Source: Syntrophobacterales bacterium
GTDB taxonomy: Bacteria > Desulfobacterota > Syntrophia > Syntrophales > UBA2192
DNA length: 38,539 nucleotides
Assembly (NCBI GenBank): GCA_018053845.1
Contig: JAGPKU010000018.1
Coordinates: 1-38,539, forward strand
Reading direction: 5' to 3'
This document shows positions 1 to 38,539 of this stretch, one piece after another; position 1 is the first letter of the stretch, and each line of letters begins with the position of its first letter. Both the position numbers and the translations under genes were made by a program. Below the pieces are notes generated by a model that was not told the origin of the DNA, made no database searches, and worked only from the letters and a program-made list of their open reading frames with translations.

Positions 1-69
1 AGGATCGGGGATCACGAGAAAAAGCGGGCCTTCGGCAGGCTGGGGGCGTTTTACGGGCGCAACAGATGA
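1..69 (+). CDS. 3' end of an unidentified gene (partial)
   Basis: The first base opens a frame of 22 codons ending in TGA at 67-69. Its composition (charged residues followed by a short aromatic and glycine stretch, FGRLGAFYGRNR at the C-terminus) looks like the tail of a real protein running in from outside the window. I do not recognise the family. The reading is supported only by the open frame and GC-rich third positions, so it is tentative. Confidence 0.35.
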   Translation, partial: RIGDHEKKRAFGRLGAFYGRNR

Positions 70-183
70 GATCGGGATAGCGGAACGGGGGAATGACGGA
101 TGTTGGAATGTCGGGTGAAAAATGGTATGCAATCCATCTGAATCGGGATGGAACGGACCTTAAAGCGTCTCTGGAGGCATGAC

Positions 184-1107
184 ATGCGAATCGGGATCAT
201 CGGCATCGGCGGGGTGGGAGGCTATTACGGCGGCAAGCTGGCCCTGAAGTATTCCGGCAGGAGCAGGCACGAGGTCATTTTCTTTGCCCGGGGCGCGCAT
301 CTGGCGACCATCCGCAGGGACGGGCTGAGGCTCGTGACCGTCGACGGCGAGTACCTCGTCAGGCCGATGCAGGCCACGGACAACCCGGGCGAAATGGGCC
401 CGCTGGACCTCGCGATCTTCTGCACCAAGAGCTACGGGCTCGAGGATGCCGCGCGGGCCGTCGCGGGGAACCTCGGCGAGGACTCGGTCGTGCTGCCGCT
501 GCTCAACGGCGTGGACATCACGGACCGGCTCCGCGCGGTGCTCCCCCGGGGGACCGTCCTCTACGGAGGCGTCTTCATCAGCTCCGCGATCCAGGGCCCC
601 GGCCTCGTCAAACAGGTCGGCGGAACGGGCCAGCTCTTCTTCGGTCCGGCCGACCCGGCCGACGTGGAGAAATTCCGCCCCATCGAGACGCTGCTGCAGG
701 AGGCCGGCATCAAGGCGGAACTCTCGGCCGAACCGCTGCTGCCCCTGTGGACGAAGTACATCTTCATCGGCCCCATGGCCGGGGTCACCTCGCTGACGGG
801 CAAGCCCTTCGGGGAGGTGCTGGGCAGCGCGGACGACCGCGCCCTGGTCGAGGGGATGATGAGGGAGATCGAGGCCGTCGCGCGCAAGAAGGGGGTCAAC
901 TTCCCGCCCGACATCGTGCCGGCGTCCCTGGCCAAGGCCGCCGCCTTCGCGCCGACGACGAAGACCTCCATGCAGCTCGACTACGAGCGGGGCAACCGCA
1001 CCGAGCTCGACATCTTCACCGCCTACATGGTCAAGGCGGGCAAGGAGCTCGGCATCCCCGTGCCGCTGCACAGGAAGGTCTACGCGGATCTCATGATGCG
1101 CGGCTGA
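184..1107 (+). CDS. panE: 2-dehydropantoate 2-reductase (ketopantoate reductase) family
   Basis: This is a 307-residue cytosolic enzyme of the ApbA/PanE family, which reduces 2-dehydropantoate to pantoate with NADPH for coenzyme A synthesis. The N-terminus has the nucleotide-binding glycine motif IGIGGVGGYYGG directly after the start. A conserved LLNGVD segment follows. The helical C-terminal domain carries the expected lysine in LWTKYIF and the S-M-x-x-D...G-x-x-TELD segment that contains the family glutamate. I chose ATG at 184 because GGAGG lies at 173-177 and the nucleotide fold begins immediately; the frame also opens at 148 but that adds 12 unconserved residues. A weak promoter-like pair (TTGGAA at 103-108, TATGCA at 126-131) lies upstream. 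It converges with the next gene. Paralogues in this family act on other 2-oxoacids, so the exact substrate is less certain than the family. Confidence 0.88.
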   Translation: MRIGIIGIGGVGGYYGGKLALKYSGRSRHEVIFFARGAHLATIRRDGLRLVTVDGEYLVRPMQATDNPGEMGPLDLAIFCTKSYGLEDAARAVAGNLGEDSVVLPLLNGVDITDRLRAVLPRGTVLYGGVFISSAIQGPGLVKQVGGTGQLFFGPADPADVEKFRPIETLLQEAGIKAELSAEPLLPLWTKYIFIGPMAGVTSLTGKPFGEVLGSADDRALVEGMMREIEAVARKKGVNFPPDIVPASLAKAAAFAPTTKTSMQLDYERGNRTELDIFTAYMVKAGKELGIPVPLHRKVYADLMMRG

Positions 1108-1127
1108 TGAACGGAAAAATCTTCCTT

Positions 1128-1161
1128 GATCCCCCTATTTCGAAAGGGACCGAGGGGGGTT
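1128..1161. repeat. GC-rich dispersed repeat copy between convergent genes
   Basis: This 34-base element contains CCCCCT and AGGGGG arms about a short AT-containing centre. On the minus strand it reads AACCCCCCTCGGTCCC and then a GGGGGAT end. A second related copy lies at 22463-22493, where the minus strand reads AATCCCCCTCGATCCCCC. Placed between convergent genes, its hairpin could contribute to transcription termination in both directions, but there is no clean U-tract. Confidence 0.5.
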
Positions 1162-1192
1162 CGTTTATTCGCGGGATCCCGGCGGCCGATGC

Positions 1193-3892
1193 CTATCTCA
1201 CGCTGACCCTTCGGAGCTGGTCGAAGTCGGTCAGGCCCTTCATCGCCTTCTTGATTCCGTCCTGCAGGAGCAGGACCATGCCCTCGGAGACGGCCTTCTC
1301 CCGCACCTCGGCGGCGGTCCCCCGCTTCTGGATGATCCTCTTGATGGGCTCCGTGGCCACCAGGACCTCGTGGATGGCCACCCTTCCCCAGTAGCCCGTT
1401 CCGCCGCAGGCGTCGCAGCCCTGCGACCGGTAGAGCTTCAGCTGTTCCCGCGCCGAGACTCCCAGGGTCGCCGCGATGAATTCCTCTCCGCAGGCCCGCT
1501 GGATTTTCCGGAATTCGATCTCCGTGGGGACGTAGGACTCGCGGCATCGCTGGCAGAGGCTCCGCACGAGACGCTGAGAGACGATGCCGATGAGGGAGTC
1601 GCCGAAGTGGAAGGGGTCGAGCCCCATGTCCAGCAGGCGGACGACCGTTTCCGGCGCGTCGTTGGTGTGGAGCGTGCTGAGGACCAGGTGCCCCGTGAGG
1701 GAGGCTTCCGTGCCGATCCTGGCCGTTTCCGGGTCTCTCATCTCGCCGACCATGATGATGTCGGGGTCGGAGCGGAGGAAGGAGCGCATCGCCGCCGCGA
1801 AGTCGAGCCCGATCTTCCGGTTCACCTGGACCTGCCGGATGCCCGGCTGGCTGATCTCGATGGGGTCCTCGATCGTGATGATCTTGAGGGCCGGCCGCTT
1901 GATCTGCTCAATCAGGGCGTGCAGCGTCGTCGTCTTGCCGGAGCCCGTCGGCCCCACGCAGAGGATGAGCCCGTGGGGCTTCTCGGACATCGCCAGCAGG
2001 TGCTCGTAGTTCAGCGGATCGAGATGGACGTCCTCGAGCCGCAGAAGCTCCCCCGTGGCCAGCAGGCGCAGCATGGCGTCCTCGAGGCCCCCGATGGGCA
2101 GCGTGGCGACGCGCAGCTCGATCGTCTCGCCGTTGTAGCAGCGGAACTTGATCTTGCCGTCTTGCGGCAGCCGCTTCTCGGTGATGTCCATGCCCGCCAT
2201 GATCTTGATCCGCGAGACCAGGGCCGTCCGGTAGTTGAACGGGAGCGCCTCGTAGGGGGCCAGGTCCCCGTCGATGCGGAACCGGATGTCCACGCGCCTC
2301 TCCCGCGGGTTGGGCTCGATATGGATGTCGGAGGCGCGTCGGCGGAACGCCTCGTTGATGATCTTGTTCATGATCTGCGGGACGATGTTGTCCGTCTCGG
2401 TGATCTCCGGCTCGTCGTCCACGGGCCCGGACTCGTCGGGGGTCCCCTTCTCGATCATGTCGCGCAGTTCGACCTCCCCGCCCATCTTGCTGTAGAAGTG
2501 GTGGATGAACTTGAAGATGTCCTCTTTCTCGGCGGGGCGGAAGTCCACGGCCTTCGTCTTGAGAATCGCCTGGATCTCGTCGCGCCGGATGAGGTCGTCG
2601 AGGGTGTCGATGAGCACGACGATCCGGTTTCCCGCCGTCTCGAGGGGGCACCAGCGCTCCCGGATGAGGTAGTCCTTGTTCAGGTTCTTGAGGAGGTCCT
2701 TCGGGGCGGGAAGGCCCGCCAGGAACTTGACGCGGATCTTCGCCCGGATGCTGTCGGGCAGGGTGTCCCGTGTGACGGCGCTGCCCGCTGTCTTCGTCAC
2801 CATCTCCTTCACGACGGCTTCCAGCTCGGGGATGTTGCCGGGGAAATCGTAGTCGCACAGGGTGCTCATGGCGTCCTGCGCCACGGCGAGATCGCGGCCG
2901 CCGGCATAGGCGCTCACGAAGTGTTCGACCAGCGGGGGGATGTCGCTCTTGCGCTCCTTGAGCGCCGGAAGGATCAACGTCGATCCCTTGACGAAATAGT
3001 ACAGGTCCTTCCTCAGTTCGCCCTTGCCGACCAGCGCCTCGGGGTCGAGCCTCGTCGAGATGATGATCCGGGTGTCGAGGGGGCACTTCTCGTTCGTGCC
3101 GGGGCGGGTGTAGCCGTTCTCCTGCATTGCCTTGAGCAGCATCGCCTGCACGTCCGAGGGCAGGTAGCTGATCTCGTCGAGGAACAGGGTGCCCTTGCGG
3201 GCCTCGTCGATGTGCCCGCCGCCGGTTTCACTCCCGAACAGGGCCGCAAGGTGCCGATCCCCCGTGAGCGCTTCCAGGTCCAGGACCACAAAGGGCCCGG
3301 ACTTCCGGGATCCCGAATCGTGGATGTGGCGCGCGATGGTTTCCTTTCCCGTTCCCTTCTGTCCCGTGACCAGCATCGGGACCGTGATGGAGGCGTAGAG
3401 CTCGGCCTCCTTGAGAAGCCGGAGCATCTTGTCCGACCGGGCGATCAGGGCCGGGGGGATCCTGTTCGGGGCGATCTCGGGCTGGGCCTCGCTCTTGACG
3501 ACGGCGATGACATCCAGGAGCCGCTTGCGCTCCAGGGCGCGGTGGATCGCGGCGACCATGTCGTCGCGGTTGACGGGCTTGGTGAGGTAGTCGTAGGCGC
3601 CTTTCTTGAGGCAATCCACGGCGACCTTCGCCTCGTTGGTAGCGGAGACCATGAGGCACTCCGTGCTCGGGATCGTGTTCTTGATGTGCTCGAGGAGTTG
3701 CAGCCCGTCCATCCATGGCATGTTGATGTCCAGGAGGGCGATGTCGAACTGGTCCCCGTTTGCCACGGCGGCGGCGGCGTTTCGCGGGTCGCTCTCGAGC
3801 CGGAGGTTCTTGAAGCCCGCCCCGATCAGGCCGCGGCGCACGCTGTCGAGATAGTCCTGTTCGTCGTCGACAATGAGTATGGCGTTCTGCAT
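1193..3892 (-). CDS. Response regulator / degenerate sigma54-type AAA+ / GspE-PilB family fusion ATPase
   Basis: This 899-residue protein has three parts. Residues 1-120 form a CheY-like receiver with acidic D9/D10, phosphoacceptor D55 in IALLDINMP and K105 in LTKP. Residues about 145-370 resemble an NtrC-type AAA+ domain: Walker A-like GQKGTGKE at 177-184, Walker B GTLFLDEIS at 234-242, and DLYYF and YDFPGNIPELE as in the family. The GAFTGA loop that contacts sigma54 is deleted, and no Fis-type HTH follows. Residues about 480-899 are a secretion/pilus ATPase: SDIHIEP, Walker A GPTGSGKTTTLHA near 650, Asp box ITIEDPIE, Walker B-like VGEMRDPETA, His box STLHTNDAPE, and a zinc tetracysteine (CQRC near 782, CDAC near 826). 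AAGGAG lies 8 bases before ATG. No pilin, GspF or GspD genes are nearby, so it is an orphan motor, possibly switched by phosphorylation. Confidence 0.9.
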   Translation of the reverse strand: MQNAILIVDDEQDYLDSVRRGLIGAGFKNLRLESDPRNAAAAVANGDQFDIALLDINMPWMDGLQLLEHIKNTIPSTECLMVSATNEAKVAVDCLKKGAYDYLTKPVNRDDMVAAIHRALERKRLLDVIAVVKSEAQPEIAPNRIPPALIARSDKMLRLLKEAELYASITVPMLVTGQKGTGKETIARHIHDSGSRKSGPFVVLDLEALTGDRHLAALFGSETGGGHIDEARKGTLFLDEISYLPSDVQAMLLKAMQENGYTRPGTNEKCPLDTRIIISTRLDPEALVGKGELRKDLYYFVKGSTLILPALKERKSDIPPLVEHFVSAYAGGRDLAVAQDAMSTLCDYDFPGNIPELEAVVKEMVTKTAGSAVTRDTLPDSIRAKIRVKFLAGLPAPKDLLKNLNKDYLIRERWCPLETAGNRIVVLIDTLDDLIRRDEIQAILKTKAVDFRPAEKEDIFKFIHHFYSKMGGEVELRDMIEKGTPDESGPVDDEPEITETDNIVPQIMNKIINEAFRRRASDIHIEPNPRERRVDIRFRIDGDLAPYEALPFNYRTALVSRIKIMAGMDITEKRLPQDGKIKFRCYNGETIELRVATLPIGGLEDAMLRLLATGELLRLEDVHLDPLNYEHLLAMSEKPHGLILCVGPTGSGKTTTLHALIEQIKRPALKIITIEDPIEISQPGIRQVQVNRKIGLDFAAAMRSFLRSDPDIIMVGEMRDPETARIGTEASLTGHLVLSTLHTNDAPETVVRLLDMGLDPFHFGDSLIGIVSQRLVRSLCQRCRESYVPTEIEFRKIQRACGEEFIAATLGVSAREQLKLYRSQGCDACGGTGYWGRVAIHEVLVATEPIKRIIQKRGTAAEVREKAVSEGMVLLLQDGIKKAMKGLTDFDQLRRVSVR

Positions 3893-4033
3893 GGAAAGAC
3901 TCCTTGCGCGTCGAGGGTTGCTGTCTGATGGCCACCGTCTTGTCCCGATGCGCCGGGAACGTTCGTCAACCGGGAGGACTGGAGGGGTTTCACCGCGTTT
4001 CCCCGATGGTTATGCCTCTCCGCTGTGACGATT

Positions 4034-4049
4034 TGCAAAAGTCAAACCA
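4034..4049 (-). promoter_or_regulatory. Candidate sigma54 (-24/-12) promoter for the fusion ATPase
   Basis: Read on the minus strand this is TGGTTTGACTTTTGCA. GG and GC are separated by exactly 10 bases, with the TGG and TTGCA flanks expected for RpoN sites; the CACG part of the -24 element is not conserved. Transcription would start near 4022, giving a leader of about 130 bases to the ATG at 3892. It is a match by eye only. Confidence 0.5.
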
Positions 4050-4116
4050 CATTGCCCGCAGTCAGTGACAACAAGGTTTCGATCCGGAAGGGGTTTATTG
4101 CGCGGGAGAGAGCGGG

Positions 4117-4839
4117 TCAGGATAGGGGTCCGGGCTCGACGGCCCACTCGTGGATGACGAGGTCGATGAGGACGGGCCACCGGGAAGGGGTTCCGTCTTG
4201 CCTTCTCGGGGTCACGATCCGGTGGGACGGGTAGGGGATGCCGTTCCAGGTGGCGTGCTCCTCGACGACATGGGCTGCCCCGGGCCCAGCCCCCGATGAC
4301 CTCGGCCGTGTAGTTGGGCTGCTTCAGAAGGCCCGTGGAAGGGTCGAGCAGGAATTCCTGCACGGGGCAGTGCGTCGGGATGCCCGCGGGAAATTCGGCG
4401 ACGATCCGGCTCCGGCCCGCTTCCTGCCAGCGGATGTCCTCCCGCAGCAGGAGCGCCGGGAAGCAGAGGTAATTCCACAGGGCATAGCCCGCAAAATAGG
4501 GCTGGTCCAGGCTGTCCCACCGGAAGAGGCGCCTGCCGCCGGGGAAGAAGGCGCGGACGTTTTCCCTGCGGGCGATCTCGCGGCCCGGGGCTTCTCGAGA
4601 AAGACGTCGCCGCCACTCAGGATACCCGTCGTGCCGTTGGGATTCACGGGTGCTATGCGGGTCAGGGGCCTTCGGGCGTCGCACTCCACGGCGACCCGCC
4701 GGAAAGGCTTCTGCCGCTTGAGGACGAAGGCAAGCCCGGCCGTCGAGACGGTTGCCCGGACGGTGAGGGCAACCCGCCAGAAGGTCTCGCCTCCGTAAGC
4801 GTCCAGCGCTCGCTGCAGGGTGTCGGGCCTTTCGTTCAT
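4117..4839 (-). pseudogene. Conserved protein of unknown function, broken by two frameshifts
   Basis: Three reading frames join into one protein of about 240 residues. It starts at the ATG at 4839 (MNERPDTLQRALDAYGG...), continues in a second frame with FAGYALWNY, FPAGIPTHCPVQEF and the start of the YTAEVIGGWAR segment, and ends in a third frame with AAHVVEEHATWNGIPYPSHR and VLIDLVIHEW before TGA at 4117-4119. The first shift needs one extra base in the C/G run near 4583-4590. The second needs one base fewer in the four-base C run near 4278-4281. The motifs resemble proteins of unknown function of about 250 residues that I associate with actinobacteria; I know no function. Both breaks lie in homopolymers, so sequencing or assembly error is as likely as true decay. 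Confidence 0.65.
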
Positions 4840-4909
4840 GGTGACTGATCCGGCGAAAAGATCGATCCCGCTGCCTGTGGCCTGCTGCCTGTCGCCTTGA
4901 GCCGGGATG

Positions 4910-6031
4910 TCACCCCATGACAGGCGCGACCAGCTCGGCCACCCTTCTGGCGATGGCCATGCAGGCCGTCAGCCCCGGCGACTCGATCCCGATGAGGTTG
5001 ACCCATCCGGGCAGCCCCAGGCGTTCCTCCTCGGAGATCACGAAATCCCGGACGTCCTCCCCCGGCCCCTGGAGCTTGGGCCGGATGCCGCACATGTCTG
5101 GCTGCAGCGACTCCTTCGCCAGCAGGGGCAGGTACGTGACGATCGACGCGTGGAAGGCGTCGCGCTTGCCCTCGTCGACGCGGTAGTCCACGGCGTCGAT
5201 GTATTCCACGTCGGGGCCGAAGCGCACCCGGCCGCCGAGGTCGATCGTGGCGTGCACGCCCAGGCCCTCGTGCTTCGGCGTCGGCACCGGGTAGACGAGG
5301 TGCCGGATCCGGGGCGGGGGCGAGGCGGAGAAGTAGCTGCCCTTGCAGAGCTTCAGACGGTAGCCCTCGAGGTCCACGTCGACGCCGGGCAGGGCCGCCA
5401 CGCGGTCCGATTGCAGCCCCGCGCTGTTGACGACGACCCGGGAGGCGACGCGGCTCTCCCCGCCGTTGATCTCCAGCTCGTGGCGGACGCCGTCGTAGTG
5501 CGCGGCGGTGACGCAGGAACGGAACACGGCGGTGACGCCGTTGCCCGTTGCGCCGACGAGCAGGGCGCGCATCAGGGCGTGCGAGTCGACGATGCCCGTC
5601 GAGGGCGACAGGAGCCCCGCCGAGGCGACCACCTCCGGCTCCAGCGAACGGACGACCCGGCCGCTGAGCATGAGCACGTCGTCCACCCCGTTGGCGTGGG
5701 CCTTCCCGAGAAGAGCGTGCAGGGCCTCCTCCTCGGCGGCGTCGGCGGCGACGATGAGCTTGCCCGTCCGCCGGCAGGGGATGCCCCGCTTTTCGCAGGC
5801 CTCGTAGAGGAGCCTGCGGCCCTCGACGCACAGCGAGGCCTTGAGGGTCCCCTCGGGGTAGTAGATCCCGGCGTGGATCACCTCGCTGTTGCGGCTGCTC
5901 GTCTCCCGGCCGTGGCTCTCGTTTTTCTCCAGCAGCAGGATGTTCCGGTAGCGCCTCGAGAGCTCCTCGGCGACGGCGAGGCCCACCACCCCGGCGCCGA
6001 TGACGGTGATGTCGAAGGGATGCGTTTCCAC
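4910..6031 (-). CDS. lhgO: FAD-dependent oxidoreductase, L-2-hydroxyglutarate oxidase/dehydrogenase-like
   Basis: This 373-residue flavoprotein of the DAO/glycerol-3-phosphate dehydrogenase superfamily most resembles LhgO, which oxidises L-2-hydroxyglutarate to 2-oxoglutarate. The FAD dinucleotide motif ITVIGAGVVGLAVAEELS opens the protein. It is followed by the family segments SSRNSEVIHAGIYYP, LKASLCVEGRRLLYE and RRTGKLIVA. Near the C-terminus IGIESPGLTACMAIA is the conserved second FAD contact. I placed the start at GTG 6029-6031 because the FAD fold begins six residues later and a -10-like TAGAAT sits only seven bases upstream; the longer open frame reaching back to 6277 runs into the divergent uvrA and encodes unconserved residues. 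Electron acceptor and exact substrate are not determined by sequence. Confidence 0.82.
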   Translation of the reverse strand: METHPFDITVIGAGVVGLAVAEELSRRYRNILLLEKNESHGRETSSRNSEVIHAGIYYPEGTLKASLCVEGRRLLYEACEKRGIPCRRTGKLIVAADAAEEEALHALLGKAHANGVDDVLMLSGRVVRSLEPEVVASAGLLSPSTGIVDSHALMRALLVGATGNGVTAVFRSCVTAAHYDGVRHELEINGGESRVASRVVVNSAGLQSDRVAALPGVDVDLEGYRLKLCKGSYFSASPPPRIRHLVYPVPTPKHEGLGVHATIDLGGRVRFGPDVEYIDAVDYRVDEGKRDAFHASIVTYLPLLAKESLQPDMCGIRPKLQGPGEDVRDFVISEEERLGLPGWVNLIGIESPGLTACMAIARRVAELVAPVMG

Positions 6032-6038
6032 GGGCGCT

Positions 6039-6066
6039 ATTCTATACGAACGGCCGGAGGGCGCAA
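6039..6066 (-). promoter_or_regulatory. Candidate promoter for the LhgO-like gene
   Basis: On the minus strand TTGCGC (6061-6066) and TAGAAT (6039-6044) are separated by 16 bases. The -10 box ends seven bases before the GTG start, so the transcript would be leaderless or almost so, and no Shine-Dalgarno sequence is seen. Confidence 0.45.
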
Positions 6067-6103
6067 GGCAAAAGGCGAAAGGGCGGGGCGGGGAAAAGAC
6101 CGG

Positions 6104-6132
6104 TTGCCGTTTCGCCGCTCGATGAGTAGAAT
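6104..6132 (+). promoter_or_regulatory. Candidate sigma70 promoter for uvrA
   Basis: TTGCCG (6104-6109), a 17-base spacer and TAGAAT (6127-6132) form a good sigma70-type pair. The ATG at 6141 follows the -10 box by eight bases, so initiation would fall at or next to the start codon. No Shine-Dalgarno sequence precedes that ATG, which fits a leaderless mRNA. Confidence 0.55.
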
Positions 6133-6140
6133 GAGCCATC

Positions 6141-11426
<5,286 letters not shown>

Positions 11427-11444
11427 AAACCGCGAGAGGGTCCG

Positions 11445-12209
11445 ATGATGCAGAGAAGTCTCTTCCGGATGACCGCCGCCCTGTGCGCACTCGCGATGCT
11501 TTGCGGGAGGGGCGAGGCGGCGTCGAAGGCCCCGCCGTTCGGCCCGGGGGAGCGGCTCGTCTACCGCGCGATGTGGGGGTTCATCCCCGCCGGCGAGGCC
11601 GTCATCGAGGTCCTGCCCGACACCGGCGTGGACGGCGCCCGGGCCCGCCACTTCGCCATGACGACGACGACGACGAACTCCCGCATCGACCTGTTCTACA
11701 AGATCCGGGAGCGGCAGGACTCCTTCACGGACACCGCGATGACGCGGACCCTCCAGTACCGCAAGAAGAGCACGGGGGATCACCCCCGGGACGTGATCGT
11801 CATCTACGACTGGAAGAACCGGACGGCCACCTATGCGAGCTTCGGCAACGCCGAGAGGCCCGTGGAGATCCTGCCGGGCTCCTTCGACCCCCTGGCCATT
11901 TTCTTCGTCATCCGGATGCACCCGCTGCGGCCGGGCGATGTCCACGAGATCCCCGTCACCGACGGCAAGAAGTGCATCGCCGTCAAGGCCACCGTCGCCG
12001 GCCGGGAGGCGGTGACCATCGACGGCAGGGTCTACGACACCTTCGTGGTGGTCCCCGACATGGAGCGCCTGCAGGGGGTCGTGCCCCGGCAGGGGGACCC
12101 GTCGCTGAAGATCTGGTTCACCGCCGACGAGAGGCAGGTGCCCGTGAAGATCCAGAGCAGGGTGGCGGTGGGGAGCTTTGTCTTCGAATTGATTTCGGCG
12201 AAGTACTGA
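11445..12209 (+). CDS. DUF3108 family exported protein
   Basis: This 254-residue protein has an N-terminal signal peptide (hydrophobic FRMTAALCALAMLCG, then a small-residue cleavage region near 25). The mature part begins ERLVYRAMWGFIPAGEA, the typical opening of DUF3108, a periplasmic or outer-membrane-associated beta-rich family without a firm biochemical role. Conserved features further on include YRKKSTGDHP, the DPLAIFFVIR segment and a C-terminal WFTADERQVPVKIQSR. It starts 18 bases after the uvrA stop with a purine-rich GAGAGGG upstream, so it may be read from the uvrA transcript. ATG codons at 11445 and 11448 are equally possible. No functional link to DNA repair is visible. Confidence 0.8.
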   Translation: MMQRSLFRMTAALCALAMLCGRGEAASKAPPFGPGERLVYRAMWGFIPAGEAVIEVLPDTGVDGARARHFAMTTTTTNSRIDLFYKIRERQDSFTDTAMTRTLQYRKKSTGDHPRDVIVIYDWKNRTATYASFGNAERPVEILPGSFDPLAIFFVIRMHPLRPGDVHEIPVTDGKKCIAVKATVAGREAVTIDGRVYDTFVVVPDMERLQGVVPRQGDPSLKIWFTADERQVPVKIQSRVAVGSFVFELISAKY

Positions 12210-12257
12210 TCGTTTGAGCTTTTCTGCGACGGCGGAGGTCTACGGGCGCGAAGTTCG

Positions 12258-12330
12258 GAAGAGCGGAACTTAGGAAGATCGCACAAGAGCAGGAAAAAGA
12301 TCCCGAATCCACGCCGTTCTTCCGCTCTTC
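12258..12330. repeat. Inverted repeat between convergent genes
   Basis: GAAGAGCGGAA (12258-12268) and its exact reverse complement TTCCGCTCTTC (12320-12330) flank a 51-base loop in the 227-base gap between two convergent genes. There is no U-tract on either side. It could be a remnant of a dispersed element or a weak bidirectional terminator. I see nothing else in this gap. Confidence 0.35.
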
Positions 12331-12436
12331 TTCACTTCCTGACCATCCGTCTCCATCGCTTCCGACTCTCGTCTTCTCAGGGTCTCCCCCGGGGTCAATC
12401 CGGAGATGGATCCCACCTTGCCGACCTTCCCGCCTT

Positions 12437-13144
12437 TTATTTCAAATGTCCCTCCAGGTCCTTCCAGCTCTTCAGGCGCACGGCGCCCTTGAGGGGCTCG
12501 AAGCTGAAGGCCTGGGGCCTGTACCGGAAGGCCGACTCGATCACGGCGGGACCGCCGACGACGGCGTGGATCTTCAGGCCCTTCTTCGCGAGGTCCCGGA
12601 ACACGGCGCCCCCGTCCCAGGGCAGAAGCGGGGCGTCCGCATATTCATTCTGATCGAGCCAGTGTCGGACGGCCTTCAGGTTCGTCTGTCCCGACTGCAG
12701 GTAGACCAGGGGGTATCGACCGGCGAGCGCCGCGACGGCGTCCCGGCTGCCGGGGCGGCCCGGCGACATGAACCCCTCCATGAGCAGGGCGCCCTCCACG
12801 TCGACGGCGACCAGTTTCGCGCCCGGCTTCACGACCAGCAGGACCGCCCTTCCGGTCTTGTTGCCGGAGACGGCCCGGATGGTCTTCAGCCCGGGGCGCG
12901 GGGCCTTGTAGAAGCGGTAGGCCGCCCCGTCGCCCCCCGAGAGGTTCTTGCCCAGCGACGTATCGTCGACGAAGAACTCGACGAGCTCCCCGCCCCGGGT
13001 GAAGAGGGTGCCCCGCGTCTCGGCCTTGAGGCGGATTTCCCCGCCCTGCACCGCCACGGCATCGTATACGTACACATCGGCGTGTATGGGAGATGAGGAT
13101 AGAAGGATGAGTATCAGGAAGAGGCAAGCCGAGAGCCGGCACAT
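12437..13144 (-). CDS. Exported protein of unknown function, weakly HAD-like
   Basis: This 235-residue protein starts with a clear signal peptide (LSACLFLILILLSSS, cleavage near IHA-D). Residues about 25-105 look like a beta-sandwich or Ig-like segment (GELVEFFVDDTSLGKNL, GAAYRFYKAPRPGLKTIRA). The second half begins LVAVDVEGALL and continues through PLVYLQSGQT and HWLDQNEYADAPLLPW. That order resembles the LNS2/HAD phosphatase-like fold, but the usual DxDxT nucleophile motif is altered to DVEGAL, so catalysis is doubtful. GAGGACGGAAAGA upstream of the ATG gives a usable ribosome site. Its neighbours on both sides give no functional hint. Being a gene is well supported; the fold suggestion is weak. 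Confidence 0.75.
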   Translation of the reverse strand: MCRLSACLFLILILLSSSPIHADVYVYDAVAVQGGEIRLKAETRGTLFTRGGELVEFFVDDTSLGKNLSGGDGAAYRFYKAPRPGLKTIRAVSGNKTGRAVLLVVKPGAKLVAVDVEGALLMEGFMSPGRPGSRDAVAALAGRYPLVYLQSGQTNLKAVRHWLDQNEYADAPLLPWDGGAVFRDLAKKGLKIHAVVGGPAVIESAFRYRPQAFSFEPLKGAVRLKSWKDLEGHLK

Positions 13145-13204
13145 TCTTTCCGTCCTCTTGACCTCAGGCCTTGTGCCTTGAGCCTTACGCCTGCCGCGCA
13201 GCGG

Positions 13205-14086
13205 CTAGGCATGCTCGCCCGCCTTGCGCAGCAGCAGCTCCCAGTCCTCGTCGACCATTTTCTGGATCACGTCCAGGTCGGCGTCCGTCAGGTGCTGGAA
13301 GCGGCCCTGGATCTTGAAGTACTCCCGGACGGGGTAGCGTTTCGGCTTGTAGTTGATCGTGTAGTGGAGGCCCTCCTCGACCTCGTAGAGGGGGAAGATG
13401 TTGGTCTGCACGGCCATCCTGGCGATCTTGACGGCCATCTCGGAGGGGATCTTCCAGCCCGTGGGGCAGCTCGCGAAGATGTGGAGAAAGCGAGAGCCCT
13501 TGACGGCCTGCGCCCGCCTGACCTTGCGCACGAGATCCTCGGGATGGGAGATGCTGGCCGTGGCGGCGTAGGGGATGCGGTGGGCCGCCAGGGCCTCGAC
13601 GATGTTCTTCTTGCGCATCTTCTTCCAGTCCTTGCCGGGGGTCGTCGTCGTCCAGGCCCCGTAGGGGGTGGAGGAGCTGCGCTGGATCCCGGTGTTCATG
13701 TACGCCTCGTTGTCGTAGCAGACGTAGATGAAGTCCTCGTTTCGCTCGACGGCGCCGGAGAGGGCCTGGAACCCGATGTCGAAGGTGCCGCCGTCGCCCG
13801 CCCAGGTGACGACGGTCGTCTCCGTGTCGCCCTTCATGTCCAGGGCGGCCCGGACGCCGCTGGCCACGGCGCCGCCCGTCTCGAAGGCCGAGTGGATGAC
13901 GGGGACCTTCAGCGTCGTCGTGGGGTAGGGCCCCGCGATGACGGACCAGCAGCAGGCCGGCAGGACCATCATCATCTTGTCGCCGAGGGCCTTGAGAAGG
14001 AAGCGCATGGCGATGGCGGCGCCGCAGCCCGGGCAGCCGACATGGCCGGAGTGCATGAATTCGCGGTCGCTGAGCTCGAGTTCCAT
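13205..14086 (-). CDS. porB: 2-oxoacid (pyruvate):ferredoxin oxidoreductase, beta subunit
   Basis: This 293-residue thiamine diphosphate-binding subunit takes part in oxidative decarboxylation of pyruvate (or another 2-oxoacid) to acyl-CoA, CO2 and reduced ferredoxin in the cytoplasm. Cysteines C18 and C21 in HVGCPGCGAA, with C46 in ACCWSV and the later FASCPTGW, are those expected for the proximal [4Fe-4S] cluster of PorB. WAGDGGTFDIG near residue 98, followed by the asparagine in YDNEAYMNTGIQ, is the TPP/Mg2+ motif. HSAFETGGAVASGV is also typical. The length is normal for a separate beta subunit. It is the last gene of the por operon, one base after porA. Pyruvate is the best guess, from the PorB-type sequence and the neighbouring CstA transporter; branched-chain or other 2-oxoacids are alternatives. 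Confidence 0.92.
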   Translation of the reverse strand: MELELSDREFMHSGHVGCPGCGAAIAMRFLLKALGDKMMMVLPACCWSVIAGPYPTTTLKVPVIHSAFETGGAVASGVRAALDMKGDTETTVVTWAGDGGTFDIGFQALSGAVERNEDFIYVCYDNEAYMNTGIQRSSSTPYGAWTTTTPGKDWKKMRKKNIVEALAAHRIPYAATASISHPEDLVRKVRRAQAVKGSRFLHIFASCPTGWKIPSEMAVKIARMAVQTNIFPLYEVEEGLHYTINYKPKRYPVREYFKIQGRFQHLTDADLDVIQKMVDEDWELLLRKAGEHA

Positions 14087-14087
14087 G

Positions 14088-15245
14088 TCAGACCTCCTGC
14101 AGGCCGATCCAGACGCTTTCCCGCTCGGGAACGGCGCTGTCCTTCGTTTTCCGATAGATGTCCTCGAGGACCGCGGGGGTCACGTCGCGGCCGCCGATCC
14201 CGGCGACGTATCCGAACACGGGCGCGTGGCTCGGCACGTTGCACAGCGCCGAGCGGACCTCCTGCGCGAAGATGCCGCTCGCGCCGAAGGAGAAGTTGCG
14301 GTCGATGACGGCGATTTTCTTCGCACCCCCGAGGGCCCGCCGGACGTCGTCGACGGGGAAGGGGCGGAAGAGCTTGATCTTGAGCAGACCCGTCTTCTCC
14401 CCGCGGCCCCGGAGGTCTTCCAGGACGCTCCGGGCGGTGCTCGTGACGGTGCCGGAGGTGACGAGAACGATCTCGGCGTCCTCGCAGCGGACGGCCTCCA
14501 CGGCGCCGTAGCGGCGCCCGAAGATGCCCGCGTACTCGTCCTCGATCTCCCGGAATTTCAGCAGGGCCGTGTCCATCGCCTGCGCGATGTCGTGGCGCAT
14601 CTCCATGTAGACGGCGGGCGGCACGAGGGGGCCGAAGGAGCAGGGGGCCTGCGTGTCGAGCTGGAATCGCGCCTCGTAGGGCGGCAGGAACCGGTCCGCC
14701 TCCTCGGGCTCGGGGACATCGACGGGCTCATAGGTGTGGGAGAGGAAGAAGGCGTCGAGGACGACCATGACGGGAAGGTTGACCGATTCGGCAAGCCTGT
14801 AGGCCTGCAGCGTCGTGTCGAGGACCTCCTGGCTGTCCTCGCAGTAGAACTGGATCCACCCCGTGTCGCGCTGCGCCAGGCTGTCGGTCTGGTCGACCCA
14901 GATGTTCCACCCCGGCGCGAAGGCCCGGTTGACCTCGGCCATCACGATGGGCAGCCGGGCGCCGGAGGCCCAGTGCAGCAGCTCGTGCATGAGCGCCAGC
15001 CCCTGCCCCGAGGTGGCGGTGAAGGTCCGGACCCCCGTGCTCTGCGCCCCGATGAGGGCGGCCATGCAGGAGTGCTCGCTCTCCACCCGCAGGAAGCGGG
15101 CGTTCATCGTCCCCGAGGCGCAGTACTCGGAGAGGAACTCCACGATGTGCGTCTGGGGCGTGATCGGGTAGGCGGAGACGACCTGGACGCGGGCGAGCCG
15201 GACGGCCTCCGCCACGGCCTGGCTGCCTTCAAGGACTCGTTTCAT
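14088..15245 (-). CDS. porA: 2-oxoacid (pyruvate):ferredoxin oxidoreductase, alpha subunit
   Basis: This 385-residue subunit is the pyrimidine-binding part of the thiamine enzyme and completes the active site with PorB. The N-terminus carries SAYPITPQTHIVEFLSE, the family signature for 2-oxoacid binding. It is followed by the ESEHSCMAALIGA segment and TATSGQGLALMHE. The C-terminal domain has VTSGTVTSTA and KLFRPFP, then IDRNFSFGASGIFAQE. The start at 15245 overlaps the stop of the upstream flavoprotein gene by four bases (ATGA), which implies translational coupling and shows that the GltD-like fusion belongs to this enzyme. The frame stays open upstream on the same strand, but only as a shadow of that flavoprotein gene. 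Confidence 0.93.
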   Translation of the reverse strand: MKRVLEGSQAVAEAVRLARVQVVSAYPITPQTHIVEFLSEYCASGTMNARFLRVESEHSCMAALIGAQSTGVRTFTATSGQGLALMHELLHWASGARLPIVMAEVNRAFAPGWNIWVDQTDSLAQRDTGWIQFYCEDSQEVLDTTLQAYRLAESVNLPVMVVLDAFFLSHTYEPVDVPEPEEADRFLPPYEARFQLDTQAPCSFGPLVPPAVYMEMRHDIAQAMDTALLKFREIEDEYAGIFGRRYGAVEAVRCEDAEIVLVTSGTVTSTARSVLEDLRGRGEKTGLLKIKLFRPFPVDDVRRALGGAKKIAVIDRNFSFGASGIFAQEVRSALCNVPSHAPVFGYVAGIGGRDVTPAVLEDIYRKTKDSAVPERESVWIGLQEV

Positions 15246-17005
15246 CGGCCCTCCTCCTCGAGCGTCATGGCGTTGCGCGGGCACTCCACCACGCACAGCC
15301 CGCAGCCCTTGCAGTAGTCGTAGTTGATGTGCCGGCCCTGGCCGCCCTTGTCGCGGACCACGGCGAGGTCCGGGCAGAAGAGATGGCAGTTGTCGCACTG
15401 GTTGCACAGCCCGCAGTTGAAGCAGCGCTCGGCTTCGCGCATGGCGATGTTGCCCGAGACGCGCAGGTCGATCTCGGCGAAGGAGCGGGCGCGCTCCTCG
15501 CGCACGAGACGGGGCTGCGTCATCCGGGGGGCGTACCGGAAGTAGTCCGTGTTGATTTCCCCGTAGGCCACGATGTGGCGGTTTCTCAGCCTGCGCTCCC
15601 CGCCCATGTGGATCTCCATGGACAGCGAGGGACCGCCGCCGACCGTACAGGCCTCGAGCTTGAGCAGGATGGAATCGGGCCCTTCCCGGAAGAGGGTGTC
15701 CAGGGCGATGGCGGCCTGCTTGCCCGAGGCGACGGCGTGGACGACGCTCTTGACGTCGTTGGCGAGATCGCCGCCCCAGGCCAGGGGCGGCCTGCCGTCC
15801 CGGATCGAGAGGGCGCAGTGCGACAGCGTCACGATGCCCTTTCCGGCGGCGGGGGGGGTGTACCATCCCTCGGCGGGCTCGGCCCCGGTGGCCTTGAACA
15901 TCCGGTCCACGACGACACGGCTCACCTTGTCGCCGTCGGGCTCGATGCGGCCCCGGCCGCCCTCCTCGCCGGCGATCCTCATTTGCCGCAGGGTGACGAG
16001 GACGCGGCCGCCGTCCTTCTCGATCCGCTCGGGGGCCACGAGCTCCTGGAGCCTCACCCCCTCGTCGAGGGCCATCTGCACCTCGTCGCCGAAGGCGGGC
16101 ATGTCCTGGCGGCGCCTGCGGTACAGGATCAGGGCCTCGCCGCCGAGGCGGACGATCGTGCGCGCCACGTCGACGGCCGTGTTCCCGCCGCCGATGACGG
16201 CCGAGACACCCGGGACGGCCGGCGTCTCTCCCCTGCGGACCCTCTCGAGGAACTGCAGGCCGTCGCCGACCCCGTCCGTCTCCTCGCCGGGCACGCGGAG
16301 CGCCGTCGTCTTGCCGTGGCCGCAGGCCAGGTAGACGGCGCTGTAGGTCTTCTCGAGCTCCGCGAGGAAATCGGGCGTCACGGGCCGCCCCGTGCGGATC
16401 CGCACGCCCTGCGCCTCGATCTGGGCGATCTCGCGCTGCAGGGCGGCCAGCGGCAGCCGGTACAGGGGGATCCCCCAGCGCAGGATCCCTCCCGCCTCGC
16501 CGGACGCCTCGAAGACATCGCAGGCGTAGCCCAGCTGTGCAAGAAACCACGCGGCGGCCAGGCCCGAGGGGCCCGCCCCGGCGACGGCCACTTTCTCGGG
16601 TCTCGCGGGGAGCCTCTCCATCAGGGGCTTGAGGTCGTAGCGCTCCGCCGTGTCGGCCAGGAAGCGCTCGAGCGAGTGGATGGCGATGGGGTCGTCGAAT
16701 TCCCGGCGGTTGCAGGCCCCCTCGCAGGGGTGGAAGCACACCCGGCCGCAGATGCCCGGGAAGGGGTTTTCCCGGAGGATCGTCTCCCAGGCCTCCTTAA
16801 AGAGCCCCTGGGCGGTGAGCATCTCGATCCGGCCGATGTCCTCCCCGGCGGGGCAGGCGGCGCTGCAGGGCGCCGTCTTTTCCTCGTAGCGGGGCCTCAG
16901 GTAGCGCCAGGAGCCGGTCTTGTTGGCCTCCGTCGAGAGGGTCGAGCGGGGCATGATGTGGATGGGGCTTTCCGATTCCGCCCGTGCTTGTGCTTTCTCT
17001 GACAT
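15242..17005 (-). CDS. GltD-like NADPH/FAD oxidoreductase fused to a PorD-type ferredoxin domain
   Basis: This 587-residue protein takes the place of the small PorD ferredoxin subunit. Residues about 45-125 form the GltD-type N-terminal Fe-S domain (CSAACPAGEDIG, then CGRVCFHPCEGACNRRE). An FAD motif VAVAGAGPSGLAAAWFLAQ and then an NAD(P)H motif VIGGGNTAVDVARTIVRLGG follow. The last 80 residues hold a ferredoxin-like cysteine series: CFNCGLCNQCDNCHLFCP and CKGCGLCVVECP. Glutamate synthase small subunit, NfnB and related proteins share this flavoprotein core. Its position between porG and porA, with a four-base overlap to porA, argues that it passes electrons between the oxidoreductase and NAD(P)H or ferredoxin. 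ATG at 17005 begins the protein; the frame is open further upstream but encodes unconserved residues. Confidence 0.88.
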   Translation of the reverse strand: MSEKAQARAESESPIHIMPRSTLSTEANKTGSWRYLRPRYEEKTAPCSAACPAGEDIGRIEMLTAQGLFKEAWETILRENPFPGICGRVCFHPCEGACNRREFDDPIAIHSLERFLADTAERYDLKPLMERLPARPEKVAVAGAGPSGLAAAWFLAQLGYACDVFEASGEAGGILRWGIPLYRLPLAALQREIAQIEAQGVRIRTGRPVTPDFLAELEKTYSAVYLACGHGKTTALRVPGEETDGVGDGLQFLERVRRGETPAVPGVSAVIGGGNTAVDVARTIVRLGGEALILYRRRRQDMPAFGDEVQMALDEGVRLQELVAPERIEKDGGRVLVTLRQMRIAGEEGGRGRIEPDGDKVSRVVVDRMFKATGAEPAEGWYTPPAAGKGIVTLSHCALSIRDGRPPLAWGGDLANDVKSVVHAVASGKQAAIALDTLFREGPDSILLKLEACTVGGGPSLSMEIHMGGERRLRNRHIVAYGEINTDYFRYAPRMTQPRLVREERARSFAEIDLRVSGNIAMREAERCFNCGLCNQCDNCHLFCPDLAVVRDKGGQGRHINYDYCKGCGLCVVECPRNAMTLEEEGR

Positions 17006-17066
17006 CGGGGTCACCTTGAAAAGAGCTCGAATTGCGCGCAGGGGGCCGCGGTCCGTCTGCGGGACT

Positions 17067-17639
17067 TCACGCCGCGGGCTTGACGGCCTCCAGGAACCGG
17101 ACCTCCTCGTAGGCCTCGCGGGCGGCCGTGACGTTGCGCTCGGCGTCGCCCGGCACCTCGTCGCGGATGGCCGCGACGACGTCCTCCAGCGGGGGCATCC
17201 CGAGGACACGGGCCACCGCCCCCATCATGGAGGTGTTGACGATGGGGTGGGTGCGGCTCCCGATCTGGTTGTTCAGGGCGATGCGGCTGGCGTCGACCCA
17301 GGCGAGCCTGAATTTCGAGAAGGCCCCGGCATCGGCCGGGGGAGAGGGGCTGTTGATGAGAACGGACCCCCCGGGCTTGAGGCCCCGGGTCACGTCGATG
17401 CCCGCCAGGAGCGTCTTGTCGAGGACAACGATATGGTCAGGCGTGTAAACGTTCGTTCGCAGGAGGATTTTCTCACGATCGAGCCTCAGGTAGGCCTCGA
17501 CGGGCGCCCCGCGCCTCTCGACGCCGAAGAAGGGGAAGCTCTGGACCTGGAAGCCGGCCCGGAAGAACGCCTTGGACATCAGGATGGTCGCGACGACGGT
17601 GCCCTGGCCGCCGCGGCCGTGAAAGCGGATTTCCAGCAT
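17067..17639 (-). CDS. porG: 2-oxoacid (pyruvate):ferredoxin oxidoreductase, gamma subunit
   Basis: This 190-residue gamma subunit (POR_N/EKR-type domain) is thought to help bind coenzyme A. It opens with RFHGRGGQGTVVATILMS, the standard glycine-rich start of the family. It contains QSFPFFGVERRGAPV, also strongly conserved, then VVLDKTLL and the C-terminal NTSMMGAVARVLG. ATG at 17639 has GGGAGG six bases upstream; the frame extends further but the extra residues are not conserved. It is the first structural gene of the por operon and is followed by the GltD/ferredoxin fusion after 61 bases. Confidence 0.92.
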   Translation of the reverse strand: MLEIRFHGRGGQGTVVATILMSKAFFRAGFQVQSFPFFGVERRGAPVEAYLRLDREKILLRTNVYTPDHIVVLDKTLLAGIDVTRGLKPGGSVLINSPSPPADAGAFSKFRLAWVDASRIALNNQIGSRTHPIVNTSMMGAVARVLGMPPLEDVVAAIRDEVPGDAERNVTAAREAYEEVRFLEAVKPAA

Positions 17640-17670
17640 GGGTGCCTCCCTAAAAGGCAGAAGGAATGCG

Positions 17671-17751
17671 GGTAAGGAGGTAAGAAGGTTGGAGAAGCGG
17701 AGGGAATGCATCAAACAGCCGGCGAATCCAACCTTCTCACCCTATCTCCTT
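17671..17751. repeat. Long inverted repeat between the XRE-cupin gene and porG
   Basis: GTAAGAAGGTTGG on the left (within 17671-17692) pairs with CCAACCTTCTCACC on the right (within 17728-17751). An outer AAGGAG/CTCCTT pair adds to the stem and the central loop is about 36 bases. It lies in the 157-base gap between two genes read leftward. It may attenuate readthrough from the regulator gene into porG, or simply be a dispersed repeat. Confidence 0.4.
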
Positions 17752-17796
17752 CTCGACTTCCTTTCCTCTCCTCGGCGGGATACGCCCCGTCCACGC

Positions 17797-18405
17797 TCAG
17801 TTGGGCCGGTTCCACACCACGACGAGGGCCTTGGCCGGCTTCGCGTCGAGGGAGCGGAAGCTGTGGTTCATCTCCGACTCGAAGTAGAGCGAGTCGCCCG
17901 GGTAGAGGACCTCGACGCGGTCGTCGGTGCGGAACTCGAGCCTGCCTTCCAGCACGAAGTGGAATTCCTCGCCCTCGTGGCTCATGAAGACCATCTCGCC
18001 CGTCTCCATGGGCTGGAACTCGACCAGGAAGGGCTCCATGTGCTTGTGGGGGTTCTTGGGTTCGAGGGACTCGTAGACGTAGTCCACTTCCCCCTCGCGG
18101 TGGTGGGGCCTGCGCTTGACCTTCACGCGCTCGCCGCTGCGGGTCACCGAGAGCCGCTCCATCTCGACGGCGTCCTCGAAGAAGAAGGCCATGCTCACGT
18201 CGAGGGCCTTGGAGAGGCGAAGGAGCGTGCCCAGGGGAGGGACGGTCTCGTCGTTCTCGATGCCGGCGAGGACCGCCTTCGAGAGTCCCGTCTTGGTCGC
18301 CATGTCCTCGAGGGTGAGCTGCTTTTTCTGGCGGCAGTCGCGGATGCGGGCCCCGATCTTGATGCGTTCGTCTTGCTGCGGTGCGGCGGGTTTCTTCCTG
18401 GCCAT
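17797..18405 (-). CDS. XRE-family transcriptional regulator with C-terminal cupin domain
   Basis: This 202-residue cytosolic regulator has a helix-turn-helix of the Cro/C1 type at about 15-75 (IGARIRDCRQKKQLTLEDMA, TGLSKAVLAGIENDETVPP). It ends in a cupin_2 sensor domain at about 120-200, with the barrel motifs HEGEEFHFVLEGRLEF and LYPGDSLYFESEMNHSFR holding the usual histidine and glutamate ligands. In this architecture (PuuR/SutR type) the cupin usually senses a small metabolite. It lies upstream of the por operon on the same strand and is divergent from the CstA-type transporter gene, so control of both is likely, with pyruvate or a related acid as a candidate effector. It may also regulate itself, since the two divergent promoters are only 25 bases apart. 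Confidence 0.9.
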   Translation of the reverse strand: MARKKPAAPQQDERIKIGARIRDCRQKKQLTLEDMATKTGLSKAVLAGIENDETVPPLGTLLRLSKALDVSMAFFFEDAVEMERLSVTRSGERVKVKRRPHHREGEVDYVYESLEPKNPHKHMEPFLVEFQPMETGEMVFMSHEGEEFHFVLEGRLEFRTDDRVEVLYPGDSLYFESEMNHSFRSLDAKPAKALVVVWNRPN

Positions 18406-18459
18406 GGTCTACCTCCGTTGAAGTCCGGGAGGGGTTTCGGGGATGGGGAATCTGATGAC

Positions 18460-18488
18460 AATCTAGTCCAATCGCCGAAGCCTGTAAA
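18460..18488 (-). promoter_or_regulatory. Candidate sigma70 promoter for the XRE-cupin regulator
   Basis: On the minus strand TTTACA (18483-18488), 17 bases and TAGATT (18460-18465) form a plausible pair. It would give a leader of about 50 bases to the ATG at 18405. It lies back to back with the promoter at 18514-18542. Confidence 0.5.
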
Positions 18489-18513
18489 GGGCAAAATTGT
18501 ATGCACTTTATGT

Positions 18514-18542
18514 TTGACATCGGGCGTGCAAAGGAATAGAAA
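18514..18542 (+). promoter_or_regulatory. Candidate sigma70 promoter for the CstA-type transporter
   Basis: A consensus TTGACA (18514-18519), a 17-base spacer and TAGAAA (18537-18542) lie about 110 bases before the ATG. TGCAC (18502-18506) and GTGCA (18526-18530) flank the -35 box as a spaced inverted repeat and could be part of a regulator site, though the arms are short. Confidence 0.6.
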
Positions 18543-18654
18543 ATAACAACTCGAGGACGCGGTGAAGCACCCGCGCCCGGTCCATTCCGGCTCTCCCGGG
18601 ATCGTTCAAACGGTTCTCTTCTATAAATTCCTTGCATCTGGAAGGAGGGGGATT

Positions 18655-20391
18655 ATGGTAGCGACAACCACAGTCATCATCATCATCGGTTTCCTCGTCT
18701 ACATGGGGCTGTACTGGACGTACGGCAAGAAGATCGAAAAGGACGTCGTCAAGGCCGACGACAACAACGCGCCGCCGTCCCAGCGCCTCTATGACGGCGT
18801 GGACTACGTCCCGGCGCACAAGGCGGTCCTCTTCGGCCATCACTTCTCGTCCATCGCCGGTGCGGGGCCTCTCGTCGGCCCGGCCATGGCCATGGTCTGG
18901 GGCTGGCTCCCGGGGCTTCTCTGGGTCTGGTTCGGAAACGTCCTCATCGGCTCGATCCACGACTACCTCGCGCTGATGGCCTCGGTGCGCTACGACGCCA
19001 AGTCGGTGCAGTTCGTGGCCACGGACCTCATCTCGAAGCGCACGGGCCGGTCCTTCTACTGGATCGTGTTTTTCCTCCTCATCCTCGTCGTGGCGGCGTT
19101 CGCCAACGTCATCGGCTCCATGTTCGCCAGGACGCCTTCCATCGGATCGGCCTCGATCTTCATGACCGTCGCCGCCATCATTCTGGGCATCCTGATCTAC
19201 CGGGTGAAGATGAACCTGACGATGGCCACGATCATCGGCATCGTTCTGATGTCCATCGCCATCTGGATGGGACCCGAGTTCCCGATCCCGTTGAGCTACG
19301 AGACCTGGATGGTGATCCTCCTGATTTACATCATCATCGCCGCGTCGATTCCGGTCAACGTCCTGCTGCAGCCGCGGGATTACCTCAACTCGTTCCTCCT
19401 CTACTTCGGCATCGCCGTCGGCTTCATCGCCGCCATGGTCACCTTCAAGGGGATGGAGGCGCCCGCCGTCTCGGCCTTCGCACCCAACCTGCTGGGCGGA
19501 CAGCCCACGCCTTTCTGGCCGGCGATCCCGCTGGTCATCGCCTGCGGGTCGCTGTCGGGATTCCACTCGCTGGTGGCCTCGGGGACGACCTCGAAGCAGC
19601 TCTCGAAGGAGACGGACGCCCTCTTCGTGGGCTACGGCGGCATGTTCACGGAAGGCTTCCTCTCGACGGTCATCATCGTCGCCATCGGCGGTTTCGGCAT
19701 GACGGTCATGAAGGCACAGGCCGCGGCGGCCAATTACAACCTGACCCTCGAGGCGGCCAACTGGGCCACGACCTACGCCAAGGCGACGGGAGCCCTCAAG
19801 CTCGCGCCCCCGAGCATGATCGTCGAGGCCTTCGGCGTCATGGTGGCCTCGACGTTCCTGAGCTTCATCCCCACGGCGATCGTCAAGGTCATCGCGGGGC
19901 TGTGGATCTCGGCCTTCGCGCTCACCACCCTCGACACGACGAACCGACTGGCCCGCTACTGCCTCGTGGAGATGCTGGGCCCCGTGCAGGATAGCCTCGG
20001 CGCGGCCTACAACGTGATCACGAACCGCTGGGTGGCCTCGATCATCCCGGCGGCCCTGGGCATCTACCTGGCCTGGAGCGGCCAGTTCAACATCCTCTGG
20101 CCCTCCTTCAGCGCGGCGAACCAGCTCATCGCCTCGATCGCGCTGATGACGGGCGCGGCCTTCGTGGCCAAGAAGATGCAGTCCAAGTTCGCCACGGTGG
20201 CGATCGTCCCCGCGTGGTTCCTGTGGTTCACCGTGACCTGCGCCATTGTCTGGTTCATGTGGGTCGTCATGCCGGGCACCATCCAGAAGACGCCCGGCAC
20301 GGGATGGACCGTGCAGGTCATCATGGCGATCATGCTCGTCCTCAACATCCTCTTCATCACCGACTTCGTGAAGTCGAGCAAGAAGAAGTAA
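18655..20391 (+). CDS. cstA: CstA-family transporter (carbon starvation protein A type)
   Basis: This 578-residue inner-membrane protein has many hydrophobic helices, beginning with TTVIIIIGFLVYMGLY. The N-terminal CstA segment includes AHKAVLFGHHFSSIAGAGP and the following VGPAMAMVWGWLPG, which are hallmarks of the family. GSIHDYLALMASVR and the later SGTTSKQLSKETDA segment are also conserved. Characterised members import pyruvate (CstA, BtsT) or peptides. ATG at 18655 has AAGGAGGGG just upstream; the frame is open from 18562 but without a ribosome site. It is divergent from the XRE-cupin regulator, beyond which lies the pyruvate:ferredoxin oxidoreductase operon, so pyruvate uptake is the most attractive role. 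A strong terminator follows. Confidence 0.9.
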   Translation: MVATTTVIIIIGFLVYMGLYWTYGKKIEKDVVKADDNNAPPSQRLYDGVDYVPAHKAVLFGHHFSSIAGAGPLVGPAMAMVWGWLPGLLWVWFGNVLIGSIHDYLALMASVRYDAKSVQFVATDLISKRTGRSFYWIVFFLLILVVAAFANVIGSMFARTPSIGSASIFMTVAAIILGILIYRVKMNLTMATIIGIVLMSIAIWMGPEFPIPLSYETWMVILLIYIIIAASIPVNVLLQPRDYLNSFLLYFGIAVGFIAAMVTFKGMEAPAVSAFAPNLLGGQPTPFWPAIPLVIACGSLSGFHSLVASGTTSKQLSKETDALFVGYGGMFTEGFLSTVIIVAIGGFGMTVMKAQAAAANYNLTLEAANWATTYAKATGALKLAPPSMIVEAFGVMVASTFLSFIPTAIVKVIAGLWISAFALTTLDTTNRLARYCLVEMLGPVQDSLGAAYNVITNRWVASIIPAALGIYLAWSGQFNILWPSFSAANQLIASIALMTGAAFVAKKMQSKFATVAIVPAWFLWFTVTCAIVWFMWVVMPGTIQKTPGTGWTVQVIMAIMLVLNILFITDFVKSSKKK

Positions 20392-20426
20392 GACTTTACG
20401 TGAACGGTCGCATGGAGTAACCTGTG

Positions 20427-20466
20427 ATCCCTCCCGCACCCCATGCGGGGTGCGGGAGGGATTTTC
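20427..20466 (+). terminator. Strong rho-independent terminator after the CstA-type gene
   Basis: A perfect 16-base stem begins at 20427 (ATCCCTCCCGCACCCC), has the loop ATGC, and returns as the exact complement ending at 20462, followed by TTTT at 20463-20466. This is the clearest hairpin terminator in the window. Confidence 0.85.
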
Positions 20467-20498
20467 AGTTCCTGCTCGAGGAGAACCCCGTTTCAACC

Positions 20499-20780
20499 AT
20501 GTCACCGTCAATCCTCGAACATCTCAGGCATTTCCTGCAGGGATTCAGCCAGGGCCAGCGCGAAAAGGTGATCGGCCTGACCTGCATGGAGCAGCAGGAG
20601 CTGGAGAACGTCTTCGCCCTGCTGCTGCTGGGCTCCTTCGTGGGGTTCCCGGCGCCGCCGACCTTCCTCGCCGTGGAGCTGCTGCCCTTCATGGAGCGCG
20701 AGATGAACATCCTCGGGCAGCGGGCCGAGGACGCCTGCGACATGCTGGGCCAGATGATGGGGACGCTGGGGGTGGACTGA
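20499..20780 (+). CDS. Small conserved-looking protein upstream of an ArsA-like ATPase
   Basis: This 93-residue acidic, helical protein has no recognisable domain. Visible features are an amphipathic N-terminus (SILEHLRHFLQGFSQ), a hydrophobic centre (NVFALLLLGSFVGFPAPP) and an acidic C-terminal helix. It has no predicted signal peptide, though the central segment could insert in or lie on a membrane. The stop overlaps the ATG of the ATPase gene by one base, so the two are co-translated. ATG at 20499 is preceded by GAGGAGA at an unusually long distance (about 14 bases); the frame opens earlier, inside the terminator, which is unlikely. It may be a partner or cargo of the ATPase. Confidence 0.7.
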   Translation: MSPSILEHLRHFLQGFSQGQREKVIGLTCMEQQELENVFALLLLGSFVGFPAPPTFLAVELLPFMEREMNILGQRAEDACDMLGQMMGTLGVD

Positions 20781-21730
20781 TGAGGATCCTCTTCTACACC
20801 GGCAAGGGAGGCGTAGGCAAGTCCACCATGGCCGCCTCGGCGGCCTGGCAGCTCTCGAAGAAGAGCCGGGTGCTCATCGTGTCCCTCGACCCGGCGCATA
20901 ACCTGGGCGACATCTTCTGCGTGAGCCTCGACGGCCGCGAAAAGCGCATGAGCGAGACGCTTGTGCTGCGGGAAGTCGACCTCCACAGGCTCTCCAGGGA
21001 TTACCTGGAGCGCGAGATCGGGATCCTCACGCGGACCTACAGCTATCTTCAGACGCTCAACCTGGATCGTTATTTCTCGGTTCTGAAATACTCGCCCGGC
21101 ATCGAGGAGTACGCCCTGCTGACGAGCATCGAGGAGACGATCCGGAAGGACGGCGCCGACTTCGACACGATCATCTTCGACACGCCGCCGACGGGCCTCA
21201 CCCTTCGGTTTCTGGCCCTGCCGCAGATCACGATCACCTGGATCGACCGCCTGGTCCAGATCCGCCGTCAGATCCTGGACAAGCGCCACACGATTCAAAA
21301 GATCCGGGGCACGGCAACGGAAGAGGAGAAGAAACAGGAGATCCGGCTGGCTTACGACGAGAAGGACGACGCGGTGCTCGGGCGGCTCGAGGCCCTGAAG
21401 GCCAACTACGGGGCCCTCACGGCCGTCCTGCAGGGGCCCGACTGCGGGGTCGTTCTCGTCTTCAACCCCGACATGCTGTCTCTGCGCGAGTCCGAGAGGC
21501 TCGTGGAGGGCCTGCGGGACATCAACCTGCCGCTGCGGCTGCTCATCCAGAACAAGGTCACCGCGGAAAACCTCGCCGTGGCCGACCGGGTGGCCGCGGA
21601 GCTGCGAAGGATGGTCAAGGACGTGCCGCTTATGCGGGTGGCCCTCTCGGCGAATCTCGCCTGCGGCCTGGATTCGAAACTCTACGAGATCCCCGAGGAT
21701 CTGGTGACGCCGCTCGACTGGAGATCCTGA
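20780..21730 (+). CDS. ArsA/Get3-like P-loop ATPase
   Basis: This 316-residue single-domain ATPase of the SIMIBI (ArsA/GET3) class has the deviant Walker A motif TGKGGVGKST at residues 7-16 with its signature lysine K9. The switch I region is SLDPAHNLGD and switch II is FDTPPTGLTLRFLALP. Arsenite pumps of the ArsA type are usually two fused halves; this is a single half of the Get3/archaeal type, which works as a homodimer. No arsenic genes (arsB, arsC, arsR) are nearby. It is flanked tightly by a small helical protein (one-base overlap) and a membrane-anchored protein (two-base gap). This suggests a dedicated unit, perhaps in membrane protein delivery or assembly. Family assignment is firm, role unknown. 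Confidence 0.85.
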   Translation: MRILFYTGKGGVGKSTMAASAAWQLSKKSRVLIVSLDPAHNLGDIFCVSLDGREKRMSETLVLREVDLHRLSRDYLEREIGILTRTYSYLQTLNLDRYFSVLKYSPGIEEYALLTSIEETIRKDGADFDTIIFDTPPTGLTLRFLALPQITITWIDRLVQIRRQILDKRHTIQKIRGTATEEEKKQEIRLAYDEKDDAVLGRLEALKANYGALTAVLQGPDCGVVLVFNPDMLSLRESERLVEGLRDINLPLRLLIQNKVTAENLAVADRVAAELRRMVKDVPLMRVALSANLACGLDSKLYEIPEDLVTPLDWRS

Positions 21731-21732
21731 GC

Positions 21733-22407
21733 ATGTTCGAGCACGACTACCTCGTGTCGGAGCCCCTCTTCTGGCTCTTTCTGGCCGCCACGGCGGTCCT
21801 CGTCTGGGGCTACTACTGGGGCGGCAGGGAGAACAAGCGCCTCTACCTCTCGGCCTTCAACGGGCTCGCCGACGTCATCAAGCCCGTGGACCAGACCTTC
21901 GTCAACATCGGGGGCCTCATCGGCTACCACGGCAATTTCGTCACGCCGAAGGACTCCCCCTTCGAGAAGGTCGAGGCCACGATCACCTTCCTCGCCCGGC
22001 AGTCGCTCCTGTACCTCCCCGTCTCGATCCTGATCCGCAAGCACGACCGGCTCTTCGTCACCCTCTATATGCGGCAGTCGCCGAAGGAGGAGGGGCACCT
22101 CATCGAGGAGCGGTATTCGCGCTTCCGGCACGCGCGGATCACCAACGAGGCCCGGCTCAACCGTGAGCCCATCCGGTGGGGCGGCATGGACTGGATCGTC
22201 TATTACCAGGGCGGGCGGATGCGGGACCGGCTGAAGAAGTTCACCGAGACGCACACCGAGCCGGGGATCCTCCGCCACATCGCCGTCGTCCCGGACCAGA
22301 AGAAGTGCTTCGTCTTCATGATCCCGAAGAAGGGGCAGGTGAAGGCCTGCTTCGAGCCCGTCTACCGCTGGCTCCCATCCCTCGTCCCTTCGAAAAAGAC
22401 CGCCTGA
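21733..22407 (+). CDS. Membrane-anchored protein of unknown function in the ArsA-like operon
   Basis: This 224-residue protein has one N-terminal transmembrane helix (PLFWLFLAATAVLVWGYYWG, about residues 11-30). A soluble domain follows, rich in aromatic and basic residues, that is probably cytoplasmic by the positive-inside rule (RENKR after the helix). No catalytic motif is recognised. Segments such as IRWGGMDWIVYYQGGR and LRHIAVVPDQKKCFVFMIP suggest an alpha/beta domain. It begins two bases after the ATPase stop and is surely co-transcribed. A GC-rich hairpin (22421-22438) lies shortly after the stop and may end the operon. Confidence 0.75.
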   Translation: MFEHDYLVSEPLFWLFLAATAVLVWGYYWGGRENKRLYLSAFNGLADVIKPVDQTFVNIGGLIGYHGNFVTPKDSPFEKVEATITFLARQSLLYLPVSILIRKHDRLFVTLYMRQSPKEEGHLIEERYSRFRHARITNEARLNREPIRWGGMDWIVYYQGGRMRDRLKKFTETHTEPGILRHIAVVPDQKKCFVFMIPKKGQVKACFEPVYRWLPSLVPSKKTA

Positions 22408-22420
22408 CGGGCATCCCGCC

Positions 22421-22438
22421 GCAGGGGCTTCCCCCTGC
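22421..22438. terminator. GC hairpin after the ArsA-like operon (weak terminator)
   Basis: GCAGGGG (22421-22427), loop CTTC and CCCCTGC (22432-22438) form a 7-base stem 13 bases after the stop codon. There is no U-tract on the plus strand, so termination is uncertain; the region is also part of a GC-rich repeat. Confidence 0.4.
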
Positions 22439-22462
22439 AAAAGGGGAACCCTCTCCGTGCCA

Positions 22463-22493
22463 TTCCCTCTGCACAAGGGGGATCGAGGGGGAT
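22463..22493. repeat. Second copy of the GC-rich dispersed repeat
   Basis: The minus strand reads AATCCCCCTCGATCCCCC followed by a CTCTGCA-type centre and AGAGGGAA. It corresponds to the element at 1128-1161, sharing the AAyCCCCCTCGrTCCC core and opposing G-rich arm. It lies in the 135-base gap between the ArsA-like operon and the dehydrogenase gene. Confidence 0.5.
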
Positions 22494-22542
22494 TGTCTTC
22501 AAACGATCCGAACGACGACTGCATTCCGAAAGGGCACATCCC

Positions 22543-23529
22543 ATGAAACCCACGATCCTGGTCTCCGGGCACCTGACCGACGATATCCTTTCGCTGCTCG
22601 CGCAGGAATACGACGTGCGGGCCAATAGGGAGGACCGGCCCATGGGTCGGGCGGACCTGCTTGAGGCCGTCGCAGGGGCAGACGGCTTTCTGTCGATGAT
22701 CACCGATGCGGTGGATGCGGAACTGCTGGATGCGGCCCCGCGCCTCCGGGTCGTCTCGAACATGGCCGTGGGGTACAACAACATCGACGTGGCGGCCGCG
22801 ACGGCGAGGGGCATCGTGGTGACCAACACGCCGGGCATCCTCACGGAGGCCACGGCGGAGCTGGCCTTCGCCCTCATCCTGGCCGCGGCGCGGCGGGTGG
22901 TGGACCTCGACCGCCGGACGCGGGCGGGGGAGTGGACATGCTGGGCGCCCCTTCTGTTCTTGAGCCGCGAGGTGTCGGGCAAGACACTGGGCGTGGTCGG
23001 GCTGGGGCGCATCGGCAGGGCCGTTGCCCGCCGGGCGAGGGCCTTCGGCATGCGGGTTCTCTACCACAGCCGCTCCCGCCTGGAAGCGGCGGAAGAGCGG
23101 GACCTGGGCGTCGAGTACGCGGAAAAGGACGAGTTGCTCGCGACGGCCGACTTCGTCTCGCTGCACGTCCCCCTGTCGGCCGAGACCCGTCACCTCATCG
23201 GCCGCAGGGAACTTGACCTGATGAAGCCGACCGCTTACCTGATCAACACCTCCCGCGGGCCCGTCGTGGACGAGGCGGCGCTGGTCGAGGCCCTGAAGGC
23301 GAGGCGGATCGAGGGGGCCGGGCTCGACGTCTACGAGAACGAGCCGATGCTCACCCCGGGACTCGCGGCGCTCGACAACGCGGTCCTCCTTCCCCACGTG
23401 GGGAGCGCCACGGTCGAGACCCGGGCGAAGATGGCGCGCATGGCGGCGGAGAACCTCCTGTCCGCCCTGCGCGGCGAGCGGCCCGCGCACGTGGTCAACC
23501 CGGAGGTGTGGCCCCGGAGAAGGGGCTGA
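22543..23529 (+). CDS. D-isomer-specific 2-hydroxyacid dehydrogenase (glyoxylate/hydroxypyruvate reductase-like)
   Basis: This 328-residue cytosolic NAD(P)H-dependent enzyme interconverts a 2-oxoacid and its D-2-hydroxyacid. The substrate domain has NMAVGYNNIDV and NTPGILTEATAE. The Rossmann motif is VVGLGRIGRAVARRA. The catalytic triad is visible as Arg in INTSRGPVVDE (near 236), Glu in DVYENEPM (near 265) and His in LLPHVGSAT (near 285). These segments match glyoxylate/hydroxypyruvate reductases (GhrB/GyaR) better than phosphoglycerate dehydrogenase, and no C-terminal ACT domain is present. The residue after the Rossmann beta-2 strand region (YHSRSR) suggests NADPH preference. The gene appears to be a single-gene unit with a GC hairpin after it. 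Confidence 0.88.
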   Translation: MKPTILVSGHLTDDILSLLAQEYDVRANREDRPMGRADLLEAVAGADGFLSMITDAVDAELLDAAPRLRVVSNMAVGYNNIDVAAATARGIVVTNTPGILTEATAELAFALILAAARRVVDLDRRTRAGEWTCWAPLLFLSREVSGKTLGVVGLGRIGRAVARRARAFGMRVLYHSRSRLEAAEERDLGVEYAEKDELLATADFVSLHVPLSAETRHLIGRRELDLMKPTAYLINTSRGPVVDEAALVEALKARRIEGAGLDVYENEPMLTPGLAALDNAVLLPHVGSATVETRAKMARMAAENLLSALRGERPAHVVNPEVWPRRRG

Positions 23530-23538
23530 ATCCGGGCG

Positions 23539-23567
23539 CCCGCGGCTCAGACGCACCGGGCCGCGGG
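23539..23567. terminator. GC hairpin downstream of the hydroxyacid dehydrogenase
   Basis: CCCGCGGC (23539-23546) and GCCGCGGG (23560-23567) form a perfect 8-base stem with a 13-base loop, ten bases after the stop. It lacks a U-tract, so it is a possible but unproven terminator. Confidence 0.4.
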
Positions 23568-23575
23568 GGGCACAA

Positions 23576-23612
23576 ACAATCGATTGTCTTTCCTGTGCAG
23601 GGAAACTATAGT
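23576..23612 (+). promoter_or_regulatory. Promoter of the ferritin-like genes with an overlapping palindromic site
   Basis: TTGTCT (23584-23589), a 17-base spacer and TATAGT (23607-23612) form a good sigma70 promoter. A perfect 12-base palindrome ACAATCGATTGT (23576-23587) overlaps the -35 box, the usual position for a repressor operator. The binding protein cannot be named from the sequence. Confidence 0.6.
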
Positions 23613-23680
23613 GGGAAGAAACGGCGCGCAACGAGGTCATCCGGGGATGCAAGGATCAGGGAGATAAAGGAGGTTGCACC

Positions 23681-24196
23681 ATGGCCGGGACGGAGATGAG
23701 CATCTTCGATTTCGCGGTGAAGGCGGAGCGAGACGGCATCGGGTTCTACACCAGGGCGGCGAAAAAGTTCAAGGAAACGGATCTCCGGGAACTCTTCATG
23801 AAGCTCGCCAAGGAAGAGGTGAGGCACATGGAGACCTTCCTCGGGATCAAGGAAAAGGCGGAAAAGAAGGGGGCCGACCAGATCTTCCGCTCCGATCGGG
23901 TCAGCGACTACCTCGACACGATCGTCCGCGGGGGGCTCTTCCCGAAGGGCGACAGCATGGTCAAGAGGCTCGAGAGGGTGCACGACGTCGGCAGTGCCTG
24001 CGCCATCGCCATGGAGGCGGAAAAGAACGCCATCCTGCTGTACTCGGAGCTGGCGAAGCTCGCGAAGGACAGGGATCAGAAGAAGATCTTCGACGCCATC
24101 GCCAAGGAGGAGCGCTCCCACATCGTCATGGTGGGGACGGCGAGGGCCGACTACGACCCGACCTACGCGGCCCTGCGGTTCGGTCGGTTCTTCTGA
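23681..24196 (+). CDS. Rubrerythrin-like ferritin-family diiron protein, copy 1
   Basis: This 171-residue cytosolic four-helix-bundle protein has the diiron ligand pattern of rubrerythrins: E16, E46-x-x-H49, E112/E114 and E144-x-x-H147. No C-terminal rubredoxin CxxC pair is present, so it is a sulerythrin or erythrin-type member. Such proteins detoxify peroxide or handle iron in anaerobes. AAAGGAGG ends nine bases before the ATG, a strong ribosome site, which together with the promoter at 23584 suggests high expression. A paralogue of identical length follows after 42 bases, so this is a tandem duplication in one operon. Confidence 0.85.
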   Translation: MAGTEMSIFDFAVKAERDGIGFYTRAAKKFKETDLRELFMKLAKEEVRHMETFLGIKEKAEKKGADQIFRSDRVSDYLDTIVRGGLFPKGDSMVKRLERVHDVGSACAIAMEAEKNAILLYSELAKLAKDRDQKKIFDAIAKEERSHIVMVGTARADYDPTYAALRFGRFF

Positions 24197-24238
24197 TCCG
24201 GTCATGGAGAATCGGCATCCGGCACAGGGGGTTGCACG

Positions 24239-24754
24239 ATGGCAAAACGAGAGATCAGCGTGATCGACTATGCCGTGCGACAGGAGGAGCACGGGGTGAG
24301 TTTCTACACGAAGGCGGCGGAGAAGTTCCGCGGCACCGAGCTTGCGGGCCTGTTCATGAAGCTGGCCAAGGAAGAGGCGAAGCACCTCCGCGAGCTGATC
24401 GATCTCCAGAACGTCGCCCTCCGAAAAGGGGTCGAGGAGTGCTTCCGGGACGTGGAGGTCGATGCGTACCTCGATGCCGTCATCCGGGAGGGCCTGCTTC
24501 CCGGGGGCGACCGGGCGGAGGATCGGCTCGAACAGGTCAAGAGCGTGGAGGACGCCTGCCGCATCGCCATGCAGGCCGAAAAGAACGCCGTCCTCCTTTA
24601 CATGGAGCTGGCGAAGCGCTCGAAGGACAAGGGGCAGAAGAAGATTCTCGAGGCCATGATCCGGGAGGAGAAGGCGCACATGGCGAAGATCGCGGGCATG
24701 AGGGCCGACATCGACCCCCTGTACGCGGCGGAGCGCTTCGGGAAGCTCTGCTGA
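24239..24754 (+). CDS. Rubrerythrin-like ferritin-family diiron protein, copy 2
   Basis: This 171-residue paralogue of the preceding protein aligns without large gaps, keeps every putative iron ligand (E16, E46-x-x-H49, the EAEKNA-type helix as QAEKNAVLLY, EEKAH) and also lacks rubredoxin cysteines. It shares FYTKAA, LFMKLAKEE and AEKNA segments with copy 1 but differs at many surface positions, so the duplication is not recent. AGGGGG precedes the ATG. A terminator follows at 24785-24831. The two products may form a heteromer or serve different oxidative conditions; nothing here decides that. Confidence 0.85.
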   Translation: MAKREISVIDYAVRQEEHGVSFYTKAAEKFRGTELAGLFMKLAKEEAKHLRELIDLQNVALRKGVEECFRDVEVDAYLDAVIREGLLPGGDRAEDRLEQVKSVEDACRIAMQAEKNAVLLYMELAKRSKDKGQKKILEAMIREEKAHMAKIAGMRADIDPLYAAERFGKLC

Positions 24755-24784
24755 CCCGGGGACCCGGGGACGACCAACGGGGAT

Positions 24785-24831
24785 CCCCTCCGGACGGACC
24801 GATGAGGCTCCGGGACGGAGGGGTTTTTTTT
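24785..24831 (+). terminator. Rho-independent terminator after the ferritin-like operon
   Basis: CCCCTCCG (24785-24792) pairs with CGGAGGGG (24816-24823) and is followed by eight T residues (24824-24831). The last T is also the first base of the opposing gene's stop codon, so the opposing coding sequence runs up to the hairpin. Confidence 0.8.
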
Positions 24832-25103
24832 CAGACGAACTCGATATCGAGCTCGGGGAACTCGAGATGGAACTCGACGGTGAGGTCGCGGATGATGGTG
24901 TCCGCCAGAAGTTTCGCCACGAGGACGCATGCCCTGCAGTCCGGCATGTGGCTCTGGAAATCCGTGAAAACATAGAGTTTCTTCTGCGCCTCGCTGAAGC
25001 GGACCCTTTTCACCACGCCGAGGCGGGAGACGGGCAGGTCGCTCTCGGGGTCCTTGACCCGGTCGAGTACCGCATCGATTTTCCTCATCATTTCGGGTTC
25101 CAC
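24831..25103 (-). CDS. Small MIP18/DUF59-like protein
   Basis: This 90-residue protein resembles the MIP18 family (DUF59; SufT/PaaD-type Fe-S assembly helpers). The typical DPE...LG-x-V pattern is seen as VKDPESDLPVSRLGVVKRV, followed by a beta strand and a cysteine pair CRAC in HMPDCRACVLV. The C-terminus is short and acidic. The GTG start at 25101-25103 is supported by GAGGAGG about nine bases upstream and by a TATAAT on the minus strand (25131-25136), which would give a leader of about 20 bases. It is divergent from dksA. Many Fe-S enzymes are encoded nearby, so a role in cluster assembly is plausible, but the family match is by eye. Confidence 0.6.
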   Translation of the reverse strand: MEPEMMRKIDAVLDRVKDPESDLPVSRLGVVKRVRFSEAQKKLYVFTDFQSHMPDCRACVLVAKLLADTIIRDLTVEFHLEFPELDIEFV

Positions 25104-25109
25104 AGGCTG

Positions 25110-25138
25110 TTGCCTCCTCGCTGCGAAGTGATTATACT
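25110..25138 (+). promoter_or_regulatory. Candidate sigma70 promoter of dksA, overlapping a divergent -10 box
   Basis: TTGCCT (25110-25115), 17 bases and TATACT (25133-25138) point rightward to dksA. A consensus TATAAT read on the minus strand occupies 25131-25136 and would serve the divergent small gene. The two -10 boxes overlap by four bases, so only one polymerase could use the site at a time. Confidence 0.6.
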
Positions 25139-25164
25139 ATAGCAAAAAGGGGCGGAAATGTGCT

Positions 25165-25665
25165 ATGTCGAAAAACCCATTGGCACATTTCATGAATCAT
25201 CGTGATCGACGAGGGCTTGATCCGTGGCCCTGGTTCAAGGGGGGACGCAGAGTGGCCAAGGTACAACCTGCAACAGCCAAGGACCTGAAACTGATCCGCA
25301 AGATGCTCCAGTCCAAGATCAACGAGCTGATGGCGGAGGTGGGGAAGACCGTGGTCGATATGGCGGGAAACGAGGAGAAGCTCCCCGACATGAACGACCG
25401 CGCCTCCCAGGAGTCCGACCTCAACCTCGAGATCCGCATGCGGGAGCGCGAGCGGAAGCTCATCATGAAGATGAGGGATGCCATCGAGCGCATCGATGCC
25501 GGGACCTACGGCGTCTGCGAGGAATGCGGCGAGCCGATCGGGGTCAAGAGGCTCATGGCGCGGCCGGTGACGACCCTTTGCATCGAGTGCAAGACCATCG
25601 AGGAGAAGCGCCAGAAGATGCAGGGCAGGACCCCGGAGCTGCTGCCGGCCTTCTTCTCGGACTGA
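25165..25665 (+). CDS. dksA: DksA/TraR-family zinc-finger RNA polymerase regulator
   Basis: This DksA-like protein binds the RNA polymerase secondary channel and works with ppGpp in the stringent response. The coiled-coil is long and ends in an acidic tip LPDMNDRASQESD that keeps the D-x-x-D-x-A pattern required in E. coli DksA. The C4 zinc finger is CEECG followed by CIECK. The C-terminal helix is basic. With ATG at 25165 the protein has 166 residues; GTG at 25252 gives 137 residues, has AAGGGGGG about six bases upstream, and removes about 29 poorly conserved-looking residues, so it is a serious alternative start. The promoter at 25110-25138 fits both. A terminator follows. Confidence 0.88.
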   Translation: MSKNPLAHFMNHRDRRGLDPWPWFKGGRRVAKVQPATAKDLKLIRKMLQSKINELMAEVGKTVVDMAGNEEKLPDMNDRASQESDLNLEIRMRERERKLIMKMRDAIERIDAGTYGVCEECGEPIGVKRLMARPVTTLCIECKTIEEKRQKMQGRTPELLPAFFSD

Positions 25666-25709
25666 TTCAGGCGCAGAGGGCCGGGAAAGAGGCAACAGAA
25701 AATGGAAAG

Positions 25710-25741
25710 GACCGAGGAAACGATTTCCCCGGTCTTTTTTT
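25710..25741 (+). terminator. Rho-independent terminator after dksA
   Basis: GACCG-A-GGAAA (25710-25720), loop CGA and TTTCC-C-CGGTC (25724-25734) form a stem with one A-C mismatch, followed by seven T residues (25735-25741). The minus-strand side is also pyrimidine-rich, so it may stop the opposing redox operon as well. Confidence 0.8.
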
Positions 25742-25775
25742 CCGCCTTGCCCTCAACCCGCCGGCCTCGCCCCTT

Positions 25776-27092
25776 TCATTCCTTCTGTGCCGGTATTTTC
25801 CCCTCCAGGAGCATTTCCACCTGGCCGTCGAGCCGCACGGCAAGAGACTTGACCTCTTCCGCGTCGGAAGACAGGAAGCGCAGGAGGTCGGAGCGGTCCA
25901 GACGTCCGGCGATCTGCAGGAACACGGGGCAGACGCCCAGGACCAGGGCCGCAGCGGCCCGCTCCGTCCAGGCCCTCCCGCCCGAAAGGGGCGTGATGCC
26001 GCCGCCCAGGATTCGGTAGTCCCTCGTCTCGATCCCCGGGGCCGAAGGGTAGTCCTCGTCGTCGATCGGGGTCCCGGCCGCGGCGAGCGCCTCGAGGGCG
26101 TTCAGGGCTTCCTTCAGGGGACGGTCCTCCCGGAGCGCCTGCGCGGCGGCGAGGGGGTCGAGCCCCAGCTCGAGGCACCTCTTGAGAAGGGGCAGGGCAT
26201 CCTCTGATTTCCGGGCCAGGCCGGCCAGGCCGGCGTGGTCCATCAGGAGAATCGACTCTTTGCCCGGTTGCGACTTTCCGGGTGCCGCCCAGGTCATGCA
26301 GGGGCAGGGGCAGTGGTAGCAGGCCCGGTTGCGCCCGAGCTTCCCCCGAACGGCTTTTGCAGCCTCGCTGCCGTCTTCGAGCTTTCTCACGACGGGGACG
26401 AACCCCTTGCTGGAGAGCGCCCCGCCGTCTCTCAGCATCTTCTCCGTCGCCCTGGAAAGGGCCGGGTGGTCCTCCCGGAAAGGCAGACCCCCGATGCCGT
26501 TGAACAGGACGGCCTTGAGGTTTTTCGCCGCCATGCGGGCGGCCAGCCCGACCCGGTCGGCGCTGCCGTGGCCGCCGATGGAGGTCGAAGCATGGGGGGA
26601 ATTCCGGTCGGCCGCGGGGCCCGTAACGATGCAGGACCGAAACCCGGGGGCTCTCTGACGGATCATCTGCATCAGCTCGTGGACGGGCCTGCCCGGGGAA
26701 TCGGGCAGGGGCACAACCCGCACCTGCCCGCGGCTGACGGACAGGGCGCAGGGATCCTTGGCCGCTCCCCGGACCACGAGGCAGTCGATGCCCGAGAATT
26801 TCAGATCCGGGCCGCTGCGCAGCATGAAGGGGACGTGGCTGAGGTGGTCCCAGCGGGGCGAACGGAACGTCCCGACCAGGAGCGCCGAGGCGGGGGCGAA
26901 GCTCCCCGTCAACGGTCCCGTCCCGAAGACGAGGCTGTCGCTCTCGAATTCCGAAAGGACCCGGGCGTTCAGCGATGCCCCCCCGATGTGGTCCCGGCAA
27001 AGGTCCGCTGAAAGATCCAGCGTGTAGGACGAAAGCGTCGTCAGGTCGACGACCCCGATGCTCCCGTTGTAAAAGGGCTGGTAGAGGCTCAT
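25776..27092 (-). CDS. Shortened homologue of aldehyde:ferredoxin oxidoreductase
   Basis: This 438-residue protein has the N-terminal half of the AOR family: the opening DLTTLSSYTLDLS, the glycine segment IGGASLNARVLSE (AOR has IGGRGL), FGTGPLTGSFAPAS, and a GxxxRVGLAARMAAKNLKAV segment like that before the pterin site. RACYHCPCPCMTW near residue 267 corresponds to the AOR cluster cysteines. Full-length AORs have about 600 residues; roughly 150-170 residues of the C-terminal cofactor domain are missing, and no matching late cysteine is obvious. It may be a structural or scaffold paralogue of the full enzyme encoded at 36379-38205. Its ATG overlaps the stop of the NapH-like gene by four bases, so the two are coupled. 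Confidence 0.75.
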   Translation of the reverse strand: MSLYQPFYNGSIGVVDLTTLSSYTLDLSADLCRDHIGGASLNARVLSEFESDSLVFGTGPLTGSFAPASALLVGTFRSPRWDHLSHVPFMLRSGPDLKFSGIDCLVVRGAAKDPCALSVSRGQVRVVPLPDSPGRPVHELMQMIRQRAPGFRSCIVTGPAADRNSPHASTSIGGHGSADRVGLAARMAAKNLKAVLFNGIGGLPFREDHPALSRATEKMLRDGGALSSKGFVPVVRKLEDGSEAAKAVRGKLGRNRACYHCPCPCMTWAAPGKSQPGKESILLMDHAGLAGLARKSEDALPLLKRCLELGLDPLAAAQALREDRPLKEALNALEALAAAGTPIDDEDYPSAPGIETRDYRILGGGITPLSGGRAWTERAAAALVLGVCPVFLQIAGRLDRSDLLRFLSSDAEEVKSLAVRLDGQVEMLLEGKIPAQKE

Positions 27093-28393
27093 GTGTTCGC
27101 CTCCCCGGGTGTCGATTTCTGCCAGCGGAAGCGGATCTTCGCCGCGTCATAGGGGCAGCGGTCCACGCAGCGCAGGCACATGATGCACTCCGTCATGGGG
27201 ATCTTCGGGGAGATGCCTTCCCGGAGCTCGTCGGCATTGATGATGCCCACCGGGCAGACCTCGGCGCACTGGATGCAGGAGAACTTCTTGCACTTGCGCG
27301 CGCCGATGACGATCTTGAGGAGCCGCAGCAGGCTGGCGATGCCCAGGGTGGCCCCGACGGGGCAGAGGTAGCGGCACCAGGAGCGGCGCTCGGCCAGCTC
27401 CGTGGCGGCCAACGCCGGCACGACGGCCAGCTCGGCGCTCTGCATGAAGGACTGCACCCCGTAGGAGCGGCACAGCGTCCCGATGGGGCACACCGTGCAG
27501 AAGGCCTGGTAGCCCAGCGCGGCGCTGCTCCCCACGGCGCCGCCCAGGATGCCGTACTTGGTCATGCGGCTCTTCAGGAAGTTCGGCCAGCCGATTCTCT
27601 TGGGGACGATCTTGTCCACCAGGTCGAGCACGAACCCGAAGGGGCACACCCAGCCGCAGAAGACCCGTCCGAAGAGCACCGTCAGGATCAGCAGGGCCAG
27701 GGCCGACGAGGCGCCCACGAGGATGAGCGTCCCCGAGGAAGCGATGTTCTGCAGCGTCCCCGTCGGGCAGGAGAGCTCCACCGTCCCCGCCCGGAACCAG
27801 CAGAAGGTGCCCACGACGAGGATGACGAGGAAGAGAAACGACAGGGCCTGGACGCTCCAGCGGGCCGCCTTGATCCAGCGGAAGGCCTTGCCGCGGGTAT
27901 AGGTCAGGGCGCCCTCGGGGCAGTGCTTCACGCACAGTGGGTCCCCCTCGCAGAGATCGCACTTGTGGATGTCGCCGTTCCCGGGGTCTTTCAGGGGCGC
28001 CGCCTCGGGGCAGGCCATGGTGCAGAGCCCGCAGTCCACGCAGAACAGGTCGTTGATCCTCACGATGCCGTCGTCGCCCTTCTCGATGGCCCTCGTGGGG
28101 CAGGCCTCGAGGCACAGGGGCCTGCGGCAGTGCTGGCACAGGACGGCGAAATTCTTTCCCAGCTTGTCGTTGGAGAGGACCTTGACGCTGGCCGAGGCGG
28201 GGGCGACCTTCGCGACGTTGCGCGTCGAGCAGATCATCTCGCAGGTCCCGCATCCCGTGCACTTCGCGGGGTCGAAGAGGATGTAGGGGTTGCGCCGGGG
28301 CATGAAGCGGTCGGAGAACTTCTTCTTCTCCGGCTTCCGGGGACGCAGGTCCTCGAGATGCAGTTGGGGCTCGAGCTGTCTGGATGCTTCCAT
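27089..28393 (-). CDS. Polyferredoxin fused to a NapH-like membrane Fe-S protein
   Basis: This 434-residue protein has two parts. Residues about 40-165 form a ferredoxin module with four cysteine groups (CTGCGTCEMIC, CQHCRRPLCLEACP, CVDCGLCTMACP, CDLCEGDPLCVKHCP), as in AOR or DmsB-type electron-transfer subunits. Then come about four to five membrane helices starting with LSFLFLVILVVGTFCWF, with the NapH/CcoG signatures FCGWVCPFG, CTVCPIG and CRYLCPVGA. The C-terminus adds CIQCAEVCPVG and CIMCLRCVDRCP. Such proteins move electrons to or from the quinone pool or across the membrane. It is translationally coupled to the short AOR homologue. No clear Shine-Dalgarno precedes the ATG, which is abutted by an unusual 9-base repeat. 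Confidence 0.85.
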   Translation of the reverse strand: MEASRQLEPQLHLEDLRPRKPEKKKFSDRFMPRRNPYILFDPAKCTGCGTCEMICSTRNVAKVAPASASVKVLSNDKLGKNFAVLCQHCRRPLCLEACPTRAIEKGDDGIVRINDLFCVDCGLCTMACPEAAPLKDPGNGDIHKCDLCEGDPLCVKHCPEGALTYTRGKAFRWIKAARWSVQALSFLFLVILVVGTFCWFRAGTVELSCPTGTLQNIASSGTLILVGASSALALLILTVLFGRVFCGWVCPFGFVLDLVDKIVPKRIGWPNFLKSRMTKYGILGGAVGSSAALGYQAFCTVCPIGTLCRSYGVQSFMQSAELAVVPALAATELAERRSWCRYLCPVGATLGIASLLRLLKIVIGARKCKKFSCIQCAEVCPVGIINADELREGISPKIPMTECIMCLRCVDRCPYDAAKIRFRWQKSTPGEANT

Positions 28394-28400
28394 TCTATAC

Positions 28401-28503
28401 GTCTATCCGGTCTGTTCAGTCTATCCGGTCTATCCGGTCAGTCTGGTCTCGTCTATTTCGTCGTTTTGTCACTTCTGCCACTTGTGCCACTTCTGTCACT
28501 TCT
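28401..28503. repeat. 9-base-period tandem repeat between two redox genes
   Basis: The gap between the HdrC-like and NapH-like genes is built almost wholly of 9-base units in one phase. On the plus strand GTCTATCCG occurs three times with GTCTGTTCA and similar variants from 28401 to about 28454. Then come variants of TTCTGCCAC/TTGTGCCAC from about 28464 to 28499. The array ends at the stop codon of the HdrC-like gene. Two related unit families sharing one phase suggest expansion by slippage. Confidence 0.8.
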
Positions 28504-28965
28504 TCAGGCATTGCGAAGCAAATAGATCTCCCGACGGCAGGACGGGCACGTCTCGAGTGCCTGGAGGACATTGGCCGGTTCGGATTTCAGCCTGTCCTGG
28601 ACGAAGCCCTCCACGGGCACGGCCAGGAAGAACCGGCCGCAGGCCCGGCAGCGCTTGGCGTTTTCGACGACGTTCTCCTCGATGGCCGCTTCGCGGAGCT
28701 TGCGGATCAGGTCGCGGCAGCTCACCCCCTGGGGGCAGACGTCGGTGCCGCTGTTGCACTCCGTGCAGTACCAGATGTTGCGGTCCGCGACGACGTCGTC
28801 GCCGACGAGCGTCTTCTTGATGATGCCCCGGGGGGACATCTCGATGCCGAAATTGGCGTACATCTCCGCCATGGGGCAGGCGGCGACGCAGCGTCCGCAT
28901 TCGACGCAGCCGGCGGCCCCGGAGAGCTTTTTCGCTTCCTCGATCCTATCGTGCCTGGGCTTCAT
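28504..28965 (-). CDS. HdrC-like Fe-S protein with one missing cluster cysteine
   Basis: This 153-residue cytosolic electron-transfer protein resembles HdrC. The first cluster motif is complete: C20, C23, C26, C30 (CVECGRCVAACP). The second reads CTECNSGTDVCPQG: C67, C70 and C77 are present, but Gly73 stands where HdrC has cysteine; the codon is GGC, so this is not selenocysteine. C83 in GVSCRDL could substitute. The C-terminus adds two cysteine pairs, C106/C109 (CRACG) and C140/C143 (CPSC), suggesting a zinc ribbon or rubredoxin-like site not found in ordinary HdrC. Its start overlaps the end of fdhA by 20 bases, so it belongs to the same translation unit. Confidence 0.8.
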   Translation of the reverse strand: MKPRHDRIEEAKKLSGAAGCVECGRCVAACPMAEMYANFGIEMSPRGIIKKTLVGDDVVADRNIWYCTECNSGTDVCPQGVSCRDLIRKLREAAIEENVVENAKRCRACGRFFLAVPVEGFVQDRLKSEPANVLQALETCPSCRREIYLLRNA

Positions 28966-30994
28966 GGTCCTTTTCCATTTTCACGGCGCAGACCTTGTAC
29001 TCCGGCGTCTTGCAGGCCGGGTCGAGCACGGGGTTGGTGAGCATGTTCGCCCTCGCCTCGGTGAAGTGGAAGGGGGCGAAGATGCTCCCCTTCGCGACCC
29101 TCTCCGAGATCCGGGCGGTCGTGACGATGCTGCCGCGGCGCGAGGTGACACGGAGCCGGTCGCCGGGACCGACGCCCAGCGCGGCGGCGTCCTCGGGGTG
29201 GATCTCCACGTAGGGGTCCTCGATCTCGCGGTTCAGGAAGGGCGACCGCCGCGTCATCGTCCCCGTGTGGTAGTGGGCGAAGACGCGCCCCGTGTTGAGG
29301 TAGTAGGGGTACTCCGCGTCGGGCATCTCCATGGGCGGCGTGTAGTCGGGGATGACGAACCGGCCCAGTCCCCGGGTGAATTTCTCGCCGTGGAGGAACC
29401 GTGTCCCCGGGTGGTTGACGTCGGGGCAGGGCCACTGCAGGCCCGCGCGCTCCAGGCGGTCGAAGGAGACCCCCGCGTAGGCCGGGACGAGCCCCGCGTA
29501 CTCCGCCATCACCTCGGCGGGCGTCGCATAGTCGAAGGCAAGCCCCAGCGCCTTGCCCATCCGGCAGAGGATCTCGAAGTCGCCCTTGGCCTCGCCGGGC
29601 GGGTCGACGGCCTTGTGCAGCAGCTGGAACCGCCGCTCCGTGTTCGTGTAGGTCCCCGTCTTTTCGGCGAAGCAGGCGCCGGGCAGGACGAGGTGGGCGA
29701 ACTTCGCCGTCTCGGTGAGGAAGATGTCCTGCACGACCAGGAAGTCGAGCCGTTTCAGGCACGCCATGACATGGTTCACGTCGGGGTCGCTCAGGCAGGG
29801 GTTCTCGGCCATGATGTAGAGGGCGCGGATGTCCTTGCCCGCGGCGCCGATGAGCTCCGTCACGGTCTTGCCGGGCCTGTCGGAAAGCTCCGCCTTCCAG
29901 GCCTTCTGGAACTTCTCGCGCACGGCCGGGTCGGCAACCCCCTGGTATCCCGGGTAGAGGTTGGGCAGGGCCCCCATGTCGCAGGCGCCCTGGACGTTGT
30001 TCTGGCCGCGCAGCGGGTAGATCCCCGAGAAGGGCTTCCCCACGTGGCCGCAGAGCATGGCCAGGTCGCAAATGGCGATCACGTTGGCCACCCCGCAGGC
30101 GTGCTGCGTGATGCCCATGCAGTAGACGATGGCGGCGTTTTCGGCCTTCGCGTACGTCTCGGCCACCTCGCGGATGGTCGCCTCGTCGATCCCGGTCTCC
30201 CGGGCCGCCTTGTCGAGGGGCCAGGCCGCAAGGAACGTCCGGAGGGCGTCGAAATTCTCCGTGCGCTTCTCGATGAAGTCTTTGGCGTGGAGGCCGCTGT
30301 CGACGATGTGGCGCATCATGCCCGCCAGCAGGGGGATGTCCGTACCCGGGCTGAGCCGCAGCAGCCTGCGGGCGTTTCTCGCCACCGGGGTCTCCCTCGG
30401 GTCGATGACGTACATCTTCGCGCCCCGGTCGAGGGCCCTGTAGACCTCGCCCATGAGGACGGGGTGGCTCTCGGCGGCGTTGGAGCCGATGAAGAGGATA
30501 CAGTCGGCGCCTGCCAGATCGGAGATGGAATTGGTCATGGCGCCGCTGCCCAGGGTCTGGAGCATGCCCACCGTGGTGGCGGCATGACAGAGCCTGGCGC
30601 AGTGGTCCACGTTGTTGGTCCGGAAGGCCGCCCGGATGAGCTTCTGGAAGAGGTAGTTCTCCTCGTTGGTGCACTTGGCCGACGAGAGGCCGCCGACGCT
30701 GTCGGGGCCGTGCTTGTCCGCCGTCTCCCGCAGCTTTCGGGCCGCCAGGTCGATGGCCTCGTCCCAGGGGATTTCGACGAAGGTTTCGCCCTTGCGCAGA
30801 AGCGGCGACGTGAGGCGCTCGGGGTGATGGACGAACTCGTGGGCGACCCAGCCCTTCACGCACAGTGAGCCGCGGCTCACGGGGTTTTCCCGGTCGGGGT
30901 ACGAGGCGGCGGCGCGCCCGTCCTCGACCTTCAGGACGAGACCGCATCCCGTTCCGCAGTAGGGGCAGATGGTCCGGATGAATTCGGGGTTCAT
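28946..30994 (-). CDS. fdhA: Formate dehydrogenase-like catalytic subunit (Mo/W-bis-MGD, cysteine type)
   Basis: This 682-residue oxidoreductase of the DMSO reductase superfamily most resembles FdhA, which interconverts formate and CO2. The N-terminal [4Fe-4S] cluster is C10, C13, C17 and C45 (CPYCGTGC, CVKG). The segment NNVDHCARLCHAATTVG places C136-H137 at the Mo/W ligand position; the codon is TGT, so the enzyme is of the cysteine and not the selenocysteine type. LRGQNNVQGACDMG holds the conserved active-site arginine. The C-terminus has the molybdopterin-binding NTGRVFAHYHTGTMTRRS. There is no N-terminal NuoG-like extension, so electrons must leave through separate subunits. The ATG overlaps the stop of the FdhB-like gene by four bases. 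No leader peptide is seen, indicating a cytoplasmic enzyme. Confidence 0.88.
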   Translation of the reverse strand: MNPEFIRTICPYCGTGCGLVLKVEDGRAAASYPDRENPVSRGSLCVKGWVAHEFVHHPERLTSPLLRKGETFVEIPWDEAIDLAARKLRETADKHGPDSVGGLSSAKCTNEENYLFQKLIRAAFRTNNVDHCARLCHAATTVGMLQTLGSGAMTNSISDLAGADCILFIGSNAAESHPVLMGEVYRALDRGAKMYVIDPRETPVARNARRLLRLSPGTDIPLLAGMMRHIVDSGLHAKDFIEKRTENFDALRTFLAAWPLDKAARETGIDEATIREVAETYAKAENAAIVYCMGITQHACGVANVIAICDLAMLCGHVGKPFSGIYPLRGQNNVQGACDMGALPNLYPGYQGVADPAVREKFQKAWKAELSDRPGKTVTELIGAAGKDIRALYIMAENPCLSDPDVNHVMACLKRLDFLVVQDIFLTETAKFAHLVLPGACFAEKTGTYTNTERRFQLLHKAVDPPGEAKGDFEILCRMGKALGLAFDYATPAEVMAEYAGLVPAYAGVSFDRLERAGLQWPCPDVNHPGTRFLHGEKFTRGLGRFVIPDYTPPMEMPDAEYPYYLNTGRVFAHYHTGTMTRRSPFLNREIEDPYVEIHPEDAAALGVGPGDRLRVTSRRGSIVTTARISERVAKGSIFAPFHFTEARANMLTNPVLDPACKTPEYKVCAVKMEKDHEAQAR

Positions 30995-31836
30995 GGCTTC
31001 TTTCCTGCGCTGTCGACCCAGTCGGGCACCGGCTGCCCGGGGCGGGGTTCCTGGATGAAGTCGAAGAGGACGGGGGACTTGCGGTCGGCATCGAGCCCCG
31101 CCTCGTAGTTGTAGTCCTTCTTCAGCGCCGCACGCATCGAGAGCTGGAGCGTCATGAGCGGGATGCCCACCGGGCAGGCTTCCTGGCAGGCCCCGCAGGC
31201 GACACAGGTGTCGGCGAGGTGGAAGGCCCGGATGAGGTGGAAGGAGACCATCTCCGCCGGGACGATGCCGCGCTCGACCCAGACATCGTCCTCGAGCTTG
31301 CAGGGCACGCACACGCAGATGGGGCAGGAGTTGCGGCAGCCGTAGCACTTGATGCAGCGCTTGAGCTGGTCGGCCCACTTCTCCATCCTCTGAGCGGCGT
31401 CCCCCTCCAGGAAGGCCTTCACCCGCTCGTCGGCGAAGGGGTCCACGCCCTCCACGGCGCTCCCGGCGTCGAGCTTCCCGGGGTAGGGGCGGCTGCAGAG
31501 GCACGCCTTCGCCTGTTCGGCGCCGCAGGCATAACCGAGGGTGAGAAGCCGCTCGCGGTCGATCTGGCTGCGCTTGATGAGTTCCACGATGGCCCTCTCG
31601 TCGCAGCCCCGAACGACGGCGGCGAGCCGGTACGGGGCGGGCCTGTCGCGGAGGATCGACCGGGCCATCTTGGCGAAGAGCCACTTGGGCTCGAGCACCA
31701 GGGCGTCCAGTTCCGCCGGAGTCGTGAAGACGTGCGGGTGGATCACGTCGAAGGGGCCCTTGCGCAGACCCAGGACGCCGTCGGCCTCCTTTCTCTCGAG
31801 GATCGCTTTCGCTTTCTGTTTGACCTGTTCCAGCAT
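30991..31836 (-). CDS. FdhB/FrhB-related Fe-S electron-transfer subunit
   Basis: This 281-residue protein is the probable partner of FdhA. The N-terminal half (VVRGCDERAIVELIKRSQID, then LTLGYACG) resembles the domain shared by coenzyme F420-type FdhB/FrhB proteins, though a flavin site cannot be confirmed by eye. The C-terminal half is a ferredoxin-like region with CIKCYGCRNSCPICVCVPC and CVACGACQEACP, enough for two [4Fe-4S] clusters and a few extra ligands. A four-base overlap with fdhA shows coupling. In methanogens and some bacteria FdhAB docks on HdrA through MvhD, and MvhD is the next gene upstream here. The upstream gap of 270 bases holds a long palindrome and no gene. Confidence 0.82.
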   Translation of the reverse strand: MLEQVKQKAKAILERKEADGVLGLRKGPFDVIHPHVFTTPAELDALVLEPKWLFAKMARSILRDRPAPYRLAAVVRGCDERAIVELIKRSQIDRERLLTLGYACGAEQAKACLCSRPYPGKLDAGSAVEGVDPFADERVKAFLEGDAAQRMEKWADQLKRCIKCYGCRNSCPICVCVPCKLEDDVWVERGIVPAEMVSFHLIRAFHLADTCVACGACQEACPVGIPLMTLQLSMRAALKKDYNYEAGLDADRKSPVLFDFIQEPRPGQPVPDWVDSAGKKP

Positions 31837-31941
31837 CGTGATCTTCTTCGATGTTGCCGCCCAATGGCGTGTTGCTCAAACTCGAATCCCGAAACAGACA
31901 ATCGGGCGGAATCCGGAGTGCGAAGTCAGGCGCGTTTTTGG

Positions 31942-32040
31942 TGACCGCTCTTGGCGAAGCGAAGCGGCCGCAGCGCAAACTGTCCGAGCCCGGAGGGCGA
32001 GTTGTTGCGTCTGCAGCGAAGCGAGCCTCTGGAGCGGTCA
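31942..32040. repeat. 99-base imperfect palindrome (possible MITE-like or REP-like element)
   Basis: TGACCGCTC (31942-31950) and its exact complement GAGCGGTCA (32032-32040) bound an imperfect palindrome whose centre is AACTGTCCGAGCCC-GGA-GGGCGAGTT (31978-32003). The intermediate arms also pair in part (for example GCAGCGCAAACT with AGTTGTTGCGTCTGC). It fills much of the 270-base gap between mvhD and the FdhB-like gene. No target-site duplication is evident. As RNA it would fold into a long hairpin and could reduce readthrough to the fdh genes. Confidence 0.65.
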
Positions 32041-32106
32041 ACAACCGCCTGTTCGCACGAAGGATATCGGCCGATTGCCGTGTCGCCAAAGAGCTTCGTG
32101 ATCGTC

Positions 32107-32550
32107 TCACCGTTCACCGGGCACGGCCGCCGCGGGCAGCCATGACTTCATCGAGGGCAGCCCCTCCACGTGTCTGTGGAAGTCCCGGATCGTGTCGGCC
32201 CACTGGTGGTGCTCGTGCGCCGTGCCGAAGCCCAGCAGGAGCCTGTTGCCGCCGATGCCCGTCGCGTCGAGGAGCGTCCGGAGCAGCTCCAGGCGCTTGA
32301 GGGCGGGGTGATTGGCGTCGCTGAACCGGCACCCGCCGATATGGCAGCCCAGGACGGCGACCCCCGCCGCGCCGCTCGCGAAGGCGCGGATCACCGCATC
32401 GGGCTCCACGTACCCCGCGCACTCCACGGGGATGACCCGGAAGGACGCGGGCAGTTCCGTGCGCCTGCGCCCGGCTGCGTCGGCCCCGATGAGGCCGCAC
32501 CAACGGCAGGCGAAGACGAGGATGTTCACGTTGCTCGCGTCGGCGGACAT
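32107..32550 (-). CDS. mvhD: MvhD-type [2Fe-2S] electron-transfer subunit
   Basis: This 147-residue member of the MvhD/FrhD delta family carries electrons between a hydrogenase or formate dehydrogenase and HdrA. The cysteines are C15 and C18 (VFACRWCGLIGAD), C44 (VECAGYVEP) and C69/C74 (LGCHIGGCRF), matching the family pattern. It begins one base after the HdrA-like gene's stop. In QmoB an MvhD domain is fused to the HdrA-like part; here it is a separate gene. Its presence implies that the flavoprotein receives or donates electrons through a docking interface to the Fdh subunits. Confidence 0.9.
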   Translation of the reverse strand: MSADASNVNILVFACRWCGLIGADAAGRRRTELPASFRVIPVECAGYVEPDAVIRAFASGAAGVAVLGCHIGGCRFSDANHPALKRLELLRTLLDATGIGGNRLLLGFGTAHEHHQWADTIRDFHRHVEGLPSMKSWLPAAAVPGER

Positions 32551-32551
32551 C

Positions 32552-34258
32552 TCAGCGCACCTCCCGGAAGGCCCGGCGGATCATCTCGCCCGTGACCCGG
32601 TAATTCTGCTCGGGGATCTGCATGGCCCCGTTCGGGCAGACGGAGGCGCAGCTTCCGCAGGCCTTGCAGCGGACCTTGATCACGCGGCTCACGGAGCGCT
32701 GCCCCGTGCGCTGCAGCCGGCAGGCATGGTAGGGGCAGACGGCGACGCAGTTGCCGCAGCCCGTGCAGGCCTCCGCGTTTGCCGTCGCATGGCCGAGCTT
32801 GGTCCCCGGCACGCGGCTCATCGTGAGGGCGGAAACGGTTTGCCGTCCCAGGAAGGAGGCCGCTTTCACGGCCGCCGCCTCGCCCTGCGCCATGGCCTGG
32901 TCCGACGAGACGGGCCAGCGGGCGGTCCCGCAGATGAACACGCCGTCGTTGCGCGTCTCCACGGGGTGCACGGGGTAGACCTCGGCGATGAAGCCGTGCC
33001 TGTCCACGGGGATCTCGAGCATGCGCGCAAGCGCCGCGCTCTCGGGGTCGGCCACCAGCGGCGTGCTGAGCACGAGCAGGTCCGTCTCGATCGTCCGGGT
33101 CTTCCCGCTGATCGCGTCGAAGACCTCGACGGCGCTCACCTGCCCGTCGCCCCGAACCTCCGGGGGCCTCTCCGCGTCGAAGCGGATGAACCGGACCCCC
33201 TTGTGAAGGGCCCTGCGGTAATAGGCTTCCAATACGCTTCCCGGCGTCATGATGTCGCGGTGCAGGATGGCGGCCTTCGCCCCGGGCACCTCGTCGACGA
33301 TCCGCATGGCGTTCTTGAGCGACAGGGGGCAGCAGATCGTGGAGCAGTAGGGCCGCTCGGCGTTGCGGGCGCCCGCGCACTGGATGAAGACGGCCGAACG
33401 GCAGGCGGGCTTGCCCGTCGCGAACTGTCTCTCCATCTCCATCTGGGTGATCACGCCCTTGAGCTTGCCGTACCCGTAGAGCCCTTGGGGGAACAGGAGG
33501 CGTGCCCCCGTGGCGAGAACGACGGCCCCCACGCGCAGGCTCGTGTTTCCCTCCGGCCCGGCGAGAGAGACCTTGAAATCGCCGGCGTAGCCTTTGACTG
33601 AAGCAACGTTGGTCTTGCCGTAGAATCGGATGAGGGGATTCCTGCCCGTCTCGTCGACGAGCGCTGCGATCTTTTGCGGTCCCGGCTCTTCCGTGGGATA
33701 GGACTTTGTGACCCGGTTGAGCGTCCCGCCCGGCGCCGTCCCCCGGTCGATGAGATGGACCGGGAAACCCATGCGGGCCAGGCCGCAGGCCGCCGAGAGG
33801 CCCGAGGGCCCCGCGCCGATCACCAGCGCCTCTCGCCGGACGGCGATGGCGACGTCCTTCGAGTCCTGCGTGTTCCGCAGGAAGGCGAGCTCCATGTCGA
33901 TCTGGTTTGCCGCCTTCCGGTTCGCGCCCCGGGGGTCCTTCCCGTGCACCCAGGCGCAGCCCTCGCGCAGGTCCACGGCGCGCACGGTCCGCACGTCGAC
34001 CCCCTCTTTCGCAAGGCCGAGCCGCACGATTTCCATCCTGCCGTAGGGCGAGCAGGCGCCGAGGAGGACCCTGGCGATGCCGCGCTCGCGGATCCGGGCG
34101 TGTGCCTCGGCCGCGTCGCCCGGCAAGCAGAGGGACTCCCGGACGGTCACGAAATCCACCGCGGGGTCCGACTCGAGCCTCTTCCGGATGGACTCGAGGT
34201 CGATGACCTGGCCGATCTCGCCGAAACAGTTGCAGAGAAAGACGCCGATCTTGGTCAT
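32552..34258 (-). CDS. HdrA/QmoB-like FAD and Fe-S protein
   Basis: This 568-residue HdrA-family flavoprotein is the likely electron-bifurcating or electron-distributing centre. The N-terminal domain (1-130) has CNCFGEIGQVID, LLGACSPYGRMEI and LREGCAWVHG, which correspond to the conserved HdrA segments ending in NIREQCSWVH. The FAD motif VIGAGPSGLSAACGLA lies at 146-161. The cysteine segment CAGARNAERPYCSTICC follows. The C-terminus has two [4Fe-4S] motifs: CTGCGNCVAVCP near 496 and CKACGSCASVCP near 531. It is four bases downstream of the short HdrA homologue and one base upstream of mvhD. Whether its FAD bifurcates cannot be judged from sequence alone. Confidence 0.88.
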   Translation of the reverse strand: MTKIGVFLCNCFGEIGQVIDLESIRKRLESDPAVDFVTVRESLCLPGDAAEAHARIRERGIARVLLGACSPYGRMEIVRLGLAKEGVDVRTVRAVDLREGCAWVHGKDPRGANRKAANQIDMELAFLRNTQDSKDVAIAVRREALVIGAGPSGLSAACGLARMGFPVHLIDRGTAPGGTLNRVTKSYPTEEPGPQKIAALVDETGRNPLIRFYGKTNVASVKGYAGDFKVSLAGPEGNTSLRVGAVVLATGARLLFPQGLYGYGKLKGVITQMEMERQFATGKPACRSAVFIQCAGARNAERPYCSTICCPLSLKNAMRIVDEVPGAKAAILHRDIMTPGSVLEAYYRRALHKGVRFIRFDAERPPEVRGDGQVSAVEVFDAISGKTRTIETDLLVLSTPLVADPESAALARMLEIPVDRHGFIAEVYPVHPVETRNDGVFICGTARWPVSSDQAMAQGEAAAVKAASFLGRQTVSALTMSRVPGTKLGHATANAEACTGCGNCVAVCPYHACRLQRTGQRSVSRVIKVRCKACGSCASVCPNGAMQIPEQNYRVTGEMIRRAFREVR

Positions 34259-34262
34259 GGGC

Positions 34263-35465
34263 TCAGCCTTTGGTTCCCAGAATCGATCGCAAGGCGGCCG
34301 ACGAAGCCTGGATCGCCGACTCCGTCACATCCGCCGGCTCCATGACGAACCCGCAGGAAACGGAGGCCGCCGTCACGAACCCCTCGCCGGTCAGCTCGGG
34401 CCCCGCCCCCGGGACGGGCCGCAGCGCGAGCGTGGACTGGAGGTTCCCGTTGAGGACGACCATGTCGAACTTCCGGATCTCGCGCTTCCCCGTCGGCGTG
34501 TCCTCGTATCGGACGGCGATGCCGCCGCCGGGCAGGGGATAGATCATCGACGGGCGACCCCGAACGAGACGGACCCCGTTGCCGTTGAAGTCGCGCAGGG
34601 CGTATTCGTAGTAATCCCGTCCCACGGTCCGCAGATCCGTGTAGAGGATGACGCAGTCGACTTCCGGGGTTCTGCGCTTGACCCACTGGGCCTGCTTCAG
34701 GGCGTGCATGCAGCAGACCGCCGAGCAGTGGGGCAGGAGCCTCAGGTCACGCGCCCCGGCGCACTGGATGAAGGCGATGCTCCGGGGCACGGCCCGGTCG
34801 GAGCGCCGGAGGATCTTCCCCCGGTTTTCGCCCGCTTCGGCCTTCCAGGCCTCGAACTCCAGCGATGTGAGGATGTCCGGGTGCGTTCCCCAACCGTACT
34901 CCTTCATCGGGGCGAGGCTCACCTCGTCGAAGCCCGCGGCCCAGATGACCTCGTCGACGTCCAGCTCGATCTTCCGCTGCTCCCGGTCGAAGGCGATGGC
35001 CTTGGTGGGGCACACATCGGCGCAGGCCCGGCAGTCCCCGCAGCGGTCCCGGTCGATGAGGTAAACGGGAGGGTAGGCGTGCTCCCAGATGGGCTTTGCG
35101 ACGCCTTTCGGGCAGGCCGTTTCACAGCGGCCGCAGTTTATGCAGAGCGACGGCTCGACGACGGGTGCCGACTCGACGACGAGAGCCTGGTGTTTCCCTT
35201 CCCGCGGCTCGAGCGTCTCCACGCGGGAGAGGGTGTGGACGGTTATCGACTCGTCTTCCTTGCAGCGGCGGATCTCCGTCCAAAGGGGGCAGAAGGCGCA
35301 GTGGTCCGTCGGGTAGAACTTGTCGAGCCTCGCCACCTGGCCGCCCAGGTCGTGGCCCCGCTCGACGAGGTGCACGCGGTGGCCGCCCGCGGCCAAATCG
35401 AGGGCCGCCGATATGCCGGCAACGCCGCCGCCCACGACCAAAACTGTCTTCTTGTGATCTGCCAT
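34263..35465 (-). CDS. Short HdrA/QmoA-like FAD and Fe-S protein
   Basis: This 400-residue flavoprotein lacks the HdrA N-terminal domain and starts directly with the FAD motif VLVVGGGVAGISAALDLA. Then come FYPTDHCAFCPLW, two ferredoxin motifs (C108-C118 CINCGRCETACP; C142-C152 CGDCRACADVCP) and IQCAGARDLRLLPHCSAVCC. Order and length match QmoA. Together with the next two genes it reproduces the QmoA plus QmoB (HdrA-like plus MvhD) set, but no QmoC is visible. I chose ATG at 35465, preceded by GAGAG, because the FAD fold starts ten residues later; ATG at 35489 in the same frame is an alternative without a ribosome site. Confidence 0.86.
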   Translation of the reverse strand: MADHKKTVLVVGGGVAGISAALDLAAGGHRVHLVERGHDLGGQVARLDKFYPTDHCAFCPLWTEIRRCKEDESITVHTLSRVETLEPREGKHQALVVESAPVVEPSLCINCGRCETACPKGVAKPIWEHAYPPVYLIDRDRCGDCRACADVCPTKAIAFDREQRKIELDVDEVIWAAGFDEVSLAPMKEYGWGTHPDILTSLEFEAWKAEAGENRGKILRRSDRAVPRSIAFIQCAGARDLRLLPHCSAVCCMHALKQAQWVKRRTPEVDCVILYTDLRTVGRDYYEYALRDFNGNGVRLVRGRPSMIYPLPGGGIAVRYEDTPTGKREIRKFDMVVLNGNLQSTLALRPVPGAGPELTGEGFVTAASVSCGFVMEPADVTESAIQASSAALRSILGTKG

Positions 35466-35528
35466 GCTCTCAGCGCTTCGAGTGTTCATGCGAAACGGAA
35501 ATGAAGAGAACGCCTCCTCTGTTGGACG

Positions 35529-36230
35529 TCATTCCTCCTCTTCTTCCTTGACCCACCCGTAATGCTCCCGCAGCTTCTCCACGCGCCCCTTGAGCCAGTC
35601 CGTGAAGGTCTCCCTCCGCCCGTGGCCCCGGTCGTCTTCCTCCTCGCGGCGCAGGGCGATGCGTCTCTCCGGCGGGGGAATCCGCTTCACCTTGTCGTAG
35701 TGAGTGACGATGGACTTGGGCTTCGTGGGGCAGCGCTTCTCGCATGCGTTGCAGCCCGTGCAGGGGTCCTCGAGGACGACGGGGTACTTGTCCTTCTCGA
35801 GGACGATGGCGTCGTAGCGGCAGGCGTCGAAGCAGCGCGTGCAGTCCTCCTGCCCCGTCCAGGCCAGGCAGGTTGCACGGTTGATGACGGCGTTGCCGAT
35901 GTCGATCTCGTCGCGGGAAATCTTCGCGATGGCCCCCGTCGGGCACTCCTTGATGCAGGCCATGCAGAAGATGCATTCCTTGTGGCGAAGAACGGGGGTG
36001 CCGAAGCTCGTGATGCCCCCCTCGAGGCCGGCCGGACGGATCGCGTCGGTCGGGCAGACGTCGACGCAGCGGTAGCAGCGCGCGCAGTATTCAAGGAAGG
36101 ATTTTTCTTCGAGGGCCCCGGGCGGGCGCGGGATTTCCTTGGCCCCGCTGACCTTGAAGAGGCCGAAAACGACGGTCGAGACGGCGCCGCTGACGAGAAG
36201 CTGGATCGTGTCCCTGCGTGAAAAGGCCAT
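35529..36230 (-). CDS. Tat-exported NapG-like polyferredoxin
   Basis: This 233-residue protein starts with a twin-arginine signal (SRRDTIQLLVSGAVSTVVFG), so the product is probably periplasmic or membrane-anchored by an uncleaved helix. It holds four [4Fe-4S] motifs: C49-C59 (CARCYRCVDVCP), CIFCMACIKECP, the CLAWTGQEDCTRCFDAC type group and CTGCNACEKRCP, the order found in NapG/MauM. The C-terminus is long, charged and ends in a glutamate run. NapG works with a NapH-type membrane protein; a NapH-like fusion is encoded at 27089-28393. The gene lies first behind the promoter at 36306-36334. If it really is exported, the cluster connects cytoplasmic enzymes with the cell exterior side. Confidence 0.85.
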   Translation of the reverse strand: MAFSRRDTIQLLVSGAVSTVVFGLFKVSGAKEIPRPPGALEEKSFLEYCARCYRCVDVCPTDAIRPAGLEGGITSFGTPVLRHKECIFCMACIKECPTGAIAKISRDEIDIGNAVINRATCLAWTGQEDCTRCFDACRYDAIVLEKDKYPVVLEDPCTGCNACEKRCPTKPKSIVTHYDKVKRIPPPERRIALRREEEDDRGHGRRETFTDWLKGRVEKLREHYGWVKEEEEE

Positions 36231-36305
36231 GTGCGTACTTGTCCTCAGAATGTTCCAGGTTCCGTGTCACCGACCCCTCTCCTCCGCGGTACCGGACCGA
36301 AAGCA

Positions 36306-36334
36306 CTATAGCGAAAGCAGCAATGAAAGGCAAG
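36306..36334 (-). promoter_or_regulatory. Candidate sigma70 promoter for the polyferredoxin-Hdr genes
   Basis: On the minus strand TTGCCT (36329-36334), a 17-base spacer and TATAGT (36306-36311) form a clear pair, about 70 bases before the ATG at 36230. The -35 box begins at the very foot of the terminator hairpin of the AOR gene. Confidence 0.6.
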
Positions 36335-36359
36335 GGCGGGTGAGCGTGCCACCCGCCCC
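36335..36359 (-). terminator. Hairpin after the AOR gene
   Basis: GGGCGGGTG (36335-36343), a 7-base loop and CACCCGCCC (36351-36359) form a 9-base perfect stem 20 bases after the AOR stop. On the minus strand it is followed by TTGCCTTTCATT, a poor but pyrimidine-rich tail, so termination may be partial. Confidence 0.6.
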
Positions 36360-36378
36360 TGCCGTCGAAAACAAACGG

Positions 36379-38205
36379 TTAGAGGTTGTACTTCTTCTTG
36401 GCCGCGTCGACGTCTGCGACCAGGTAATCGAGGCCATAGGCCTTGAGGGTGGCTTCAGTCGGGATCCCTTTGGCGTCCCAGCCGAAGAACCCGTAGGTCC
36501 TCGTCTCCATGTCCTTCTGATCGGCATCCGTGAAGATGGCGTCCTTCCGGGGTCCTGCCGGCAGCTTCTCCTTGTACATGCGGATAGGCAGCCGGTCGTC
36601 CTTGGAGCTGATGCCCTCGCGGACGTTGAAGACGCGCTCGGTTGTCATGATGCGCTTGGCCGTGGTCCAGTAGTCCTCCGTCTTCCAGTTCCAGCCGCAC
36701 AGCGGGTTCATCATATCGGTGATGATCTTGTCCGTGCCCGTGCCGTACACGAGGAAGTTGGTGAAGGAGCAGATGCACAGCGAGTCGGCCATCGCCGTCA
36801 TGCCGAGGGCCTGCGGACCCTGGCCTTCGTGGTGATCGCCGCCGCAGGTGCCCATCGTGTAGCTGTAGGCGCGGATCTTGTCGCCCCGCGGGTCGTGAGC
36901 GGCCAGTTCCTTGCCCTTGGTGTGGTTGGCGTAGGCCTCGGAGCCCTTGCCGATCTCCTTCGACATCGCCCGGACACCCTTGGCCATGAGCTTTCCGGCC
37001 TTGCCGTCCTTGTAGGCGATCTTGCGGATCATCTCCATGTAGGTGTCGCCGTCGTTCCACTTGGGCTTCAGACCGTCGAGGTCCGTCGGCTTCAAGGCGC
37101 CCTTCTCGACGGCTTCCGTCGTGAAGGCGAGCACGCCGCCCGTGGAGATGTTGTCGAGACCCAGCGCATCGCAGGCCTCGATGAGGGAAATCATCTCGTC
37201 GAACTTCGTCATGCCCAGGTTAGAACCCAGAAGGCCGCCGGATTCGTACTCGGGGCCCTCGGCGACGAGACCCGAGTACTTGCCGCTGCGCAGCACGCCC
37301 AGCTTCAGGCAGTGCGTCGGGCAGTTCGTGCAGGCCGCGTGGCGTTTCCAGAAGGTCCTCATGGCTTCCTCGCCGCCGATCTTCACGACGTCGGGGAACC
37401 ACGTGGTCTGGTAGTTCTTCACGATGAGCGAACCGTGCAGGAAGTGCTTGAGCTCCATGAGGCCGCCGGTGCCCCACTTCTTGATGCCTTCCCAGGCCTC
37501 GCCCTGCATGTTGCCTTCCTTGTTGACCCTGGCTGCCGCCAGGAACTTGGCGTTATCCGCGACGGGCACGGCGTACTTGGTGCCGCGCACGGCGAAGCCC
37601 TTGAGCTTCTTGTTGCCGAAGACCATGCCAGTAGCGCTTCGGGCGGCGGCGCGGTAGCGCTCGACGATGATACAGGCGAAGGGCACCTCGTTCTCACCGG
37701 CCGGGCCGATGACGGCCGTCCGGATCTCGGGGTCCTTCATCTCCTTGACCATCATCTCGTGGGCCTCGTCGGTGGTCTTGCCCCACATCTTCGAGGCGTC
37801 CTTGAACTCCACCTTGTCGTTGACGATGGAGAGCCAGACGGGCTTCTTGGCCCGGCCCTTGATGTAAAGGCCGTCCCAGCCGGCGAACTTGATCTCGCTC
37901 GCGAGGTGGGCGCCCGTCTCGGCGTGGGTCATGAGGCCCGTGTAGGGGCTCTTGTGGGCGAAGCAGGTCCGGTGGGAGACGGCCATGGTGCCCGACAGGG
38001 GCCCGGGCCCCACGAACACGAAGGCATCCTCGTCCAGGGCGTTCTTGCCCGGTTTGTACTCCGTGACGGCATAGTAGGCCCCGAGGCCGCGGCCGCCGAT
38101 ATACTGCTGGAGGATCTCATCGGAGACAGGCCTCGTCTTGTAGGTCTGCTTGCTCAGATCGATCTCCAGTACCTTTCCGAAATTTCCGCCTTTGGGTGTT
38201 GCCAT
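36379..38205 (-). CDS. Aldehyde:ferredoxin oxidoreductase family tungsten/molybdenum enzyme
   Basis: This 608-residue full-length AOR-family enzyme carries a [4Fe-4S] cluster and a W/Mo bis-pterin; family members oxidise aldehydes, reduce acids, or reduce benzoyl-CoA (BamB). The N-terminus reads GKVLEIDLSKQTY, then IGGRGLGAYYAV and VGPGPLSGTMA, followed by SPYTGLMTHAETG and IKFAGWDGLYIKG. Cluster cysteines are CTNCPTHC near 288 and a late cysteine in CICSF near 478. HDPRGDKIRAYSY and MGTCGGDHHEGQG lie in the cofactor domain. The start at 38205 has GGGAGGTG upstream; the GTG at 38214 is less likely. It directly follows a Fe-S subunit gene. The substrate is unknown: BamB-like and classical AOR roles are both possible. 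Confidence 0.9.
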   Translation of the reverse strand: MATPKGGNFGKVLEIDLSKQTYKTRPVSDEILQQYIGGRGLGAYYAVTEYKPGKNALDEDAFVFVGPGPLSGTMAVSHRTCFAHKSPYTGLMTHAETGAHLASEIKFAGWDGLYIKGRAKKPVWLSIVNDKVEFKDASKMWGKTTDEAHEMMVKEMKDPEIRTAVIGPAGENEVPFACIIVERYRAAARSATGMVFGNKKLKGFAVRGTKYAVPVADNAKFLAAARVNKEGNMQGEAWEGIKKWGTGGLMELKHFLHGSLIVKNYQTTWFPDVVKIGGEEAMRTFWKRHAACTNCPTHCLKLGVLRSGKYSGLVAEGPEYESGGLLGSNLGMTKFDEMISLIEACDALGLDNISTGGVLAFTTEAVEKGALKPTDLDGLKPKWNDGDTYMEMIRKIAYKDGKAGKLMAKGVRAMSKEIGKGSEAYANHTKGKELAAHDPRGDKIRAYSYTMGTCGGDHHEGQGPQALGMTAMADSLCICSFTNFLVYGTGTDKIITDMMNPLCGWNWKTEDYWTTAKRIMTTERVFNVREGISSKDDRLPIRMYKEKLPAGPRKDAIFTDADQKDMETRTYGFFGWDAKGIPTEATLKAYGLDYLVADVDAAKKKYNL

Positions 38206-38210
38206 CGTTC

Positions 38211-38539
38211 TCACCTCCCCTTCTTGGTCTTGGATTTCGCGGGCACGACCCTCTTGCCCTCGACGTTGGGATAGAACAGGAGGTTCGCGAGATCCTTACC
38301 CGCCTGATCGGGCGTCACGTCCCGGAAGGCCATGTTCACGCCGATGCCGACCGGGCGTCCCTGGAGGCAGGGCCCCTGGGGGTTGCCGGCCTGCTCCATG
38401 CAGGCCTTGACACACTGGGGGTCGCCGCCGCAGAGATCGCAGATCAGGGGCTGGCCCGTGTCGGGGTTTCCGCGGATGTACTTGGCCGGGCAGGCTTCCT
38501 GGCACTTCATGCACTTGGCGCCCAGGCAGATCTTCTCGT
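38211..38539 (-). CDS. Fe-S electron-transfer subunit of the AOR enzyme (5' end outside window)
   Basis: This is the C-terminal 108 codons of a ferredoxin-like protein of the HycB/DmsB/AOR-subunit type. Visible motifs are CMKCQEACPAKYI and ICDLCGGDPQCVKACM, typical for the last clusters of such proteins. A loop follows, then a basic C-terminus (KSKTKKGR). The gene stops five bases before the AOR start codon, so the two are one operon and this is most likely the direct electron acceptor or donor of the AOR. The gene begins beyond the window. Confidence 0.85.
   Translation of the reverse strand, partial: EKICLGAKCMKCQEACPAKYIRGNPDTGQPLICDLCGGDPQCVKACMEQAGNPQGPCLQGRPVGIGVNMAFRDVTPDQAGKDLANLLFYPNVEGKRVVPAKSKTKKGR

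Follow-up and report, generated by a model that had tools for sequence, protein, structure and literature searches.

A response regulator receiver and a degenerate sigma54-type AAA+ domain joined to a PilB/GspE-type motor in one genus of Syntrophales

INTRODUCTION

Response regulators usually act on DNA, on second-messenger enzymes or on chemotaxis targets. A 38,539-nt stretch of Syntrophobacterales DNA (contig JAGPKU010000018.1; hereafter the window, its genome being G000) contains a gene whose predicted product begins as an NtrC-like regulator and ends as a secretion or pilus ATPase. The question that this locus raises is whether such a protein is real and, if so, from which parts it was built and what a receiver could do on a pilus-type motor. 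In the systems described so far, control of PilB by two-component or c-di-GMP signals goes through separate partners (PMC11656802). A receiver and an MshEN domain in one protein are already on record, e.g. in Bd2402, although the available part of the source (PMC5013675) mentions no combination of a sigma54 AAA+ domain with T2SSE for such proteins. A search of the open-access literature found no description of a receiver-AAA-MshEN-T2SSE fusion.

RESULTS

A single gene with an identical junction in three assemblies

The fusion gene is an uninterrupted reading frame with an ATG start and a GC3 of 0.93 along its full length (Table 1). Five Pfam matches, all well over cut-off, follow one another in the product: Response_reg (residues 5-116, 2.6e-25), Sigma54_activat (149-302, 9.3e-37), AAA_lid_14 (312-385, 1.6e-17), MshEN (391-471, 1.7e-10, profile 8-88/90) and T2SSE (500-894, 8.6e-116). 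In phmmer searches against solved structures the N-terminal half matched NtrC-type regulators and the C-terminal half matched PilF, PilB and GspE. The initial annotation, made from the sequence alone, had proposed an NtrC-like regulator and a complete PilB/GspE motor in one protein, and this description holds: there is one ORF of 899 aa with the five domains in order. The concern that two genes had been run together by a missed stop was not borne out, as G006 and G007 show the same junction in independent assemblies. An assembly or frameshift artefact is thus ruled out by identity of the junction in three assemblies, and a sequencing artefact by the recurrence of the fusion, at 88% and 92% identity, in two sister species.

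The structure predicted for the full protein from an alignment of five sequences had a mean pLDDT of 53, and only its receiver and AAA core were usable (about 60-90; mostly 70-90 in the AAA core).

Table 1. Features of the fusion gene and its product (window coordinates)
Feature	Position	Strand	Basis
Whole fusion gene, 899 aa: REC, degenerate sigma54-type AAA+, lid, half MshEN, T2SSE (PilB/GspE) motor	1193..3892	-	Single ORF; Pfam; junction matched in G006 and G007
AAGGAG, Shine-Dalgarno-like, 8 nt 5' of the ATG	3900..3905	-	Sequence; motif also present in G006
Receiver, residues 1-122; D9/D10, D55, S83, K105 intact	3527..3892	-	Pfam PF00072; sequence
Codon of predicted phospho-acceptor D55	3728..3730	-	Sequence
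Sigma54-type AAA+ core, residues 146-302	2987..3457	-	Pfam PF00158/PF14532
AAA+ Walker A GQKGTGKE, residues 177-184, intact	3341..3364	-	Alignment to C92 paralogue
Site of 9-residue deletion removing GAFTGA loop, between residues 225 and 226	3215..3220	-	Alignment to C92 paralogue
AAA+ Walker B LFLDEI, residues 236-241, intact	3170..3187	-	Alignment to C92 paralogue
Sensor I ISTR, residues 278-281 (AATN in paralogue; Asn to Arg)	3050..3061	-	Alignment to C92 paralogue
Arginine-finger segment LRKDLYYF, residues 293-300 (FRKDLYYR in paralogue; second Arg to Phe)	2993..3016	-	Alignment to C92 paralogue
AAA+ lid, residues 303-388	2729..2986	-	Pfam PF25601
Sensor II GNIPEL, residues 352-357 (GNVREL in paralogue; Arg lost)	2822..2839	-	Alignment to C92 paralogue
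MshEN C-terminal half, residues 389-475; c-di-GMP motifs absent	2468..2728	-	Pfam PF05157; motif scan
T2SSE (PilB/GspE) ATPase motor, residues 500-894	1211..2395	-	Pfam PF00437 (8.6e-116); PilF/PilB/GspE structures
Motor Walker A GPTGSGKT, residues 647-654	1931..1954	-	Motif scan
Motor Walker B DPDIIMVGEMRD, residues 709-720	1733..1768	-	Motif scan
Motor His box GHLVLSTLHTND, residues 734-745	1658..1693	-	Motif scan
Zinc-binding C-x2-C ... C-x2-C module, residues 780-829	1406..1555	-	Motif scan

A complete receiver on an eroded AAA+ domain

All residues by which a response regulator is recognized are found in the receiver: the acidic pocket, the Asp, the Ser and the Lys. Two of them, D55 and K105, had been reported as intact, correctly so, and S83 is present as well.

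Aligned with a canonical receiver-AAA-HTH paralogue of the same genome (C92), the fusion reads LFGSETGG---------GHIDEARKGTLFLDEI; the nine missing residues include the GAFTGA loop. Pfam found no HTH in the fusion, the HTH_8 domain of the paralogue being replaced by MshEN-T2SSE. The deletion and the lack of an HTH match agree with the earlier proposal that the sigma54-contact loop and the DNA-binding domain had been lost. The damage goes further: when the residues required of a sigma54 enhancer-binding protein were checked, Walker A and B were kept, while sensor I no longer has its Asn, sensor II no longer its Arg, and one arginine finger is missing. In comparison with enhancer-binding proteins of the NtrC/NtrC1 type (PDB 4l4u, 1ny5, 5m7n), the fusion shares the receiver, linker helix, AAA+ core, lid and Walker A/B motifs but differs in having neither GAFTGA nor HTH and in its changed sensor I, arginine finger and sensor II. 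The AAA+ domain probably binds nucleotide and forms oligomers, with sigma54 remodelling lost and ATP hydrolysis weak or absent.

Could the protein still be a gene regulator, its receiver-AAA half, like HupR or TyrR, needing no GAFTGA to control transcription, with the motor as a passenger? Some regulators whose GAFTGA is defective do work with sigma70 (PMC3162934). However, the HTH is gone, three further AAA+ elements are changed, and the strongest constraint falls on the motor (see below); we consider such a role highly improbable.

An intact motor behind half of an MshEN domain

Only the C-terminal half of an MshEN domain lies between lid and motor. The two c-di-GMP motifs, of 24 residues each, were searched for in the relaxed form given in PMC5013675; they were not found in the fusion and were present in the C22 and C62 proteins described below. 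The motor is intact at Walker A, the Asp box, Walker B, the His box and the four-cysteine module. Its NCBIfam scores were 451 bits for GspE (cut-off 630) and 439 bits for PilB (cut-off 676), i.e. under both equivalog cut-offs, by which it is classed as a member of the PilB/GspE superfamily and not as a certified PilB or GspE. Relative to the PilB/GspE/MshE ATPases (TIGR02538, TIGR02533; PDB 6f8l, 5tsg, 4pht, 1p9r), the fusion shares the complete T2SSE motor and the MshEN-type linker half, whereas a receiver and an AAA+ domain replace the N-terminal MshEN half and the c-di-GMP motifs. Its most likely role would be that of an alternative PilB.

A second AAA-T2SSE fusion in the family

The same genome encodes a 982-aa protein with the order TM, sigma54-type AAA+, MshEN and T2SSE (L033:6198-9146, G000:C62). 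This type was present in 8/8 genomes of the family (the G007 copy being cut by a contig end) and, at the threshold used, nowhere else in the order. Within the genus its AAA+ domain has HQ for DE in Walker B and a changed sensor II; its motor is altered at Walker B and the His box, and its c-di-GMP MshEN motifs are kept. The protein resembles the PilB and TM-AAA genes of an Msh-like locus on C22 (motor identity 50%). Both fusions combine a sigma54-type AAA+ domain of eroded catalysis with a PilB-like domain, yet only the one in the window has a receiver. The C62 fusion is independent of, and older than, the receiver fusion. On two occasions, then, a sigma54-type AAA+ became joined to a PilB-like ATPase in this family; each time AAA+ catalysis was eroded, but the motors had opposite fates. 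This second fusion, the half MshEN and the AAA+ lesions beyond GAFTGA had not been raised in the initial annotation.

Both parents survive in the genome

The receiver-AAA half is nearest to the C92 regulator (46-48% identity; tree support 94/88, stem 0.95). The motor half is 56% identical over residues 390-898 to a GAF-MshEN-T2SSE ATPase on C157 and branches, on a long stem of 0.79 changes per column, in or beside the clade of such ATPases (support 100/100). The fusion has a receiver-AAA module where these ATPases have a GAF sensor. ATPases of this type (~780 aa; L031:8310-10658 and relatives) occur widely across the order, and they explain the strong matches seen in most of the 155 order genomes. 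The C92 regulator adjoins a multi-PAS histidine kinase gene and is about 5-7 kb from pilT in G005 and G006.

In G006 a gene for a REC-PAS-PAS-HisKA-HATPase kinase lies 26 nt upstream of the fusion on the same strand. Its product is 53% identical to the C92 kinase, with 37% for the next best among kinases of the loci read. Kinase and regulator are each closest to their C92 counterparts, which suggests that the two were duplicated jointly. No copy of this upstream kinase is left in the window genome; the fusion receiver there would be either orphaned or served by the C92 kinase.

A likely course of events is that a duplicate of the regulator, along with its histidine kinase, lost the HTH, and that a duplicated GAF-MshEN-T2SSE ATPase lost GAF and the N-terminal MshEN half, the second half becoming joined to the regulator. 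The fusion arose within one Syntrophales genus, and its steps are traceable because close relatives retain the two parents as well as a decayed copy.

A 100-aa MshEN-like protein is also encoded beside the C92 regulator (Pfam score 22.8 bits, just short of the 23.1-bit cut-off, and 23.2 bits in G006). Stand-alone genes of this kind were seen beside kinases related to that of the fusion (L032:15652-15954; L116:3771-4193; L115:7981-8280); they may encode a separate signalling partner of pilus ATPases.

Narrow distribution, decay and purifying selection

Three intact copies were found in seven genomes of the genus, with a pseudogene in a fourth. Among the eight family genomes the intact copies are those of the window, of G006 (88% identity, full length) and of G007 (92%, truncated where its contig ends). 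In G002 the conserved panE-DAO locus contains a remnant that has a stop codon and that has lost, through in-frame deletions, the AAA+ domain and the Walker A/B region of the motor; the fusion is absent from this locus in G003, G004 and G005. It was not found elsewhere among the 155 genomes of the order or in any of 395 sampled genomes of the phylum. A scan of genome contigs gave one extra match, to Syntrophales MAG contig L149 (isolate Prado119), with coordinates and length as in the G007 copy. None of the 528 plasmid records with a match covered 80% of the query, and scans of viral contigs yielded a single PilB-like locus, a distant one, with no receiver-AAA relative. The genome and plasmid searches detect relatives of the receiver-AAA-T2SSE fusion; an unrelated AAA-T2SSE fusion elsewhere could escape them. 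The suggestion that the protein might represent a class of signal-controlled assembly ATPases finds no support where a broad class is meant: the architecture is limited to one genus and decayed in one of its species, and a wide class of close forms is ruled out by the order, phylum and genome-contig searches.

Is the fusion, then, a non-functional or dispensable chimera that is being lost after short neutral retention? The pseudogene, the absence from three species and the loss of the kinase in the window genome would fit. We computed dN/dS by the Nei-Gojobori method between the three intact copies (dS about 0.3-0.5). The receiver gave 0.04-0.24 (the lowest values resting on 46 codons), the AAA core 0.15-0.23, the lid 0.27-0.52, the half MshEN 0.17-0.21 and the motor, the most constrained part, 0.09-0.10, with no indel between the copies. 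The lid values again fit a decaying accident; a neutral gene, however, would not show such low dN/dS elsewhere without indels, and we judge a decaying accident unlikely. At 0.10 the motor is as constrained as its GAF-type paralogue (0.104). Between G000 and G006 the receiver-AAA half has a dN/dS of 0.30, against 0.10 for the parent regulator, and is thus under looser constraint. The low values across three species show that the fusion is under purifying selection in every domain, less strictly in the AAA half.

Pilus and secretion genes

The initial annotation had stated that no pilus or secretion genes are adjacent. This is true of the annotated neighbours in the window but not of G006, where a pilin-like gene with an N_methyl motif lies 3.5 kb upstream of the fusion, between uvrA and the DAO gene (L076:5157-5534). 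The window has no such gene at that place; G002 has a homologue beside DAO (L126:5886-6221).

Other genes of the window deserve mention. Positions 6141-11426 encode a UvrA-like protein of 1761 aa within which the UvrA modules recur, with two UvrA interaction domains and a self-similarity of about 40-50%; this double UvrA is retained in sister species. Two overlapping ORFs (4010-4839), with no Pfam match, look like what a frameshift has left of a 243-aa protein that is still whole in G004 (L127:4866-5597). Two tandem 171-aa proteins (23681-24754), about 49-51% mutually identical, look rubrerythrin/ferritin-like by eye.

The search for pilM-Q or gsp genes elsewhere, as proposed earlier, was successful: pilM-Q, pilC and pilT are present in the genome, unlinked to the fusion, and a T2SS lies on C85 (GspE over its cut-off, GspD, GspF). 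The T4aP set is split over contigs, with pilM and its neighbours on C46 (PilN/O/P/Q assigned from position and size, not from profile), a solitary pilC on C70 and pilT on C134. The Msh-like pilus locus on C22 has PilM-like, PilQ, PilB, PilC and the TM-AAA regulator.

The genomes of G005 and G006 are each listed as 100% complete. Their full-length PilB-like ATPases are limited to GspE, the Msh-like PilB, the GAF type and the C62 fusion, with the receiver fusion in addition in G006. GspE and the Msh-like PilB have their own gspF/pilC; among the full-length candidates only the GAF ATPase and the receiver fusion combine an intact motor with the lack of a GspF neighbour. With the other PilB-like ATPases accounted for, and PilB being the best model for the GAF type (517 bits), the GAF ATPase is probably the T4aP PilB of the cell, and we infer that the receiver fusion is its regulated paralogue.

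A different relation between the two motors would be co-assembly: the fusion as an adaptor or dominant-negative subunit that modulates the GAF-type PilB by phosphorylation and drives no pili alone. Their 56% identity and the presence of both in every genome having the fusion would suit this, but the long stem that separates the motors speaks against it, and we regard it as very unlikely.

DISCUSSION

The reading that we prefer, to which we give about even chances, is that the fusion is a phosphorylation-gated alternative PilB in which the AAA+ domain is an oligomerisation relic and which drives an unlinked type IV pilus machine. A PAS histidine kinase would phosphorylate D55; this would change the oligomeric state of the receiver/AAA module, which in turn would license or position the C-terminal hexameric motor; the licensed motor would then drive the machine of PilM-Q and the solitary PilC. 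Phosphorylation is known to change the oligomeric state of NtrC1-type regulators. The sequences show the architecture, the motifs lost and kept, the origin, the distribution, the selection and the kinase next to the fusion in G006; phosphorylation, gating and a pilus rather than another output we infer. Gating is plausible, and it gains weight from the histidine kinase gene that immediately precedes the fusion in G006. Also in favour of a gated PilB are the intact motor motifs, under the same constraint as in the GAF-type paralogue, the intact receiver phospho-site and the location of the parent regulator near pilT in G005 and G006. Weighing against a gated PilB are the missing kinase in the window genome, the fact that three sister species lack the gene at the locus and a fourth has it as a pseudogene, the looser constraint on the receiver-AAA half than on the parent regulator, and the lack of a direct link between the fusion gene and pilC or pilM-Q.

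A bolder version would have the kinase switch the type IV pilus motor directly: the phosphorylated receiver would assemble a non-catalytic AAA+ ring, a clutch that templates the PilB hexamer, and the two independent AAA-PilB fusions, both with eroded AAA+ catalysis, would be separate uses of one trick. We consider this version rather unlikely.

The output of the motor may also be other than pilus extension. In Myxococcus xanthus the control that PilB exerts over EPS is separate from pilus assembly (PMC5544727), and the gene of the GAF-MshEN-T2SSE parent adjoins a polysaccharide-export cluster (Wzc, SLBB) in G000 and G001; the fusion might then chiefly signal or regulate EPS, with kinase input setting EPS or biofilm output. 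Yet the catalytic motifs of its motor are fully conserved, under constraint as in the parent, and no EPS genes were near the fusion in any genome seen; we judge this explanation unlikely.

The gated alternative PilB would resemble FimX-PilZ and PdeK-PdeR (PMC11656802) in that a kinase-fed pathway acts on a pilus motor; there the partners are separate proteins, whereas here the receiver is inside the motor polypeptide. If this is true, the receiver would couple signal and machine directly, the sensor kinase acting on the motor itself, and the fusion would lend itself naturally to studies of the switching of PilB hexamers. In the fusion, moreover, selection has retained an enhancer-binding AAA+ domain whose transcription function is lost, which makes it a good test of what such a ring can do apart from opening promoters.
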